Assembly: GCA_022824265.1 (NCBI GenBank)
Contig: JAJEAG010000096.1
Span: 1 to 64,000 of the forward strand
DNA: 64,000 nucleotides
Reading direction: 5' to 3'
From: Candidatus Poribacteria bacterium
GTDB taxonomy: Bacteria > Poribacteria > WGA-4E > WGA-3G
A program made the position numbers and the translations under genes. Every line of letters begins with the position of its first letter. The stretch's first letter is position 1. Below are positions 1 to 64,000 of this stretch, piece after piece. The notes under the pieces were generated by a model. That model saw nothing but the letters and a program-made list of their open reading frames with translations. It was not told the origin of the DNA and did not search any database.

Positions 1-296
1 GCAAAAGGTAGTCCTTCATCCTGGACAACGGAATATATACCCACTAACTCCCGATCCTGGAAATCTTGGTTCAGATAACATATATGTTGAAGGTTGCTTT
101 GCTCGCTTCGGTTTACAGGACTGTATGTGAGCATGCGGGCGAGGAGACCTTGCCCCTACGGAATGTCCGAGGCGCAATGAATTGCGCGACTACGAACGCG
201 GTTTCTCCTTAAATTGACGCTATTGACGCTAATGGTTCAGTGAATCAGACATTCCACAAACACCCTATTATCCTGCTAATTTTGGTTCAGACAATA
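1..296. other. Left-edge intergenic stretch with palindromic repeats
   Basis: No gene recognised. A short frame is open from base 2 to the stop at 128-130, and its translation contains PGNLGSDNIYV. A second short frame near 229-333 contains PANFGSDNISV, and the underlying DNA of the two is clearly related. They may be remnants of a coding repeat, but I cannot name it. The rest is occupied by the palindromic repeats listed separately. Confidence 0.5.
93..193 (-). repeat. Composite GTAG palindrome element (units A+B)
   Basis: Read on the minus strand, each unit begins with GTAG followed by a hairpin. Unit A (137-159) has the stem GGGCGAGG/CCTTGCCC. Unit B (171-193) has the stem GCGCAAT/ATTGCGC around GA. 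The A-to-B spacing is 11 nt, the same as in the composite at 7335-7393. The flank from 93 (GGTTGCTTTGCT...) recurs near 4780. The layout resembles REP/BIME elements. Confidence 0.7.
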
Positions 297-2264
297 TCAG
301 CGTGGCAGTGCATGATAGCCTATACCGCTGAAGAATCCAACTACCATCCAGATTCCTACCATGACATATTCACCAAAGATTAGTCCAAAAGCGACTGGAC
401 GCAGCCTACGATACATCAATGGACCGCCGAATTTTAGTATAATGTATTTCAGCATCCAACCAAAGAAAATAGATGACCAAAGGTGAAACGCAGGATAGGT
501 GGCACCTAAAAGGTATCCTATCGGATGTAGGGACCACCAAACAAAACTCTGACGCATCCATAACATAAAGCCTGTGAATCCAGCACCTGCAATCATACTA
601 TAGACTTCAAGCCAATTTGTTTCAATAGGAAATTGGATAACTTTATTCATTCGATTAAAATATCCGCGTGGAGCACCGACATAAGACCAACTCTGTAAAA
701 ACAATGCACCTTTGTCATAAACCAGTGTCAAGGATGCGTATACAGAAACAAGGATGGCGAAAATGATTGAAACACCGAGTATTGGAACAATGCGACGTCT
801 GACAAGATTGACTTCATCTGCTGCCTTGAAACTGTGTAGGAAATTCGGCATCATAAATTCTCCCCAATCCCGCAGAAAACTGCGTTGAAAACTGAGAACT
901 GCGAGACTTTTTTGCCCCATTGCAGCAGATCCGACTGTAAAGTTCATGTAATCAGACGGAAAGAAAGGTGCTTGTACAAGTAACAATCCCCCGTTCACGA
1001 CCATCCATGATAATACAACAGAGGTAATGAAGATTGAGAGAAGTGTTACAACAGCAACCCATCCTGTAATGCCAGCAATCATCAAGAAGGCAACAAGTGT
1101 AACAAATCCAAATAAGAATCCGAGTAATGCTAATCGATACGGAATCGGTTCATCGGAGTCGTCTATCAATCGTCTTTCTCCTGAAGCATCTACTTGCTGA
1201 CTGGACATACCGAATGTTTTCCTAATAATTGATTTGATATGTTCACGTCCACCCCAGAAAATAGCAGGAACAAATATAAGATACCCTCCCATCACCTGTC
1301 GACTGCAGCTTACCCAAGGTCCTATCCCGAAACCTGTTGCATTCATGATTATATATTGTAGTTTGAAAAAGAGGAAGAAAAACCAAAGACTAAACGATAC
1401 TTCGAGTGTTAACAGTGCGGCTACACCGATAACTGAGAAGTAGATAGCAATGTTCATAGCGGGCCACATGCTGAGTGTATGCCAAGGTTTTTCTGTAAAA
1501 GCACGATGAATATTAAATATCAATGGTATTTCCGGTACATTGGGAAAATGGGCATGCATGCCGTTAAGAAAATGGATGAGTAGAGGTAGTGCCATGCCTA
1601 CCCACAGCAGTTTGTTTTTGAAAAAAGCATTGAGAAGGTTGCCGTGTTCAGGTTCGGCTGCCAGTTGTACCGGAATTTGAACCAAGGGAAATGAAAATCG
1701 TTCACGTTCTATCCACTGTTTTCGGAGGATTGTGCATAGACATATTGTCGTGAAATAGAACACGAACACAAATAGACCCCAAATAAGTAGGGGTTTAATC
1801 CAAGGTGACCACGGCACGTTTCCTCCCGGTGAAAGCCCCTCATAGAAATCTGTCACCGCCTGTGTGTCAGTTACCACTAACCATTCTGGGATATGAGGTT
1901 GAAGTGTCTCTGCCCAATCGTTTTCAGGAGTTGTGAAATAACGTAGTGCTACGAGACAAGGAATTAGAAACTGCAGCAATCCCATTGAAGGGATACCGAC
2001 AGCAACAATGATCATCATCCAGATCACCGTTAATTCAAGTGCAGAGAAAGAAAATCGGTTGTTTCTCGTGAGAAAACGTAAGGGGAGATTGATTAAGAAG
2101 ACAAGAAGTAGCAGTCCGAAGATTGAACCGACAGGTAGGTGGTTTCCTGCTATCCTTGAATTTTCTAAAAAATAGTTATTGTAGGGTGTGATTGCACACA
2201 TTCCCCCTATTAAAAAGAGACCTACAAGGATAGCAGAGAATCGTATTTTTGGGTGGCGAGGCAT
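297..2264 (-). CDS. DUF6785-like multi-pass membrane protein
   Basis: A 655-residue, very hydrophobic protein with roughly a dozen or more predicted membrane segments spread over its whole length, starting with a segment near residues 11-30. It has no soluble domain apart from short hydrophilic loops (for example around residues 345-375). The size, the start MPRHPKIRFSAI and the aromatic-rich loops resemble the DUF6785/DUF6784 membrane proteins that I associate with Poribacteria and Planctomycetes. The family function is unknown; transport or oligopeptide-transporter-like roles are only guesses. The gene is monocistronic, followed by repeat-rich DNA and preceded by a 369-nt gap. Confidence 0.6.
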   Translation of the reverse strand: MPRHPKIRFSAILVGLFLIGGMCAITPYNNYFLENSRIAGNHLPVGSIFGLLLLVFLINLPLRFLTRNNRFSFSALELTVIWMMIIVAVGIPSMGLLQFLIPCLVALRYFTTPENDWAETLQPHIPEWLVVTDTQAVTDFYEGLSPGGNVPWSPWIKPLLIWGLFVFVFYFTTICLCTILRKQWIERERFSFPLVQIPVQLAAEPEHGNLLNAFFKNKLLWVGMALPLLIHFLNGMHAHFPNVPEIPLIFNIHRAFTEKPWHTLSMWPAMNIAIYFSVIGVAALLTLEVSFSLWFFFLFFKLQYIIMNATGFGIGPWVSCSRQVMGGYLIFVPAIFWGGREHIKSIIRKTFGMSSQQVDASGERRLIDDSDEPIPYRLALLGFLFGFVTLVAFLMIAGITGWVAVVTLLSIFITSVVLSWMVVNGGLLLVQAPFFPSDYMNFTVGSAAMGQKSLAVLSFQRSFLRDWGEFMMPNFLHSFKAADEVNLVRRRIVPILGVSIIFAILVSVYASLTLVYDKGALFLQSWSYVGAPRGYFNRMNKVIQFPIETNWLEVYSMIAGAGFTGFMLWMRQSFVWWSLHPIGYLLGATYPAFHLWSSIFFGWMLKYIILKFGGPLMYRRLRPVAFGLIFGEYVMVGIWMVVGFFSGIGYHALPR

Positions 2265-2633
2265 ATCTGAGGTTTCCTACGATGTATAGTGGTTCATACA
2301 TCTTTGATGAAATGAACTGTAGGGCGCGGTGTTAAGCTGATTTCTTCGTACCGCGCTATACACCTGCTACCTTATACCAAATTCTAATAAATAAAACCAC
2401 ATTTTGAGACTTTAATAAATCCAAATGTAAGAGGCGTAATGAATTGCGCGTCTACGAACGCGTTTTTTGATAATGAGAAGTTATTATTAGAAATGGTATT
2501 ATATTTCTTTTTTGAATTAGTCGTTTTGGATTAGACATTTTGAAACAGGATTAATACGCGACAATTGAATGGTTCTGTATTTCCCTTGAGAATCACAACG
2601 ATTTTATGGTAAAGTATATAATGTTTGTGATGT
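2265..2633. other. Intergenic gap between two minus-strand genes
   Basis: Gap of 369 nt between the DUF6785 gene and the 3' end of the PhyH gene. It holds one unit-B palindrome (2433-2455) and AT-rich DNA. I see no convincing promoter, terminator or RNA gene. Confidence 0.5.
2433..2455 (-). repeat. GTAG palindrome, unit B copy
   Basis: Copy of the B unit with the stem GGCGTAAT/ATTGCGC, followed on the plus strand by the CTAC that reads GTAG on the minus strand. One stem position is changed (GCGT instead of GCGC). Confidence 0.65.
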
Positions 2634-3458
2634 TTATTCCCATCGTGCCCAAGCATTCGGATTGACATAACCTTCGTTTGAATAGGGATCATTTCCAGAA
2701 ACGACAACTACACCACGATAATTGCGTTGTCCCTTCCATCCGAGCCAAGATGCTGTTGAACAGTAATGGCTGACGAGAACGCGGCGATAGGCATTACTTC
2801 GGTTCTTTTTGGATCTGTGTAAAAGGTATCCGTTGAAAAAGAGGACACTTCCTGCTGTCATTTCAATTGGAATTTCGTCAGAATCGTCAAAACCGACTGC
2901 TTCGTGACAACTGTCAAATTCGTCGCGTTTGTTATGTGGATGACGATCATATATCACACCGGAACGATGGCTGTTGGGTAATATCCAGATACATCCATTA
3001 TCAACGGTGGCATCATCTAATGTGATCCAAGCCCCAACGAGTGATCGGTCACGCGTCGGTATGGGATGTTCGTCTTGGTGCCACGGATTACCAGTATGTC
3101 CCGGTACTTTACCTAACATCATTGACTGCATACACTTGACACCACCATCCCAAAATGGGATATGTGCACCTACAATTTCTTTGAGGATTTTACATATTTT
3201 TGGATGTTCAACGTAACGACGAACAAGAGGACTTAATGTATGTGGTTCACCGACACACATTATCCGGTCTAAGACTTCCGTTTCTGAAGCATTTTCTGGC
3301 ATGGATGGAATTGCAGAACAATCATAATCTCCTCGGAAGATTTTTACCATTTCCGATTTTAGTTCATCACATTCTTCAGGTGAAATGATATTTTGAACTA
3401 ATAGATAACCATCATGGATGTACTTTTCTGCCCAACTTTCAGAAGTTTTATTCGTCAT
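2634..3458 (-). CDS. Phytanoyl-CoA dioxygenase (PhyH) family protein
   Basis: A 274-residue Fe(II)/2-oxoglutarate dioxygenase of the PhyH family, expected to hydroxylate a small organic substrate in the cytoplasm using 2-oxoglutarate and O2. The facial triad is visible: H127 and D129 in WHQDEH, and distal H214 in GYLLHRSKKNR. A basic residue just after (R220 or R225) would bind 2-oxoglutarate. The double-stranded beta-helix core lies about residues 95-235. The length is normal for the family. PhyH genes are numerous in Poribacteria and related sponge symbionts, and their substrates are mostly unknown. The gene stands alone, divergent from the SpoIIM-like gene. The substrate cannot be read from sequence. 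Confidence 0.85.
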   Translation of the reverse strand: MTNKTSESWAEKYIHDGYLLVQNIISPEECDELKSEMVKIFRGDYDCSAIPSMPENASETEVLDRIMCVGEPHTLSPLVRRYVEHPKICKILKEIVGAHIPFWDGGVKCMQSMMLGKVPGHTGNPWHQDEHPIPTRDRSLVGAWITLDDATVDNGCIWILPNSHRSGVIYDRHPHNKRDEFDSCHEAVGFDDSDEIPIEMTAGSVLFFNGYLLHRSKKNRSNAYRRVLVSHYCSTASWLGWKGQRNYRGVVVVSGNDPYSNEGYVNPNAWARWE

Positions 3459-3561
3459 TTACGAAGTCTCCTTTATCCTATTCAAAACTGTTTCCACATG
3501 ATACCATATCTTATAGGGGATGTCATTTCAAATTTGGTGGGTGATGTATATAAATGTATAA

Positions 3562-3584
3562 GGCGCAATGAATTGCGCGACTAC
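3562..3584 (-). repeat. GTAG palindrome, unit B copy
   Basis: Perfect GCGCAAT-GA-ATTGCGC stem followed by GACTAC (GTAG on the minus strand). It sits in the divergent intergenic region between the PhyH and SpoIIM-like genes, about 50 nt upstream of the latter. Confidence 0.7.
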
Positions 3585-3632
3585 AAACCAAGATATTTTG
3601 ATGTATAATGTATCTCAGAAAAGGATAAATTG

Positions 3633-4595
3633 ATGACTATTAGTGAATTCATTGAGAAAAAGCAGAAGAGTTGGGATGAGTTAGAGGAATTATTGAGTCA
3701 GTCTCGGAAGGTAGATGCACACCAACTCAATCGACTCGGTTATCTGTATAGACGGATCACATCTGATTTGGCAGTGGCACGTCGAGACTATCCGCATGAT
3801 CGTTGTGTTATATATCTAAATGAGTTAGCATCCCGCGCACATTCCACTGTCTATCAAACTTCACCTCTGAAACGTGGAACTCTTGGTGAATTTCTTCGTT
3901 TCGGTTTTCCAACAGTATTCCGTGAAAATCTATATTTTATAGTTGCGTCCTTTTTTCTGTTTACCCTTGCATTTACAGGTGCATATTTGAGTGCGTTGCA
4001 TACTCCTGACTTTGTGGAAACCCTTGTTCCTGAAGAAACCTTATCTCATATCAAGAAATTGGGAGAAGGTGATTGGAACGATACACCAGCAGAAAACAGA
4101 AATCTATTAGCTGCCTTTGTAATGACGAATAACATTCGTGTTGCATTTCTTGCCTTTGCTTGGGGTATTATGTTTATGGTCGGTACTGCGTATATTTTAG
4201 TGTATAATGGCATTCTCATCGGTGCGGTTGCTGGATTGTGTCATGTAAATGGAGTTGCGTTAGCCTTATGGTCGTTTGTGTCGCCCCACGGATACATTGA
4301 ACTGACAACCATTTTTATTGCAGGTGGTGCGGGTATGAAATTAGGATATTCCATAATTGCCCCCACACTCTTAACGCGAAAGCAGACTTTGGTGAATGCT
4401 GCAAAGACAGCTATTCAGTTGATCGGTGGTTGTGTTTTCTTGCTGATAATTGCGGGTACTATTGAGGGTTTTGTGTCTCCTTCTGAGTTACCAAGTCCGA
4501 TAAAAATAGGTTTTGGAGCATTGACAGGGATTGTGCTATTCACCTATCTTTTTGGCATGAAAAAGCCTGATAGAAAGCAAGTAAATTTTGAGTAA
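3633..4595 (+). CDS. SpoIIM/DUF95-family membrane protein
   Basis: A 320-residue protein of the stage II sporulation M family. The soluble N-terminus (about residues 1-95) is typical: FIEKKQKSWDELEELL, then LGYLYRRITSDLAVAR. It is followed by about five membrane segments (from about residue 100). In non-sporulating bacteria this family is found with MoxR, DUF58, DUF4350 and DUF4129 genes, which here lie just downstream on the opposite strand, so the protein probably belongs to the same membrane-associated system. The ATG at 3633 is chosen over an in-frame TTG one codon upstream. No biochemical function is known. Confidence 0.8.
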   Translation: MTISEFIEKKQKSWDELEELLSQSRKVDAHQLNRLGYLYRRITSDLAVARRDYPHDRCVIYLNELASRAHSTVYQTSPLKRGTLGEFLRFGFPTVFRENLYFIVASFFLFTLAFTGAYLSALHTPDFVETLVPEETLSHIKKLGEGDWNDTPAENRNLLAAFVMTNNIRVAFLAFAWGIMFMVGTAYILVYNGILIGAVAGLCHVNGVALALWSFVSPHGYIELTTIFIAGGAGMKLGYSIIAPTLLTRKQTLVNAAKTAIQLIGGCVFLLIIAGTIEGFVSPSELPSPIKIGFGALTGIVLFTYLFGMKKPDRKQVNFE

Positions 4596-4620
4596 AATCC
4601 ATATTTATTTGCCCATTATG

Positions 4621-4643
4621 GTAGGTTCGGTTTCCTAACCGAA
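4621..4643 (+). repeat. GTAG palindrome, unit E
   Basis: GTAGG followed by a perfect 7-bp hairpin TTCGGTT-TCCT-AACCGAA. It has the same architecture as units A and B but a different stem sequence. A decayed relative lies at about 8715-8735. Confidence 0.65.
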
Positions 4644-4683
4644 ATCATAAGCGTCAATTTAGTGCCTAATGTTAGTGCATCTG

Positions 4684-4708
4684 ATACACCTTTCGCCCCT
4701 CTGGGGCT
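4684..4708 (+). repeat. 25-nt hairpin unit C, copy 1
   Basis: ATACACC, TTT, then hairpin GCCCC-TCT-GGGGC. It is identical over 25 nt to the copy at 9762-9786. The next copy begins 50 nt downstream. Confidence 0.7.
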
Positions 4709-4733
4709 AAGTTAAAAATGTGCCACGTGTTCT

Positions 4734-4758
4734 ATACACTTGTCGCCTCGCTGAGGCT
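4734..4758 (+). repeat. 25-nt hairpin unit C, copy 2
   Basis: ATACAC followed by hairpin GCCTC-GCT-GAGGC. It keeps the 25-nt frame of copy 1 while the stem has changed on both arms, so pairing is preserved. Confidence 0.6.
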
Positions 4759-4820
4759 TTAGTGTCCATGTCGGAGGTTGCTTTGCTTGATCCGATCTAC
4801 GAGGTTGTATGTGAGGATGC

Positions 4821-4883
4821 GGACGAGAGGAGACCTCGCCCCTACGAAATGTGAGGATGCGGACGAGGAGACCTCGCCCCTAC
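4821..4883 (-). repeat. Two tandem unit-A GTAG palindromes
   Basis: Two near-identical units (4821-4845 and 4861-4883), each with CGAGG-AGA-CCTCG and ending CCCCTAC (minus-strand GTAGGGG). They are separated by GAAATGTGAGGATGC. The first is preceded by the GGTTGCTTTGCT flank also seen near position 93. Confidence 0.7.
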
Positions 4884-4947
4884 GATAATGTAAGAAGCAT
4901 AAAGATTGATGGAATGATTTTAACCTGCCTGTTCCTGTCGTGATATT

Positions 4948-6303
4948 CTAAATCATAGATTTTGCTTTTAATTCCAGATATTTATTCACTACTGCCATTG
5001 TCAATTGGTGTGCGGGAACGTCAATAGTTATAACACCTTGTCGGCGCAAGATTTCTAAAGTTGCATGTTTTTCTTGGAGCAACCTTTCGGCAATTGCTTT
5101 TTGATAAACAGACTTTGAATTTGTAGCCTTCAGATCAGACAGTTCAACGATACCAGAATCGGTCAATGTTACACAAATAACAAGATGGTGTTTGGAGAAT
5201 TGTGCTACATAGGTTGCAATTCCTTCTGCAGAGTTGTTATCAAGAATGTCAGTGAAAAGTATTATAAGAGCGCGTTTCCGTTGTTTTGTTGCGAGGTATG
5301 TGAATGTGGATTCAAAGTCTGGTTCTACTGGATGCGCTGGAAGTGCGTAAATGGTTTCCAACATCGTAAGAAACTGTTTTCTTCCTGGTTTTGGAGGAAG
5401 GTATTGATGGACGTTATCGGAAAATGCAATCATGCCTACTTTGTCACCTTTCAGCATTGAGACATAAGCAGCCATTAATGTTGTGTTGATAGCATAATCC
5501 AATTTTAACATCGCTTTTTGTGAGATAGCTTCTGTATCAGGTGTATCAGATGTTCCTAATAGGATCGGTGATGCCATTAGTCTCCCCGTGTCCAACATGA
5601 TCATTATATCTTGACTACGTTCAGTTTCAAATTCTCTGACAATCGGTTTACGGTGTCGTGCGGTTGCTTTCCAGTCAATCCGTCGGAAGTCGTCATCAGG
5701 CAGATATTCGCGCAACCTTTCCATTTCCGTACCTTCCCCGAATTGTCGTGAGTTTTTTAATCCCATGCGATATAACATCCCGCGTTTTACTAAGAGTTCA
5801 TACTGCTTTATTACTTGTAAGTTGGGATATACCTTTATCTCTGTTGCTGCAGCAATTTTATGTTGACGTACGACTAAACCCAATACTCCCCAACACCGCG
5901 CATGAATATCCCCAAATTGATATACGCCACGCCGCATCGGTGTTAGATGATAAGAGATTGACTCATGTTCCATAGGCGGAACTAAACATTCGTGGATTAC
6001 CTGTTCATACAGGAATTCGTTTGGGAAATCGTCCTTTAGTTGTATCTTTACCTGATGGCGTGTGCGGTTGTTAATTTGTAGGGTACACACGTTCTCAATT
6101 CCCAACGAAAACTTAGCATTTATTTCTCGGTTTATTTCAATTCCTTTAAAGAATGGATTTGTCGCATAATCTATGATACAGACGATAATCAAGGATACAA
6201 GGTATGCACCACCGACATATATTAGTTGGGGAGTAACGGTGTAAAGTGCAATAGGTAGAACGGTTGGTATTAATAAGATTAGTGAACGTTTGGTAATATG
6301 CAT
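4948..6303 (-). CDS. DUF58 domain-containing protein
   Basis: A 451-residue protein with two N-terminal membrane segments (about 8-45), a beta-rich middle, and the DUF58 signature near residues 198-225 (REYLPDDDFRRIDWKATARH). This is followed by a von Willebrand A-like domain beginning MIMLDTG at 235-240. The vWA metal site looks degenerate (DTGRL rather than DxSxS). The gene lies 4 nt behind the moxR-like gene and is surely co-transcribed with it. MoxR ATPases and DUF58 proteins form a widespread, membrane-linked chaperone-like pair; the client here is unknown. Confidence 0.85.
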   Translation of the reverse strand: MHITKRSLILLIPTVLPIALYTVTPQLIYVGGAYLVSLIIVCIIDYATNPFFKGIEINREINAKFSLGIENVCTLQINNRTRHQVKIQLKDDFPNEFLYEQVIHECLVPPMEHESISYHLTPMRRGVYQFGDIHARCWGVLGLVVRQHKIAAATEIKVYPNLQVIKQYELLVKRGMLYRMGLKNSRQFGEGTEMERLREYLPDDDFRRIDWKATARHRKPIVREFETERSQDIMIMLDTGRLMASPILLGTSDTPDTEAISQKAMLKLDYAINTTLMAAYVSMLKGDKVGMIAFSDNVHQYLPPKPGRKQFLTMLETIYALPAHPVEPDFESTFTYLATKQRKRALIILFTDILDNNSAEGIATYVAQFSKHHLVICVTLTDSGIVELSDLKATNSKSVYQKAIAERLLQEKHATLEILRRQGVITIDVPAHQLTMAVVNKYLELKAKSMI

Positions 6304-6307
6304 ATTT

Positions 6308-7261
6308 TTAGCGCGGTATTTCTACTTCTGCAAGTAACCTGTCAATTACATCGTCCGGGGTTAGACCCTCAATCTCAGCATCTGGTTTCAATAGGATACG
6401 ATGGCGATAAACATGGGGAGCCAAGTATTTTACATCGTCAGGGAGAATGTAATCTCGTCCTTGTAATGCAGCATAGGTTTTACTTGCTAATAATAGAGCG
6501 ATTGATGCACGCGGGCTCCCACCTAACACCAGTTCATTTGACTTGCGCGATGCTTCTGCTAAATTGACAATATAGTTGAAAATAGATTCCTCCACTGTAA
6601 CTGTTTGAATTACATCTCGGTACTCCTGAAGTGAAGTGCTGTCAATTACACTTTCTACCCCTACTGCATCTAAACGAGTAGCGTTAAACCCTTGATGATA
6701 ATTCATCAAAATCTGCGTTTCTGCCTCAGGACCAGGATAATCCACCTTTAGTTTGAATAGGAATCTATCTAATTGTGCTTCTGGGAGCGGGTATGTTCCC
6801 TCATATTCAATAGGGTTCTGCGTTGCTAATACCATGAATGGTTGCGGTAATTCGTGTCGTATACCGTCAATACTGACTTGTCGTTCTTCCATACATTCTA
6901 AGAGTGCAGATTGAGTTTTTGCGGGTGTCCGGTTGATTTCATCAGCGAGTAAAACATTGGTAAAGACCGGTCCATGCTTCAGGTTAAATTGATTTGAAGT
7001 CGAATCATAGACACTTGTACCGACAATATCTGATGGCATTAGATCGGGAGTGAACTGGATACGACTAAAATCACCTGAAACCACCATTGCTAACGTTTTG
7101 GCAATAAGCGTTTTGGCAGTACCGGGTACACCTTCTAACAATACATGTCCCCCTGTGAACAGACTCACGACAACGAGTTCAAAGAGTTCTGCCTGTCCGA
7201 CAATTACTTTTTGTGCTTCTTGCTTTATTTTTTCAAAAGCTGTTTGGATTATATTTTCCAT
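6308..7261 (-). CDS. MoxR-family AAA+ ATPase
   Basis: A 317-residue AAA+ ATPase of the MoxR group, thought to act as a chaperone in the assembly or activation of membrane or metal-dependent complexes. Walker A is GVPGTAKT (residues 44-51), Walker B is VLLADEINR, sensor 1 lies in [23 protein letters not shown], and the C-terminal lid includes [12 protein letters not shown]. The length is typical. It sits directly before the DUF58 gene and after the DUF4350 gene, the classic MoxR neighbourhood. Confidence 0.92.
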
Positions 7262-7334
7262 AATTAATTGTATTTTCTACCTTTAGATGAATTGCGTGAT
7301 TACAATCACTTTAATTAACGTGAGTTCGTGAAAT

Positions 7335-7393
7335 GCGAGTGAGGAGACCTCGCCCCTGCGGAATGTAAGAGGTGCAATGAATTGCGCGACTAC
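7335..7393 (-). repeat. Composite GTAG palindrome element (units A+B), second copy
   Basis: Unit A (7335-7359; its GTAG has become GCAG) and unit B (7371-7393, stem GTGCAAT/ATTGCGC) with the same 11-nt spacing as at 137-193. It lies between the DUF4350 and MoxR genes, so it would be inside any transcript that spans them. Confidence 0.65.
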
Positions 7394-7433
7394 TAACGCA
7401 TCTCCTCCTAAAATTGATACTCTTAGGATATAT

Positions 7434-8573
7434 TTAGAATAATTGACTACCTGTTCTCCGAATTTTTGATTTTTCTCGGTATGCTTCAACTCTTTTTGCC
7501 AATTCAAGAAGTTTAGTTTCAGATATTTCGCCTGAAGATTCTAAGTCTTGGATAAGATTTGTGAGTTCCAAATCTTCATCAACTGCCCCACGTTGCATTA
7601 TTTCATTTAAAAAAGTCTTTGTCTCTAAATTGGGATTGACACGCCAACGCATTCCTAAATCTGCTCTAAATTTGTCACGTATATGTCGTAGAATAACATT
7701 ACGTGTGTTTCCTTTCTGATATAGCGCGGTCATAGCGTGTACGTATTCAGTGCTTAAGCGTCTATTTCTTTCTTGAATATCTAACGGTTCACCGAACCTT
7801 CTACCTTTCAGTGTTATGAAAATGAAAAGAATTAGACATAAATAAACAGCAGACAAACCTACTGGCGTTTTGAAGATGAATGCTATGAACGTGTTTTTTG
7901 GTACAGTCTCTTGTGTGTAATAAGTTTCCTCAGCGAGACCAATTCTTGCGTTTCGGGGTAGTGTTGACATCAGATTGTAGAGCAGCTTAGCGTTATCATC
8001 GTGTCGCAATCCGTTCTCCTGAAATAGATATGCGGATGTGGTAAGAAACACACGACCTTCACCATCACGCAGCGTTGCAACAACTGCATCATTTTCAGAG
8101 CCATAAAGAGCCACTACATCTCGTTCTGAAGTATCAATCACATAATATGTTCGTGGGTGGATTCTGTCTACAGCATGCATTGGAAAAAACGGATCCTCGC
8201 TAATTCTTTTAACGTATTCCATTCTTTTTGATAAATTACGCAATTTCAATTCATATATTGCGATAAGTTGTTCCATAGTTTTATGGTTGCCGCCGCTTAC
8301 GATTAGCGTGCCACCACTTTTGACGAAATCTTGTATTTTCTTCATCTCTGTTTCGGTTGGCATTTTATTTAGGTCTTGTAGGAAAAGTGCGTGGTATCTA
8401 TTTAGCCGTGAAGGATAATTAGCCGATATATTTGTGACGCGAAACTTTAACTTACGCAATATGCGGTATAATACACTACCCTCTTCTAATGTATCACAAG
8501 ATAACTGTGAACAAATTAGTATAAGAAAAATGAATATAAAAACAGGTGAACGGAGAAATCTGAATTTTGTCAT
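7434..8573 (-). CDS. DUF4350 domain-containing protein
   Basis: A 379-residue membrane protein. The N-terminus is a hydrophobic signal (about 9-25) ending in LSC, which could be a lipobox. An extracytoplasmic domain (about 30-235) follows, with a Rossmann-like GGTLIVSGG segment of the DUF4350 kind. There is one membrane segment near 240-262 and a cytoplasmic helical tail to 379. DUF4350 proteins accompany MoxR-DUF58-DUF4129 operons. The gene lies between the DUF4129 and MoxR genes on the same strand, with 172 nt and a palindrome before moxR. Confidence 0.75.
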   Translation of the reverse strand: MTKFRFLRSPVFIFIFLILICSQLSCDTLEEGSVLYRILRKLKFRVTNISANYPSRLNRYHALFLQDLNKMPTETEMKKIQDFVKSGGTLIVSGGNHKTMEQLIAIYELKLRNLSKRMEYVKRISEDPFFPMHAVDRIHPRTYYVIDTSERDVVALYGSENDAVVATLRDGEGRVFLTTSAYLFQENGLRHDDNAKLLYNLMSTLPRNARIGLAEETYYTQETVPKNTFIAFIFKTPVGLSAVYLCLILFIFITLKGRRFGEPLDIQERNRRLSTEYVHAMTALYQKGNTRNVILRHIRDKFRADLGMRWRVNPNLETKTFLNEIMQRGAVDEDLELTNLIQDLESSGEISETKLLELAKRVEAYREKSKIRRTGSQLF

Positions 8574-8645
8574 AGATTATCTAATTGAAAAACCATTATC
8601 ACGTGAGACATAATACCAAATTAATCTGATTCGTCTTGTTTATAC

Positions 8646-8668
8646 GGGCGAGGAAACCTCGCCCCTAC
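8646..8668 (-). repeat. GTAG palindrome, unit A copy
   Basis: Perfect stem GGGCGAGG-AAA-CCTCGCCC followed by CTAC (minus-strand GTAG). It is the cleanest copy of unit A in the window. Confidence 0.7.
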
Positions 8669-8689
8669 TGACAGTTCTTTAGTCTCGGA

Positions 8690-8828
8690 GAATGCACATT
8701 TGGCATTCTGAATTGGTTAGGAAACCGCTAAATCAAGAAATCAACGGTATGAACGCCTTTTGGCGTTCCCCAAATCAACGCCGAATGCGCGTATGGCATT
8801 CGTCGGGTATGAATGCTTTTTAGTATTC
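8690..8828. repeat. Cluster of four related hairpins
   Basis: Four hairpins built on the same theme lie within 139 nt: GAATGC/GCATTC (8690-8708), GAACGCC-TTTT-GGCGTTC (8751-8768), CGAATGC/GCATTCG (8782-8802) and GAATGC/GTATTC (8811-8828). The second and fourth are preceded by GGTATGAA. Stem changes are partly compensated between copies. Confidence 0.65.
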
Positions 8829-8876
8829 ACCGACTACCGTCAAAAAATAAGATAAATCTCGTTAATTGGGTATAAG

Positions 8877-9506
8877 TTAATTTCTCACATAGATTTTCTG
8901 TAATAGATCTCGATAATTTGCTACAGTTTCGGCATTACAAGGTTTGTATCCGTACCAAACTTCATCAAATACATTAATAGCTGGTCGAAGCGTTTTCTGA
9001 ATGTCAGTATCTACTTGTGTTTTGTGAAGATACTCACGATTTGTAAGACTTTTGTCATAAGGAAGGATTCCACGTTCTTGTAGATGTAAAATAGCAGAGA
9101 GGTACAGATAGCGGAGTGCCCCACGGAAGTCGTTTGATGCTTCTGCTGTGTCAGCGTGTGCAAGGGCAGCTCTTTCTGTTTTCACCTGATCTACTTCTAT
9201 TTCAGATTCCTCGTTTTTGACTTCGCTAATCAGGTTAATACGTATTTGTTTTACGAAGAAGATTATTACAATTCCGAACACTATAACTCCAAGTGGAAAA
9301 ATAATATATTGTAGATTGAAATCCCATACCGGTTTAGGAGCCAGTAGTTTTGCTAATTCCTTTTGATATTGTTCATAGGAAAGTTCTATTTTGGATTGAT
9401 GCTTCTCCAGATCCTCTCGAAATGTATGTTCTTGTGAAACTAATGTGGAAATTGTCGTAAAATTGAGAAAAAACACTATAATACAGATGTAAATTCTTTT
9501 ATTCAC
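8877..9506 (-). CDS. DUF4129 domain-containing protein
   Basis: A 209-residue protein with an N-terminal signal-like segment (about 4-24), a short extracytoplasmic stretch, a membrane helix near 68-87, and a C-terminal cytoplasmic DUF4129-type helical domain (about 118-209, with ALRYLYLSAILHLQERG and LTNREYL). It belongs to the MoxR-DUF58-DUF4350 gene set. The N-terminal half is shorter than in transglutaminase-fused relatives. Function unknown. Confidence 0.75.
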   Translation of the reverse strand: MNKRIYICIIVFFLNFTTISTLVSQEHTFREDLEKHQSKIELSYEQYQKELAKLLAPKPVWDFNLQYIIFPLGVIVFGIVIIFFVKQIRINLISEVKNEESEIEVDQVKTERAALAHADTAEASNDFRGALRYLYLSAILHLQERGILPYDKSLTNREYLHKTQVDTDIQKTLRPAINVFDEVWYGYKPCNAETVANYRDLLQKIYVRN

Positions 9507-9761
9507 TTTATCAAACCTATTGTTTATGGTAGATTATCGAATTTATTATATATTTCCTGGTGTGTTGGAGGAATTCTAAATCCCATCTATCAGTGTTTTT
9601 AGTCGCGATTCGGAGATCGCTTCTACAGAAGAGGTGTCAACTTATTTTGATAATTCACTATAATTGTTGTCTTTAATAATTACTACTATAGTTTGGACAT
9701 TTTTGGAATTACTCATATAGAATGTTGTGGAAAACGTTTAACCTTTAAACAAGTCATAAGT

Positions 9762-9786
9762 ATACACCTTTCGCCCCTCTGGGGCT
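9762..9786 (+). repeat. 25-nt hairpin unit C, copy 3
   Basis: Identical over 25 nt to copy 1 (4684-4708): ATACACC, TTT, then GCCCC-TCT-GGGGC. Confidence 0.7.
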
Positions 9787-9810
9787 CTTGTTTGGTGAGG
9801 TAAAGTTACT

Positions 9811-9835
9811 ATACACATTCCGCTCCTCTGGGGCT
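9811..9835 (+). repeat. 25-nt hairpin unit C, copy 4
   Basis: ATACACATT followed by GCTCC-TCT-GGGGC, starting 49 nt after copy 3, close to the 50-nt phase between copies 1 and 2. One C-to-T change leaves a wobble or mismatch in the stem. Confidence 0.6.
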
Positions 9836-9873
9836 ATTCCGTATTGCATTGGGTTATTATATAGGGAAAAGAA

Positions 9874-10752
9874 TTAATTCGTTGCCTGCATTTCAATGTC
9901 ATAGGCTTCTTTTCGTATACGTAGATCAAAATAGAGTAGCGTTGATCCGATTGATCCTATCGGCAATGCAAGTGCAGTAATTCCTATTGTAATAAAGGAG
10001 CGTATCATATAAAGTGTCCAACCGATATCGCGAGGTGTTGGCGCAAAAATAAAGGACATAGATTCAAGTATGGTAGCGTCTTGTGGGATTTCAGTAGCTC
10101 CTGGAATAAGAAAGAATACAAACGTTACAGAGGTTGAGATTATAGACAATATCATGTAATATATAAGAATAAGTGCCAACATGATTCCACACACTCTCCA
10201 CCAAGTTCCCTTGACCAATTCGGTACTTCTTCGTAGCGCAACCGTTGCTGAAGTTTCCTCAAACAAAACAGGTAAACCGTATAGTCCCCATCGAATTCCA
10301 AAATAGATCGCAAACGGTATCCCTATGCATGTGATTGACATACCTAACACAGCAAGAAAATAGATAATGAAGCATCCGAGATATGGCAAATAACGTCGTA
10401 ATGTTTGTCGAAATGCTTCTCCTGCCGTGATGTTTCTGCCTAAGAACACATAGGCACTGGCGTATGAAAAACCACCTACGACGAAAAGTGACAATAAAAG
10501 TGACGGGATTAAAATATAAATCATTATGATAGGTAAATCGGAGGGACGACTGGTAATAAGAAAATTTGCTGATATTATGTCTATTAAATAACCGATCGAA
10601 AAATAAACGAGAGAGATTTTAAAGAATAGATGGAAGTAATTCCTGTAGATTGTAAACATTCCATCTAATATATCCGTGAGACTCAACGGTTGTAATGGTA
10701 TTGAAGTTTCTTGGTTATTATTTTCTGGTACTAAGTTATTGTGTTCTTGCAT
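9874..10752 (-). CDS. Six-helix membrane protein, GPDPase-membrane-domain/DUF7847-like
   Basis: A 292-residue integral membrane protein with about six hydrophobic segments after a polar N-terminal tail of some 25 residues. The motif PLSLTDILDGMFTIYRNYF and the later ALRRSTELVKGTWWRVCG are typical of the glycerophosphoryl-diester-phosphodiesterase membrane domain and related DUFs. No catalytic phosphodiesterase domain is attached. It is the first gene of the minus-strand run leading into DUF4129-DUF4350-MoxR-DUF58. Role unknown. Confidence 0.6.
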   Translation of the reverse strand: MQEHNNLVPENNNQETSIPLQPLSLTDILDGMFTIYRNYFHLFFKISLVYFSIGYLIDIISANFLITSRPSDLPIIMIYILIPSLLLSLFVVGGFSYASAYVFLGRNITAGEAFRQTLRRYLPYLGCFIIYFLAVLGMSITCIGIPFAIYFGIRWGLYGLPVLFEETSATVALRRSTELVKGTWWRVCGIMLALILIYYMILSIISTSVTFVFFLIPGATEIPQDATILESMSFIFAPTPRDIGWTLYMIRSFITIGITALALPIGSIGSTLLYFDLRIRKEAYDIEMQATN

Positions 10753-10932
10753 TGTGTCCTCGCTTGTATATGGACTCGTTGATGTATGTTAGTTTATCTT
10801 ATTTCTGTTAATATATCAAGTGAATGCCTCTTGTACTTTACCGAATATTTTTGCATTTTTGTTCAATTTCTGATAACATACGCTGAAACGATTATGCTAT
10901 TTGATATTGGATTTCTACTTTGGTAAGTACAA

Positions 10933-12561
10933 ATGTCTACACAAAAAGTCGTTGCAATCATACTTGTTGTTTGTTTATCTGTAGTGGCATTCTTGCATGT
11001 CTCGGCTGAACCTATTGACACAAGTACGTATTGGCTGATGGTTGATGCTTCTCCGGATGCTGCGGTGCGTTCACATTTCAAGTCTTTGAGCGATTTGTTA
11101 ATTGAAAAGGGAAAGGTTAGTAAGGACAATATAAACACGATTGAAGGAAGTCAAGCAACGAAAGATGAAATAGAGAATGCACTGATAAATACAGCGAATA
11201 GTTCAGATAAGTTGGAGTCAATTATATTTCTCTACCATGGTGAGGTTTCTAAGCCACCGCGCGAGAATGCAATGCGCCTTTCTACACAATCTGGTGAGAC
11301 TATCAAAGATTCTGTTTTAAATCAGTGGTTCAAAAATACAGGTGTTGGGCTCGTGCTTGTTATTATTGATGGTTACGCCTACGATGAGAGCCTTACAGTC
11401 TATTATGCTAACAGAGATACACTTGGGACCGCTGCGCTAAATGTGATTCATCCAGCCGAAATTACTGAAGCGTCAGGTAAAAATTCCTTCCTTCAAGCTT
11501 TCACTGACGCCTTGTCCACAGAAACGATAGATTTAGATAATAACAGACATATTAGTATAATTGAATTATATCAACAGATACAGAACGACAATTCTTTTGA
11601 AAATGCTATTTTTGCACCGACTGGGGAAGTTGATCAAACGGTCATGAAACTCAGTCCTGCTATTCATGTTACGACTTTTCCAGAGGGGGCAGAGATATTT
11701 CTAAACGAAGAGGCGAGTGGATTGACTCCGAAACTTTTCACAGAGAACTTACAACAGGGATCCTATACTGTTTCTGTTAGAAAAGCGGGTTATAATAGTC
11801 CAGAGTCAAAAACAGCCGAATTGAAGTTAACCCAAGGTGAGGTAATTAATTTGGGATGGGCACTCAAACCGATTTCGGTGTTTGGTACTGTGACTGGACC
11901 GTCGGATACGTCGGTTGTAGGGACAAATGTATCAATAGACGGTACTGAATATGTTGAGATTGTCGGAGAGGATGGTTCCTACTCTTTTCAAGACTGGAAT
12001 GTTTCTGCTTTGCTAACACCGGGAACGGAATATACCCTCTACGCAAAGCTTGGAGATTTTTACCACGGTTCCGTAAATTTTACGTATGATGGTTATGTTG
12101 GAATAGAGCAGCCTATCAAGTTGATTAAAAAGACATGGTTTGAGATTGCTGAGTTTGAATTTAGTCGTGGTGACCATCAAAAGGCTGTAGAAGCATTTCA
12201 AAATGGAATTGAAGAGACTACAGATATTCCTGAGATGTCGGCAGAATTGACTGTTATGTTGCTGAGTACCTTTGCTAATGCGATTGATAGGGGAGAGATT
12301 AAGGGTGTAAATTATATGGTAGTTACTGCTAAATTAGCAGAGGCATACCAGCAGCCGGATGTTGCTAAAAAGTACTGGACTCTGGTAAAATTGAATGCAG
12401 AAAAAGGCTCTCCTGAAGCGAAATTAGCAGGTCAATGGCTTTGGCAGATGAATCGTTGGCGTAACGTACTCAATATCGGTATTGTTTGTGTGTTGATTCT
12501 TATACTTGCCTCTGGTGTATGGACTTTTTTAAGATACCGAAAATCTAAGCAAACAGAGTGA
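10933..12561 (+). CDS. Secreted/anchored protein: degenerate caspase-like domain, PEGA, TPR-like repeats
   Basis: A 542-residue protein. A signal peptide (about 1-26) is followed by a caspase-like alpha/beta domain (about 30-235). The usual active-site histidine is suggested by FLYHGE, but the strand that should carry the catalytic Cys reads VLVIIDGYAYDES, with no Cys, so the peptidase looks dead. A PEGA domain (about 236-300, TTFPEGAEIFLNEEASGLTP), a second beta-sandwich (about 305-375), a TPR-like helical stretch (about 385-500) and a C-terminal membrane helix (about 515-533) follow. It probably faces the periplasm as a scaffold. It abuts the sulfatase gene. Confidence 0.6.
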   Translation: MSTQKVVAIILVVCLSVVAFLHVSAEPIDTSTYWLMVDASPDAAVRSHFKSLSDLLIEKGKVSKDNINTIEGSQATKDEIENALINTANSSDKLESIIFLYHGEVSKPPRENAMRLSTQSGETIKDSVLNQWFKNTGVGLVLVIIDGYAYDESLTVYYANRDTLGTAALNVIHPAEITEASGKNSFLQAFTDALSTETIDLDNNRHISIIELYQQIQNDNSFENAIFAPTGEVDQTVMKLSPAIHVTTFPEGAEIFLNEEASGLTPKLFTENLQQGSYTVSVRKAGYNSPESKTAELKLTQGEVINLGWALKPISVFGTVTGPSDTSVVGTNVSIDGTEYVEIVGEDGSYSFQDWNVSALLTPGTEYTLYAKLGDFYHGSVNFTYDGYVGIEQPIKLIKKTWFEIAEFEFSRGDHQKAVEAFQNGIEETTDIPEMSAELTVMLLSTFANAIDRGEIKGVNYMVVTAKLAEAYQQPDVAKKYWTLVKLNAEKGSPEAKLAGQWLWQMNRWRNVLNIGIVCVLILILASGVWTFLRYRKSKQTE

Positions 12562-12568
12562 GATATTG

Positions 12569-14017
12569 ATGCGTGAAAACCCTCCCAATATTCTCTGGAT
12601 ATGTACTGATCAACAACGGTTTGATACCTTAGGTTGCTACGGTAACACGTTTGTTCAAACACCGAATTTAGACTACCTCGCCCAACAAGGTGTGTTATTT
12701 GAACATGCATACTCGCAAAGTCCTGTTTGCACACCGAGTAGAGCCAGTTTCCTCACTGGACGTTATCCTCGCACAACAAGATGTCGGCAAAATGGACAAG
12801 CAATCCCACCAGATGAAGTGTTGGTGCCGAAACTGCTACAGGATGCTGGCTACGTCTGTGGATTGGCAGGCAAACTTCACCTTGCTCCTTGTAATCCGCG
12901 TGTTTGTAAAGGAACAGAACAGCGGATTGACGACGGTTATGACCAATTCTTTTGGTCGCACGATCCCGCAGATGCATGGGCAACACACGATTATATTCAA
13001 TGGCTATCAGATAATGGATTACAGAGGAATAGCGTGCCTTTTGCAGATTCAAAATATGTCCGAGTCATTCCTTCAGAGGAACATAGTCAAACGACGTGGA
13101 GTGTTGAACGTGCGATGTCGTTCATCAACACAGCGTCAAGATTTAATCAACCCTGGCTATTTTCGGTGAATATGTTCGATCCACACCATGCGTTTGATCC
13201 ACCAGTCGAAGCATTAGAACGGTATAGAGATATGTTAGATGGTATTCCGTTACCGAACTATGTTGAAGGAGAACTTGAAAATAAACCGATCTGGCAACAA
13301 ATTGACCATGGTGGTGCGTATGGTGGCAAATCTGGATATCCTTACTCAGAAATGCGTGAATCTGATCACCGTTGGGTGACTGCTGCATATTGGGCAATGG
13401 TTGATGTAATTGATACACAGGTCGGTAGATTACTTGACTATTTGGAAGAAACAGGACAACGAGAGAATACGATTGTTATATTCACATCGGATCATGGAGA
13501 GATGCTTGGTGACCACGGAATATATCTGAAGGGACCTTATTTCTATGAACCTGCTATCCGTGTGCCATTGATTATCTCAGGACCGGGTATGTTGAACAAC
13601 GGTAAGCGTTCAGATGCACTTGTGGAATTGGTAGATTTAGCACCGACAATTATGGAAACGAGTGGTTTAGAGCGTTACGTAGGTATGCAAGGGAAAAGTC
13701 TGCTACCGATGTTAACTGGTGAAAATAATTTGGATTCACATCGTGTTGATGTCTACTGTGAGTATTATAACGCGATGCCGTGGCATAGTGAACCTGCTGC
13801 GAATGCGACTATGGTACGGAGTCAACGGTATAAGTTAGTGGCAGCACACGGTACAGAAGGCGGTGAACTTTACGACTTGGAAAATGACCCGAATGAAACA
13901 CATAACTTATGGAATCATTCAGATTATAAGGATGTTAAACTGGAAATGCAAGAACGTCTGATTCATCGTATGGCATGGACAGTGGATCCTTTGCCTGAAC
14001 GTCAAGCCCCTTGGTAA
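12569..14017 (+). CDS. Sulfatase (type I, Cys-type)
   Basis: A 482-residue sulfatase of the alkaline-phosphatase superfamily, hydrolysing sulfate esters. The formylglycine motif CTPSR is at C54 (with the ATG at 12569), preceded by the metal-binding ICTDQQ, with later TSDHGEMLGDHG and LKGPYFYEPAIRVPLI. No signal peptide is visible, so it is probably cytoplasmic or processed after uptake. Activation needs an FGly-generating or anaerobic sulfatase-maturating enzyme, which is not in the window. The ATG is chosen over the in-frame TTG one codon earlier. The substrate is unknown; sulfated polysaccharides are a reasonable guess given the pectate lyase nearby. Confidence 0.9.
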   Translation: MRENPPNILWICTDQQRFDTLGCYGNTFVQTPNLDYLAQQGVLFEHAYSQSPVCTPSRASFLTGRYPRTTRCRQNGQAIPPDEVLVPKLLQDAGYVCGLAGKLHLAPCNPRVCKGTEQRIDDGYDQFFWSHDPADAWATHDYIQWLSDNGLQRNSVPFADSKYVRVIPSEEHSQTTWSVERAMSFINTASRFNQPWLFSVNMFDPHHAFDPPVEALERYRDMLDGIPLPNYVEGELENKPIWQQIDHGGAYGGKSGYPYSEMRESDHRWVTAAYWAMVDVIDTQVGRLLDYLEETGQRENTIVIFTSDHGEMLGDHGIYLKGPYFYEPAIRVPLIISGPGMLNNGKRSDALVELVDLAPTIMETSGLERYVGMQGKSLLPMLTGENNLDSHRVDVYCEYYNAMPWHSEPAANATMVRSQRYKLVAAHGTEGGELYDLENDPNETHNLWNHSDYKDVKLEMQERLIHRMAWTVDPLPERQAPW

Positions 14018-14055
14018 AATAGATATTGCAGTTAAGTAAATAATCGGATAGTAAT

Positions 14056-14685
14056 TTGAAATATAAACAAAAGGTAATACCAGTACAATTCAGATCGCTA
14101 TGTTTAATGCAAGCGACACTCATTTGTATTCTGTATTTTTTCACCTTTACATCAGTTATTGATGCGAATGCTGATAATTTCTTAGCACAGTGGGATCAAC
14201 AGCTTTTTGATCGCATCTACGATGCTCCGCCACGTAGTGAACCCATGTGGACAGTGATGGAGGTAGGTACGGAATTTGGACATTACCGGTCAATTATGGG
14301 ATTTTCTATTTTACTGATGGCGTATGGGAATGAGGATCGTCAGAACACAGGAAGGTTGTTGTCCTCGGCATATATAAGCACAGGTGTTTTAACTTATGGG
14401 GTAAAGCAATTAGTTCGACGGAAACGTCCCCTTGACGATATGCTTGGGAACCCGTCTATGCCGTCTGGACATGCTTCATTAGCGTTTAGTGCTGCAACAA
14501 TTCTTGGGTACCAATATCCGAAGTGGCGAATTCCGTTGTATATAGGTGCGGGACTGGTTGGTTTCTCGCGTATTTATCTTGGAAGGCATTATACTTCGGA
14601 TGTATTGGTAGGTGCAGCCATAGGTACAACGATGGGAGTGCTTGTTTGGCATAATCGTGTGACGTTGTTGCAGTGGAAATTTTAG
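14056..14685 (+). CDS. PAP2-family membrane phosphatase
   Basis: A 209-residue type 2 phosphatidic acid phosphatase. All three signature motifs are present: KQLVRRKRP, PSGH (in SMPSGHASLAFS) and SRIYLGRHYTSD. The N-terminus has a signal-like segment (about 15-35). The substrate could be phosphatidic acid, undecaprenyl diphosphate or another lipid phosphate. The start is uncertain: TTG at 14056 is weak and lacks a good ribosome binding site, and ATG at 14107 is a plausible alternative. Its 3' end nearly meets the convergent pectate lyase gene. Confidence 0.85.
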   Translation: MKYKQKVIPVQFRSLCLMQATLICILYFFTFTSVIDANADNFLAQWDQQLFDRIYDAPPRSEPMWTVMEVGTEFGHYRSIMGFSILLMAYGNEDRQNTGRLLSSAYISTGVLTYGVKQLVRRKRPLDDMLGNPSMPSGHASLAFSAATILGYQYPKWRIPLYIGAGLVGFSRIYLGRHYTSDVLVGAAIGTTMGVLVWHNRVTLLQWKF

Positions 14686-14690
14686 ATTGG

Positions 14691-16181
14691 TTACTTTAAC
14701 GTGTTGATGTTATTTTCGGGTTTTGTGTAGTTTACGTACTTTGTAGGATCAGTGTTGTTGAGGTATTCCTCAATGTTGGTATATCCATCGTTGTCTTTGT
14801 CCTTTGATGTATCGGAAGCGTCATTTGGGTCAAAACCGTACTTCTTTTCCCATTCGTCTGGCATGCCGTCCCTATCGCTGTCGAGAGGTGCTGGTATGTT
14901 GTTTAGTTCGGTCCATCCACCCACGTCATCCTGAGAGTCAATAATACCGCTTTTTTTTGATTTATCGGGTAGGCGTGCTTTTTCTTTATACGTTTTCCCT
15001 TCATAAGTTGCATAGCCGTTCCGGACTTCGTCTACAATCCGTGCATCAATTGCATCGCGTTTGGGCAATGAAGCACCTACACTCTTAAGAACAGCATGGT
15101 ATGCCTCCTCAGCAGTTTGCTGGTTTATGGGTATCGCGTCAAAGGGTTTGTCAAGTTTTAATCCTATAATATGTGAGTCACCGTCCTGTGGCTGCACACC
15201 CCCGTTCCAGTTGTCTGCGGTAACTGCTGGATTTCCATAGACAACATTATCTGCCACATACCATTTGCCAAAACCATCGTCCTTACCACGTGATGATGGA
15301 TTTATGATACGGTGTGCGTTATTCCCTTGACGAGTTGCGGGTCCTGGCTTATAGTAATTAGCGACCATGTTGACAACGGTAAAGTAAAACCTATCATCAC
15401 CTGTATGTTCTTTCTCACCACCGTAGGCACTGTTATAACCCCAGTTGTATATCACATTATTTCTGAAGTCGTTATATCCGCAACCTGAAGCGAAACGAGG
15501 GTTTCTACTGCTATGGTGTGCCAGTAGGTTATGATGGTATGTGCTATGGTTTGAACCCCAAATTCCTCCATACCCATGCGTCCCTTTGACGTGACCAGCA
15601 TTGTACAAACTTTCGGATATTAGACACCACTGAATGGTTACATTTTCGCAATAGTAGATAGACACTGTTTCATCAATACTCCAACTTGCTGACACGTGGT
15701 CAAGGATTATGTTCTTGTGATACCTGCCTGATATTGCATCGGAATCATCACCCGTTTCATCTCCCAATCTCACTCGTATATATCGAATTATTACCTCGCT
15801 CGCGTTTATTGAGAGAGGGTATCTCTTGATGCAAATACCATCTCCCGGTGCTGTTTGTCCTGCGATGGTTATATATGGTTCAGAGATACTTAATCTACTT
15901 CTAAGGGTGATGTTGCCGGAAGTTGTGAACACTACTGTACGCGGTCCTTCGGTCTCGACTGCATCGCGTAAACTGCCTGGACCGGAGTCGTTTAGATTGG
16001 TGACTATGATTACTTTTCCGCCTCTACCGCCGCTGGTGATGGCACCGTAACCTTCTGCACCTGGGAATGCTGGGACGGTGGGAGTGTCTTCTGCCTTGGT
16101 GTCTGAAAGCGATATAAAGAAGATAAGACAAATAAGAAGTAGGTATTTGTGGACTTGTTCTTTATTCATATGAGTGTACAT
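14691..16181 (-). CDS. Secreted pectate lyase-like protein (PL1 type) with C-terminal calcium-binding repeats
   Basis: A 496-residue protein with an N-terminal signal peptide (about 8-30), a right-handed beta-helix of pectate-lyase type (about 35-390: FPGAEGYGAITSGGRGG, LDHVSASWSIDETVSIYYC, HHSSRNPR) and a C-terminal Asp-rich segment (about 435-480: DSDRDGMPDEWEKKYG, DKDNDGYTNIEEYL) like thrombospondin-3 or EF-hand-type calcium sites. It would cleave polygalacturonate or a related uronic-acid glycan outside the cytoplasm. Together with the sulfatases it suggests degradation of complex polysaccharides. Confidence 0.85.
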   Translation of the reverse strand: MYTHMNKEQVHKYLLLICLIFFISLSDTKAEDTPTVPAFPGAEGYGAITSGGRGGKVIIVTNLNDSGPGSLRDAVETEGPRTVVFTTSGNITLRSRLSISEPYITIAGQTAPGDGICIKRYPLSINASEVIIRYIRVRLGDETGDDSDAISGRYHKNIILDHVSASWSIDETVSIYYCENVTIQWCLISESLYNAGHVKGTHGYGGIWGSNHSTYHHNLLAHHSSRNPRFASGCGYNDFRNNVIYNWGYNSAYGGEKEHTGDDRFYFTVVNMVANYYKPGPATRQGNNAHRIINPSSRGKDDGFGKWYVADNVVYGNPAVTADNWNGGVQPQDGDSHIIGLKLDKPFDAIPINQQTAEEAYHAVLKSVGASLPKRDAIDARIVDEVRNGYATYEGKTYKEKARLPDKSKKSGIIDSQDDVGGWTELNNIPAPLDSDRDGMPDEWEKKYGFDPNDASDTSKDKDNDGYTNIEEYLNNTDPTKYVNYTKPENNINTLK

Positions 16182-16252
16182 TTGATATGTAGAATCATCA
16201 CGAACAGCAGGTCAGAAATTTTAACGGCTATTCGGTTAGCGCGTCATAAACT

Positions 16253-16669
16253 TTAGTCCGGTTGTTCCTGTTCGATTAGCATTTGGGCAAAGGCATCAAG
16301 GTTTTGTGCCTTCGCTGCAGCAAGATGCAGCTGTTCAAGTCGGTGCAAATCGGTAATGTTCTGAAGTGATGGTGTTAGAGCATTCACCGCTTCAGTCTGG
16401 AATTCCGATTTCAATAGTGTCAAGATGTGTTTGATGGTAGTCTCGCGAGTAATTTTTTCTACTTGACGTTGGTAAAACTTAGATTCTCGCATAAGTTCCT
16501 CCGGTATAAGTCGTCTAAACAACTCAGAATCATACACTATCCCACCAAAAAGGTAGATTCCATAAAGTAAATTCGCCTGCGTCCGTTGATTGACAGGAGT
16601 GGCAATTGTTGCATCAATGCATTCTTGTACCCATTGTTCTAAGTTTATCCCAAGCAAGTTTCCAGACAC
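16253..16669 (-). CDS. Small hypothetical protein, Rpn/YhgA-like C-terminal tail
   Basis: A 138-residue, mostly helical protein with a GTG start directly after the hflC stop codon (TAAGTG), so it is translationally linked to hflC. Its C-terminal half (HILTLLKSEFQTEAV ... LEQLHLAAAKAQNLDAFAQML) resembles the helical tail of Rpn/YhgA-like (DUF4351-type) proteins, but the PD-(D/E)XK nuclease domain of those proteins is absent. No function assigned. It could be a remnant or a regulatory partner of the HflKC complex. Confidence 0.55.
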   Translation of the reverse strand: MSGNLLGINLEQWVQECIDATIATPVNQRTQANLLYGIYLFGGIVYDSELFRRLIPEELMRESKFYQRQVEKITRETTIKHILTLLKSEFQTEAVNALTPSLQNITDLHRLEQLHLAAAKAQNLDAFAQMLIEQEQPD

Positions 16670-17629
16670 TTAACGTCTAATTAATTGGCTGTTTTTCAGA
16701 TACTTATAGAGTTCGCTATCTGTTGTCAAAATGAGTTTTGTGCTGGCATTCGTAGATTTACGATAGGTTTCAAGAGTTTGGAGAAAAGCGAAAAACTCTG
16801 GGTCTTTGCCATGTGCATCGGCATAAATTTGGATAGCTTGTGCATCTGCAGCACCTTTAATCTGTTCCGCTTCCTTGTATGCCTCTGATTGGATACGTTC
16901 TAATTCTTTCTGTTTCTGTCCACTGATATTTGCAGCTTCACCTTCACCTTCGGATTTGTATTTTTCGGAAATACGTTCACGTTCCGAAATCATCCGTGTA
17001 AAGACTTTCTCACGGACTTCGTCCACGTAGTTGATACGCTTAATTTGAACATCAATAAGTTCAATACCGTATTGTGGAACAGTTTGCTGGACTTTTTCAT
17101 GCATCATCTGTGTAATTTTTTCTCTACCGATCTTAATCTCTTCTAAAGGATCGCCTAATTGTCCCTCATCCTCTTCAAGAATCTCTATATCAAGAGTAAG
17201 GACTCGGTTGGAATCTCGTACAACTTCAATCAAAAATTGTGCTGTTACCAAATCACGTGCTGCAGAATCAATGATGTCATCCAATCGGGATTGCGCAAGT
17301 ATTTCTGTTCCCAATGCTTGATAGAATTGAAGGGCATCTTTGATACGCCACCGTGCAGTTGTATCAAGCCATATAAATTTTTTGTCCTTCGTTGGAATTT
17401 GGTTGGGAGAACCGTCCCACTCAAGGATGCGTTTCTCAAAGCGATGTACCTGCTGAATAAACGGTGTTTTTATTTTTAATCCCGCATTTACGATTGGTTG
17501 TCCAATAGGTTTTCCAAATTCAGTAATAACAACCTGTTCAGCTTCATTTACAATATAGAATGTACTAGAGGCTAACGGAATTGATATAATAAGTATGATA
17601 ATTACGGGTATCAGTATTTTCAACTTCAT
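16670..17629 (-). CDS. hflC: HflC, SPFH-domain membrane protease modulator
   Basis: A 319-residue SPFH protein: an N-terminal membrane anchor (about 4-24), then the SPFH domain with VNEAEQVVITEFGKPIG, a coiled coil rich in E/K/A (about 215-275) and the conserved tail KDPEFFAFLQTLETYRKS. HflC and HflK form a large periplasmic cage around FtsH hexamers. It follows hflK by 45 nt on the same strand. Length and domain order are as expected. Confidence 0.93.
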   Translation of the reverse strand: MKLKILIPVIIILIISIPLASSTFYIVNEAEQVVITEFGKPIGQPIVNAGLKIKTPFIQQVHRFEKRILEWDGSPNQIPTKDKKFIWLDTTARWRIKDALQFYQALGTEILAQSRLDDIIDSAARDLVTAQFLIEVVRDSNRVLTLDIEILEEDEGQLGDPLEEIKIGREKITQMMHEKVQQTVPQYGIELIDVQIKRINYVDEVREKVFTRMISERERISEKYKSEGEGEAANISGQKQKELERIQSEAYKEAEQIKGAADAQAIQIYADAHGKDPEFFAFLQTLETYRKSTNASTKLILTTDSELYKYLKNSQLIRR

Positions 17630-17674
17630 TCGTGTTCTCCTTTACGCCATTTTCTATAATAAGCACACAATTAC

Positions 17675-18622
17675 CTATTCCTTTAGTTGCAAGATAGGTA
17701 TCGGTGTATTGGCTTTGTCGTCAATGATATAAATCTCTTTGACTTGCGGTAGGACTTCCTGCATTGCTTCCAGATATAGTCTTTGTCTGGTCACCTCTTT
17801 CGCATTCTGATATTCTGTGCGTATTGCATTGAATTTATCTGCATCACCTTGTGCTTGGTTAACTCGCTTCAGTGCGTAACCCTCTGCTTCAGATATTTGT
17901 TGTTGTGCCAAGCCTTTTGATTTCGGAACAGATTGGTTGTAATCACGCCATGCATCGTTTATTAAACGGTCTTTTTCTTGTTTTGCCTCGTTAACGGCAT
18001 TAAATGCTGCTTTTACTTTTTCAGGTGGATTTACATCCTGAAGTGTTACGTTAGCTACATCTAATCCGGTTTCGTATAAATCGAGAAGTGTCTGCAAATG
18101 TTGTTTAACTTCGGCAGCGATTTCAATACGACCAACGGTCAACACTTCTGTGACAGTCCTGTCTCCAATAACACGACTCATCACGGATTCTGAAAGGTCA
18201 CGCAAAGCCCGTCGTGGATCTCGGACGGAAAACAGGTACTTTTTTGGGTCTTTGATTTTATACTGGACGACCCATTCAACGTCGGCGATGTTTAGGTCTC
18301 CTGTCAGGAGTAAGGATTCCTCTCCGAAGTCCCTGGCATCATATGTCGTACGGATACCGGGTCTGACAGTTCGAAATCCAAATTCTTCTTTAAACACTTT
18401 TCGCACAGGAATACTTATTGCATTCTCAATACCGAGAGGAAGTTTGAAGTGCAATCCCGGATCTGCTTGTCGGACAGATTTACCGAACATAAGGACAACA
18501 GCGATTTCGTCTGCTTCAACAGTATAAAAGCTTGTTGCTAAGCATACCAGGACTAACACACCCAAAATCACAAACAAGATGCGTTTGGGAGTAACAAGAT
18601 TCATGTATTCGTACATTTCCAT
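17675..18622 (-). CDS. hflK: HflK, SPFH-domain membrane protease modulator
   Basis: A 315-residue SPFH protein with one N-terminal membrane helix (about 14-34), the HflK-type SPFH domain (FYTVEADEIAVVLMFGK, WVVQYKIKDPKKYLF) and a long coiled coil (about 215-285). It lacks the Gly-rich cytoplasmic N-terminal extension of E. coli HflK, so it is shorter than that homologue. Partner of HflC downstream. FtsH is not in the window. The gene lies 32 nt downstream of the E1-beta gene. Confidence 0.9.
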   Translation of the reverse strand: MEMYEYMNLVTPKRILFVILGVLVLVCLATSFYTVEADEIAVVLMFGKSVRQADPGLHFKLPLGIENAISIPVRKVFKEEFGFRTVRPGIRTTYDARDFGEESLLLTGDLNIADVEWVVQYKIKDPKKYLFSVRDPRRALRDLSESVMSRVIGDRTVTEVLTVGRIEIAAEVKQHLQTLLDLYETGLDVANVTLQDVNPPEKVKAAFNAVNEAKQEKDRLINDAWRDYNQSVPKSKGLAQQQISEAEGYALKRVNQAQGDADKFNAIRTEYQNAKEVTRQRLYLEAMQEVLPQVKEIYIIDDKANTPIPILQLKE

Positions 18623-18654
18623 GTTATTTCTCCTTTCTGTTTTTAACGATTTCT

Positions 18655-19638
18655 TTAGATTTCATATCTGACTAACTTTCGAGCCGCTTCCACAATCTGT
18701 GGTGTATCAGGAATAACAAAGTTTTCCATTACTGGTGCAAAAGGAACAGGTACGGGGGCGGCAGCAACACGTTCAATTGGTGCGTCAAGATAGTCAAATG
18801 CTTCGCGAACCACAAGTGCAGCAATCTCAGCACCGAATCCTGCTCTACTAACCGCTTCATGCGCAATCAGAAGTCGATTTGTTTTCTTCACGGAGTTGTA
18901 AATAGTATCCTTATCAAGCGGCATCAATGTTCTCGGGTCGACAATTTCTGCTGAAATACCTTCATCAGCGAGTTCGTCTGCAGCATCGAGTGCTTTTAAT
19001 ACCATGCGTGATGTCGCTAAAATAGTTATGTCTTCTCCTTCACGTTTAACCTCTGCTTCCCCTAACGGAATTGTATACTCGTCATCGGGTATCTCACCCT
19101 CTTCAGTATATAGTAGTTTATGTTCAATGAACATAATTGGGTTGTCACTTCGTATAGCCGTTTTCAGTAATCCTTTTGCATCATAAGGGGTAGATGGCAT
19201 CACCACAAGGAGACCTGGTATATGTACAAACCATGCCTCAAGACTTTGTGCGTGTTGTGCAGCAGATGAACGACCTGCCCCACCTTGTGTGCGAATAACA
19301 AGTGGTACATCTAATTGTCCACCGACCATATATCGTATTTTTGCTACTTGATTGACAATCTGGTCCATTCCGACTGCAGTGAAGTCAATGTACATCAATT
19401 CTGCGACGGGACGCATCCCTGTTACTGCAGCACCAAGTGCTGTACCGATGATGGCGGCTTCAGAAATAGGAGTGTTTCGGATACGATCCTTACCGAATTG
19501 TTTAAATAGACCGTCCGTAACCTTGTATGCCCCGCCATACTCAGCAATATCTTCTCCCATGAGAAAGACAGATTCGTCACGCTCCATTTCTTCTATCAGT
19601 GCCTCTTTTAGAGCATCACGATAGGTAATTGTTTTCAT
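18655..19638 (-). CDS. Pyruvate/2-oxo acid dehydrogenase E1 component, beta subunit
   Basis: A 327-residue transketolase-like E1-beta subunit (MKTITYRDALKEALIEEMERDE, GMRPVAELMYIDF, RTQGGAGRSSAAQHAQSLEAWFVHIPGL, IVDPRTLMPLD). With an alpha subunit it would decarboxylate pyruvate or a branched 2-oxo acid using thiamine diphosphate and acylate the lipoyl domain of E2. No alpha subunit, E2 or E3 is next to it, which is unusual; the partners must be elsewhere. Whether it serves PDH, acetoin or branched-chain dehydrogenase cannot be decided from sequence alone. Confidence 0.9.
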   Translation of the reverse strand: MKTITYRDALKEALIEEMERDESVFLMGEDIAEYGGAYKVTDGLFKQFGKDRIRNTPISEAAIIGTALGAAVTGMRPVAELMYIDFTAVGMDQIVNQVAKIRYMVGGQLDVPLVIRTQGGAGRSSAAQHAQSLEAWFVHIPGLLVVMPSTPYDAKGLLKTAIRSDNPIMFIEHKLLYTEEGEIPDDEYTIPLGEAEVKREGEDITILATSRMVLKALDAADELADEGISAEIVDPRTLMPLDKDTIYNSVKKTNRLLIAHEAVSRAGFGAEIAALVVREAFDYLDAPIERVAAAPVPVPFAPVMENFVIPDTPQIVEAARKLVRYEI

Positions 19639-19709
19639 TATTTATTCCTTTCAATTTCGATTCATTTTCCTATTATCGCACAGGTATTTCCTACTTGCCA
19701 ATATTGTGT

Positions 19710-21329
19710 CTAAACTGATGATGGAGGTTCTTGTACAATAGGAATAACATAACTCCGTATTGTCACACCGTTAAGTGTCTCTGTTTCTACTCGTGGTTCT
19801 GGATTTTTTCTATGATCAAACACGACATAATATCCTTTCAAGGTTCCTTCTAATTCCATATATGTTGCGAGTTGTTTTTTTTCAGAAGAAAAACGATTTC
19901 TTCCTTCCCATATCTTGGTTTCAACGATATACTTTTGTTGATTATGGATAAGTAGAAGATCCATTCTACCACGTCCTGTTTGCACTTCCAAATACATACT
20001 TCCACCCACGCTGCGTACAAACTGCTCAAGATATGCATAAAGTAGATGTTGACCAACATATTCCTTTGGTGTATCTGGTACTTGTGAGATTCTGAATCCA
20101 ACACGGATTATAAAATCTCGGAAGTTATCAAGCAGAGGGACCATGTCAATCTGTCCCGTGGGGGTGATATAATCAACAAAGTCACCATCGGTTTCTTCAG
20201 GGATATAATCATTCTCTAATCCATTCAATAAAGGTTTAAACGTTCTTATGATACGATGCTGATATATAGGATTTACTATTTCGCACATACCGTCAGAACT
20301 TCTGGCGATGACACCATACGTTGCTAACTCATTTGTGATGTCATCATTAATATTAAAAGGTAGACCTTTATCATAGGAAGCGATTTGCATCAGTAGAGTT
20401 TCAAATCGACGGTTTTTGCGGATATTGGTAAGTAGATGCTCAATATTAGTATTTCGTTCATCAAGGAGCAGCGCATGTGCAGCGGCAAAATGTGACATTC
20501 TGACTGTTTCGGTCTTAGGAATGTTTAACTCTTCAGTGAGAATTTGCGCGAATCGGTTAACTAAGAAAGGTTGACCACTAGTCTGTGTGTGGAGAGTCTT
20601 TACAACTTCTGGAGTGAAGGTTTGACCAACTTCGTCAGTATATTGATCAAACAAATCTTGGACTTGTGGCAAAGTGAAGTTATTCAAACGGAACTCGTCC
20701 TGGATATTAAATGGTGAAACAGATCGGTCATAGTTAAGTTGGCTGATGCTTTTGACACCCACAATACCAACGCTGTGTGGACATTGAAATTCATCAGATA
20801 GATAAATGTGTCGGAGTGTATATAGAAAATTACTCACAACATCTTGAGGGATGCCATCAAATTCATCAATGAGTAACACAACTCTCTTAAATGCGGTCGT
20901 GTGCTTGTGAGATTCGCTGTCTAACAAACTTGCTAAATCTCTAAAAAACATCATCATAGAGAATTCGTCGGTTAGCGTTGTGTCCTCTAATAACTGCTTT
21001 AAAGGCTCAGAAGGAGTGCCTCTATGTTTTTTGAAAACACTCTCAATTTGTATACACACCATTTGGTAGAGTCTATCATAAAATGTTTCAGTTGAAGCAT
21101 TTCGCATCACCTGGAAATCCAACTGAATAGGGAAATAGGTTGGATCTTCAGCGGTAAGGACATCAATTGCCATACGGAAGAAGGTGGTTTTTCCAGTTTG
21201 ACGTGGGGCAAACAAAACGATATAACGTCCCTCCTTCACACGCATGTTGAAGTCAACTATTTCTTCAGAGCGTGGGACAACATAATGCTTGTCAGGATAC
21301 ACACGTCCTTGAGTTCCAAAACGTCTCAT
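19710..21329 (-). CDS. AAA-like ATPase fused to a C-terminal PD-(D/E)XK nuclease-like domain
   Basis: A 539-residue protein. The N-terminal P-loop ATPase has Walker A APRQTGKTTF (about 41-50), Walker B VVLLIDEFDG and an arginine-rich region IRKNRRFETLL. The C-terminus (about 410-520) looks like a PD-(D/E)XK fold: GRGRMDLLL, then YIVETKIWEG supplying the D...ExK residues. Such ATPase-nuclease proteins (AAA-ATPase_like/DUF1703-like group) are common and repeated in Poribacteria, Bacteroidetes and similar genomes. Their role is unknown, with conflict or mobile functions suspected. Single gene, no obvious partner. Confidence 0.65.
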   Translation of the reverse strand: MRRFGTQGRVYPDKHYVVPRSEEIVDFNMRVKEGRYIVLFAPRQTGKTTFFRMAIDVLTAEDPTYFPIQLDFQVMRNASTETFYDRLYQMVCIQIESVFKKHRGTPSEPLKQLLEDTTLTDEFSMMMFFRDLASLLDSESHKHTTAFKRVVLLIDEFDGIPQDVVSNFLYTLRHIYLSDEFQCPHSVGIVGVKSISQLNYDRSVSPFNIQDEFRLNNFTLPQVQDLFDQYTDEVGQTFTPEVVKTLHTQTSGQPFLVNRFAQILTEELNIPKTETVRMSHFAAAHALLLDERNTNIEHLLTNIRKNRRFETLLMQIASYDKGLPFNINDDITNELATYGVIARSSDGMCEIVNPIYQHRIIRTFKPLLNGLENDYIPEETDGDFVDYITPTGQIDMVPLLDNFRDFIIRVGFRISQVPDTPKEYVGQHLLYAYLEQFVRSVGGSMYLEVQTGRGRMDLLLIHNQQKYIVETKIWEGRNRFSSEKKQLATYMELEGTLKGYYVVFDHRKNPEPRVETETLNGVTIRSYVIPIVQEPPSSV

Positions 21330-21390
21330 TCTTCATCCTTGTTGCGAAAGTGAATTGTCATCAATAGAATTGCATCAGTTAGATTGTAAA

Positions 21391-22626
21391 TCATACAGTG
21401 GTGCATGTGTTGTTTTCAAAAGATACTTCAGTATTATCCTCGCCACGAATTAACGGTGTATATCCATCTGTTATAAATGTATTGTTATAAATGCGGATGT
21501 TGTGAATTCCCTCTGTTATACAGTCAACTGCTGCAGGATTACTGGTATCGGATTTAGAGGTGGAAATAGTGTTCTGATAGATTGCCGTATCTCTGATTCC
21601 ATCATTAGAACCGGTAGACCAGAGATGTATACCACCATAGCTGTTTTTTCGTCCATCATTTTTACTGAGATTATAACGGATAATGTTGTTGTGGAAAGGT
21701 TTCGCACCCTCAAATTGTGCTAATAGATACCCGGCACCGTCATTATTATGTGAGTAATTGTACTGGACAATCGAGTTCTGCACTCCTCCATCCAGATCAA
21801 AACCTCCTCCATCTTTAGGACTACCAGTACGGTTGTGATGCGATTCATTGTACTGAATGACAACACGATTTGAATCCCATGTCCAGATTCCAACAGGACC
21901 ACCGCGTTCATAATCATTCATCATCCCATTCTCGTATGCTTCACAATACTCAATCGTTGCGCAATCTACCTGACCAAGGACTATACCGTTTCCTGAATGT
22001 CTTTCTTTACCGGGTATACCTATATTTTTGTAGACACGGCAGTTACTAACATAGATGTCGTTGTGCGAATACCCGTTTTCTTTAGGTATCCATACACCTA
22101 CCGAACTTATCCCGGCATCCCCATTATTATGAATATTCGCTCTTGTAATTATAACATCTTTGAACCCAGACCAACTGTTATCACTTGGATGCGCTGCAAC
22201 ACCAATTCCAACGTGTTTAAACCCGCTTACATCAACATTATCAATATGGATATGTGATAACTTTCTATGTTCTGGTAATGTATTAACGAACCAGATACCT
22301 GAGCACGTATTTCCCATTGAACCTACAAAGTTGAGATTACTTATCCGCACGGCTGCTCGGTTTTTTGCGAAAAAACCGTAACCTATTCCAGCATCAATTG
22401 TCGCTGTTCCATCTCCGTATGAACCGAATGTTATAAGTTCATCTCCAGTATCAGTATCCGTATCAGTAAGATATAAGTTTCCTTTAAATATTTGATTAGC
22501 TTCAAACCATACGGAATCATCCGGTTGTAGTTTAGCTGCATTTACCCGATCAATGCTCTGCCAAGGTTTTATATGGGATTTTCCTGAATTTGTATTATCT
22601 CCGAATAGGCTTATATAGTAATCCAT
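21391..22626 (-). CDS. Right-handed parallel beta-helix repeat protein
   Basis: A 411-residue beta-helix protein of the polysaccharide-lyase-like or parallel-beta-helix kind (DYYISLFGDNTNSGKSHIKPWQSI, many N/G-rich turns, SHNDIYVSNC, VQYNYSHNNDGAGY, YNNTF). The N-terminus starts inside the first strand, with no signal peptide and no ribosome binding site. The frame upstream of the ATG continues, in phase, back to the stop codon of the aminotransferase gene, 36 nt earlier. A lost 5' part (signal peptide) or tight coupling to the aminotransferase is possible. The substrate is unknown. Confidence 0.7.
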   Translation of the reverse strand: MDYYISLFGDNTNSGKSHIKPWQSIDRVNAAKLQPDDSVWFEANQIFKGNLYLTDTDTDTGDELITFGSYGDGTATIDAGIGYGFFAKNRAAVRISNLNFVGSMGNTCSGIWFVNTLPEHRKLSHIHIDNVDVSGFKHVGIGVAAHPSDNSWSGFKDVIITRANIHNNGDAGISSVGVWIPKENGYSHNDIYVSNCRVYKNIGIPGKERHSGNGIVLGQVDCATIEYCEAYENGMMNDYERGGPVGIWTWDSNRVVIQYNESHHNRTGSPKDGGGFDLDGGVQNSIVQYNYSHNNDGAGYLLAQFEGAKPFHNNIIRYNLSKNDGRKNSYGGIHLWSTGSNDGIRDTAIYQNTISTSKSDTSNPAAVDCITEGIHNIRIYNNTFITDGYTPLIRGEDNTEVSFENNTCTTV

Positions 22627-22662
22627 TGCAGCAGGTAAAACGGTAGGAACACTTTTGCTTGA

Positions 22663-24021
22663 TCAATTTGACTTCAAAATTAACCCATCCGCCTTCATCC
22701 ATTCAATTGTCTGTTCAAATGCACGTACTGTTTTTGTGATGTCCGTTTCTGTGTGCGCGGATGTTGTCATGCCTCCGTTGGTAGCGAGGTCAATGCCATT
22801 GAGCAGCAAACCACATCGTAGATGTTTTAACAATTCTTCGTTGTTGCCACCTTTGAGTTTTCTGTAATCCCATGCGTAAGGGTCGAAATCAGTTGCCCGC
22901 ATATCCTTTTCACCGTGCCCTATTAGAAGTTTGATCCCAGAAAACTCTCCGTAAATTGTCCAATCTAATCGATAGGTATCAATGATTTTGTTGAGTTCAT
23001 CACGGAGTTTTTGTGCGGTTTGATTTGCTTGTTCATGAGGTTTGCCGGTTTTGACAATTTTAAGCATCGCAATGCCTGCAGATGCTGAAAGTGGATTAGC
23101 ATTAAATGTGCCCGGATGTGGCATTTTTAATCCTTCTTCTTCAGCCTGCACAGAAATTAAGTCAAGTACTTCTTTTTTCCCAACGAGTGCACCACCGGGA
23201 AGACCTCCTGCCAGTATCTTTGCGAGGGTTGTTAGGTCAGGGATAACGTTATAGTGTGCTTGTGCACCGCCGGGTGCAACGCGAAATCCTGTGATAACTT
23301 CATCAAAAATGAGGAGAACACCGTGTTCATGAGTAAGTTCGCGAAGCTGCTGCAAAAATTCACCGTCGGTTGGGACAATACCGAAGGATGCCCCTGTCGG
23401 TTCAAGGATCACACAAGCAATATCTTTGTCTGTTTTCAGATACCCTTCAACAGCATCAATATCGTTAGGTGGACAAAGAAGGGTTGTATCGCGAACCTCT
23501 TGTGGTATACCCGGAACTGACATATCAAACGGAGGATATGCTCCGAAGATAAGACTGTCGTGCCAACCGTGAAAATGACCTGCGAACTTCAATACTTTGT
23601 TCTTTTTTGTATATGTTCGTGCAAGTCGAATTGCCATCAGTGTTGCTTCGGTCCCGGAACTGACAAATCGAACGCGTTCAGCAGAAGGCACGAGTTGGGT
23701 TACAAGATTAGCCCATTCTAATTCAAGCGGATGGCATGCCCCATAATGCGTTCCACGATGCATCTGCGTTGTTACCGCTTCTACAATTTCGGGAGGATTA
23801 TGACCCAGCAGCAAAGCCCCGTGTCCTGCCCAATAGTCAATGAATTCTGTCCCTTCAAGTCCCCATTTAATTGAACCATTTGCACGGGTAACGTAAATTG
23901 GAAACGGAGACATATAGCGACTATCATGCGTAACACCGTCGGGGAAGAGTTGGTTTGCTACCTGTGCCAACTCTCTGTCTTTTGCGAAGGTTTTATGATA
24001 CCTTTCCAAAATTGTGGGCAT
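22663..24021 (-). CDS. Class III aminotransferase, glutamate-1-semialdehyde-aminomutase-like
   Basis: A 452-residue fold-type I PLP enzyme. The PLP phosphate-binding SSGTEA is at 121-126, the cofactor Asp lies in FDEVITGFR (239-247), and the Schiff-base lysine is K268 in LAKILAGG. It is close to HemL-like aminotransferases, but the GAGGG-type HemL loop is not evident, and the context (beta-helix protein downstream) does not indicate haem synthesis. More likely it is one of the many HemL-like transaminases or mutases acting on an unknown amine or sugar. Confidence 0.8.
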   Translation of the reverse strand: MPTILERYHKTFAKDRELAQVANQLFPDGVTHDSRYMSPFPIYVTRANGSIKWGLEGTEFIDYWAGHGALLLGHNPPEIVEAVTTQMHRGTHYGACHPLELEWANLVTQLVPSAERVRFVSSGTEATLMAIRLARTYTKKNKVLKFAGHFHGWHDSLIFGAYPPFDMSVPGIPQEVRDTTLLCPPNDIDAVEGYLKTDKDIACVILEPTGASFGIVPTDGEFLQQLRELTHEHGVLLIFDEVITGFRVAPGGAQAHYNVIPDLTTLAKILAGGLPGGALVGKKEVLDLISVQAEEEGLKMPHPGTFNANPLSASAGIAMLKIVKTGKPHEQANQTAQKLRDELNKIIDTYRLDWTIYGEFSGIKLLIGHGEKDMRATDFDPYAWDYRKLKGGNNEELLKHLRCGLLLNGIDLATNGGMTTSAHTETDITKTVRAFEQTIEWMKADGLILKSN

Positions 24022-24212
24022 TATAATCCTCTGTTACTTATATTTTGTTTTCGCTTTCGCTTGATTAGATTACTGGAAACATTGTAATCCTATAATACAC
24101 CAAGAGTAGTGAAATGTCAATGAAAATGACGGGACAGAAAATGTTAAGTATGTTAGAGTATATTCAACAAAACATTAACAGCCATACATCTGTAACAATT
24201 AAGGTTTAAAAT

Positions 24213-24241
24213 TTGATAAACATAGCGAAATGTGTTATAAT
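24213..24241 (+). promoter_or_regulatory. Sigma-70-type promoter of the rpsF operon
   Basis: The -35 box TTGATA (24213-24218) and -10 box TATAAT (24236-24241) are separated by exactly 17 nt. Transcription would start near 24248, giving a leader of about 108 nt before rpsF. Confidence 0.75.
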
Positions 24242-24302
24242 TGTATGACTTTTAACAATTTAGTTATAGACTTTTTGAGACATAGAAATATATGAAAACT
24301 AA

Positions 24303-24348
24303 CCTCTGCTTCCTGTTTATTCAGTGGAGCCGTGAGTCCATAGAGAGG
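24303..24348 (+). promoter_or_regulatory. Possible S6:S18-binding autoregulatory leader
   Basis: CCTCT (24303-24307) can pair with AGAGG (24344-24348), which overlaps the rpsF ribosome binding site. Inside lies a small hairpin, TGGA (24325-24328) with TCCA (24337-24340), whose loop GCCGTGAG contains CCG. The S6:S18 leader motif known from many bacteria uses a CCG element near the rpsF start, so autoregulation is plausible. The match is by eye and not to a covariance model. Confidence 0.45.
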
Positions 24349-24355
24349 ATATAAA

Positions 24356-24790
24356 TTGAAACTATACGAACTTATGTATATCATTACCCCTGACCATGAG
24401 GAGAATGAGGCGGATGCGCTCATTGAAAACGTCAAGGGTATTATTGAAGATGGCGGGAATCTTGTCAATGTTGATGTTTGGGGAAAGAGACGTTTAGCGT
24501 ATCCGATACGAAAACGTACAGAAGGTTATTATGTAGTTTGTGTTTTTGAGAGCGAGTCAAGTTTTATTGCACAGTTGAATCAAATGCTTCGCGTCAATGA
24601 AGCAATTTTACGACACATGATTGTGCTCTATGATGACGATATAGAAAAGTTGAAAACATCACAAGAAGAAGCGGCATCTGAAAGTCCGGATAGTGATGCT
24701 ACTGAAGACATAATTGCATCTGGAGAGGACACATCTGAATCTGGTGAAGTGATAGATAACGCTGAAGAAAATACTGCAGAATCAGTTTAA
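24356..24790 (+). CDS. rpsF: 30S ribosomal protein S6
   Basis: A 144-residue S6: the N-terminal core is LYELMYIITPDHEENEADALIENVKGIIEDGGN, then WGKRRLAYPIRKRTEGYYVVCVFES and LNQMLRVNEAILRHMIVL. S6 pairs with S18 on the 30S platform. A TTG start is used, supported by GAGAGG seven nt upstream. The C-terminal 45 or so residues are an acidic, Ser/Glu/Asp-rich low-complexity tail, longer than in most S6 proteins. First gene of the rpsF-ssb-rpsR-rplI-dnaB operon. Confidence 0.93.
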   Translation: MKLYELMYIITPDHEENEADALIENVKGIIEDGGNLVNVDVWGKRRLAYPIRKRTEGYYVVCVFESESSFIAQLNQMLRVNEAILRHMIVLYDDDIEKLKTSQEEAASESPDSDATEDIIASGEDTSESGEVIDNAEENTAESV

Positions 24791-24858
24791 TATACACACT
24801 ACAAATACAAGTATCACGCGATAATATTACGGGATACTGAATGAAGAAGGAGCAAATC

Positions 24859-25332
24859 ATGGCAAGTTATAACAAGGTAATTTTGATGGGTAATCTCACA
24901 CGGGACCCCGAAATGAAGTATCTGCCAAGTGGAACTGCTATTGCGAATTTTGGAATCGCTATGAATGAACGTTATACTGACAGACAAACTGGCGAACAGA
25001 GAGAAAATGTTTGTTTTGTTGATGTTGAGGCGTGGGACAGGCAAGCTGAAGTTGTCAATGAATATTTTAGCAAGGGTAGTCCTATTTTCCTTGAAGGGTC
25101 GCTCAAGTTTGATTCTTGGGAAACTCCTGAAGGAGAAAAACGGAGCAGACTTAAAGTTCGACTCTTAAGGTTCCAATTCATCGGTGGCAGACAGGATGGT
25201 GATGAAGTAGGAGGCGGTTACACGCAAGCCACACCACCAGATTCCACGCCGATGGAAGGACAAAGTGATCAAGTATCCAATGCATCAGCTGGTGGAAGCG
25301 ATACATCAACGGATGATGATATCCCGTTCTAA
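24859..25332 (+). CDS. ssb: Single-stranded DNA-binding protein
   Basis: A 157-residue SSB: OB fold about residues 1-108 (MASYNKVILMGNLTRDPEMKY, GSLKFDSWE), a flexible G/S/T/Q-rich linker, and the conserved acidic tip TDDDIPF, which docks SSB-interacting repair and replication proteins. The ATG at 24859 is chosen because AAGGAG lies just upstream and the family begins here; the ATG at 24841 would place the ribosome binding site inside the gene. The same DDDIPF tip ends the WD40-DarT protein at 57681-60269. Confidence 0.95.
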   Translation: MASYNKVILMGNLTRDPEMKYLPSGTAIANFGIAMNERYTDRQTGEQRENVCFVDVEAWDRQAEVVNEYFSKGSPIFLEGSLKFDSWETPEGEKRSRLKVRLLRFQFIGGRQDGDEVGGGYTQATPPDSTPMEGQSDQVSNASAGGSDTSTDDDIPF

Positions 25333-25349
25333 GAAAGGAGTTATAGCAA

Positions 25350-25550
25350 ATGGCGTATCGTCGGAGATCTCGTTTTAGTAAATTGGAATATGTAGATTAT
25401 AAAGATGTTGATACACTGAGAAAGTTTGTAAACGAACGTGGGAAGATAGTGAGTCGACGAGTTTCTGGACTTTCAGCAAAACAGCAAAGAATGGTAACCC
25501 GTGCGATAAAACGTGCGCGGAATATGGCATTGTTACCTTTTACAAGGTAG
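25350..25550 (+). CDS. rpsR: 30S ribosomal protein S18
   Basis: A 66-residue S18 with the conserved core [26 protein letters not shown] and [21 protein letters not shown]. It is slightly shorter than usual, with a brief N-terminus lacking zinc-binding cysteines. AAAGGAG precedes the start. It lies in the classic position between ssb and rplI. Confidence 0.95.
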
Positions 25551-25644
25551 ATATCGGAAAAGTAAATTAACACTGTAGTGCTTTTTTCTCTTATGAAATG
25601 ATAGAGAATAGATTGTGGCATTATGAATTAATTGGATGAAAAAT

Positions 25645-26094
25645 ATGGAAGTTATACTCAAAAAAAGCATTGATGGACTTGGATCCCCTGGGGATGTTTT
25701 AAAAGTTGCCGATGGTTATGCACGTAACTATCTTTTACCAATGCAGTTAGCAGTGCATGCGACAGAACGAAATCGGCGTTTTCTTGAGCATCAGATACGT
25801 GTGATTGACCAGCAGGAATCGAAGGATAGAGAACACGCGCGCGAAATTGCAGCACAAATTGTTGATGTTACGTGTCATCTTACAAGACGTGCAGGTGAAA
25901 ATGACCGACTTTTCGGTTCTGTAACCCCTGCGGACATAGTAGAATCACTTCGAACATCTGAAAACATAGAACTTGATAGGCGCGTTATAGAACTGACTGA
26001 ACCGATTCGTGAACTTGGTGCTTTTACCGTTTCAGTAAAACTCCATGCAGATGTGATAGTAGAACTGCGTGTTGTTGTTGAAAGAGAAGAATAA
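25645..26094 (+). CDS. rplI: 50S ribosomal protein L9
   Basis: A 149-residue L9: N-terminal RNA-binding domain MEVILKKSIDGLGSPGDVLKVADGYARNYLLP, a long connecting helix (about 45-80), and a C-terminal domain (RAGENDRLFGSVTPADIVESL). The ATG at 25645 matches the family start; the ATG at 25636 would add three residues. Operon member between rpsR and dnaB. Confidence 0.94.
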   Translation: MEVILKKSIDGLGSPGDVLKVADGYARNYLLPMQLAVHATERNRRFLEHQIRVIDQQESKDREHAREIAAQIVDVTCHLTRRAGENDRLFGSVTPADIVESLRTSENIELDRRVIELTEPIRELGAFTVSVKLHADVIVELRVVVEREE

Positions 26095-26145
26095 TAGACA
26101 TTTCGATAATGACATTAATGATGCATCATCCGAGGAAGCGTATAC

Positions 26146-27483
26146 ATGCAAACACAAGCAGTTGACTCCCTCATGGATAAAGAAGCTGAACAAGCTGTCC
26201 TTGGTGCAATGATGACCGAAAAGTCTATAATTCCTCGTATAGAGGCATTGCTCGGATCTACGTCAGATGCCTTCTTTACGACAGATCACCAACTTATTTA
26301 CACGGCGATTCTTACCGTTTATAATCGTGTCAATGATGCTGATCCGATTCTTGTTGCGAATGAACTGAACCGGACTGAGCAATTGAATAGAGTTGGTGGG
26401 TCAGACTATTTATATGAACTTCAAGCTCCAATTGTTGAAACAGACAGTTCAGAGTTCTACGCAGAGATATTGCGAGAGAAGGCGACTCGAAGACATTTAA
26501 GTCGTGCATCTGCTCACATTCAAGAACTTGCTCATGATGAAAGCATTGCAATCAGCGAAGTGTTAGATCAATCACAAGAAGTTGTTTTTGAACTTGGTCA
26601 ATCTGGTAGTAAACGAAGTTTTGAACATATTCGTGCATTACTGAAACAAAATATTGATACAATAGAAAAACTTTTTCACAACAAACAGAGTTACTTAGGT
26701 GTTCCAACAGGTTTCATATATTTTGATGACCTGACCTCTGGGTTACAACCTGGAACGTTTATTATCATCGCTGCCCGTCCAAGTATGGGAAAATCTTCCT
26801 TAGTGCTGAATATTGCACAAAATATTGCGATTGAACAAAAATTGCCTGTAGCAATTTTTAGTCTTGAAATGCCAGCACAGGATATCACAATGCGTATGCT
26901 CTCTGCTGAGTCACAGATTGATTTTAAACGTTTGCGTATAGGGAAATTGAGTAACGAATATTGGGCACCATTGGTGCAAAGTGCTGAGCGTCTCTGTGAA
27001 GCTACTATCTTGATAAATGATAATAGTGCGATGACAATCCAAGGACTTCGCGCTGAAGCAAGACGGTTAAAAGAAGAACATAGTAACCTTGCTTTGATTA
27101 TTGTTGACTACTTGCAGTTGTTGCGAGGAACGGGGCGTTATAATGGTCGTGAACAAGAAATTTCTGAGATTTCACGGGGTTTGAAAATCCTTGCCTCGGA
27201 ATTGAATGTCCCGGTTCTTGCTTGTTCACAGCTCAATAGGGAAATTGAACGTCGTCCCAACAGAAAACCACAGCTTTCTGATTTACGCGAATCTGGAGCG
27301 ATTGAACAAGATGCGGACTTGGTTGCATTTCTACACCGCGAGAACTATAACGACGATGAAGTTGATTTCGCTGATGAAATGGTGGAAGCATATCTATTAA
27401 TTAGAAAGCAGCGTAACGGACCAACTGGTGACGTCCCGATACATTTCTACCAGAAGCAGATGCGTTTTGTAGATCCAAGTTAA
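26146..27483 (+). CDS. dnaB: Replicative DNA helicase DnaB
   Basis: A 445-residue DnaB: the N-terminal domain has DKEAEQAVLGAMM, the linker follows, and the RecA-like helicase domain has Walker A ARPSMGKSS, IVDYLQLL as Walker B and the arginine finger region QRNGPTGD. It unwinds DNA at the fork and interacts with primase. GAGGAAG precedes the ATG. Length typical; no intein or insertion. Last gene of the rpsF operon, followed after 28 nt by the MlaE-like gene. Confidence 0.96.
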   Translation: MQTQAVDSLMDKEAEQAVLGAMMTEKSIIPRIEALLGSTSDAFFTTDHQLIYTAILTVYNRVNDADPILVANELNRTEQLNRVGGSDYLYELQAPIVETDSSEFYAEILREKATRRHLSRASAHIQELAHDESIAISEVLDQSQEVVFELGQSGSKRSFEHIRALLKQNIDTIEKLFHNKQSYLGVPTGFIYFDDLTSGLQPGTFIIIAARPSMGKSSLVLNIAQNIAIEQKLPVAIFSLEMPAQDITMRMLSAESQIDFKRLRIGKLSNEYWAPLVQSAERLCEATILINDNSAMTIQGLRAEARRLKEEHSNLALIIVDYLQLLRGTGRYNGREQEISEISRGLKILASELNVPVLACSQLNREIERRPNRKPQLSDLRESGAIEQDADLVAFLHRENYNDDEVDFADEMVEAYLLIRKQRNGPTGDVPIHFYQKQMRFVDPS

Positions 27484-27511
27484 TAAAATACTCTGGTTGG
27501 AATATTATTTT

Positions 27512-28336
27512 ATGACTCCTCCTTCTTCTACGCCAGCACCTTCAAATGGGTTGGCGTTTTTACTAAAAAATCGTTTATACCATACCCTATCAGAAGTAGG
27601 TGATGCTTTTCGGCTGCTTGCCGAGACAATCTTCCAAATTTTTAGACCACCGTTGCAATTTGATCTGTTAATGAAGCAATTGCTTTTCATTGGGTTTAAC
27701 TCTTTATCAGTTGTTTTAGTATCAGGTTTTTTTACAGGAATGGTGTTAGGTGTTCAAGGTTATGTTCAGTTGAAACCGTATGCAGTTGAAGGATCTGTCG
27801 CACAATTTGTCAGTGTATCTGTTGTTAAAGAACTTGGACCAATGATAACTGCATTTGTGCTTTCTGGACGTATTGGTGCATCTATTACAGCAGAACTTTC
27901 TACGATGAAGGTCACTGAGCAAATTGATGCTTTGGAAGTGATGGGAACGAATCCTGTAAAATATCTGGTTGTCCCACGTTTTCTGGCATGTTCATTTATG
28001 CTCCCGACGTTAACTATTTTTTCGACATTTGCGGGTATCTTCGGGGGTTATGTTGCAGTCGTAACTCTGTTCGGTTTCAATGGTGATTTTTACATCTTAC
28101 AAGTTCAGCAACACTTATTTATTGGAAGTGTATTTATTAGTTTAATCAAAGCGACTTCATTTGGCATGGCAATTGCTGCGGTTGGATGCTATAAAGGATT
28201 CAGTATTTCTTCCGCAGGCGGTGCAGAAGGTGTCGGTACAGCGACAACAGGTTCTGCAGTTATATCTCTGATTACTATCTTGGTTTTGGACTTTGTGCTA
28301 AACCATATTCTATTTAATCTATTAGGATTGACCTAA
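27512..28336 (+). CDS. MlaE-family ABC transporter permease
   Basis: A 274-residue integral membrane permease of the MlaE/TrbE (DUF140) family: FFTGMVLGVQGYVQL, VKELGPMITAFVLSGRIGASITAEL and MKVTEQIDALEVMGTNPVKYLVVPR are all characteristic. With the ATPase and MCE protein downstream it forms an Mla-type system that moves phospholipids between the inner and outer membranes. The ATG at 27512 fits the family better than the TTG 15 nt upstream. It may be co-transcribed with dnaB. Confidence 0.92.
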   Translation: MTPPSSTPAPSNGLAFLLKNRLYHTLSEVGDAFRLLAETIFQIFRPPLQFDLLMKQLLFIGFNSLSVVLVSGFFTGMVLGVQGYVQLKPYAVEGSVAQFVSVSVVKELGPMITAFVLSGRIGASITAELSTMKVTEQIDALEVMGTNPVKYLVVPRFLACSFMLPTLTIFSTFAGIFGGYVAVVTLFGFNGDFYILQVQQHLFIGSVFISLIKATSFGMAIAAVGCYKGFSISSAGGAEGVGTATTGSAVISLITILVLDFVLNHILFNLLGLT

Positions 28337-28397
28337 ATATAAACTCTTTTTAACAATAGCAGATTATATACAGAATTGAATTTCAGTAAAGAACCTT

Positions 28398-29186
28398 ATG
28401 ATTTCAATTAGGAACGTCAGAAAATCTTTTGATGAAAAACAGGTTTTAAACGGTATAGACCTTGAAGTGCCACTTGGTGAGACACTTGTCATTTTAGGAC
28501 GAAGTGGCTGCGGTAAAAGCGTTTTGCTCAAGATAATTGCTGGACTGCTCTCCATAGATGGTGGGGAGGTATGGGTTGATGGCACAGAAATTACAAATCT
28601 TAAACGGAAACAGATGAATCAGATTCGCAGAAAGATCGGTATGCTTTTTCAATCCGCAGCATTATTTGACTCGATGAGTGTGGCTGAAAATATCGCCTTC
28701 ATGCTTGACCAACATACAGATTTATCACAACAAGAAATGCGTAAGGTCGTTGATGAGAAGTTGAAATTAGTTGATTTAGACGGTGTACAAGAATTGCGTC
28801 CTGCACAACTTAGTGGTGGGATGCGAAAACGTGTAGGTCTTGCTCGGGCACTTGCGTTCAATCCTGAAATCATATTATATGATGAACCTACTACTGGACT
28901 TGATCCTGTTACCTGCAATGAAATTAACGAACTTATTCGCGACTTAAATAAGAAGTTGCAAGTAACTTCTGTAGTGGTGACACACGATATGCACAGTGCC
29001 TTCAGCGTTGGGACGCTTATGGTGATGCTCCATGAAGGTAAGAAACTTGCTTACGGCACGCCTGAATCTATGATAAATGAAGATAACCCGATTCTGCAAC
29101 AATTCATACTTTTTGGTGCACCGGATCAGATACTTAATATTGACGAACCAACTTTAAAAAAATACACAGGGAGAAGCACTGAATGA
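28398..29186 (+). CDS. MlaF-family ABC transporter ATP-binding protein
   Basis: A 262-residue ABC ATPase: Walker A GRSGCGKSV, Q-loop MLFQSAALFDSMSV (typical of MlaF/Ttg2A), signature LSGGMRKRVG, Walker B ILYDEPTTGLD, H-loop VTHDMHSAFSV. It energises the MlaE-type permease encoded just upstream. Its stop overlaps the start of the MCE gene by 4 nt (ATGA), showing translational coupling. Confidence 0.94.
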   Translation: MISIRNVRKSFDEKQVLNGIDLEVPLGETLVILGRSGCGKSVLLKIIAGLLSIDGGEVWVDGTEITNLKRKQMNQIRRKIGMLFQSAALFDSMSVAENIAFMLDQHTDLSQQEMRKVVDEKLKLVDLDGVQELRPAQLSGGMRKRVGLARALAFNPEIILYDEPTTGLDPVTCNEINELIRDLNKKLQVTSVVVTHDMHSAFSVGTLMVMLHEGKKLAYGTPESMINEDNPILQQFILFGAPDQILNIDEPTLKKYTGRSTE

Positions 29187-30754
29187 AGTTTTGGAGTGCA
29201 TCTGTAAAAGTGGGATTGATGGTGGTTGTTGCTATTATTCTACTTGCTATTCTTCTCACTAACGCATCAAATCTACCTTGGGGAACAAGAGGGGATGATA
29301 TATATTTTAAATTCCAAGCTGTAAATGGACTTTATGTTGGTTCAGGAGTTTTTCTTTCCGGTGTTTCTATAGGTAAGGTGACGGATATTATACTTAGACC
29401 TGAAACAAATTCTGTTGAAATTCGCGCCCGAGTCAAAAACGCTTTTAAGTGGCTCAGACAAGGTACTGATGCGCGAATTTCTATGAGCGGATTCGTGGGG
29501 GAGACTTATATTGCCCTAAAAAACGGCGATGTTGGCAATCCACCACTTCAACCATCCGATCTTCCAATCATAGGGATTGACCCAGTGAATCCGTTGGAAT
29601 TACTTGAGCAAACCAGTTCTGGATTAAGTGAGGCTATAGATTTAACCTCTGCAGCAAACGAGCTGCTTCAAGCAAATCAGGAATCAATTCAACAAGGGAT
29701 CAAGGAAACACGCGAATTAGTTGCATCAACAAGTGACACACTTAAAAAGTTCAATAAAAACATGGATGAAACTGTCAGTACACTGATGCAACTGGCAGCG
29801 AAAAATGATCAACGTTTTGAACAAACACTTACTAATTTCAACCGATTATTGACCCAACTTGGCAATGATTCCTTAATATTAAGTAGCCAGATAAGTGATG
29901 TTAGCCGTTCAATGTTGACACTTGTAGACAGGAATTTCCCGAAAGTCAATAGAATTTTATCTGATCTACAGCAGGGGACATCCGATTTTCAGAGGTTAGC
30001 GATGCAATTCCGGAATGATTCAAGTGAATTAAAAACCGAAATTTCTGGTCTTATTTCACAAGGGAGCACATTTATTGAAAAGGGTAGTGAAGATATCGCT
30101 CCAATTATAGAAAACATGAGGATAGCCACGTCTGCTGCGACTTCATTAGAGAAAAATATCAATGAACTATTAAACACTATACAGCATGGTGAAGGCACGG
30201 TCGCACAACTTTTAAATAATCCTGAACCGCTAACAGATGCAAAGAAAACCTTAAATAACCTAAATGAGGTACTAATAGGCTTTAAAGACCTATACCAGCA
30301 GACAGACGAACAATTAAAAGGCTTTAAACTACCTGATTTTTCTTGGGATACAGAACTTAGATATCTAAGTCTGGAAGAAAATTTACATACAGAATTTGGA
30401 TTTTCACTTATACCGGTACCTCCAGCAAAGAGCCAGTATCGTTTTGGGCTCGGTATTCGGGATGAAATAATAGGTGCAGAATTTCAATATACATATAATT
30501 TTAGCGACTATGTACAAGGTAGACTCGGATTCATACGTTCCAAAGTTGGTGCAGGTGTTGATGTTTGGTTTATACCTCATCGATTGGGTATAGGAATAGA
30601 AAGTGTTGGCTTAACAAGTGATAAACCAGAATTGAATGCGGAGATGAGTTTGCGGTTTTTCCGTGGTTTCCACATAGTCGGTGGTGTCGAAAATTGGCGG
30701 AGTGAGGATAGACGTTGGACAACAGGACTGAAACTAATTGCAAGCGAATGGTAA
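29183..30754 (+). CDS. MCE (MlaD-family) protein with a beta-barrel-like C-terminal domain
   Basis: A 523-residue protein: an N-terminal membrane anchor (about 9-27), an MCE domain (about 35-115: FKFQAVNGLYVGSGVFLSGVSIGKV), a long helical segment (about 130-385) that could form a hydrophobic tunnel or coiled coil, and a beta-rich C-terminus (about 388-523) made of eight or nine alternating strands ending in the aromatic residue W523. That C-terminus resembles an outer-membrane barrel domain. If so, one polypeptide would span from the inner to the outer membrane, replacing MlaC/MlaA shuttling. Overlaps the ATPase gene by 4 nt. Confidence 0.82.
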   Translation: MKFWSASVKVGLMVVVAIILLAILLTNASNLPWGTRGDDIYFKFQAVNGLYVGSGVFLSGVSIGKVTDIILRPETNSVEIRARVKNAFKWLRQGTDARISMSGFVGETYIALKNGDVGNPPLQPSDLPIIGIDPVNPLELLEQTSSGLSEAIDLTSAANELLQANQESIQQGIKETRELVASTSDTLKKFNKNMDETVSTLMQLAAKNDQRFEQTLTNFNRLLTQLGNDSLILSSQISDVSRSMLTLVDRNFPKVNRILSDLQQGTSDFQRLAMQFRNDSSELKTEISGLISQGSTFIEKGSEDIAPIIENMRIATSAATSLEKNINELLNTIQHGEGTVAQLLNNPEPLTDAKKTLNNLNEVLIGFKDLYQQTDEQLKGFKLPDFSWDTELRYLSLEENLHTEFGFSLIPVPPAKSQYRFGLGIRDEIIGAEFQYTYNFSDYVQGRLGFIRSKVGAGVDVWFIPHRLGIGIESVGLTSDKPELNAEMSLRFFRGFHIVGGVENWRSEDRRWTTGLKLIASEW

Positions 30755-30844
30755 CAGTTTAAAATCACTCAAACTTAGAATTGATGCAACCATGTTTTGA
30801 TCTTGGGAGTCAATACAAGGTTTTGTGTAATACGGATTGTCATT

Positions 30845-32203
30845 GTGAAATCTAAGAACAAATTTGTCTGTCAAGAATGTGGGTATATGACACCGAGAGG
30901 ACTTGGAAAATGTCCAAGTTGTCAAGCTTGGGATAGTTTTGTTGAAGAAACCGAAATTGTTACGACTTCTCCTTTACACCGAGTTATTGGTCAACATACA
31001 AATCAACCAGAGAAAATTTCAGAGGTATCAACTACAGATGTTGAACGTCTGTTGACAGACATGCCTGAGTTTGATAGAGTTTTGGGAGGTGGTATAGTTC
31101 CTGGTTCCGTAATCTTAATCGGAGGAGATCCAGGAATAGGTAAATCAACACTATTACTACAAGCAAGTCATGCCTTAAGTCGTAAGTACGGCGATGTACT
31201 CTATGTTACTGGTGAAGAATCTATTAACCAGACAAAACTCCGTTCAACTCGTCTCGGTGTGACGTCTGAAAATCTATATGTATTGTGTGAAAACAACTTA
31301 GAACAGATTGAAAAACATATTGATAAATTGCAACCTAAGTCTGTTGTGATTGACTCTATTCAAGCAGTATATTTGTCTGACTTCCAATCTGCACCTGGTA
31401 GTATCACTCAGATACGTGAATGTGCTGCGCAGCTTCTGATTTGTGCCAAAAATAAGAATATACCGATATTTCTTGTTGGACATGTAACAAAAGAGGGTAC
31501 ATTAGCAGGACCGCGTGTTTTGGAGCACATAGTTGATACGGTGTTATATTTTGAAGGAGAACGACATCATATATACCGAGTCTTACGGGCAAATAAAAAT
31601 AGATTTGGATCGACAAATGAACTCGGTATATTTGAGATGCAGAACAGTGGACTTGTAGATGTCAAAAATCCGTCACAACTATTTCTTAGCGAAAGAGAAG
31701 AAGAAATATCTGGTTCTGTTGTTGTATCAAGCATGGAAGGAACTCGTCCACTGTTGTTAGAGGTGCAGGCTTTAGTTGTTCAAACGCACTACGGAACACC
31801 GCGCAATACGGCAGCTGGCGTTGACAGAAACCGTGTCGCTTTGTTGATTGCTGTTTTGAATAAGCGGGTCGGTTTAGACATAGGTGACTCGGATGTCTTT
31901 GTTAACATTACTGGAGGATTACGGGTTGATGAACCTGGAATAGATCTTGGTGTGTTGATGGCGATTATTTCCAACCACCGTAACATTCCGATTGACTCGC
32001 GAACAGTTGTAATCGGTGAAGTTGGATTAGGAGGGGAAATAAGACCAGTACCACATCTTGAAATACGTATCAGAGAAGCCGCAAAACTTGGGTTTAAACG
32101 AGCAATTTTTCCCGATTATCATAAGAAAGGGGTAGATATCGATGAGACAATTGAACTCATTGGCGTGAAGAATATATATGACAGTCTAAGCGTTTTATTA
32201 TAA
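30845..32203 (+). CDS. radA: DNA repair protein RadA
   Basis: A 452-residue RadA (Sms): zinc finger C9-x2-C12-x10-C23-x2-C26, Walker A GGDPGIGKST, the RadA motif KNRFGSTNELGIFEM, and a Lon-like C-terminal domain (GGLRVDEPGIDLGVLMA). It drives branch migration in recombination. The GTG at 30845 (MKSKNKFVCQECG) is preferred over a TTG 48 nt upstream because the family begins here, although the ribosome binding site is weak. First gene of a radA - PIN-TRAM - ispD - ispF - cysS series. Confidence 0.94.
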   Translation: MKSKNKFVCQECGYMTPRGLGKCPSCQAWDSFVEETEIVTTSPLHRVIGQHTNQPEKISEVSTTDVERLLTDMPEFDRVLGGGIVPGSVILIGGDPGIGKSTLLLQASHALSRKYGDVLYVTGEESINQTKLRSTRLGVTSENLYVLCENNLEQIEKHIDKLQPKSVVIDSIQAVYLSDFQSAPGSITQIRECAAQLLICAKNKNIPIFLVGHVTKEGTLAGPRVLEHIVDTVLYFEGERHHIYRVLRANKNRFGSTNELGIFEMQNSGLVDVKNPSQLFLSEREEEISGSVVVSSMEGTRPLLLEVQALVVQTHYGTPRNTAAGVDRNRVALLIAVLNKRVGLDIGDSDVFVNITGGLRVDEPGIDLGVLMAIISNHRNIPIDSRTVVIGEVGLGGEIRPVPHLEIRIREAAKLGFKRAIFPDYHKKGVDIDETIELIGVKNIYDSLSVLL

Positions 32204-32336
32204 ATTTAAATAATGTTTTCGGATGTGCTATACTCCTATAAGGTTGTTTTCAGGAGTGTCAATAATTATCAACAAAACAGAGTTCATATTAACGATGAAG
32301 AGAGTTTCAACGCTACAATCAATGCGGTAAAGAACC

Positions 32337-33368
32337 ATGCAAATTCGGGTAATTCGTTTCTCTTTTATATTTTTAAGTGCTATCGGCTGCTATCTACTAA
32401 CTGAGAACCTAAAAATCGGTATTGCTGGGGCAATTACTGCTGGTATCCTCGTCGGAGGTGAAGTACTGCTCCATAAGTCTAAAGCACGTAGGTACGTTGC
32501 AAGTATCTTTGGACTCATATTCGGACTGATAATATCATGGGCGGGATGGAATTTCCTCAATCCATCTGACTTAACACTTATTCAAGATTATGAATGGTTG
32601 TTCAAAATACTGGATATAGTAGTTATACTTGGATTTGGTTATATCGGAATGGTTGGTGGTTACTATATTTCCGAGAGTCTACCTGTCGTACGACTGTTCA
32701 ATTCGTATCGTTATACCCAAATGGGAACACCATTCGCAACAAACGATTCTAACGGATTTAAGATATTGGATACAAGTGTGATTATTGATGGTCGTATCCT
32801 TGAAATCTGTGAGACGCAATTCATTGATGGGACGCTGCTAATACCTCGGTTTGTTCTGAACGAATTGCAACATATTGCGGATTCAACCGAATTATTGCGC
32901 AGAAACAAGGGAAGACGTGGATTTGATATTTTACGTTCACTTCAGAATAGTCCATCAATTGCAGTGGAAATTATAGAAGAAGATGTTCCACACCTTGACG
33001 AAGTTGACGCGAAACTCGTACATCTTGCCCGTAAGCATTTTGCCAAAATCATTACCAACGATTTAAACCTCAACAAAGTCGCTGAGTTACAGGGAGTCAC
33101 TGTCCTAAATATCAATGAATTAGCCAATGCTATCCGTCCAATTGTCGTCGCAGGAGAGATTATTCAAGTTCATCTACAGAAAATCGGGAAAGAACCAAAT
33201 CAAGGTGTGGGGTATCTTGATGATGGAACGATGGTAATCGTTGAAGATGGCAAACAATATATCGGACATACGCTTGATGTTGTGGTTACACAGATGTTGC
33301 GAACGAGCACGGGTCAGATGATTTTTGGAAGAAATGTGGACGAGTCTTCATCTGAGAAAGGTTATTGA
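32337..33368 (+). CDS. PIN/TRAM-domain membrane protein (YacL-like)
   Basis: A 343-residue protein: about four N-terminal membrane helices (residues 5-110), a PIN nuclease domain (about 140-265: ILDTSVIIDGRI, LVHLARKHFAKIITNDLNLNKVA) and a C-terminal TRAM domain (about 275-335: GEIIQVHLQKIGKEPNQGVGYLDDGTMVIVE). The acidic PIN residues look intact, so RNase activity is plausible. The position between radA and ispD matches B. subtilis yacL, but disA, which lies between radA and yacL there, is missing. Confidence 0.88.
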   Translation: MQIRVIRFSFIFLSAIGCYLLTENLKIGIAGAITAGILVGGEVLLHKSKARRYVASIFGLIFGLIISWAGWNFLNPSDLTLIQDYEWLFKILDIVVILGFGYIGMVGGYYISESLPVVRLFNSYRYTQMGTPFATNDSNGFKILDTSVIIDGRILEICETQFIDGTLLIPRFVLNELQHIADSTELLRRNKGRRGFDILRSLQNSPSIAVEIIEEDVPHLDEVDAKLVHLARKHFAKIITNDLNLNKVAELQGVTVLNINELANAIRPIVVAGEIIQVHLQKIGKEPNQGVGYLDDGTMVIVEDGKQYIGHTLDVVVTQMLRTSTGQMIFGRNVDESSSEKGY

Positions 33369-34078
33369 TGAGATGGCAGCAGATGAATAGCAAAATATCC
33401 GTCCTGATTCCTGCTGCTGGTCATGGTAAGAGGATGAAATCCTCTGTTAAAAAACCCTATTTAATGTTAGGTGAAAAACCGATTTTATCACACACAATAG
33501 ATAGGTTTGAACAAAACACCGTTGTTGATGAAATACATGTTATAGTTGACGAGTCGGATTTTCATATATGCTGCGATGAGGTGATAAATCCGTTTCGTTA
33601 TAGGAAGATTGGTGGTCTGGTTCCTGGTGGCAAGACGCGGCAAGAATCTGTATTCAACGGTCTTCGTGCATTTTCAGATGATGTTGATTTTGTTGTTGTC
33701 CATGACGGTGTCCGTCCATTTATAGATGACGATATTATATTCAGATGTCTTGAGGCGACTGTAGAATTTGGGGCAGCTATCTCTGCAGTACCTGTAAAAG
33801 AAACTATTAAAGTAGCAGACGCAGATTTACTTATTGACCATACTCCGCAACGAGATCGGTTATGGCGTGTGCAGACACCGCAAGTGTTTCGTAAATCTAT
33901 ACTTATTGAAGCACACGAGAATGCGATCCAAAATGATATAAGCGCACCAGATGATGCAGCATTAGTAGAAGAACTGGGTTTACCCGTAAAGTTGGTAATG
34001 GGAAGTTATCAGAACTTGAAACTTACAACACAAGAAGATTTAAGGTTCGCTGAAACTTTGCTTTATAAAAAGTTATAA
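33368..34078 (+). CDS. ispD: 2-C-methyl-D-erythritol 4-phosphate cytidylyltransferase
   Basis: A 236-residue IspD: ISVLIPAAGHGKRMKSSVKKPYLMLGEKPIL binds CTP, and VVVHDGVRPFI and TPQRDRLWRVQTPQVFR are typical. It makes CDP-methylerythritol in the MEP isoprenoid pathway. GAAAGG lies 7 nt before the ATG at 33368, which overlaps the TGA of the PIN-TRAM gene by one base. The ATG at 33383 is a second option. Confidence 0.94.
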   Translation: MRWQQMNSKISVLIPAAGHGKRMKSSVKKPYLMLGEKPILSHTIDRFEQNTVVDEIHVIVDESDFHICCDEVINPFRYRKIGGLVPGGKTRQESVFNGLRAFSDDVDFVVVHDGVRPFIDDDIIFRCLEATVEFGAAISAVPVKETIKVADADLLIDHTPQRDRLWRVQTPQVFRKSILIEAHENAIQNDISAPDDAALVEELGLPVKLVMGSYQNLKLTTQEDLRFAETLLYKKL

Positions 34079-34090
34079 GATATAATTAAT

Positions 34091-34208
34091 AGAACTTACG
34101 CACTTTTCACGATTTTTCAATAATAATGACTAAAACGGTGTGTTTTCAGTAGAATTCCGAGTTTCCAGCGCGCTTACAAAGCGCGCCTACCACTTTTGCG
34201 TAAGTTCT
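34091..34208. mobile_element. 118-bp MITE-like element between ispD and ispF
   Basis: Perfect 12-bp terminal inverted repeats AGAACTTACGCA (34091-34102) and its complement (34197-34208). An 8-bp direct repeat TAATTAAT abuts the left end (34083-34090) and lies one base from the right end (34210-34217). There is no coding capacity. The interior carries the palindrome GCGCGC-TTACAAA-GCGCGC followed by CTAC (34168-34190), the same GTAG-headed architecture as the REP-like units in 0-10 kb. Confidence 0.7.
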
Positions 34209-34228
34209 GTAATTAATTTGGATAATAA

Positions 34229-34717
34229 ATGCGAATTGGGATAGGTTACGATGTTCATCAACTAATTGAGAATAGAAAATTGATCTTAGGTGGTATAGAC
34301 ATACCGTATCACCTGGGTTTATTGGGACATTCGGATGCGGACGTGTTAACACACGCTATCTGTGATGCGATTTTAGGTGCAGCATCACTGGGTGATATTG
34401 GAACACACTTTCCAGATACTGACCCCAGGTACGAAGGAATAGATAGTCAATTTTTTCTCCGTGCTATCGCAAAAAAGGTTAAGGAGTTAGGTTATACGAT
34501 TGGAAATGTTGATAGCACCGTGATTGCACAACAACCAAAGTTGGCACCCTATATATCACAAATGCGTAGTGAACTCGCAAAAACATTGGATATCTCAGTA
34601 ACGCAGATAAGTGTCAAAGCCACAACTGCAGAAGGTTTAGGTATTGTTGGTAAGGAAAAGGCTATCGTTGCTCAAGCAATTGCTTGTCTAGCCAAATCTA
34701 ATTCCATAGGGTTGTAA
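34229..34717 (+). CDS. ispF: 2-C-methyl-D-erythritol 2,4-cyclodiphosphate synthase
   Basis: A 162-residue IspF: GIGYDVHQL supplies the zinc ligands D and H, then LGGIDIPYHLGLLGHSDADVLTHAICDAILGAA and DIGTHFPDTDPRYEG. It cyclises CDP-ME 2-phosphate to MEcPP in the MEP pathway. Length typical. Separated from ispD by the MITE-like element, which may disturb co-transcription. Confidence 0.96.
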   Translation: MRIGIGYDVHQLIENRKLILGGIDIPYHLGLLGHSDADVLTHAICDAILGAASLGDIGTHFPDTDPRYEGIDSQFFLRAIAKKVKELGYTIGNVDSTVIAQQPKLAPYISQMRSELAKTLDISVTQISVKATTAEGLGIVGKEKAIVAQAIACLAKSNSIGL

Positions 34718-34743
34718 GCATAATCAAAACGAAGGGATAGTAA

Positions 34744-36201
34744 ATGGGATTAAAAATATATAATTCCCTAAGTCGGCAACTTGAAGAATTTTCACCTTTG
34801 ACGGATGGACACGTCTCAATGTACAGTTGCGGTCCCACCGTCTACGACTATATCCATATCGGGAATGCTCGGACAGCACTCATTACTGATATAATACGCA
34901 GGTATCTTGAATACAGAGGATATGCTGTCAAATTAGTTCAAAATTTGACAGATATTGATGACAAAATTATCGCTCGAGCGAAAACACTCGGTATCAGTTC
35001 TGGGCAACTGGCACAGACCAACGGTAAGGCATATTTTGAAGACACACAACGGTTGGGAATTCAACCCGCTGATGTTCATCCTAAAGCAACAGAACATATC
35101 CCTGAGATGATTGAGCTTATTCAGATGCTTATTGACAAAGGAGCTGCCTATGTCATTGATGGCAGTGTATATTACCGTGTCAATTCATTCAATGAATACG
35201 GTAAGTTGTCACGTCGAAAGCCTGAAGACTTGTTAGCTGGGGCGCGCGTTGAAGTTGATGAACGTAAAGAAGACCCGCGGGATTTTGATATGTGGAAGGC
35301 AGCGAAACCTGGGGAACCCTCTTGGGATAGTCCATGGGGACCCGGAAGACCTGGATGGCACATTGAATGCTCATCTATGGCTATGAAACATCTTGGTGAG
35401 ACAATTGATATCCATGCTGGTGGTGAAGACCTCCTGTTTCCGCATCACGAAAACGAAATTGCACAGAGCGAATTGGCAACAGGTAAGCCTTTTGCAAAAT
35501 ATTGGGTTCATGTCGCTTTTCTCAAAATAGATGGTAGACGGATGGGTAAATCTGAAGAAAATTTTATATTTTTAAGAGAAGCATTAGACAGATATCCAGC
35601 AGAGGTAATTCGTCATTTTCTCATTTCTGCTCATTACCGGCATCCACTTGATTACAGTTTGGAGAGTTTGCAGAAATCGGAATCAGCACTAAAACGGTTG
35701 AATAACTGTATAGAATCACTGCAAAAATATCATGAAGAGATACCCGATGCAGCTGAAATTGACAACGCCACACCATTTAATGTATCTGAGACCAACATGA
35801 ATCTGCTATCTGCGATAGACACCATGCAGTCTCGGTTTACCGCTGCGATGGATGCTGATTTCAATTCCGCACAAGCAGTTGGATCAATATTTTCACTTGT
35901 GAGTCAAGTCAATAAAGCAATTGGATCTTCAAACGGAGTTTTACCTAATACCTTCGCAAGCGCATACAGAAAATTAACCGAAATCTGCCAAGTACTCGGG
36001 ATCTATACGATAAACGAAGATAACACAGATACCACCACAGAAAATTTTGATGCTCTGATTGAACTTTTGTTGGAAATAAGACAAGGTGCCCGAGATCAGA
36101 AAGATTGGGATACATCCGACAAGATTCGTGATCGACTTAAACAACTCAACATTGAAATCAAAGATACTCATGAGGGATCTACTTGGAAATTTATTACGTA
36201 A
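34744..36201 (+). CDS. cysS: Cysteinyl-tRNA synthetase
   Basis: A 485-residue class Ia synthetase: zinc Cys C29 in MYSCGPTVYD, HIGN (38-41) as the HIGH motif, zinc-site WHIECSSMA, GGEDLLFPHHENE, and RRMGKSEENF as the KMSKS loop. It charges tRNA-Cys. The G of RMGKS replaces the usual S of KMSKS, a conservative variant. An AAGGGA stretch precedes the ATG. The C-terminal DALR and anticodon-binding helices are intact. Confidence 0.96.
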   Translation: MGLKIYNSLSRQLEEFSPLTDGHVSMYSCGPTVYDYIHIGNARTALITDIIRRYLEYRGYAVKLVQNLTDIDDKIIARAKTLGISSGQLAQTNGKAYFEDTQRLGIQPADVHPKATEHIPEMIELIQMLIDKGAAYVIDGSVYYRVNSFNEYGKLSRRKPEDLLAGARVEVDERKEDPRDFDMWKAAKPGEPSWDSPWGPGRPGWHIECSSMAMKHLGETIDIHAGGEDLLFPHHENEIAQSELATGKPFAKYWVHVAFLKIDGRRMGKSEENFIFLREALDRYPAEVIRHFLISAHYRHPLDYSLESLQKSESALKRLNNCIESLQKYHEEIPDAAEIDNATPFNVSETNMNLLSAIDTMQSRFTAAMDADFNSAQAVGSIFSLVSQVNKAIGSSNGVLPNTFASAYRKLTEICQVLGIYTINEDNTDTTTENFDALIELLLEIRQGARDQKDWDTSDKIRDRLKQLNIEIKDTHEGSTWKFIT

Positions 36202-36364
36202 ATCTAACATCGTAGAGCGAATTTCTTTGTGTCAGAACCTATCGTATTATGTCACTATAACGCACTGAAATCTCGTTTGCACTATTCATGAAAATGGAAA
36301 AACACTTCGGCATTCTGCCGTTTAATATATAAACGCTACATTAGCGTGTACAAAGGAGTTACAA

Positions 36365-36985
36365 ATGAATCTGAAAGCAATAGGTCTCGTTTCATTACTT
36401 TGCCTTTCTGCTGCATTTATTGGGTGTGCTGCACTTTTTTCTAGTCAAGAGTGGAGCGAAAATTACTCACTAATGGATGGCACACAATCAACAACACCAC
36501 AGGCGATTGATGGTAACTTAAACACTATAGGAGAGGCAGTCTTTCCCGGTAACGTAGTAGGCATGAGTCCTGCATCGGAAGTAGTAATTACGTTGCCAGA
36601 TAAAAAGAAAATTCGTCGCATTGTTGTGTATTCGGATAATGTAATAGAATTTGATGTATTTGTGGCAAAAGACAGCATCTCAACCGACAGAAACTGGACA
36701 TTGATTAAAGAAATAAAGAATGCAAGAATCAATCCTACCACTGTTTCAGTATTAGTGCCTTATCCTACTGATCGAGTTCGTCTAAGGGTAATAAAAACAA
36801 GTGACGATGCAGCAAAGAGTCGAGAGTTTACCTCACGAAATCCTGGTTTTATAAGGGCATCGAATCGCCGTTCCGTTGGCAGGTTCCAAGAAATAGAATT
36901 ATACGGATATAAAACTTCTGAACAAGTTGAGGTAGAACAAGAAACTGATAAGCGCGAACAAGAACTTGATGACTTGCTTAACTAA
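36365..36985 (+). CDS. Lipoprotein with a discoidin-like beta-sandwich
   Basis: A 206-residue lipoprotein: signal segment 4-19 and lipobox IGC with Cys21. The mature part looks like a beta-sandwich of the F5/8 type C (discoidin) kind: AIDGNLNTIGEA, VVITLPDKKKIRRIVVYSDNVIEFDVFV, ending GRFQEIELYGY. A charged, helical C-terminal tail follows (about 185-206). It is related in plan to the lipoprotein at 37091. A carbohydrate or surface-binding role is an inference. AAAGGAG precedes the ATG. Confidence 0.7.
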   Translation: MNLKAIGLVSLLCLSAAFIGCAALFSSQEWSENYSLMDGTQSTTPQAIDGNLNTIGEAVFPGNVVGMSPASEVVITLPDKKKIRRIVVYSDNVIEFDVFVAKDSISTDRNWTLIKEIKNARINPTTVSVLVPYPTDRVRLRVIKTSDDAAKSREFTSRNPGFIRASNRRSVGRFQEIELYGYKTSEQVEVEQETDKREQELDDLLN

Positions 36986-37009
36986 GAATAACATCAAGAC
37001 ATGGTTCAT

Positions 37010-37038
37010 GGTGGATGTTATTATAACACCGCCTTTTC
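37010..37038 (+). terminator. Rho-independent terminator after the first lipoprotein gene
   Basis: GGTGG-A-TGTTA (37010-37020) pairs with TAACACCGCC (37024-37033), with one bulged A, one G-T wobble and loop TTA. It is followed by TTTTCTT. Confidence 0.7.
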
Positions 37039-37090
37039 TTTATACTATGGAACGGTTTATATTCCGTTCCTCGTGAGTAGGAGGTAATAC

Positions 37091-37678
37091 ATGCGTTTAG
37101 GTTTATTGTGTGTGATTTTCTGTGTGATAATTGGGTTGGCTGGATGTATCCTTTCTTCTACCCCATCTCTTAACTGGGGTAAAAACATTGCTATCATGGC
37201 ATCAGGAAGCGACCCTAAGTTCCATGATGACAATCTATATACCGTTGGAGAAACATCCAGTATTCGTGAAAGTGAAAAGGACAAAGCTTCACAAGATGAA
37301 GCAGACAACTTCACAGAAGCAGTACTCACATGGAATGTCCCGCAGACGATACAACACATCGTCATCAAAGCACAAGAAGGACAGCTTGAATTCTTTGAAA
37401 TTCAGTATATGAATGAAGACGAAAAGTGGGTTACAGTTAAAAAAGTTAGCGACAACATGCGTCCCATCTATAAATATACATTTAGGGAACCTGTTGTTAC
37501 ATCCAAGTTTCGACTGAAAGTACCACGTAGGTGGGATTCACGACGCGTTGGAGGTCAAAGCCGTTATAAACGTTCTGAAACTGGGGCACCAACTGCTGCA
37601 GAATATAGGAAAATTCAGGAAATTGAAATCTATTATGCACTTCCAACATCTGATACAGATGTCTCACCAATGCAATAA
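37091..37678 (+). CDS. Lipoprotein, paralogue of the upstream gene
   Basis: A 195-residue lipoprotein: signal segment about 2-17, lipobox LAGC with Cys19, then a discoidin-like beta-sandwich (DDNLYTVGETSS, AVLTWNVPQTIQHIVIKAQEGQLEFFEIQYM, ending AEYRKIQEIEIYYA). Plan and length match the lipoprotein at 36365, so the two look like an ancient tandem pair. A strong ribosome binding site AGGAGGT precedes the ATG. Function unknown; a surface-binding role is possible. Confidence 0.68.
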   Translation: MRLGLLCVIFCVIIGLAGCILSSTPSLNWGKNIAIMASGSDPKFHDDNLYTVGETSSIRESEKDKASQDEADNFTEAVLTWNVPQTIQHIVIKAQEGQLEFFEIQYMNEDEKWVTVKKVSDNMRPIYKYTFREPVVTSKFRLKVPRRWDSRRVGGQSRYKRSETGAPTAAEYRKIQEIEIYYALPTSDTDVSPMQ

Positions 37679-37744
37679 TAGAATTACTTTTAGTTCAGAG
37701 TACTAATACCACATAGGTCATTTGAATTTAGGAGAATATATATA

Positions 37745-38947
37745 TTGTCGGAAATGCTATCTCAGGAATCAACAAACCTTCTCCATCTCAGTTTGATCCA
37801 AGGTATAGGACCAAAAACCGTCCAATTCTTGGTTGACATTTTTGGTAGTGCGGAAAAAGTGATTAATGCTACTACTCAAGAACTGGAAAAGATCACTGAA
37901 CTTTCTAATTCAGCACGCGAATCTCTGATCAACAAAAAACTTGGATGTCCTTTAGAACGCGAACTGGAATTGATCCAAGAATATGAGTGTCAGATAATTA
38001 CTTATTATGATGCAGCATATCCAACACTGTTGAAGGAAATTGACACACCTCCTTTACTACTATATGTTAGAGGAGAGTTGAAACCAGAAGACGCACTCAG
38101 CATAGCAATAGTAGGTTCCAGAGATGCAAAAGATTATGGACGACGAGTCAGTTATCAATTGGCACATCAACTTATTAACCGAGGTTTGACGGTTGTAAGT
38201 GGGTTTGCAAAAGGTATAGATGCTTGTGCTCACCGAGGTGCTTTGGAGGCTGGTGGTAGAACTGTCGCTGTTATGGGAAACGGACTTAGTTTAATCTATC
38301 CTGCGTCCAACCGTGATTTGGTGGATAAAGTTATTGAGTCAGGGGCATTAATCTCTGAGTTTCCCATGGGTATGAAGCCGAGATCTGAAAATTTTCCAAG
38401 ACGAAACAGAATCATCAGCGGATTAACACTTGGCACCGTTGTGGTTGAGGCATCAAACCGAAGTGGAGCACTTATAACCGCACGTCTCGCAACCGAACAA
38501 GGTAGAGAGGTATTCGCAGTTCCAGGTGAGATTTTTTCTGAACTATCAACTGGGACGCATAGGTTAATCGATAACGGTGCGAAGCTTATTAGTACCGTAG
38601 ATGATTTGTTAGAAGCTCTACCGCAACATGCATTACGACAAATATCTGCTAATACACCATCTATAGCGACAGATAAGAACAGAGATATTCCTGAAACACC
38701 GTTAATTGACAGCAGAACCGCAACAACTGCTGCACAAGATGAAGTTTTACCTGTAAGTCCACCACCAGATTTAACTGATGATGAATCAAAGATATTTAAT
38801 GCTATTGAAATTCCATCGTCCCATATTGATACCATCGTCAGATCAACCCAACTACCGATTAACCAAGTTTCGAGTGTTCTATTGATGTTGGAACTCAAAG
38901 GTGCAATTCAGCAGTTACCCGGTAAGTTGTTTACCAAAGCTATTTGA
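37745..38947 (+). CDS. dprA: DNA-processing protein DprA
   Basis: A 400-residue DprA/Smf: N-terminal helix-hairpin-helix (LIQGIGPKTVQFLVDIFG), the Rossmann-like DprA domain (about 80-300: IVGSRDAKDYGRR, VSGFAKGIDACAHRGALEAGG, SGALITARLATEQGREVFAVPGE) and a C-terminal winged-helix (about 340-395). It loads RecA on single-stranded DNA during transformation. The TTG start is supported by AGGAGA 9 nt upstream. Other competence genes are not in the window. Confidence 0.93.
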   Translation: MSEMLSQESTNLLHLSLIQGIGPKTVQFLVDIFGSAEKVINATTQELEKITELSNSARESLINKKLGCPLERELELIQEYECQIITYYDAAYPTLLKEIDTPPLLLYVRGELKPEDALSIAIVGSRDAKDYGRRVSYQLAHQLINRGLTVVSGFAKGIDACAHRGALEAGGRTVAVMGNGLSLIYPASNRDLVDKVIESGALISEFPMGMKPRSENFPRRNRIISGLTLGTVVVEASNRSGALITARLATEQGREVFAVPGEIFSELSTGTHRLIDNGAKLISTVDDLLEALPQHALRQISANTPSIATDKNRDIPETPLIDSRTATTAAQDEVLPVSPPPDLTDDESKIFNAIEIPSSHIDTIVRSTQLPINQVSSVLLMLELKGAIQQLPGKLFTKAI

Positions 38948-38959
38948 GAGGTATAATAA

Positions 38960-39940
38960 GTGAATTCAACTGAATTAGATTTTGAAAGACCTCTAATTGA
39001 ATTGGAACGTCATCTTATACAACTTGACGCTTTCACGGAAGAACATCCAGATTTAGATCTTACAGAAGGCATTGCAGCACTCAAACAGAACGCTAACTCA
39101 CTCACAAAACAGACCTTCCAAAGACTGAGTCGATGGGATAAAGTGCGGTTAGCCAGACATCCACAACGTCCACAAGCTCCTTTATACATTGACTCTCTTC
39201 TTGATGATCCCGTTGAACTCCGTAGCGATAAGTTATACGGTGATGACCGAGCACTCATCGGGGGTTTAGCATGGTTTGATGAGCAGCCTATTGTCTACCT
39301 TGCACAACAGAAAGGTACTAATCTTGTTGAACGGCAGGAGATGAACTTTGGTTATACACATCCAGAAGGTTACAGAAAAGCCAGACGTCTAATGCAGTTA
39401 GCAAACAAATTCAACCGTCCTTTGATCTGTTTTGTTGATACACCTGGCGCACATTTTGATCTCCGTTCTGAAGAATACGGACAAGCGTCTGCAATTGCAG
39501 ACAACCTTGCGGAAATGATGCAAATGCGCGTTCCCATTCTCGTCATTATTATTGGTGAAGGTGGGAGTGGTGGTGCATTGGCAATTGCAGTTGGTAATCG
39601 TGTTCTAATGATGGAATATGCAGTTTACTGTGTTGCCCCTCCCGAAGCGTGTAGTGGCATCGTTTGGAAAGATAAAGGTGAACATGCCCCTGAAGCAACC
39701 GAAGGTTATAAACCCACTGCTCCAGACTTACTGAAGATAGGCATCATTGACCAAATGATTAAGGAACCACTTGGTGGTGCCCATAGAGACCCGGAAGCTG
39801 CTGTCCGTAACGTCAAACGAGCGATAAAGAAGCACCTAAATGAATTAATAGATATGACTGAAGAACAATTAATTCAACAACGTTATGAACGCTATCGAAA
39901 TCTCGGACTTTATGGAGAAGATGACAATAACTGCCCATGA
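38960..39940 (+). CDS. accA: Acetyl-CoA carboxylase carboxyltransferase subunit alpha
   Basis: A 326-residue AccA: N-terminal helices (FERPLIELERHLIQLDAFTEE), GDDRALIGGLAWFDEQPIVYLAQQKG, FGYTHPEGYRKARRLMQLANKFNRP, VDTPGAHFDLRSEEYGQASAIA, GEGGSGGALAIAVGNRVLMMEYAVYCVAPPEA. It transfers the carboxyl from biotin-carrier protein to acetyl-CoA, the first step of fatty-acid synthesis. GTG start with GAGAGGT upstream. AccD is not adjacent. It overlaps the next gene by 4 nt. Confidence 0.95.
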   Translation: MNSTELDFERPLIELERHLIQLDAFTEEHPDLDLTEGIAALKQNANSLTKQTFQRLSRWDKVRLARHPQRPQAPLYIDSLLDDPVELRSDKLYGDDRALIGGLAWFDEQPIVYLAQQKGTNLVERQEMNFGYTHPEGYRKARRLMQLANKFNRPLICFVDTPGAHFDLRSEEYGQASAIADNLAEMMQMRVPILVIIIGEGGSGGALAIAVGNRVLMMEYAVYCVAPPEACSGIVWKDKGEHAPEATEGYKPTAPDLLKIGIIDQMIKEPLGGAHRDPEAAVRNVKRAIKKHLNELIDMTEEQLIQQRYERYRNLGLYGEDDNNCP

Positions 39941-41067
39941 AGATCCGAACCATTACCACTGGCATCCCATACCCTTTCTCTCCATTCCAACTTCAACGTG
40001 CAGCAAGATTTAATAATGCTTGTCAATCCTATTTTGACGCGAACGGATTTGAAGTGCAAACAACCCGTGTTAGTAGTCAAATCTGGGATGAAGCACGTGT
40101 TATAGACACAATCCTTGTGTTAGAATCAGAAGCAAAAGAATTAGGAATTGAGTTTCTTAACTTAGGGACTATTTTTCCAGAGAAGCATTATACAAAATCA
40201 CATCTCGCTATTGTTGCAGATGTTATTGTCCAGAGTGAGATTCTCTTTGCGACGACTACACTCACAACACAATCAGGACAAATTTCCAAAGATGCAACAA
40301 AAAGTACTGCTGAAATTATTCAACAGATAGCACACCAAACCGATGTTGGTTACGGAAACTTACGTTTTGCAGCATTGATGAACTGTCCTCCAAACACACC
40401 ATTCTTCCCTGCTGCATTCTGGAACGACACAAGAACAAACTTCGGTATAGGTTGGCAAGCATCTGATCTTATTCAGGATGCTTTTACTAATTCCCCAGAT
40501 TTAGATACTGCTCTACAGAAATTAAAGAACATCATGGAAGAAGAAGGACAAAGGATTGTCACGCTTGCTGAAACAATGGCAAAGGAGTGGGGAATAAAGT
40601 TTGTTGGTATTGATGTATCACCAGCACCAATGGGTGACGAAAGTATCGCTTATGCAATGGAACAACAACTTCCCGGATGTTTTGGAGATAGTGGCACTTT
40701 GACAGTTGCTGCGGGAATAACGCGTACACTCCGCTCACTTTCCTTGCCGTTATGCGGATATTCAGGGTTAATGCTACCTGTCCTTGAAGATGTCGGATTG
40801 GGAAAACGTAGTGAGGAGTGTTATTTCAATTTGGACAGCCTCTTACTCTATTCCTCTGTTTGCGGTACAGGTCTGGACACAATTCCCATCCCAGGAGATG
40901 CTACGACAACGCAAATCACTGCTATTTTGACTGATGTTGCCACCCTCTCTATCCAACTCAATAAACCTCTATCTGTCCGTCTTTTTCCTGTTCCCGGACT
41001 CAAAGCAGGTGACATCACACAGTTTGAATCCCCTTATCTTACAAACACTGCCGTGATGCAGATATAA
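39937..41067 (+). CDS. DUF711 family protein
   Basis: A 376-residue protein of the DUF711 family (glycyl-radical-like fold in known structures): MKIRTITTGI, VIDTILVLESEAKELGIEFLNLGTIFP, FFPAAFWNDTRTNFGIGWQASDLI, GIDVSPAPMGDESIAYAME and CGTGLDTIPIPGD. Family members are implicated in cell-cycle or metabolic roles without a proven reaction. ATG start overlapping accA (ATGA), so the two are translationally coupled. Confidence 0.78.
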   Translation: MKIRTITTGIPYPFSPFQLQRAARFNNACQSYFDANGFEVQTTRVSSQIWDEARVIDTILVLESEAKELGIEFLNLGTIFPEKHYTKSHLAIVADVIVQSEILFATTTLTTQSGQISKDATKSTAEIIQQIAHQTDVGYGNLRFAALMNCPPNTPFFPAAFWNDTRTNFGIGWQASDLIQDAFTNSPDLDTALQKLKNIMEEEGQRIVTLAETMAKEWGIKFVGIDVSPAPMGDESIAYAMEQQLPGCFGDSGTLTVAAGITRTLRSLSLPLCGYSGLMLPVLEDVGLGKRSEECYFNLDSLLLYSSVCGTGLDTIPIPGDATTTQITAILTDVATLSIQLNKPLSVRLFPVPGLKAGDITQFESPYLTNTAVMQI

Positions 41068-41146
41068 TCAAAATACACGAACAGAAGCATGGATGCCTTT
41101 TTTTCTTGTCAATTGCCACATCTTTTGATATGATGATTTCAATACT

Positions 41147-41180
41147 TTGACACTCGGTGTCTACCTTGTACAGATACAAA
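41147..41180 (+). promoter_or_regulatory. Possible promoter/operator region before the cupin gene
   Basis: TTGACA (41147-41152) with TACAGA (41169-41174) at 16-nt spacing is a weak promoter. A palindrome GACAC-TCG-GTGTC (41149-41161) overlaps the -35 box, and TTGTA-CAGA-TACAA (41166-41179) covers the -10. These could be operators, or chance. Confidence 0.35.
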
Positions 41181-41193
41181 GGAGGCATTTAAA

Positions 41194-41922
41194 ATGTATA
41201 TGCGGCATTGGTTACAAAGTCCTTCAAGTCTTACACACGGAAATATCATTAAACGTGAGATCTTTTGTAAACGGACAGAAGAAAATTCAGATAAAGAAGG
41301 AGCAATTCTCAGGTATGTAGACAGTTTTTCACGATGTTACCTTGAACCACGAATTGCTTCAGTTCCGACTTCATTAAATGATCGGCAATTTATCTTTTAT
41401 ATCGTTGACGGTTCAGGTATATTTGAAGCAGGAGATGTAAAACAGCAAGTTACAGAAGGTGATGCAATCCTAATTCCTCCCGGATTGTCCCATGTTCTAA
41501 ATAACCCAGAAAACACCCCATTAGAATTCCTGATTTTGGAAGAGATCATTCCGGAAGGTGTTGAGGTATCACGTAAAGACGTGCTCATAAGAAACTACCG
41601 TGAACGACCTTTAAGTCAAGGGCATTGGACCCATCTCGTCCATCCAATTTTCGGTCAAGATGACGGTTTAGTAGTCCTCCATTCTGTGTTGGTTGTACGA
41701 ATTGAAGCAATGCAGACTCCTGACACACATGGGCACGGTCCGGATATGGACGAAGTATGGTATATGCTAAAAGGAAACGGTATTCACATTGTCAGTAGGA
41801 ATGTGTATCGTCAGATGCCCGGTGATGCTGTTTCTGTCGCACCATCAGAACCAGGGCATAGTCTAATCAATGACACAGAAGAACCTTTAATAACCTTCTA
41901 TTTCGCTCGGTATAACCGGTAA
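41194..41922 (+). CDS. Double-cupin protein
   Basis: A 242-residue protein with two cupin barrels (about 50-125 and 150-240). In the first, EGDAILIPPGLSHVLNN and, in the second, DTHGHGPDMDEVWYMLKGNGIHIV with MPGDAVSVAPSEPGHSL are visible. The second barrel keeps the metal-binding His/Glu set; the first looks poorer. Strong ribosome binding site AAAGGAGG. It lies 10 nt before a sulfatase gene, so the two probably act together, perhaps on a sugar or other carbohydrate. Confidence 0.8.
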   Translation: MYMRHWLQSPSSLTHGNIIKREIFCKRTEENSDKEGAILRYVDSFSRCYLEPRIASVPTSLNDRQFIFYIVDGSGIFEAGDVKQQVTEGDAILIPPGLSHVLNNPENTPLEFLILEEIIPEGVEVSRKDVLIRNYRERPLSQGHWTHLVHPIFGQDDGLVVLHSVLVVRIEAMQTPDTHGHGPDMDEVWYMLKGNGIHIVSRNVYRQMPGDAVSVAPSEPGHSLINDTEEPLITFYFARYNR

Positions 41923-41932
41923 AGGATAAAGT

Positions 41933-43390
41933 ATGGCTGACAAACCACACGTGCTTCTCATCTCAACTGATCATTGGCCCAATTCACTACTCGGAGTCAA
42001 TGAACATCCAGATATTCAAACACCGACACTTGACTCACTTGCTCGCGCTGGCACCCGATTCACTAACGGATATAGCGAATGCCCTGTCTGTGTCCCCGCA
42101 CGAAAAACCTTAATGACAGGGACAACAACACGCACACACAAAGACAGAGTTTTCAATGACAAGCAAGGTATAAACGGACTTCCTACAATCGCACAGACGT
42201 TTCGGGACGCAGGATATCAGGCTTATGCTGTCGGTAAGTTACACGTCTACCCGCAACGTGACCGCATCGGGTTTGACGATGTAATTTTAGGTGAAGAAGG
42301 TAGACTGCAATACGGTGTTATTGACGATTATGAACTCTTTCTCGGTGATAGAGGGTATGCTGGACAGCAGTTCGCACACGGTATGTGTAACAACGATTAT
42401 CTCAACCGACCTTGGCATCTGCCAGAAGATTGTCATGTAACGAACTGGAGCACACAACAGATGGTTAGGATGATCAAACGGCGCGACCCAACCCGACCAG
42501 GATTCTGGTTCCTATCCTACTGTCATCCACATCCACCATTAGCACCGCTTCAGTGTTATATGGATATGTATAGAGATATTGATATAGGTATGCCATATCA
42601 CGGTGAATGGTCTAAGGACACAGAAAAATTGCCATTACCACTAAAATCACGGCAAGCACAGGATGCGCGATACAATGAAAATCTTATCCGTTCAGCACGT
42701 CAAGCATTTTATGCTTTATGTACACAAATTGACCATCAACTACGTCTCGTTATCGGAACACTGCGCGAAGAAGGTCTGTTAAACAATACTATCATACTCT
42801 TTACTTCTGATCACGGAGATATGCTTGGGAATCATAGAATGTGGGCAAAACGTGTCTATTATGAAGATTCTGCTAATGTACCAATGATTCTTGTCGGTGC
42901 TGCTGGTGACGACAGAGTAGGACACCACAGAGTTGATGACCGACTCGTCGGATGGCAGGACGTTATGCCAACGCTGCTACACCTTGCTGGTGTTGGTATA
43001 CCAGATACAGTGGATGGTATGCCAATGGTAGGTGACAATAAACGTGAATGGCTATATGGAGAAGTTGGTTCCGGTAGTAGTGCTACCCGAATGATTCATG
43101 AAGGACGTTTCAAACTCATCTACTATGCTATGGGAAACTATAGACAACTCTTTGATTTGGAAGAGGATCCGAAAGAACTAAATGACCTGTCTGAATCATC
43201 AGAACATGCTGAAATACTTGAGCGATTGACGAACCATCTGATAGGTGAACTTTACGGAGGCGATGAGAAATGGGTGCAAGATGGGAAACTTGTTGGTCTA
43301 CCAGACAAGGAATATCGTCCATCTGCAAACAGAAGTCTATCCGGACAGCGTGGTCTTCACTGGCCTCAATCTCCATCTACTGGACGTTGA
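41933..43390 (+). CDS. Sulfatase (type I, Cys-type, CVPAR)
   Basis: A 485-residue sulfatase. The formylglycine motif is CVPAR at C53 (PVCVPARKTLMTG), preceded by LISTDHWPNSL for metal binding, with FTSDHGDMLGNHRMWAKRV later. The fourth motif residue is Ala rather than the more usual Ser/Pro, which maturases tolerate. No signal peptide. Co-directional with the cupin gene. It differs enough from the sulfatase at 12569 to act on another substrate. Confidence 0.9.
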   Translation: MADKPHVLLISTDHWPNSLLGVNEHPDIQTPTLDSLARAGTRFTNGYSECPVCVPARKTLMTGTTTRTHKDRVFNDKQGINGLPTIAQTFRDAGYQAYAVGKLHVYPQRDRIGFDDVILGEEGRLQYGVIDDYELFLGDRGYAGQQFAHGMCNNDYLNRPWHLPEDCHVTNWSTQQMVRMIKRRDPTRPGFWFLSYCHPHPPLAPLQCYMDMYRDIDIGMPYHGEWSKDTEKLPLPLKSRQAQDARYNENLIRSARQAFYALCTQIDHQLRLVIGTLREEGLLNNTIILFTSDHGDMLGNHRMWAKRVYYEDSANVPMILVGAAGDDRVGHHRVDDRLVGWQDVMPTLLHLAGVGIPDTVDGMPMVGDNKREWLYGEVGSGSSATRMIHEGRFKLIYYAMGNYRQLFDLEEDPKELNDLSESSEHAEILERLTNHLIGELYGGDEKWVQDGKLVGLPDKEYRPSANRSLSGQRGLHWPQSPSTGR

Positions 43391-43435
43391 ATGTTCTGAC
43401 TAAATGTGGTATTATTTTAACACGTGAGGTAAAAG

Positions 43436-44932
43436 ATGACAAGTCCCCCTAAAGTGTTTATTTCATATTCCCACGATTCTCCAGAGCATAAGCGGTGGGT
43501 ATCCGAACTCGCAGCAAGACTTCGTCGTGATGGAATCGATGCAATCCTTGACCAGTGGGACCTCGGACTGGGTGATGATGTGACACGATTCATGGAACAT
43601 GGCATCGTTGAATCTGATAGAGTGCTGGTTGTTTGCACCGATCAGTACGTGAACAAGGCGAACACAAATGAAGGTGGTGTTGGCTATGAGCGGATGATTG
43701 TAAACGCGGAACTTGTTCAGAATTTAGGAACAGACAAATTTATTCCTATCATTCGTCAGGCCTCAGGCAAAGCAAAAACACCAACATTTTTAGGAACAAG
43801 AGTCTATGCGGACTTTAGAAATGACAGTCAATTTGATGTAGAGTGTAAAAAATTGATTCGTGAACTCCACGATATGCCCGTTGTAGAGAAACCGCCTTTG
43901 GGAAAAAATCCCTTCCCTTCTGCAGAATTAGACACGCAACTAACTGGTATTCCGGAGGAAGTTAAATCCGCATCAGAAGCTTACAAAACAGCGACTAAAC
44001 TTGCACGGGCAGGAGACACACTCGGTTGGCGGGAACTTATCAAAAAGATTAGACCAAACGCATTCAAAACTTTAGTCCAATGGCGGCAAAATGAATTGGA
44101 TGGACAAAGACCTAATGGCAAAGAACATCTGGTTCAGATTATGGATAAAGCTGTTGAGATTATTTCACCCTTAATGGTTGTAGCCTTAGTAGGAGTTGGA
44201 TCTGGCAGACAGGAATTTAGAGACCAAAAATCTTTACTTGATGATCTGCAAAACATTGTAGAATGGAATCCTGCTGGGTACGAAGTTTGGATACGTTTGC
44301 CGAACGCATTAGGTTATGTATATCACAGTCTGCACGGGGGACTCAGTCTTAACACAAATCAGATCGACCTCGCCCTAAACCTTGCACGTGTTAAAATGCC
44401 TGTTGCTGGCGGAACACAGTTCTTCCATTTATGGGAAATGAGCGAACTCAGAGGATACGCCCGTTCAATCAGTGGCAACCCTGGTGGAAATAGTCTCGAA
44501 AGTTGGAGCTATTTGGCTAATGCTTATGAAAGATGGAAATGGTTATCTTATATATTTGAAGATGAACGAGAGTATCGAGCTTCGTTGGTGGCATATTATA
44601 TGGCATTAAATATTCATGAATTAGCGACGGTAATAGATGCAGGTCGTCAAGATTTATTAAAACAGAATTCTAATCCTTATTTTATTATCCCATTGAGTTT
44701 CCTGTCTGAAGATTACCAAATTAACCAACGCGCTATTTCTCTATTGCGCCGTAACCCTGAAGCACTAATGGAATTATGGATGTGTTTAAAGGTCACGCGT
44801 GAGCAAATGGAAAACTCATGGGATGCTTGGATTGAGTCAGCTGAAAGTCAATTAATTAGGTATGGGAGATTCAATCAGAAAACACTTACAAATCTATCTG
44901 ATATTTTTCGGTATCTTTTTACGGGTTTGTAG
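43436..44932 (+). CDS. SEFIR-domain protein with unknown C-terminal region
   Basis: A 498-residue protein. The N-terminal 150 residues form a SEFIR (TIR-like) domain: KVFISYSHDSPEHKRWVSEL, LDQWDLGLGDD, RVLVVCTDQYV, GGVGYERMI, DKFIPIIRQ. SEFIR and TIR domains act in bacterial anti-phage signalling, often as NADases. The C-terminal about 330 residues are helical with a conserved-looking AYERWKWLSYIFEDEREYRASLVAYYMALNIHELATV but no family I recognise. It lies directly before a second SEFIR gene, which suggests a defence island. The gene ends 156 nt before that gene. Confidence 0.72.
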   Translation: MTSPPKVFISYSHDSPEHKRWVSELAARLRRDGIDAILDQWDLGLGDDVTRFMEHGIVESDRVLVVCTDQYVNKANTNEGGVGYERMIVNAELVQNLGTDKFIPIIRQASGKAKTPTFLGTRVYADFRNDSQFDVECKKLIRELHDMPVVEKPPLGKNPFPSAELDTQLTGIPEEVKSASEAYKTATKLARAGDTLGWRELIKKIRPNAFKTLVQWRQNELDGQRPNGKEHLVQIMDKAVEIISPLMVVALVGVGSGRQEFRDQKSLLDDLQNIVEWNPAGYEVWIRLPNALGYVYHSLHGGLSLNTNQIDLALNLARVKMPVAGGTQFFHLWEMSELRGYARSISGNPGGNSLESWSYLANAYERWKWLSYIFEDEREYRASLVAYYMALNIHELATVIDAGRQDLLKQNSNPYFIIPLSFLSEDYQINQRAISLLRRNPEALMELWMCLKVTREQMENSWDAWIESAESQLIRYGRFNQKTLTNLSDIFRYLFTGL

Positions 44933-45088
44933 ATTAATTACGCATTGGTCAACCCTAACAGTCCACTTTAAATCACCTAAATATAAAGTATATTATAGAT
45001 ATACTGCTGGGATAATTTAACTTCGTTTATTTACTAAGCAGCGTTCAAATTTGAGAAATTTTCTTCGCGCCAAATTGGAATACAAAAG

Positions 45089-46777
45089 ATGGTAGAAAAC
45101 CCTAAGGTCTTCATTTCATTTTCTCACGATTCTCTAAAACATATGCAATGGGTATCAGAACTAGCTGCACGACTTCAACACAATAATGTTGATGTTATTT
45201 TTGATGTTAATATTATACTCGATCAATGGCCTCCCAAACTAGACGCGGATTCTACACGATTGATGGAATCCGGCGTTAGAGATGCTGATAGGATCTTGGT
45301 CATTTGCACGGATAGTTACGTGAGAATAGCGAACGAAGGTGAGGGTGGAGTCGGGTACGAACCAACCATTATAACAAGGAGAATTGTTGAAGATATGGGA
45401 ATTAACAAATTCATTCCCATAATTCGCCAGACCTTAACAAAAGAAAAAACACCAGACTTCTTAAAAAATAGGGTTTATATTGACTTTACGGATGATGAAC
45501 AATTTAATCAAAAATTTGAGGAACTGCTTCATGAACGCCTTTTAGTCCCACCCTTACAAAGACCTGATGTTCCACACATTGAGTCATTGCGTATTAAAAA
45601 CTACCGCGCACTAAGAGATATAGAATTAAAACAGCTTAAACCGTTAACTGTCTTTTTAGGCGCAAACGGTAGCGGTAAATCAACACTATTTGATGTCTTT
45701 GCGTTTCTCTCTGAATGTTTCACAGTCGGATTGCGTCAAGCGTGGAACAAAAGGGGACGTTTTAAGGAACTGAGAACACGCGGGAGTGATGGACCAATTG
45801 AATTTGAGTTGAAATATCGTGAGAAACCTGGCACCCCAATTATAACCTACTATCTCGTTATCAATGAGGATACTACAGATCCGATAGTTGAAGTCGAATG
45901 GCTGCAATGGCGACGCAGTAGTCGGGGAAAACATATACGTTTTCTCGATTTTCATCAAGGTGTAGGTAGCATCATAGGTGGTGAGATACCTGATGAGGGT
46001 GGCAAGCGAATTGATGAACAACTTGATGATCCATCAATGCTCGCTGTTAGCATGCTGGGTCAGTCTGCACACCATCCCCGTGTAAGTGCCCTTAGGCGTT
46101 TTATTATAGACTGGCACCTCTCTTACCTTTCTATCAATGCCACACGTGAGGTCACAGAAGTTGGACCGCAAAGTAGATTATCCCAAACAGGAGACAATCT
46201 ACCCAATGTTATTCAGTATCTGCAAGAGAAATATCCAGAACGCTTGGAAAAAATTATCTCGGTTATGTCGGAGCGGGTGCCGCGCTTGGAAAACATAGAC
46301 ACGAAATCCATGATAGACGGTCGCCTACTACTACATGTTAAAGATGCACCATTTAAACAACCTGTTTTGGCAAAGTTCACCTCTGATGGCACGTTAAAAC
46401 TACTATCTTATCTCACACTGTTTCATGATAGACGACCGCCCCAATTGATCTGTATTGAGGAACCTGAGAATTACCTACACCCGCGCCTGTTGACCGGTTT
46501 AGTCGGGGACTGTTTTAAGGCATCAGCTTCGTCTCAACTAATGATTACCACCCATTCACCTCATTTTGTTAATGAACTTCATCCTGAGGATGTGTGGGTT
46601 TTGTATCGGGATGAACAAGGTTGGACAGTGTGCAAACGCGCGTCTGAAATGATGGGAATCAATGAATTAATGGAAGCGGGGGCGAAGTTAGGGAAACTAT
46701 GGATGGAAGGCCACTTTGAATTCGGTGACCCTCTCACCAATGCAGGCGGTCCAAAGCGGAGAGTCAATGTTCATTAA
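45089..46777 (+). CDS. SEFIR domain fused to an OLD/RecF-like ABC ATPase
   Basis: A 562-residue protein. The N-terminal SEFIR domain (1-150) is clearly related to the neighbour at 43436, with an extra 8-residue insertion (about 36-43) that looks like a tandem 12-nt duplication (45191-45214). The C-terminal AAA15/21-type ATPase has the motif HIESLRIKNYRALRDIELKQLKPLTVFLGA, Walker A GANGSGKST (191-199), ICIEEPENYLHPRLL, and the H-loop TTHSPHF. It overlaps the DUF4276 gene. A SEFIR-ATPase plus TOPRIM-like partner is a likely anti-phage sensor-effector, related in plan to OLD, PARIS or Septu-type systems. Confidence 0.8.
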   Translation: MVENPKVFISFSHDSLKHMQWVSELAARLQHNNVDVIFDVNIILDQWPPKLDADSTRLMESGVRDADRILVICTDSYVRIANEGEGGVGYEPTIITRRIVEDMGINKFIPIIRQTLTKEKTPDFLKNRVYIDFTDDEQFNQKFEELLHERLLVPPLQRPDVPHIESLRIKNYRALRDIELKQLKPLTVFLGANGSGKSTLFDVFAFLSECFTVGLRQAWNKRGRFKELRTRGSDGPIEFELKYREKPGTPIITYYLVINEDTTDPIVEVEWLQWRRSSRGKHIRFLDFHQGVGSIIGGEIPDEGGKRIDEQLDDPSMLAVSMLGQSAHHPRVSALRRFIIDWHLSYLSINATREVTEVGPQSRLSQTGDNLPNVIQYLQEKYPERLEKIISVMSERVPRLENIDTKSMIDGRLLLHVKDAPFKQPVLAKFTSDGTLKLLSYLTLFHDRRPPQLICIEEPENYLHPRLLTGLVGDCFKASASSQLMITTHSPHFVNELHPEDVWVLYRDEQGWTVCKRASEMMGINELMEAGAKLGKLWMEGHFEFGDPLTNAGGPKRRVNVH

Positions 46778-47399
46778 ATTCTTCTTGGAGGAATTTTCTG
46801 CTGAAGAAGCATTAAAACACCTCTTGCCGAAAATATTAACAGATGATGTCAGTTATGAATTCCACACTTTTCAAGGAAGGGACGAGATGCTTATAGAATT
46901 GCCAAAGCGTTTGAAAGGAGAACAATGGATACCTAACGACTGGAGAATTATCGTTCTTATTGATGAAGACCGAAGAGACTGTCACGAGTTGAAAGCATAT
47001 TTAGAAAAAGTCGCACACGAAGCGGGTTTTGTGACAAAATCCAGTGCGGATCTAAACGAAGATTTTCAAGTCGTCAATAGAATAGCAATTGAGGAATTAG
47101 AGGCATGGTTTTTTGGAGATGTTGAGGCTTTACACATGGCTTATCCCAAAATATCAAGGAATCTACATACTAAGGCGAAATACCGAAATCCAGATGCAAT
47201 TACAGGCGGTACTTACGAAGTACTAGATCGCTTGTTGAGACAGAATAATTATTATAGGAAAGGTGAAAGAATACACAAACCTACAGTTGTCCAGAACATT
47301 GCGCGATATATGGAACCGAACCGAAATAAGTCCAAAAGTTTTCAGGTGTTTGTTGAAGGACTCAAGGCATGTGTGGGAAAGGATGAATTGATAAATTAA
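46767..47399 (+). CDS. DUF4276 family protein (TOPRIM-like)
   Basis: A 210-residue protein of the DUF4276 family: FLEEFSAEEALKHLLPKIL near the N-terminus, RDEMLIELPKRLKG, IIVLIDEDRRDCHELK (D66, E67, D68 would be the TOPRIM DxD) and RIAIEELEAWFFGDVEALHMAYPKI. DUF4276 proteins usually pair with OLD/AAA ATPases and are suspected nucleases. The ATG at 46767 is supported by family alignment and GCGGAGAG upstream; it overlaps the ATPase gene by 11 nt. The longer frame from 46716 is unlikely. Confidence 0.82.
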   Translation: MFIKFFLEEFSAEEALKHLLPKILTDDVSYEFHTFQGRDEMLIELPKRLKGEQWIPNDWRIIVLIDEDRRDCHELKAYLEKVAHEAGFVTKSSADLNEDFQVVNRIAIEELEAWFFGDVEALHMAYPKISRNLHTKAKYRNPDAITGGTYEVLDRLLRQNNYYRKGERIHKPTVVQNIARYMEPNRNKSKSFQVFVEGLKACVGKDELIN

Positions 47400-47472
47400 G
47401 TTGATTCATGGTCTTTATCAATTACAGAATAATGGAATATCATTTTACCACGTTAGTTCTATCCATACAACC

Positions 47473-47501
47473 TTGACAAATCAGCAAAAATTCGTTACAC
47501 T
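47473..47501 (+). promoter_or_regulatory. Sigma-70-type promoter of the STAS gene
   Basis: The -35 box TTGACA (47473-47478) and -10 box TACACT (47496-47501) are separated by exactly 17 nt. Confidence 0.75.
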
Positions 47502-47555
47502 AACTTTTATCATAACTATCCACATTCAAATGTGGAATAACTGAGAGGGAGAAAT

Positions 47556-47906
47556 ATGTTAGCAGAAATACGTCACAGAGAAGGTGTTATTATTATCCGT
47601 CCTACTGGTCGCATGATCGGTGCAGCAAATGTTGAAATTAGACAGCAGATACATGAAGAACTTGAGGAGCACTTCGATTCCCCAAAGGTTATCTTTAACC
47701 TTGAGGAAGTTACCAGAATGGATAGTAGCGGCTTAGGCACACTCGTTTCCGTTCATGTAACTATCACACGTAAAGGTGGACGTACTGCACTCGTGAACGC
47801 AGGTGCACATATCAGAAACCTTCTTGTTCTTGGAAGATTAGCAACTGTTTTTGAGAATTACGATAGTGAAGAGGAAGCTATCCTTGAACTCAACGCAGAC
47901 AAATAG
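47556..47906 (+). CDS. STAS-domain anti-sigma factor antagonist
   Basis: A 116-residue single-domain STAS protein of the SpoIIAA/RsbV type. The phosphoacceptor serine is in MDSSGLGTL (S57 or S58). It would bind an anti-sigma kinase when dephosphorylated. No kinase or phosphatase is beside it. GAGAGGGAG precedes the ATG. It stands alone behind a good promoter. Confidence 0.9.
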   Translation: MLAEIRHREGVIIIRPTGRMIGAANVEIRQQIHEELEEHFDSPKVIFNLEEVTRMDSSGLGTLVSVHVTITRKGGRTALVNAGAHIRNLLVLGRLATVFENYDSEEEAILELNADK

Positions 47907-48005
47907 TTGACATGCATTAAGGTTATTATGTTATGTGCAGCTAAAACTGATTATTTCAATATGTGCTTGTAATATCATCACGATTGAACGAAACTGAGGA
48001 GATTT

Positions 48006-49163
48006 ATGGCAGAACAAAATTGCCTAACACTAACTGTCAATGCAGGCTTCCATGACCGAGATGGATGTCCTGTTGTCATTGATGTTAACCATCCTGATAT
48101 TAGTAAATTTTCCAATCAAGATGTTATCCTAACAGATACAGAGAGCGGAGAGGAGATCTCTGCTCAATGCATCACAAATGCGGATACTGACACCATATCT
48201 TTAGCATGGATACTCAATGGTCTTCCCGCTGGTGCTTCCCGTTCCTATACCCTTACAGAGGGTACTGTTGATGAGACAGGTGTTCAGTTTAATGAAGATT
48301 CTGATACTATTGACATCACACTAAACGGACGAGAATTTACTACGTTTCGCTATAGTAAAACGCAGTACCGACCTTATTTCTTCCCTGTGTTGGGACCGAA
48401 TGGACGTGAAGTGACGCGCGGTGAGACAAGCGACATCTCAAAAGACCATGTGCATCATCGATCACTCTACGTTGCTTATGGTGAGGTCAATGATGTCGAC
48501 TTATGGGGAGAAGGCAGTAATTGCGGAAGAGTTGTACATCAAAACTTTACGCAAAAACACGGTGGTGCAGTTGTCGGAACAATATATACTGACAACAATT
48601 GGGAAACCAAAGATGGTGAAGTCTTGATGACGGATAAGCAGAACTTCCGCATCTATAATTTACCTGAAGATAGAACTATCATTGACCTTGATTTAAGCTT
48701 TGTTGCGTCAGCGGGTGATGTCCATTTTGGTGACACCAAAGAAGGTGGTATCATGTGCGTTCGTGTACATCCGTCAATGAATGCATCAGATGGCGGTAAG
48801 ATTGAAAACGCTTTCGGTGGTATCAATGAAGCTGAAACTTGGGGAAAACGAGCAAATTGGTGCGACTATAGCGGTATTGTTGAAGGGACACCTGTAGGGA
48901 TTGTTGTATACGATCACATTATTAATCCGCGATATCCGACCTATTGGCATGTCAGAAACTACGGACTAATGGGAAGCAACATCTTTGGAAGTGGGACCTT
49001 TGAACGCGATAAATCTAAAGATGGTTCCTACATTCTCAAGGAGGGTGGAGAGATGAATTTCCGATTCCGTGTACTTATTCACGCAGGTGATGCCACTCAG
49101 GGCAAGGTCGCACAGAAGTATCACGATTTTATCAATCCTCCGACTGTTGAGATTGCAGAATAA
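48006..49163 (+). CDS. DUF6807 (PmoA-like) family protein
   Basis: A 385-residue protein resembling DUF6807, a family often mislabelled as methane monooxygenase PmoA. It has a beta-rich N-terminus (FHDRDGCPVVIDVNHPD, ISLAWILNGLPAGASRSYTL), then FTTFRYSKTQYRPYFFPVLGPNGREVTRG, KDHVHHRSLYVAYGEVNDVDLWGEG, and NPRYPTYWHVRNYGLMGSNIFG. It has no membrane segment, so it is not a methane oxygenase. It lies next to a Gfo/Idh/MocA oxidoreductase, which fits a carbohydrate or polyol pathway. Confidence 0.8.
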   Translation: MAEQNCLTLTVNAGFHDRDGCPVVIDVNHPDISKFSNQDVILTDTESGEEISAQCITNADTDTISLAWILNGLPAGASRSYTLTEGTVDETGVQFNEDSDTIDITLNGREFTTFRYSKTQYRPYFFPVLGPNGREVTRGETSDISKDHVHHRSLYVAYGEVNDVDLWGEGSNCGRVVHQNFTQKHGGAVVGTIYTDNNWETKDGEVLMTDKQNFRIYNLPEDRTIIDLDLSFVASAGDVHFGDTKEGGIMCVRVHPSMNASDGGKIENAFGGINEAETWGKRANWCDYSGIVEGTPVGIVVYDHIINPRYPTYWHVRNYGLMGSNIFGSGTFERDKSKDGSYILKEGGEMNFRFRVLIHAGDATQGKVAQKYHDFINPPTVEIAE

Positions 49164-49224
49164 TAGACAGACAACTCATAGTAGTTGTAGAGGAACAGAG
49201 AACTTCTTTACAAAGGAGATTAAT

Positions 49225-50292
49225 ATGGCAATATCAACTATTCACGTTGGATGCACACATTTTGCTCACGGACGGTTACAAGCACAAGTCAACACAAACG
49301 GATTGAATCCTGTTGCGTGTGTAGATATTAACCTTGAGGCAGCAAAAAGAGGCGTCGAATCAATAAACGGTGCCCCAGAAGGCTTGTCAGAACGTATCTA
49401 CACAACAATTACTGAGGCAAAAGAGAAGCACGATGCAGTAGCATGTCTTATCTATGCTTCAACGACAGTCCACGCAGAACTTATCGTTGAAAGTCTAAAT
49501 CTCGGTATGCATACAATCTGTGTTAAACCGATTGCCACAACCCAAGCAGAATTTCGCGATATCATTCAAGCACACAAAGCAAACCCAGGTACTTTGTTGG
49601 TGCAAGGACAAAACAAACGATGGAATCCTGCTGCTGCGAAAATGCGTGAATGGCTACGCGAAGATGGTGGTATCGGTGAAATGTTGGGCGGAGAATGTCG
49701 ATTCTGGATACGTCAAAATCTATTCACCGGACCCGATTCAAGACAGCCCGATGCTTATGTAGATGGACTTTACTTCCACGCTGGATGCAGCCACCAACTC
49801 GACCAACTTGTTGCTGCAAAAGGACTTCCGAAGTACGTTACGGCACAAGTTCACAACCGTCGTGACCCAGCATTAGGACAGACAGACGCATGGGGTACTG
49901 CTGGTGGAAACGCACTGATGGAATACGCAAACGGTGCTCCTTTCACCTATGCTGGCACACGTGCAGGACACATGGGAGCTTACGGATGGAGCGGTAGTTG
50001 GACATTCCACGGTGAGGAAGGAGACTTACGTAGAGATGGAGGACATCTGCAACTTTTCCGAACAGGACAAGAGATTGAAAACCTTACACTCCAAGACCTC
50101 CACGGTGGGTTGATTGAAGACGACAGATTACAGTTTGATGCCTTCGCTGATGCTATCACTACTGGCAAAGACCGTGAGTGGATTCAAGATACCACACTTG
50201 GGACATGGATATTGATGGAAGCATGCAACGAATCTGCACGCACACATGAACGCGTTGATGTGGAAGCATTTGCCGCGAAGATGTTAGCTTAG
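49225..50292 (+). CDS. Gfo/Idh/MocA-family oxidoreductase
   Basis: A 355-residue NAD(P)-dependent oxidoreductase: N-terminal Rossmann domain (MAISTIHVGCTHFAHGRL, CLIYASTTVHAELIVESLNLGMHTICVKPIATT) and a C-terminal alpha/beta domain. Dehydrogenase acting on a sugar or inositol-like substrate is expected. The ATG at 49225 with AAAGGAG upstream is preferred over the longer frame from 49069, whose first 52 residues overlap the DUF6807 gene. Follows that gene by about 60 nt. Confidence 0.88.
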   Translation: MAISTIHVGCTHFAHGRLQAQVNTNGLNPVACVDINLEAAKRGVESINGAPEGLSERIYTTITEAKEKHDAVACLIYASTTVHAELIVESLNLGMHTICVKPIATTQAEFRDIIQAHKANPGTLLVQGQNKRWNPAAAKMREWLREDGGIGEMLGGECRFWIRQNLFTGPDSRQPDAYVDGLYFHAGCSHQLDQLVAAKGLPKYVTAQVHNRRDPALGQTDAWGTAGGNALMEYANGAPFTYAGTRAGHMGAYGWSGSWTFHGEEGDLRRDGGHLQLFRTGQEIENLTLQDLHGGLIEDDRLQFDAFADAITTGKDREWIQDTTLGTWILMEACNESARTHERVDVEAFAAKMLA

Positions 50293-50306
50293 TACGGAGG
50301 CTATAC

Positions 50307-51935
50307 ATGCAATCACCGCACGGTTCAGCATTTCGTCCGTCTGTAATGGGCAGTAACGGCATGGTTACATCAGGGCACGTACTCGCCTCACAAGCCGGAA
50401 TACAAACGATGATGGCAGGAGGTAATGCTGTTGATGCTGCCATCGCAACCGCTGCTGCACTGGGAGTCGTGGAACCTGCTGGTTCTGGTCTCGGTGGGGA
50501 TGGATTTATCCTCATTTATTGGGCAGAAACAGGAGAGGTCACCGCAGTAAATGGAACAGGACCCGCACCAGGTGCCGCAACCCGAGAAACCTATCTCAAC
50601 AACGGTGGCATTCCAATGAAAGGCATGCGGAGCGTTTCTGTACCAGGACTTGTTGACGCTTGGCTGCTTGCACATGATCGTTATGGTGCGCTCAAGTTAG
50701 AAGAAGTTTTCGCACCTACAATCTCTCTCTGTGAGGAAGGATTTCCTGTGAGCCATAGACTTGCGGGTGGTCTCAGAGGTGAGAACGCTCGTTTCGCTGC
50801 CGAACCAGACAGTCGCGCAATATTTACAAACGATGGCGAACCGATCCCCGCAGGAGAACTCCTCGCAAATCCCAACCTTGGTAAGACCTTACAAAAAATC
50901 GCAAAAGACGGTAGAGATGCATTCTATAAGGGAGAAATCGCTAAAACTATTGGCGAATTTAGCCGTGCCCATGATGGACTAATAACAGCGGAAGACCTTG
51001 CCAATTTTCATGCCCATTGGGATGATCCGATACACATCAACTACCGTGGTTACGAAGTCTATGAAATGCCTCCCAACTCAAGCGGACATATCTTATTACA
51101 GGAATTAAACGTTGTTGAGTTATTCAATTTGCATGCATTGGGATGTAATACTGCAGAAAGCGTGCATTTGATGGTAGAAGCGAAAAAACTCGCTTTTGCA
51201 GATAGAGAGAAATACATGGCAGATCCAAATTGGGTGGATGTTCCAATAGAAGGTATGTTGTCCAAATCCTACGCATCTGAACAGGCAAAACGGATTGATC
51301 TTGAGAAAGCTGCCTTTGATGTGCCAGCGGGTGGACCAGAATCACACGAAGATACTACCTGTTTCTGCACTGCTGACCGTGTTGGTAATCTTGTTTGTGT
51401 TCTACAGAGCATTCAATCGGGGTTTGGTTCTGGTTTAGTGGCAGGAGATACCGGCATACTACTAAACAACCGAATGACCTATTGGCATCTGGAAGAGGAC
51501 CATCCAAACTGTCTGATACCGGGGAAACGTGTTCGTCACACAATGAATCCTGTCATCGTCACAAAAGATGGCAAACCTGTGTTAGCGTGTGGAACACCAG
51601 GTGCAGATACACAAGTACAGACGAACCTGCAGTTAGTTACCCATGTGCTTGATTTCGGTATGACACCGCAAGAGGCGGTCTCTGCTCCGCGTTGGCGTAG
51701 TCTCCAAAATCCGATGGAATCCACAATACCACACACATGTTCTAATCATCTCCAATTAGAAACACGATTCTCTTCAGACACACAAGAGGGTTTAGCAGAG
51801 AAAGGGCACGAACTACAAATTGTTGGAGATTGGGGTGGTCCAGGTAGTGCACAGATGATCAAGATTCATCATGAATCAGGTGCACTCATCGGAGGATCTG
51901 ATCCAAGAACAGATGGGTATGCTGTTACATTCTAA
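50307..51935 (+). CDS. Gamma-glutamyltransferase-family protein
   Basis: A 542-residue Ntn-hydrolase: N-terminal AGGNAVDAAIATAAALGVVEPAGSGLGGDGFILIY, then the autoprocessing site HEDTTCFCTADRVGNLVC, in which a Thr would become the N-terminal nucleophile, and GGSDPRTDGYA at the C-terminus. Transfers or hydrolyses gamma-glutamyl groups, for example of glutathione. No signal peptide is visible, unlike many periplasmic GGTs. Separated from the oxidoreductase by 14 nt. Confidence 0.9.
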   Translation: MQSPHGSAFRPSVMGSNGMVTSGHVLASQAGIQTMMAGGNAVDAAIATAAALGVVEPAGSGLGGDGFILIYWAETGEVTAVNGTGPAPGAATRETYLNNGGIPMKGMRSVSVPGLVDAWLLAHDRYGALKLEEVFAPTISLCEEGFPVSHRLAGGLRGENARFAAEPDSRAIFTNDGEPIPAGELLANPNLGKTLQKIAKDGRDAFYKGEIAKTIGEFSRAHDGLITAEDLANFHAHWDDPIHINYRGYEVYEMPPNSSGHILLQELNVVELFNLHALGCNTAESVHLMVEAKKLAFADREKYMADPNWVDVPIEGMLSKSYASEQAKRIDLEKAAFDVPAGGPESHEDTTCFCTADRVGNLVCVLQSIQSGFGSGLVAGDTGILLNNRMTYWHLEEDHPNCLIPGKRVRHTMNPVIVTKDGKPVLACGTPGADTQVQTNLQLVTHVLDFGMTPQEAVSAPRWRSLQNPMESTIPHTCSNHLQLETRFSSDTQEGLAEKGHELQIVGDWGGPGSAQMIKIHHESGALIGGSDPRTDGYAVTF

Positions 51936-52002
51936 GCATGAAATTACAAAATAAACATGTCCACATATTAATGAATTTCACTATTAACCGTGGAGGTGGA
52001 TT

Positions 52003-52845
52003 ATGAAAAGAACCTTAATAACACTACTTACAAACACATTTCTTGTGATTTTTTTATGTCTGTCAGTAGCAAGGGTTTGGAGTATAGATACTGTCCTTTT
52101 TGAAGAAGATTTTGAGGGGGTAAAACTTGAAGATAGCATAGAAGAAGCGGTTAAAGGTGTTAAAGTGTGGTCAAATATACCACCTGATGGTTGGGAAATT
52201 ACAAACGAAAACCCCAAGGACCTTGGTATGCCAGAATGGCGAACGTGGGCAATTGTTAACCTTGAGTGGTGGAGACAGACCGCTGGTGACCAAGAACGCA
52301 GTCAGTTCACTATGAAACAGAAGGACGGTAAAGGTATAGGAAATGGCGCGGTTTCAGACCCTGATGAGTGGGACGATTGGGAAGTAAACGGGGACCCCGA
52401 CGGTAAAAGTGCTTGGAACGGTCACTTAATTACACCCCCTATTAAAATCAAAGGTGCAGCTGCGGAATCACTTGTTTTAATTTTTGATTCCAGTTGGCGA
52501 CCTGATGACCCACAAAGAGGTGAGATAACAGTAAGTTTTGACGGTGGTAAGGAAGAAAGTATTTTATTATTTGAGAGTTCTGGTGCCCAGACCCTTGTTA
52601 CTATTCCTACTCTAAAGAAAAATGAAGAAAAAGTAAACGATTTAGAACAGGTAAACGAAACATTAGAAATTCCGATTGACAATCCTGCGGATGCCACTGA
52701 AATGGTTATTAGTTTCGGTCTCCTTAATGCCCGAAATGATTGGTGGTGGGCGATAGATAACATCAAACTCATAAGCACTGCATTTGATATAGAACCCAGA
52801 GAAAAATTAACAATAACATGGGCTGGAATAAAAGTCTTACAATAG
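52003..52845 (+). CDS. Secreted protein with conserved C-terminal tail motif
   Basis: A 280-residue protein: signal peptide (about 4-27), a beta-rich body containing FEEDFEG, GWEITNENPKD and PDEWDDWEVNGDPDGKSAWNGHLITPP (jelly-roll-like, related in plan to concanavalin-like folds), and the C-terminal tail IEPREKLTITWAGIKVLQ. The same tail pattern ends the protein at 56145. GGAGGTG precedes the ATG. No enzymatic motif is seen. Confidence 0.62.
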   Translation: MKRTLITLLTNTFLVIFLCLSVARVWSIDTVLFEEDFEGVKLEDSIEEAVKGVKVWSNIPPDGWEITNENPKDLGMPEWRTWAIVNLEWWRQTAGDQERSQFTMKQKDGKGIGNGAVSDPDEWDDWEVNGDPDGKSAWNGHLITPPIKIKGAAAESLVLIFDSSWRPDDPQRGEITVSFDGGKEESILLFESSGAQTLVTIPTLKKNEEKVNDLEQVNETLEIPIDNPADATEMVISFGLLNARNDWWWAIDNIKLISTAFDIEPREKLTITWAGIKVLQ

Positions 52846-53257
52846 ATTTGATATACTAACGTGAGTTCGATTAATGAATAGTATTGTGTGTCAGAAGGAG
52901 ACGTCTTTGATATGCTGACATTTACTTACTGACGTTCTAAAGATTCAGAGTTTTCAGAGTCAGACGGAAATTTTCACAATTTTATCATGTGCCAATAATC
53001 CATATTCAGTATGGTTTTACAGGGTAATTATGACCTATTTTGTCAAGAATGACTCTGAAAATTCGGATTCTTTTACCGAGAACAATACCAACGGAATTTA
53101 GGATGTAGATTCAGTCGATTTCAAAAGTTACTTATTCCGAATTTACGTTATACTACATTACCACTAAATGATAAACGCGTATGCCCTCGCAAGATAATCG
53201 TTACAGACTTAATGCCGTTTTATAATTAGTAATATAGATTGGCTTTTAGGAGAACAA
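52846..53257. other. Long intergenic gap with an imperfect inverted repeat
   Basis: Gap of 412 nt. It contains an inverted-repeat pair: TTTTCAGAGTCA (52951-52962) and its complement (53050-53061), extendable with mismatches to 52942-53070. No coding frame or strong promoter is evident. It may be a decayed MITE. Confidence 0.5.
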
Positions 53258-54310
53258 ATGAAGATATTAGTTACTGGTGGCACAGGACGCATTGGATCAA
53301 ACCTAACCAAAAAGCTATTAGAAAAAGGACACGAAATCCGTTGTTTTACATATCCTGGGGATACCAATCGTGTAGGTAGATGGAAAGGTAATGATAAGGT
53401 TGAAACATTCCTCGGTGACTTACGCGAATATGAAGATGTGAAAAAAGCGGTTGAAGGTGTAGACGCTATTTATCATATTGCAGCAGCATTCGGTGGTCCG
53501 TTTAACAACAGAGATTATCTGGCTATCAACGGAATGGGTACGCTAAATATTTTAGAATGTGTCCGCGAGTTCAATAAAGACATTCATAGATTTGTCTATG
53601 CCTGCACTGAGGCTATATATTGGAAGTTAGATGAAAAAGGCAGATTATTCAATGAACCCATCACAGAGGATATGGTTGCTAAATATCATCACATGCCCTA
53701 CTTTCTCACAAAATGGATAGGTGAAGAGCTATGCATGACATATTACCATCAATATGATGTGCCTTCCACAGTATTTCGGTTTGCGACTGTTATAGAACCG
53801 AGTGAATTTCTCAACGATGATGGGTTTCCAAAACTATTCGTCTTTAGCACTATCTACAATAGATACAAAAACTATAAGGGCAACGATCCTGCTGAATTAG
53901 AGACTGCAGAAGCTGTGATGAAAGCGTGGAACGGAGAAGAAAAGTTTATACTCAAACGGAACCCCGATGGTCGTCCTTACAAAGAGCATTTCACGGATAT
54001 TCGGGATATTGTACAAGGGCTGGTCTTAGGATTAGAAAAGGATGCTGCAGTCGGTGAAGAATTCACGCTTGGTGGAAAAGGAATTTTTGATTTTGGTGAG
54101 GTAATTCCTTACCTTTGTGAACGTTATAAGATGGATTATGCTGATATAAAACTTCCGAACGCAAACTATTTTGAGTTTGATTTAAGTAAAATCAAGTCTC
54201 TGCTTAGTTATGAACCGGAACATGACATTGCAAGTATCCTTGACGCTGCAGAAGCTATGAAAAGGGGTGAAGATGTCGGCATCATTCCAACAGGAGTTCG
54301 TTGGGGGTAA
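53258..54310 (+). CDS. NAD-dependent epimerase/dehydratase family protein
   Basis: A 350-residue extended short-chain dehydrogenase: nucleotide-binding MKILVTGGTGRIGSNL, VYACTEAIY with the catalytic T, and YFLTKWIGEELCMTYY carrying the YxxxK pair (Tyr and Lys in YFLTK). Substrate probably a nucleotide sugar or sugar-like ketone. TTTTAGGAGAAC precedes the ATG. No pathway partner is adjacent. Confidence 0.85.
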   Translation: MKILVTGGTGRIGSNLTKKLLEKGHEIRCFTYPGDTNRVGRWKGNDKVETFLGDLREYEDVKKAVEGVDAIYHIAAAFGGPFNNRDYLAINGMGTLNILECVREFNKDIHRFVYACTEAIYWKLDEKGRLFNEPITEDMVAKYHHMPYFLTKWIGEELCMTYYHQYDVPSTVFRFATVIEPSEFLNDDGFPKLFVFSTIYNRYKNYKGNDPAELETAEAVMKAWNGEEKFILKRNPDGRPYKEHFTDIRDIVQGLVLGLEKDAAVGEEFTLGGKGIFDFGEVIPYLCERYKMDYADIKLPNANYFEFDLSKIKSLLSYEPEHDIASILDAAEAMKRGEDVGIIPTGVRWG

Positions 54311-54404
54311 TGTTTATTTCCTTGAAAATCACAGAAAGATAGGGTAAACTTAAAAGTATAGAGGAAATTAGGCTTTTGTATTTTAGTATATGAGGAGAAA
54401 CGCT

Positions 54405-56069
54405 ATGAAACCGACATTTTGGACGAAAGGTAAAGGTTGGATTACGCTGCTTGCCTTTGCATTATTGGCAGCAAGTTGTGCCACCGTCACTACTGTGACT
54501 GTTACTGATTTAAATGTCCCATCCAGTACCAAACACTTAGATAGACACATCGATTCTGTCTTGAACCGGGAAGGACTTGAACCATCAAAACAGACATCCG
54601 ATACAGAATTTTTACGTCGCATCCATTTAGATATGACAGGTAAAATTCCAACACCAGAAGAAGTACTTGACTTTATCAACGATGGTTCAAAGAACAAACG
54701 ATCCAAAAAAATTGATGAGTTGATCGGTAGCAATGAATCGGTTGAGTATTGGACGTTATTATGGGTTAACTGGTTAATAGGTAGACGTGACGATGGAGAT
54801 GACCGCCGCATCGGACTAACAGGTTGGGTGCGCGAAGCACTTGACACGAACAGACCTTATGACCAATTTGTTAGTGAACTGGTCGCTGCTGATGGGGAAA
54901 TAAAGGACAATGCTGCAGGTAACTATGTGCTCCGTTATGAAAGATCTCCTGTCTATTTGACCTCACATACCTCACGGCTATTTCTCGGTTTGCCGATGCA
55001 ATGTGCTGAATGTCACGATCATAAAACAGAAGCCTGGTTACAAGAGGATTTTTACGGTGTTGCTGCCTTCTTTACTGGAATTGAAAGCGAGGAGAAGGGC
55101 GAGTTCAATACTATGGATATGTACGGTAATGAGACAATGATAGAAAATTATCTCATTAAAAATACTCCAAAACAGAATCGTGCAATTTATGTTGATAGTA
55201 TGAAGGAATCTGTACCACCGCGTTTCCTTGATAAAACTGAATATACAGGCGAACTCACCAAGAAACGTGAAGCACTCGCGGAATGGATGACTGCACCAAC
55301 GAACCCGTACTTTAGCAAAGCAATCGTAAATCGTATATGGAAACATTTTATGGGACGTGGTTTTGTTGAACCCCTTGATGGATTTGGTGCTGAGAATAGT
55401 CCAACTAACCCAGCACTATTGGAATGGTTAGCAGAAGATTTCATTATGCATGGGTTTGACTTACGACATCTAATGCGGACAATACTCAACTCAAATGCGT
55501 ATCAGAGAAGTTCTGAGACGAATGATATCAACAAGGACGATGAAATCTATTACTCACACGCATATATGAAACCTTTGAGTGCAGAACAGTTCTTCTATTC
55601 TATGCTGCAAGCAACAGCCTTTGAAAGACTATGGAAGATTAATATGGATAGTATGGCAAGGAGTGGTGGGGAAGATAGAGAAAACATGCTCCGAGATCTT
55701 GAAAATCAGAAACGCGAACATCTCAAAAAATTCCTCTTTCTACTTGACAATGGTGAGATGGAAGAAATTGAGGCATTCAACGGAACTGTTCCGCAAGCAC
55801 TCATGATGATAAATGGACATATGGTGAATGATAGTGCTGACTATAAAAAACGCGGAACTTTCATGAACTATGTCCTTGATAATTGGCGTGATACCAGTGA
55901 ACGTGTAGAATATATGTATCTTACTGTCCTTTCACGAAAACCGACAAGTAGAGAACAGACCTATTTTCAACGATATATAGATCGTAGTAATTACACGCAA
56001 AAGTCTTTGGCTTATGAAGACCTATATTGGGTCCTACTGAATTCAGCAGAATTCTCGTTTAACCATTAA
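54405..56069 (+). CDS. DUF1549/DUF1553 lipoprotein (Planctomycete-type)
   Basis: A 554-residue protein. Signal and lipobox LAASC near residue 26 (with the ATG at 54405, supported by GAGGAG just upstream). The DUF1549 region (about 35-200) contains DTEFLRRIHLDMTGKIPTPEEV and LPMQCAECHDHKTEAW, whose CxxCH could bind haem. The DUF1553 region (about 270-550) has NPYFSKAIVNRIWKHFMGRGFVEPLDG and SRKPTSREQTYFQRY. Proteins of this type are abundant in Planctomycetes and Poribacteria; they may be linked to sulfated-polymer metabolism, but this is unproven. Confidence 0.82.
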   Translation: MKPTFWTKGKGWITLLAFALLAASCATVTTVTVTDLNVPSSTKHLDRHIDSVLNREGLEPSKQTSDTEFLRRIHLDMTGKIPTPEEVLDFINDGSKNKRSKKIDELIGSNESVEYWTLLWVNWLIGRRDDGDDRRIGLTGWVREALDTNRPYDQFVSELVAADGEIKDNAAGNYVLRYERSPVYLTSHTSRLFLGLPMQCAECHDHKTEAWLQEDFYGVAAFFTGIESEEKGEFNTMDMYGNETMIENYLIKNTPKQNRAIYVDSMKESVPPRFLDKTEYTGELTKKREALAEWMTAPTNPYFSKAIVNRIWKHFMGRGFVEPLDGFGAENSPTNPALLEWLAEDFIMHGFDLRHLMRTILNSNAYQRSSETNDINKDDEIYYSHAYMKPLSAEQFFYSMLQATAFERLWKINMDSMARSGGEDRENMLRDLENQKREHLKKFLFLLDNGEMEEIEAFNGTVPQALMMINGHMVNDSADYKKRGTFMNYVLDNWRDTSERVEYMYLTVLSRKPTSREQTYFQRYIDRSNYTQKSLAYEDLYWVLLNSAEFSFNH

Positions 56070-56144
56070 ATCGGTAAGTGAGGGTTCTAAGCAAAGCAGA
56101 ATACTGTATGCATTTTCTGCCATTAAAACAAAGGAGTATTGATA

Positions 56145-56861
56145 ATGAAAAGGTATGCTATGTTTATCCTTATGTGTTGTCTTGCCTTCGGTATTGCATC
56201 AGTTGGGATAACACAAATCTATTTTGAGGATGATTTTGATAACCCAAACGATTCAGAAAAGAAATGGGTGCCTTTATGGGGTAATTGGGAATTCAAAGAT
56301 GATGAATACCATCAACTCTCAAATGATTCCAACTGCATGAGTGTTATTGCAGATGATTTTTGGGATGAAGATCTAAATGAGTATACTTATGAGGTAAGGG
56401 GTAATAAAATCGGTGGTGCTGAGGGATTTCTGATTATGTTTCGTTGCCAAGGAACGATGGAACCCAGAGGAAAAGCACTTTTCAAGCACCCTCCACGCAT
56501 GCAAGGTCAGCAACGGTTAGAATACTGGTGGAACCTTGGTGGTTGGGGTAATACCACATCAAAAGTAGAGTCATGGGGTGGAAATGCAAGTCCAAATACC
56601 AACCATACTATTGATACCGGGAAATGGTATAACATCAAAATAGTTAATACCCCTACCGATTATACTCTCTACCTCAATGATGAAAAGGTAAGCGTGGTTA
56701 ACGATACAACCAGAGATGGTGTTGGCAGAGTTGGTGTTGCAACATGGTCTACTACTGCAAAATATGAAGATGTTCTCGTTTATGGACCCGACGGTCCCTT
56801 ACCTGTTGATCCAAAAGGTAAAGTCGCAACAACTTGGGGTTTCCTCAAAGCTGGTAGATAA
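56145..56861 (+). CDS. Secreted LamG/DUF1080-like protein with conserved C-terminal tail
   Basis: A 238-residue protein: signal peptide (about 2-22), one jelly-roll domain (about 25-220: FEDDFDNPNDSEKKWVPLWGNWEFKDDEYHQLSND, NIKIVNTPTDYTLYLNDEKV, GRVGVATWSTTAKYEDVLVYGP) and the tail VDPKGKVATTWGFLKAGR. The same C-terminal motif ends the 280-residue secreted protein at 52003. Sugar-binding or surface role likely. ATG chosen at 56145, 8 nt after AAGGAG. Confidence 0.68.
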   Translation: MKRYAMFILMCCLAFGIASVGITQIYFEDDFDNPNDSEKKWVPLWGNWEFKDDEYHQLSNDSNCMSVIADDFWDEDLNEYTYEVRGNKIGGAEGFLIMFRCQGTMEPRGKALFKHPPRMQGQQRLEYWWNLGGWGNTTSKVESWGGNASPNTNHTIDTGKWYNIKIVNTPTDYTLYLNDEKVSVVNDTTRDGVGRVGVATWSTTAKYEDVLVYGPDGPLPVDPKGKVATTWGFLKAGR

Positions 56862-56877
56862 GACTGAGAATCGCAAC

Positions 56878-56922
56878 AAAATAGGCAGCACTATTGCAAG
56901 ATGGTGCTGCCTATTTTAGTTT
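56878..56922. terminator. Bidirectional rho-independent terminator
   Basis: A perfect 14-bp stem, AAAATAGGCAGCAC (56878-56891) and GTGCTGCCTATTTT (56904-56917), with a 12-nt loop, followed by AGTTTTTC. It lies between two converging genes and its A-run on the other side suits both directions. Confidence 0.88.
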
Positions 56923-56957
56923 TTCTGTCTACCACTTCTTGTTGAAGGAATTTTTAA

Positions 56958-57668
56958 CTATGCTTCCTCAAACAGACTAAGTTGTACTGGTATTAGTTCG
57001 GTAGATGGAAGTTGTTCACTACCAGTTAGAATTGTAAGATAATACTCCTTATCATTAAATATTTGTTCCTCAATCAACCCATTTTTAAAAAAAGAAACAT
57101 ATAACGCAGCAGCACGCGCTTGACAATTCAACGAACGATTTGGATTGAAAACGATGTCAGAAAATCCTTGAAATTCCTCAAGTTCTTTCATAAAATCTCT
57201 CTTTTTTTGATATAATGCAGTAATGTATAACCTGTCATAGAAAGCTGTTTTAGGTTCAGGAGGAAAGTCCTCTCCACAGAAGTTAAAACCAATCAACTTA
57301 CCAGAATTTTGCAACCGTTCGTCGGTCTTTGCAGCCCTACTGGATACCGAATATAAATCGTGATACGGACCACCATCTTCAAACACTTTACTCCCTTGGT
57401 AAGCACACTCCACGGTCATTTTCTGACCGTTCGGTGTTTCCAAAGGTAAAATAAAAGCACTCAACGAAACTCCAAGGCGTGATGTGGACTTTCTCGAAAT
57501 CTCCAAAATTGGTGCGATTCCTTGCTTTTCAGCAGCTTCGTGCAAAGATAGAATACTCTTCTGCATCTGTGATTTTGCAAAGCCTGGATACCATTTAAAT
57601 TCTATGTCTATGGTGTCAACATACGGAAATCCGTTGAAATCGGGGGTAAAAATTGGACGATTTGCCAT
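56958..57668 (-). CDS. NADAR-family protein, probable antitoxin of the upstream WD40-DarT protein
   Basis: A 236-residue protein of the NADAR (DUF6977-like) group: MANRPIFTPDFNGFPYVDTIDIEFKWYPGFAKSQ, KSTSRLGVSLSAFILPLETPNG, VECAYQGSKVFEDGGPYHDLY, KLIGFNFCGEDFPPEPKTAFYD, FNPNRSLNCQARAAALYVS. NADAR proteins remove ADP-ribose from guanosine in DNA and serve as antidotes of DarT1-type toxins. It starts 12 nt after the WD40-DarT stop codon, so it is in the same operon and translated after the toxin. Confidence 0.8.
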   Translation of the reverse strand: MANRPIFTPDFNGFPYVDTIDIEFKWYPGFAKSQMQKSILSLHEAAEKQGIAPILEISRKSTSRLGVSLSAFILPLETPNGQKMTVECAYQGSKVFEDGGPYHDLYSVSSRAAKTDERLQNSGKLIGFNFCGEDFPPEPKTAFYDRLYITALYQKKRDFMKELEEFQGFSDIVFNPNRSLNCQARAAALYVSFFKNGLIEEQIFNDKEYYLTILTGSEQLPSTELIPVQLSLFEEA

Positions 57669-57680
57669 TGCTTTGAACTC

Positions 57681-60269
57681 CTAAAAAGGTATATCATCAT
57701 CAACGTCCACGTTAAGATCTAAGCCATCATGTTCTTCATCACTATCGTCGCTAAAGAACGAAAGCGGAATGCCATCATCGTTAAAATTCCTAGGTAGCCA
57801 TACTTCATAATCACGTCTATATGTGAAATATTCCCTATCATCAAAAAACATATCAGCAAAAGTTCCAGTGTAATTAGAACGCCAATTATTTAAAGTAGTT
57901 GCATCCCAAAAATGGATTGCGTTGATATACTCCGTTGGAATTGGATCAAAAACAAGAACTTCAGCTTGCGGATGTGTCGTATAATTTTGAGGAATGTCCA
58001 ATTCTTTATGTTTGATATTGTAAAAATCTTCAAACATACCTTTTAACGCTTCAGGTTTTTTCCTTTCTTCTAATGGAATTTCACTAACGGTTCCTTTTGC
58101 GGCATTTTGCTGGCAAAACGCACAATCTAATTCCCATAATATTTTTGCATCAAGCAGCAGAATAACCCATTGAGAAATGTTAACTCCTTCAGTCTTCTTT
58201 CGTTCCCTAATGCTATAGAACATTTGATAGTTTGGAAAACTGATGCTTAAACAATTTGCTTCTGGATTTCCATCAGACCGATCAGAGTCATTCCATAAAA
58301 ATTGTTGATCGCGTGTTTTCAGATGACTCCGACCTATTAGACCTTGTTGTAAAACGCTATGTAGATTTTCAATTCGTGTAAAATGGCAAAGTGTTTCTAT
58401 TCCGCGCTCCTCACAAAACTGTTGTATTTGGGATGTGTGACTTGGGTTTAGAGACCATTCTTCTTCAAGTATATCTGTACTTAGTTCTGTTGTATCCCAC
58501 AACAGAACTGTGCCGTCATCACTGCCGCTAGCGAGCGTATTACCATCAGGACTAAACGCAACACTTTTAACGGAGGATATATGTCCCGTAAAAGTGTGTT
58601 TGTGTACACCAGAGTCTACATCCCACAGACGGACTGTCTTGTCATCGCTCCCACTAGCGAGCGTATTACCATCAGGACTAAACGCAACACAATTGACAGA
58701 TTTTGTATGTCCACTTAGAGTATAGATGGATGTTCCTGAAACTACATCCCACAGCCATACTGTCTTTAGATCTCCGGCGGCAAGGATCCGACCATCAGGA
58801 CTAAATGCAACGCAATATACATAAGGAGTATGTCCTGTTAGGGTATGTTTGCGTTCTTCCGAATTCACATCCCATAATATTAACGCGGCACCTACAAACC
58901 GGCAAGCGATCATGTGGACATCGGGACTGAACGCTAGGACCGAAGCTTCTCTTTTTAGGGTGTGTTTATGTATTCCAGAAAAAGCGTTCCAGAAACGAAC
59001 CGTCCCGTCATCGCTCCCACTAGCGAGCATATGACCATCAGGACTGAACACAACACTATTAACAGATTCTGTATGTCCAATTAAAATATATATGGATATC
59101 CTTGAAAAAGCATCCCAGCAACGAACCGTCCCGTCATCACAACCAGCAGCGATCATGCGACCATCAGGACTGAATGCGATACTGTTAACACACCACCCTG
59201 TGTTTTTTATGAGTGTATGTTTGTGTTTTCTTGAAACTGCATCCCATAAAAGCAATGTGCCTTCATGGCTCCCACTAGCGAGCATTCGACTATCAGGGCT
59301 AAACGCAATACTCCTAATCCAACCACCGTGTACGGCGATAGTGTGAATATTCTTTACCGAATTCACATTCCACATTCGTACTACTCCATCAACACCAGCA
59401 CTAGCAAGCATTTGCTCCTTAGAGTTGATAGCAATGCAATCAACGCGCCTGGTGTCTCCTATGAGCGTATGTTTGTGTTTTCCAGAAACTACATCCCATA
59501 ATTGTACTGTTTTATCATATCCTCCAGCACTAGCGAGTGTGCGACCATCAGTATGGAACGCGACACTCTCAACATTACCAGTATGTCCTGTGAGAACATA
59601 TTTGCGTTCTCCTGAAACTAAATCCCACAAGAGCAGCCTACCGTTGACACATCCGCTAGCGAGGATTTGACCATCAGGACTGAACGCAATACTCCTAACC
59701 CAACCGGTGCCTGTATCTAGCGTATGTTTGTGTTTTCCAGAAACTACATCCCACAATTGCACATGCCAACTACCCAAAGCGAGGATTTGACCATCAGGAC
59801 TGAACGCAACACCCTTGCCACACCAAGTATGTCTAAAGGTGTTTTTATGTTTTCCTGATTCCATATCCCACAACTGCACTGCGTCGTCCCAATTGGTAGC
59901 TGCAAGGATTTGACCATCAAGACTGAACACAAGATCCCTGATACCAGATGCCTGTCTAAAGGTACATTTATGTGTACCAGAGTCTACATCCCATAAACGT
60001 ACCGTATTATCACCACTACCACTAGCAAGTGTCCGGCTATCAGGACTGAATGCAACACTCAATACATACCAAGTGTGTCCTGTCAACAGGTTTACTTCTC
60101 TATAGGTGTGTGTATCATATATCCAAATTCCGATGCTAGTCGCAATTGCTAACCGAGTGCCATCTGGAGAAAACTGAATATCGTAGATATCACCTTTCCC
60201 CAGGCGGGTTTTTGCCCTTTCTGGTAAACACCATTGGGTGTAATCTTGGATAAGGTGGTTAGTTTTCAT
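57681..60269 (-). CDS. WD40 (14 repeats) - DarT-type ADP-ribosyltransferase fusion with SSB-like tip
   Basis: An 862-residue protein. Residues about 20-605 contain 14 WD40 repeats (FSPDG...LWD), most likely two seven-bladed propellers. Residues about 620-800 form a DarT domain: LCHFTRIENLHSVLQQGL (His629), a middle EANCLSISFPNYQMFY, WELDCAFCQQNAA, and QAEVLVFDPIPTEYI, whose Glu770 would be catalytic. An acidic tail ends in DDDIPF, identical to the tip of this genome's SSB. DarT enzymes ADP-ribosylate DNA bases; the paired NADAR gene points to the guanosine-specific DarT1 branch. The propellers may sense a signal or mask the toxin. AAGGAAA precedes the ATG. Confidence 0.8.
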   Translation of the reverse strand: MKTNHLIQDYTQWCLPERAKTRLGKGDIYDIQFSPDGTRLAIATSIGIWIYDTHTYREVNLLTGHTWYVLSVAFSPDSRTLASGSGDNTVRLWDVDSGTHKCTFRQASGIRDLVFSLDGQILAATNWDDAVQLWDMESGKHKNTFRHTWCGKGVAFSPDGQILALGSWHVQLWDVVSGKHKHTLDTGTGWVRSIAFSPDGQILASGCVNGRLLLWDLVSGERKYVLTGHTGNVESVAFHTDGRTLASAGGYDKTVQLWDVVSGKHKHTLIGDTRRVDCIAINSKEQMLASAGVDGVVRMWNVNSVKNIHTIAVHGGWIRSIAFSPDSRMLASGSHEGTLLLWDAVSRKHKHTLIKNTGWCVNSIAFSPDGRMIAAGCDDGTVRCWDAFSRISIYILIGHTESVNSVVFSPDGHMLASGSDDGTVRFWNAFSGIHKHTLKREASVLAFSPDVHMIACRFVGAALILWDVNSEERKHTLTGHTPYVYCVAFSPDGRILAAGDLKTVWLWDVVSGTSIYTLSGHTKSVNCVAFSPDGNTLASGSDDKTVRLWDVDSGVHKHTFTGHISSVKSVAFSPDGNTLASGSDDGTVLLWDTTELSTDILEEEWSLNPSHTSQIQQFCEERGIETLCHFTRIENLHSVLQQGLIGRSHLKTRDQQFLWNDSDRSDGNPEANCLSISFPNYQMFYSIRERKKTEGVNISQWVILLLDAKILWELDCAFCQQNAAKGTVSEIPLEERKKPEALKGMFEDFYNIKHKELDIPQNYTTHPQAEVLVFDPIPTEYINAIHFWDATTLNNWRSNYTGTFADMFFDDREYFTYRRDYEVWLPRNFNDDGIPLSFFSDDSDEEHDGLDLNVDVDDDIPF

Positions 60270-60395
60270 AAGATAATTTCCTTATCACAGATGTGTCACT
60301 ATCAGATTATGTTCAATATTGAGGCTGGCACCGCGCCATATGTAATAGCAGTGTAATTTTTCATTTACCAAAACGCAAACTGTAACCTAAACGGA
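60270..60395. other. Upstream region of the WD40-DarT gene
   Basis: Short region upstream of the toxin start, rich in AT, between the toxin gene and the end of a decayed gene. I see no strong promoter: a TTGAAC lies 23 nt from TGATAA, which is too far. The toxin operon's promoter remains unplaced. Confidence 0.4.
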
Positions 60396-61005
60396 TCACA
60401 CGCGCCAAAAGTAACGTAGTGTAGTATTATAAGAAAGAAAACGCTTCTTCCAATGATGAAAACTGCAGTTCAAACCTTCTTTAGTTTCATCATAGAAAAT
60501 TGTAGAGAACTGATGGTCCAATTTTAATTTTTTTATTCCTTTATCTGCAATAAATATCAGTGATCCGATTGAACCGGAATATCCAAAAAACTTAAAATTA
60601 GAGGGCGTGGTGACACGGTTATCTCAAAATCTGTCCTAATATCTATATTTTATTCACAAATAAGTCCATCAAATTCAATTTGCTGTGCGATCTCGTGTAA
60701 TTCAATATTATAGGGCAATACTGATTTCCTTAGAGTGAAAAAAGTCCATACCTCATCAAGATTTTCTCCTCCTGAATAACTACCACCATAAATAAAAGAA
60801 TAGTTCCTGTAAGTAATTTGTTTTAATCTACCCCAAATATCCTGAATAACTTGGACATTACGCTCTGCAGATTTGTTACTATAATATGGAGTCCATTAAA
60901 ATCATTATCACGTTTAGGACGTTTATCATCATATTCCAGATAATTATAATCATCCAAAATCTGTTTTAGACTATTCACTATTCGGTGATCTTCTGATAAT
61001 CTCAT
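60396..61005 (-). pseudogene. Decayed gene: two frameshifts and an internal stop
   Basis: Read on the minus strand from the ATG at 61005, the first frame gives MRLSEDHRIVNSLKQ...GLHIIVTN and stops at 60823, but translation continues in the next frame (about 60870) as SAERNVQVIQDIWGRLKQITYRNYSF ... IEFDGLICE with a stop at 60650-60652. Reading on in the same frame gives NIDIRTDFEITVSPRPL, then after another shift near 60600 NFKFFGYSGSIGSLIFIADKGIKKLKLDHQF ... to a stop at 60396. Each shift is equivalent to one missing base. The original would be about 200 residues. Family unknown. Confidence 0.65.
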
Positions 61006-61100
61006 ATTGGTTCCTTTTCAGTAAAAACAATTGTCTTGTCCAATTAAATATTGATAGATGTTTATATTACAACTTTTCTGCTACACTAGGATTGCTTAGT

Positions 61101-61322
61101 TTATCTAGTGGATATCTCACCGTGTGTGTTTTCCTCATTTACCTGAGATACCAGATCTGCTAACTTTAGTCGTGGTAACTTTACCGATCGGCGTGTTTTG
61201 GATTTCTGATCCGTGGTGCAGTTTCTTGCATTAGCATCCTCAAAATTAATTCCATTCACTGGAACAAGAGGGACATTTAACTTCGTTGGATCATTATTTT
61301 GGGGAGTAGTTTTATCTCTCAT
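61101..61322 (-). CDS. Small protein with a MazE-like C-terminal motif
   Basis: A 73-residue basic protein (start chosen at 61322, with GAGGA upstream on the minus strand; the ATG at 61337 would add five residues). The C-terminus reads KLPRLKLADLVSQVNEENTHGEISTR, similar in pattern to the toxin-binding end of MazE-type antitoxins (LxELxxxxxxENxHGE). The usual AbrB-like DNA-binding fold is not present at the N-terminus. No MazF gene is adjacent; the next gene downstream is the decayed one. Antitoxin identity is therefore only a hint. Confidence 0.4.
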   Translation of the reverse strand: MRDKTTPQNNDPTKLNVPLVPVNGINFEDANARNCTTDQKSKTRRSVKLPRLKLADLVSQVNEENTHGEISTR

Positions 61323-61422
61323 GGTATATTTCCTCATTAGATTTCATTGATAAATTATATTACATTTAGGTGAAGAATTCAATCTATTTTATTCTTATAT
61401 ATAAAGAGAGCATTATTCACAT

Positions 61423-62484
61423 CTACCGAACCCCATCATGATCATGCACATGTTCACGTAAAGGCGGAGTCACCGGTGTTTCGGGTACAGGACGTTGATC
61501 CAACCACCACGCAAAAACGACAATCAGACACGCCAATACAATCGCAATAACTGCCATCGGACTACCAACCGTTTTCTCACCATCTGCAATACGTTCCGCT
61601 TGCATACGAATTCTAAATAGGGCAATTACACCGGATAATACTGCCACCATAGCTAACACAAGATTCACTTGCCAAGGAACACTAAATAGGACTGTAATCA
61701 GCGAGATAACTGCTGTTGTCATACTCAGTAATGCGTAAGAATTATAGGGTGTTGTATCTGTTTCTTCGACTTCAGTATCCTCGATGTATTGAGGTTTTGG
61801 AACAGGAACAGGGGAACCATCTTGATAAGTCATTTCTATGAGTCTGATGAATTCTGCTAACAGTTTTTCCTGCTGGATCCATTCAAAAAGCGTTGGGTAT
61901 TCGTGCCGAAGGAGGATAATAAACTCTTGTCGTTGTGCACTGTAATCCGTGAATTCTTCCCAATCCTTTTCTGCTATGGTTGTGTAAGGTTCCGGTCCGA
62001 CACGGATTTCAAAACCTTGTCCATCCACATAAACCACACTGCCGATACCTTCTCGTTGGGCAAGTAACGTTTCACCAGAATCGGTCGCCAGCAATTGTTG
62101 ATCCTCTTGTGTGGTAACTGTCATGTCGCGCTGTTTGAGTGCTGCGGCTTTTTCTTCAGATTGTGTTTCTAACTCAGTGTTCGCAATAGCAACGTCAATA
62201 CGGCTTACCAATTCAAGGGCTGTAACTTCATGCTCAGGTGCGACAAATAACGCAGTTTGACGTTCCTTTTTCATTTGCACTGGACGGCAGCGAATCTGTT
62301 GTGCCCCTAAAGTCGCTTGAATAAGCTTGATTTCCCATTCATCGTTGGTCCGGTAAATCTCAACCCAGTTGGCTGTATCACTTATTTCCTCACCTATGAA
62401 TTCAGAAACCTGATTGAGTCTGCCTTGACCAACCTGTGCCTCCTGCGCTGGATTACCCAGTTTTCCTCTTTGACTATCCATCAC
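61423..62484 (-). CDS. Membrane protein with DUF2007-like N-terminus and DUF4190-like C-terminus
   Basis: A 353-residue protein. N-terminal about residues 35-100 resemble the DUF2007 putative signal-transducing domain (WVEIYRTNDEWEIKLIQATLGAQQIRCRPV). A middle region has EYPTLFEWIQQEKLLAEFIRLIE, and the C-terminus carries about three membrane helices (YALLSMTTAVISLITVLF ... VIAIVLACLIVVFAW) and a His-rich end (REHVHDHDG). No function known. It lies 59 nt downstream of the glycosyltransferase gene. Confidence 0.62.
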   Translation of the reverse strand: MMDSQRGKLGNPAQEAQVGQGRLNQVSEFIGEEISDTANWVEIYRTNDEWEIKLIQATLGAQQIRCRPVQMKKERQTALFVAPEHEVTALELVSRIDVAIANTELETQSEEKAAALKQRDMTVTTQEDQQLLATDSGETLLAQREGIGSVVYVDGQGFEIRVGPEPYTTIAEKDWEEFTDYSAQRQEFIILLRHEYPTLFEWIQQEKLLAEFIRLIEMTYQDGSPVPVPKPQYIEDTEVEETDTTPYNSYALLSMTTAVISLITVLFSVPWQVNLVLAMVAVLSGVIALFRIRMQAERIADGEKTVGSPMAVIAIVLACLIVVFAWWLDQRPVPETPVTPPLREHVHDHDGVR

Positions 62485-62543
62485 AATTCCTTTGTAGCTT
62501 ATATTAAGTTCAACCCAACTTACATATCAATAGACAACAAGTA

Positions 62544-63758
62544 CTAAGTCATTAATAGTTCTCTATAGACAGTCTCAGTCAAAGTCGTATTCTTTTCACA
62601 ACTGAATAACTGTTCAGCACGTTGTCGTGCTGTCTTACCCATTTCACATAACCGTTCTTGATTCGTAGCAAGTTCAGTGATAGCAGATGCAATCTCTTCA
62701 GCATTTTCAGGTTGCACCAGGATACCAGTTTCAGGTGTAACCAACTCTTTACTCCCACCAAGCGGGGTGGCAATAACAGGTTTACCTACTGCCATCGCCT
62801 CTATGATTGTCCGTGGGCATGCCTCTGGAATTATAGATGGCACCAACACGATGTCAAGTAGTGTTGTAACCACGCGCGTATCGGATAGAAATCCAGTGAA
62901 AATAACCGAATCCGCAACATCTAAATCGGCTACTTCTTGTTTTAGAGAAGCCATATATTCTTGGTCTTTCTGGAAATAGGGACCACCGACAATCAGCAAT
63001 GTGACATCAACTGAGTTTTTGAGAACAGTATCTTTTAACTCAGCCATTGCTCTAATAAGGAAGTGGATGCCTTTTTCTGGGGTTATCCGAGTTACAACAC
63101 CTACAACTATAGGAGACTTTGAATCCTCTCCTCCATACTCAGTTTTATCATTTTTTGGAAAGAGTTCGGTTCGGAGGTTATCCACTTCTGCTTGGGTTGC
63201 TTGAAAAGCATCTAAATCCACACCGTTATAGATTAGGGTTTGTTTCTTCTCTGGTGCAAAATCCCATCGTGTTGCCTCTGATACCAAAATTACCCGTTGG
63301 AGAAGTTTCTCACATATCTTATCAAGAATACCGTAAGAAGTTGCATAGCGTTTGTGCATTAAAATAGGAATTCGGTTCCATTTTGCTACAACACCTCCAA
63401 GTAGTGCCACCGATAGAGAATTGGCATGGATCAGCGATATATCATGTTGTTTGACGACTTTATGGAGTTGTCCGATAACACGGAGTTGACGGAAGTCATT
63501 CAATAGATCTTGGATTGAAAATCGTTTCACTTTATCGGTCTTGTTATGTGCTTCTGGGAGTGACAACGGTACAACATGTGTATCCGTTTTTTTCACTTCC
63601 ATGGCAAATGGACTTTCACCAAGACATCCAACATAAGGTGTCCAACGTTCTTTGTCCAACATCTTCAGTAGAAGCAGGAGACTGCGTTGCCCACCTCCGA
63701 TACCGGAACCACTATCAAGATAAAGTATGTTGTATTTTGATTGATCGGGTTTTTTCAT
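62544..63758 (-). CDS. Glycosyltransferase family 4 protein
   Basis: A 404-residue GT-B glycosyltransferase: N-terminal ILYLDSGSGIGGGQRSLLLLLKML, the middle RLIYNGVDLDAF pattern (LIYNGVDL), GVVTRITPEKGIHFLIRAM, and the donor-binding EACPRTIIEAMAVGKPVIAT with the EX7E motif. It transfers a sugar from a nucleotide donor, likely for surface polysaccharide or glycolipid synthesis. Overlaps the tsaE end by 44 nt. Confidence 0.88.
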   Translation of the reverse strand: MKKPDQSKYNILYLDSGSGIGGGQRSLLLLLKMLDKERWTPYVGCLGESPFAMEVKKTDTHVVPLSLPEAHNKTDKVKRFSIQDLLNDFRQLRVIGQLHKVVKQHDISLIHANSLSVALLGGVVAKWNRIPILMHKRYATSYGILDKICEKLLQRVILVSEATRWDFAPEKKQTLIYNGVDLDAFQATQAEVDNLRTELFPKNDKTEYGGEDSKSPIVVGVVTRITPEKGIHFLIRAMAELKDTVLKNSVDVTLLIVGGPYFQKDQEYMASLKQEVADLDVADSVIFTGFLSDTRVVTTLLDIVLVPSIIPEACPRTIIEAMAVGKPVIATPLGGSKELVTPETGILVQPENAEEIASAITELATNQERLCEMGKTARQRAEQLFSCEKNTTLTETVYRELLMT

Positions 63759-64000
63759 CTTCCCAAGAAATATTAATGGTTATACAGTTTTCGGGCAATC
63801 CATCTTCCATTCGTTCTGCCCACTCAATTATGCAGATACCGTCACTTTCAATATACTCACCTAAACCGAGTTCGGAAATTTCAGCAGCGGTTTCAAGTCG
63901 GTATAGATCAATGTGGTAGATAGGGATTTTTCCGTTATATTCGTTGATAATAATATAAGAGGGACTACTGACCACCTCATTCGGTGCGATACCTATTCCC
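63715..64000 (-). CDS. tsaE: tRNA threonylcarbamoyladenosine biosynthesis protein TsaE (partial)
   Basis: 3' part of a TsaE (YjeE) ATPase; the 5' end runs off the window, since the frame is open to the last base. Visible are GIGIAPNEVVSSPSYIIINEY, HIDLYRLE, ELGLGEYIESDGICIIEWAERMEDGLPENCITI. With TsaB and TsaD it makes the t6A modification of tRNA. Walker A lies outside the window. The start codon cannot be placed. Confidence 0.9.
   Translation of the reverse strand, partial: GIGIAPNEVVSSPSYIIINEYNGKIPIYHIDLYRLETAAEISELGLGEYIESDGICIIEWAERMEDGLPENCITINISWEDEKTRSIKIQHTLS

Follow-up and report, generated by a model that had tools for sequence, protein, structure and literature searches.

A three-gene mlaEFD operon in Candidatus Poribacteria encodes a long MlaD with a probable outer-membrane barrel

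Organization of the mlaEFD operon

The DNA analyzed here (hereafter the window) is a stretch of 64,000 nucleotides, positions 1 to 64,000 of contig JAJEAG010000096.1, from a 97% complete genome of Candidatus Poribacteria (GCA_022824265.1), a phylum associated with sponges. A tight operon of three genes was identified on its forward strand. The first gene, mlaE (27512..28336), encodes the permease subunit, starts with ATG and matches PF02405 with an E-value of 8.5e-70 as well as TIGR00056 above its cut-off; an alternative open reading frame with a TTG start begins at 27497. According to profile searches, MlaE is present as a single copy in the genome. The second gene encodes an mlaF-type ATPase (28398..29186; PF00005, E = 1.1e-35), for which the best NCBIfam model is MlaF PRK11831, with a score below the cut-off of the model. 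This gene overlaps by 4 bases with the open reading frame of mlaD (29183..30754, stop codon at 30752-30754), whose product is a long form of 523 amino acids and the one MCE protein found in the genome with PF02470. The operon consists of mlaEFD only and is flanked by housekeeping genes, and the order dnaB-mlaE-mlaF-mlaD-radA is conserved across relatives wherever the contigs reach. The nearest named loci belong to Poribacteria MAGs and show 97% and 89% identity across the full MlaD protein.

Profile searches of the same genome also identified LpxC, six Omp85-family matches, a weak LolA-like match, and TamB, which is located on the same contig as one of the Omp85 matches and about 2.4 kb before it. 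The presence of LpxC, Omp85 proteins and TamB indicates that the cell is an LPS diderm equipped with barrel-assembly machinery.

Domain architecture of MlaD

MlaD is composed of one transmembrane helix, a single MCE domain, approximately 245 helical residues and a C-terminal domain, all on the forward strand. The N-terminal inner-membrane helix (residues 6-26, 29198..29260) is apparent from the sequence and appears as a helix in a low-confidence AF2 model, while the MCE/MlaD domain (residues 37-115, 29291..29527) is matched by PF02470 with E-values of 2.6e-16 and 1.2e-15. The subsequent long amphipathic region (residues 137-379, 29591..30319) is assigned as helical on the basis of its helical moment, the low-confidence AF2 model and its length across relatives. 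In a shuffle test, the region preceding the C-terminal domain displayed a helix periodicity of z = 6.9 and a beta periodicity of z = -2.0. The length of the segment corresponding to residues 139-383 ranges from only 239 to 248 residues (sd 1.0) among relatives, even at 18% identity, and such a near-constant length fits a part that is required to span a fixed gap. The AF2 model of full-length MlaD has a pLDDT of 37, was built from 7 sequences and is unusable as a structure. A straight helix of 245 residues would measure about 36 nm and thus exceed the 24 nm of the V. parvula periplasm, which implies that the helix is broken or tilted, or that the periplasm is wider here.

A predicted ten-stranded beta domain at the C-terminus of MlaD

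An outer-membrane barrel had originally been predicted from position 30347 onward, which correctly corresponds to residue 389 of MlaD; residue 384 (30332) is the better start of the domain, which we therefore delimit to residues 384-523 (30332..30751, forward strand). It is assigned as a probable outer-membrane barrel on the basis of periodicity, AF2 modeling and conservation. The alternation of hydrophobic and polar residues on which the original prediction relied is real: the beta-periodic moment of residues 388-523 reached z = 3.75 over 1000 shuffles (p = 0.001), and the column means of an alignment of 64 relatives, equivalent to 14 effective sequences at 62% identity, gave z = 4.15, a value that none of 5000 column shuffles attained. 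AF2 modeling of the domain alone, which rests on 7 sequences, resulted in ten strands rather than the predicted eight or nine, with moderate confidence (mean pLDDT 63.7, pTM 0.58). The strands comprise approximately residues 385-397, 400-412, 417-426, 429-439, 444-451, 458-464, 467-473, 483-492, 496-503 and 511-519. Among the relatives, two (L020 and L050) carry an insertion of about ten residues within the first hairpin of the domain, and a third (L043) has insertions in other loops.

A terminal Trp, regarded in the original prediction as a mark of outer-membrane proteins, is indeed present and is kept in 49 of the 64 relatives, most of the others ending with Tyr or Phe. It lies, however, about 4 residues beyond the last predicted strand and is consequently not a classic last-strand terminal aromatic in this genus. 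More distant relatives are shorter at this end, and their last residue (often Tyr) is close to the end of the strand. Conserved charges are found on the polar face in nearly every strand of the 64-relative alignment (E391, R393, R426, E433, R447, D460, E473, E487, R491, E503 and R517).

Sequence searches with the C-terminal domain against Pfam, NCBIfam and PDB chains yielded no credible match. Weak matches to Porin_7 and IAT_beta (E 0.02-0.1) were obtained with single members only and were not counted as evidence. A possible likeness of the domain to the C-termini of deltaproteobacterial MlaD proteins was likewise set aside. The matches listed in a tblastn search of plasmids covered the MCE domain and part of the helix only, leaving the C-terminal domain unreached; the viral contigs searched gave no match, and a scan of genome contigs for relatives returned matches from Poribacteria only.

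Conservation of the hydrophobic and polar faces in the C-terminal domain

Soluble beta proteins bury their hydrophobic face as a conserved core. This is the pattern observed in the MCE strands of MlaD, where the entropy is 1.06 for the hydrophobic and 2.00 for the polar face. In the C-terminal strands of the same alignment, by contrast, the hydrophobic face varies more than the polar one (1.88 versus 1.61). A first run restricted to the C-terminal strands gave no significant difference between their faces (p = 0.43), whereas the difference of differences between the C-terminal and the MCE faces amounts to 1.21, a value that none of 20000 permutations attained. The reversed conservation is expected if the hydrophobic face meets lipid. 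Since the limits of the MCE strands and small shifts of two C-terminal strands are the analyst's reading of a weak model, this contrast is supportive and not proof.

A Foldseek search with the C-terminal domain gave no significant match, and lipocalins were mixed with transmembrane barrels, namely designed TMBs, a minimal transmembrane barrel platform protein and AlkL. The fold alone is thus not decisive. Nevertheless, the conservation pattern of the predicted ten-stranded beta domain is more in keeping with a surface that faces lipid than with the core of a soluble protein, and the C-terminal domain is probably an outer-membrane barrel.

Absence of MlaA and MlaC from 85 genomes of the phylum

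It had been proposed that a MlaD spanning both membranes would make MlaA and MlaC unnecessary. No match to MlaA (PF04333) or MlaC (PF05494) was detected in the 97% complete genome, while the E. coli and Caulobacter control genomes were positive, and neither profile matched in any of 85 genomes of the phylum (0/85). Conversely, the MlaD profile matched in 83 of these 85 genomes, nearly always over the full length and down to 21-25% identity; two of the matching genomes (G080 and G047) count through fragments or a paralogue only.

Several genomes from other families of the phylum encode a second, shorter MCE protein of 443-486 amino acids (G049:C129, G046:C99, G043:C121, G048:C848, G052:C227, G038:C12, G047:C34 and G044:C1). 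Their matches are confined to the MCE part and to pieces of the helix, and they may be paralogues that lack the barrel.

Other genes in the window

Two further loci were noted in the window. On the reverse strand, 56958-60269 comprises two genes. The first encodes an 862-amino-acid WD40-repeat protein whose C-terminal region resembles DarT (PADLOC DarT, E = 1.5e-6; the match is best over residues 626-653), and the next one encodes a DarT1-associated NADAR antitoxin (PF22397, E = 2.8e-82); this is a probable DarT1-type toxin-antitoxin pair in which the toxin is fused to WD40 repeats. On the forward strand, 43436-47399 contains three genes that encode a bSEFIR-type TIR/SEFIR protein, an N-terminal SEFIR/TIR domain fused to an AAA ATPase (HEC-01A match, E = 4.4e-157) and a DUF4276 protein (HEC-01B match, E = 2.7e-80). 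The locus is a candidate for a defence island that includes a fusion of SEFIR to an ATPase.

Comparison with known MCE systems

The idea of a one-piece bridge already appeared in a 2023 study on Veillonella parvula, and Poribacteria are a further case. Grasekamp et al. (2023; PMC10665443) described this MlaD architecture in V. parvula with a ten-stranded barrel, located the barrel to the outer membrane by fractionation, found barrels in 103 MlaD sequences over diderm phyla and suggested that, with such a bridge, MlaA and MlaC are not needed. No barrel was reported for the PVC and FCB groups (PMC10665443); in the NCBI taxonomy, Poribacteria are incertae sedis and outside both groups. Poribacteria are unnamed in the main text of that paper, although the phylum may still be in its data set. 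A paper on a transenvelope system of Borrelia was also considered as a precedent and rejected, its subject being Lpt and not MCE.

The MlaD proteins of V. parvula and Poribacteria have in common a transmembrane helix, one MCE domain, a long helix and a ten-stranded C-terminal domain, and both bacteria are LPS diderms with TamB that possess an mlaEFD operon and lack MlaA and MlaC. The poribacterial barrel is predicted from sequence and modeling and is likened to that of V. parvula by architecture. The two systems differ in the size of MlaD (523 amino acids in Poribacteria versus 419 in V. parvula), in the number of helical residues (∼245 versus ∼150) and in the site of the operon, which lies between dnaB and radA in Poribacteria and beside tolC and tamB in V. 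parvula.

With the six-component Mla system of E. coli (MlaA-MlaF), the poribacterial system shares the MlaE permease, a MlaF-like ATPase and an MCE protein, whereas MlaA and MlaC are missing and there is no STAS gene within the operon. The E. coli MlaD has 183 amino acids and, unlike the poribacterial protein, neither a long helix extension nor a barrel. As in poribacterial MlaD, an MCE domain is followed by a helical tunnel in the mycobacterial Mce1A-1F complex (8fed) and in PqiB/LetB, and the poribacterial MlaD family profile matches the 8fed chains through the helical part. Mce1, however, is a heterohexamer to which each chain contributes one C-terminal strand, while each poribacterial chain holds a complete predicted barrel; PqiB and LetB have several MCE rings and no complete barrel per chain.

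Discussion

The best explanation of these findings, and one that we hold to be likely, is an MlaEFD system encoded by three genes, in which MlaD spans the envelope. The original proposal of a bridge between the two membranes that spares MlaA and MlaC is well supported by inference from the absence of both proteins, the predicted beta domain and the precedent in V. parvula. Solved MCE proteins are hexamers. By analogy with them, six MlaD chains would be seated via their transmembrane helices on an inner-membrane ABC transporter, which, going by their families, MlaE and MlaF would form, and would make up the MCE ring. The approximately 245 helical residues of each chain would assemble into an amphipathic bundle, a lipid tunnel crossing the periplasm as in PqiB, Mce1 and the V. 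parvula model, and the last 140 residues are predicted to form a ten-stranded barrel whose insertion into the outer membrane would depend on BamA. The barrel would anchor the mouth of the tunnel at the outer membrane, most likely without passing lipid itself. An anchor is favored over a pore because ten strands make a narrow barrel and the conserved charges of the polar face would fill its interior, as the sequence suggests. The bridge would substitute for MlaA and MlaC, and its likely role, as judged from V. parvula, would be retrograde phospholipid transport that keeps the LPS outer membrane asymmetric, with TamB opposing it. More speculatively, MlaD might serve as a fixed-length ruler and tether whose barrel is a plugged anchor that conserves interior charges and not a lumen, with lipid bypassing the barrel and entering the tunnel mouth sideways at the inner leaflet; we regard this version as possible and somewhat doubtful.

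Three alternatives were weighed against a transenvelope MlaD. An unrecognised outer-membrane partner could take the place of MlaA, with the C-terminal domain docking onto it, and the LolA-like match makes an outer-membrane lipoprotein partner possible; against this stand the absence of PF04333 and PF05494 from the entire set of 85 genomes and an operon in which mlaEFD are alone among housekeeping neighbours, and we consider such a partner unlikely. Slightly less probable still is a soluble, lipocalin-like periplasmic beta-barrel that takes or hands over lipid, leaving MlaD outside the outer membrane. Lipocalins and odorant-binding proteins are among the best Foldseek matches, none of them significant, and alternation by itself is silent on which face is buried. 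In a soluble barrel, however, the hydrophobic face should be conserved as it is in the MCE domain, yet here it varies more than the polar face, and the conserved charges sit on the opposite, polar face; moreover, the V. parvula barrel was found in outer-membrane fractions (PMC10665443).

The least probable of the three, by a small step, is that the barrels themselves are the lipid path through the outer membrane, several of them fusing in a TolC-like manner into a larger pore for outer-leaflet phospholipid. This was raised as a possibility in PMC10665443, and a hexamer would supply six copies. The domain is, on the other hand, predicted as a complete ten-stranded unit, its polar-face charges suggest a filled interior, and the authors of the V. 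parvula study considered one barrel by itself too narrow and, from their models, six barrels in a ring improbable (PMC10665443).

What is new in comparison with V. parvula is the case of Poribacteria, the near-invariant length of the helix, the conserved charges in the presumed interior and the contrast in conservation between the two beta domains. The transenvelope MlaEFD system proposed here agrees with the published view that MlaA and MlaC were added late and narrowly and that one-piece MlaEFD bridges are common, and it adds to that view a whole phylum, with 85 genomes that have neither MlaA nor MlaC. On the choice between anchor and conduit for the barrel, which the work on V. parvula did not settle, the tightly conserved helix length and the conserved polar-face charges give specific, testable predictions.
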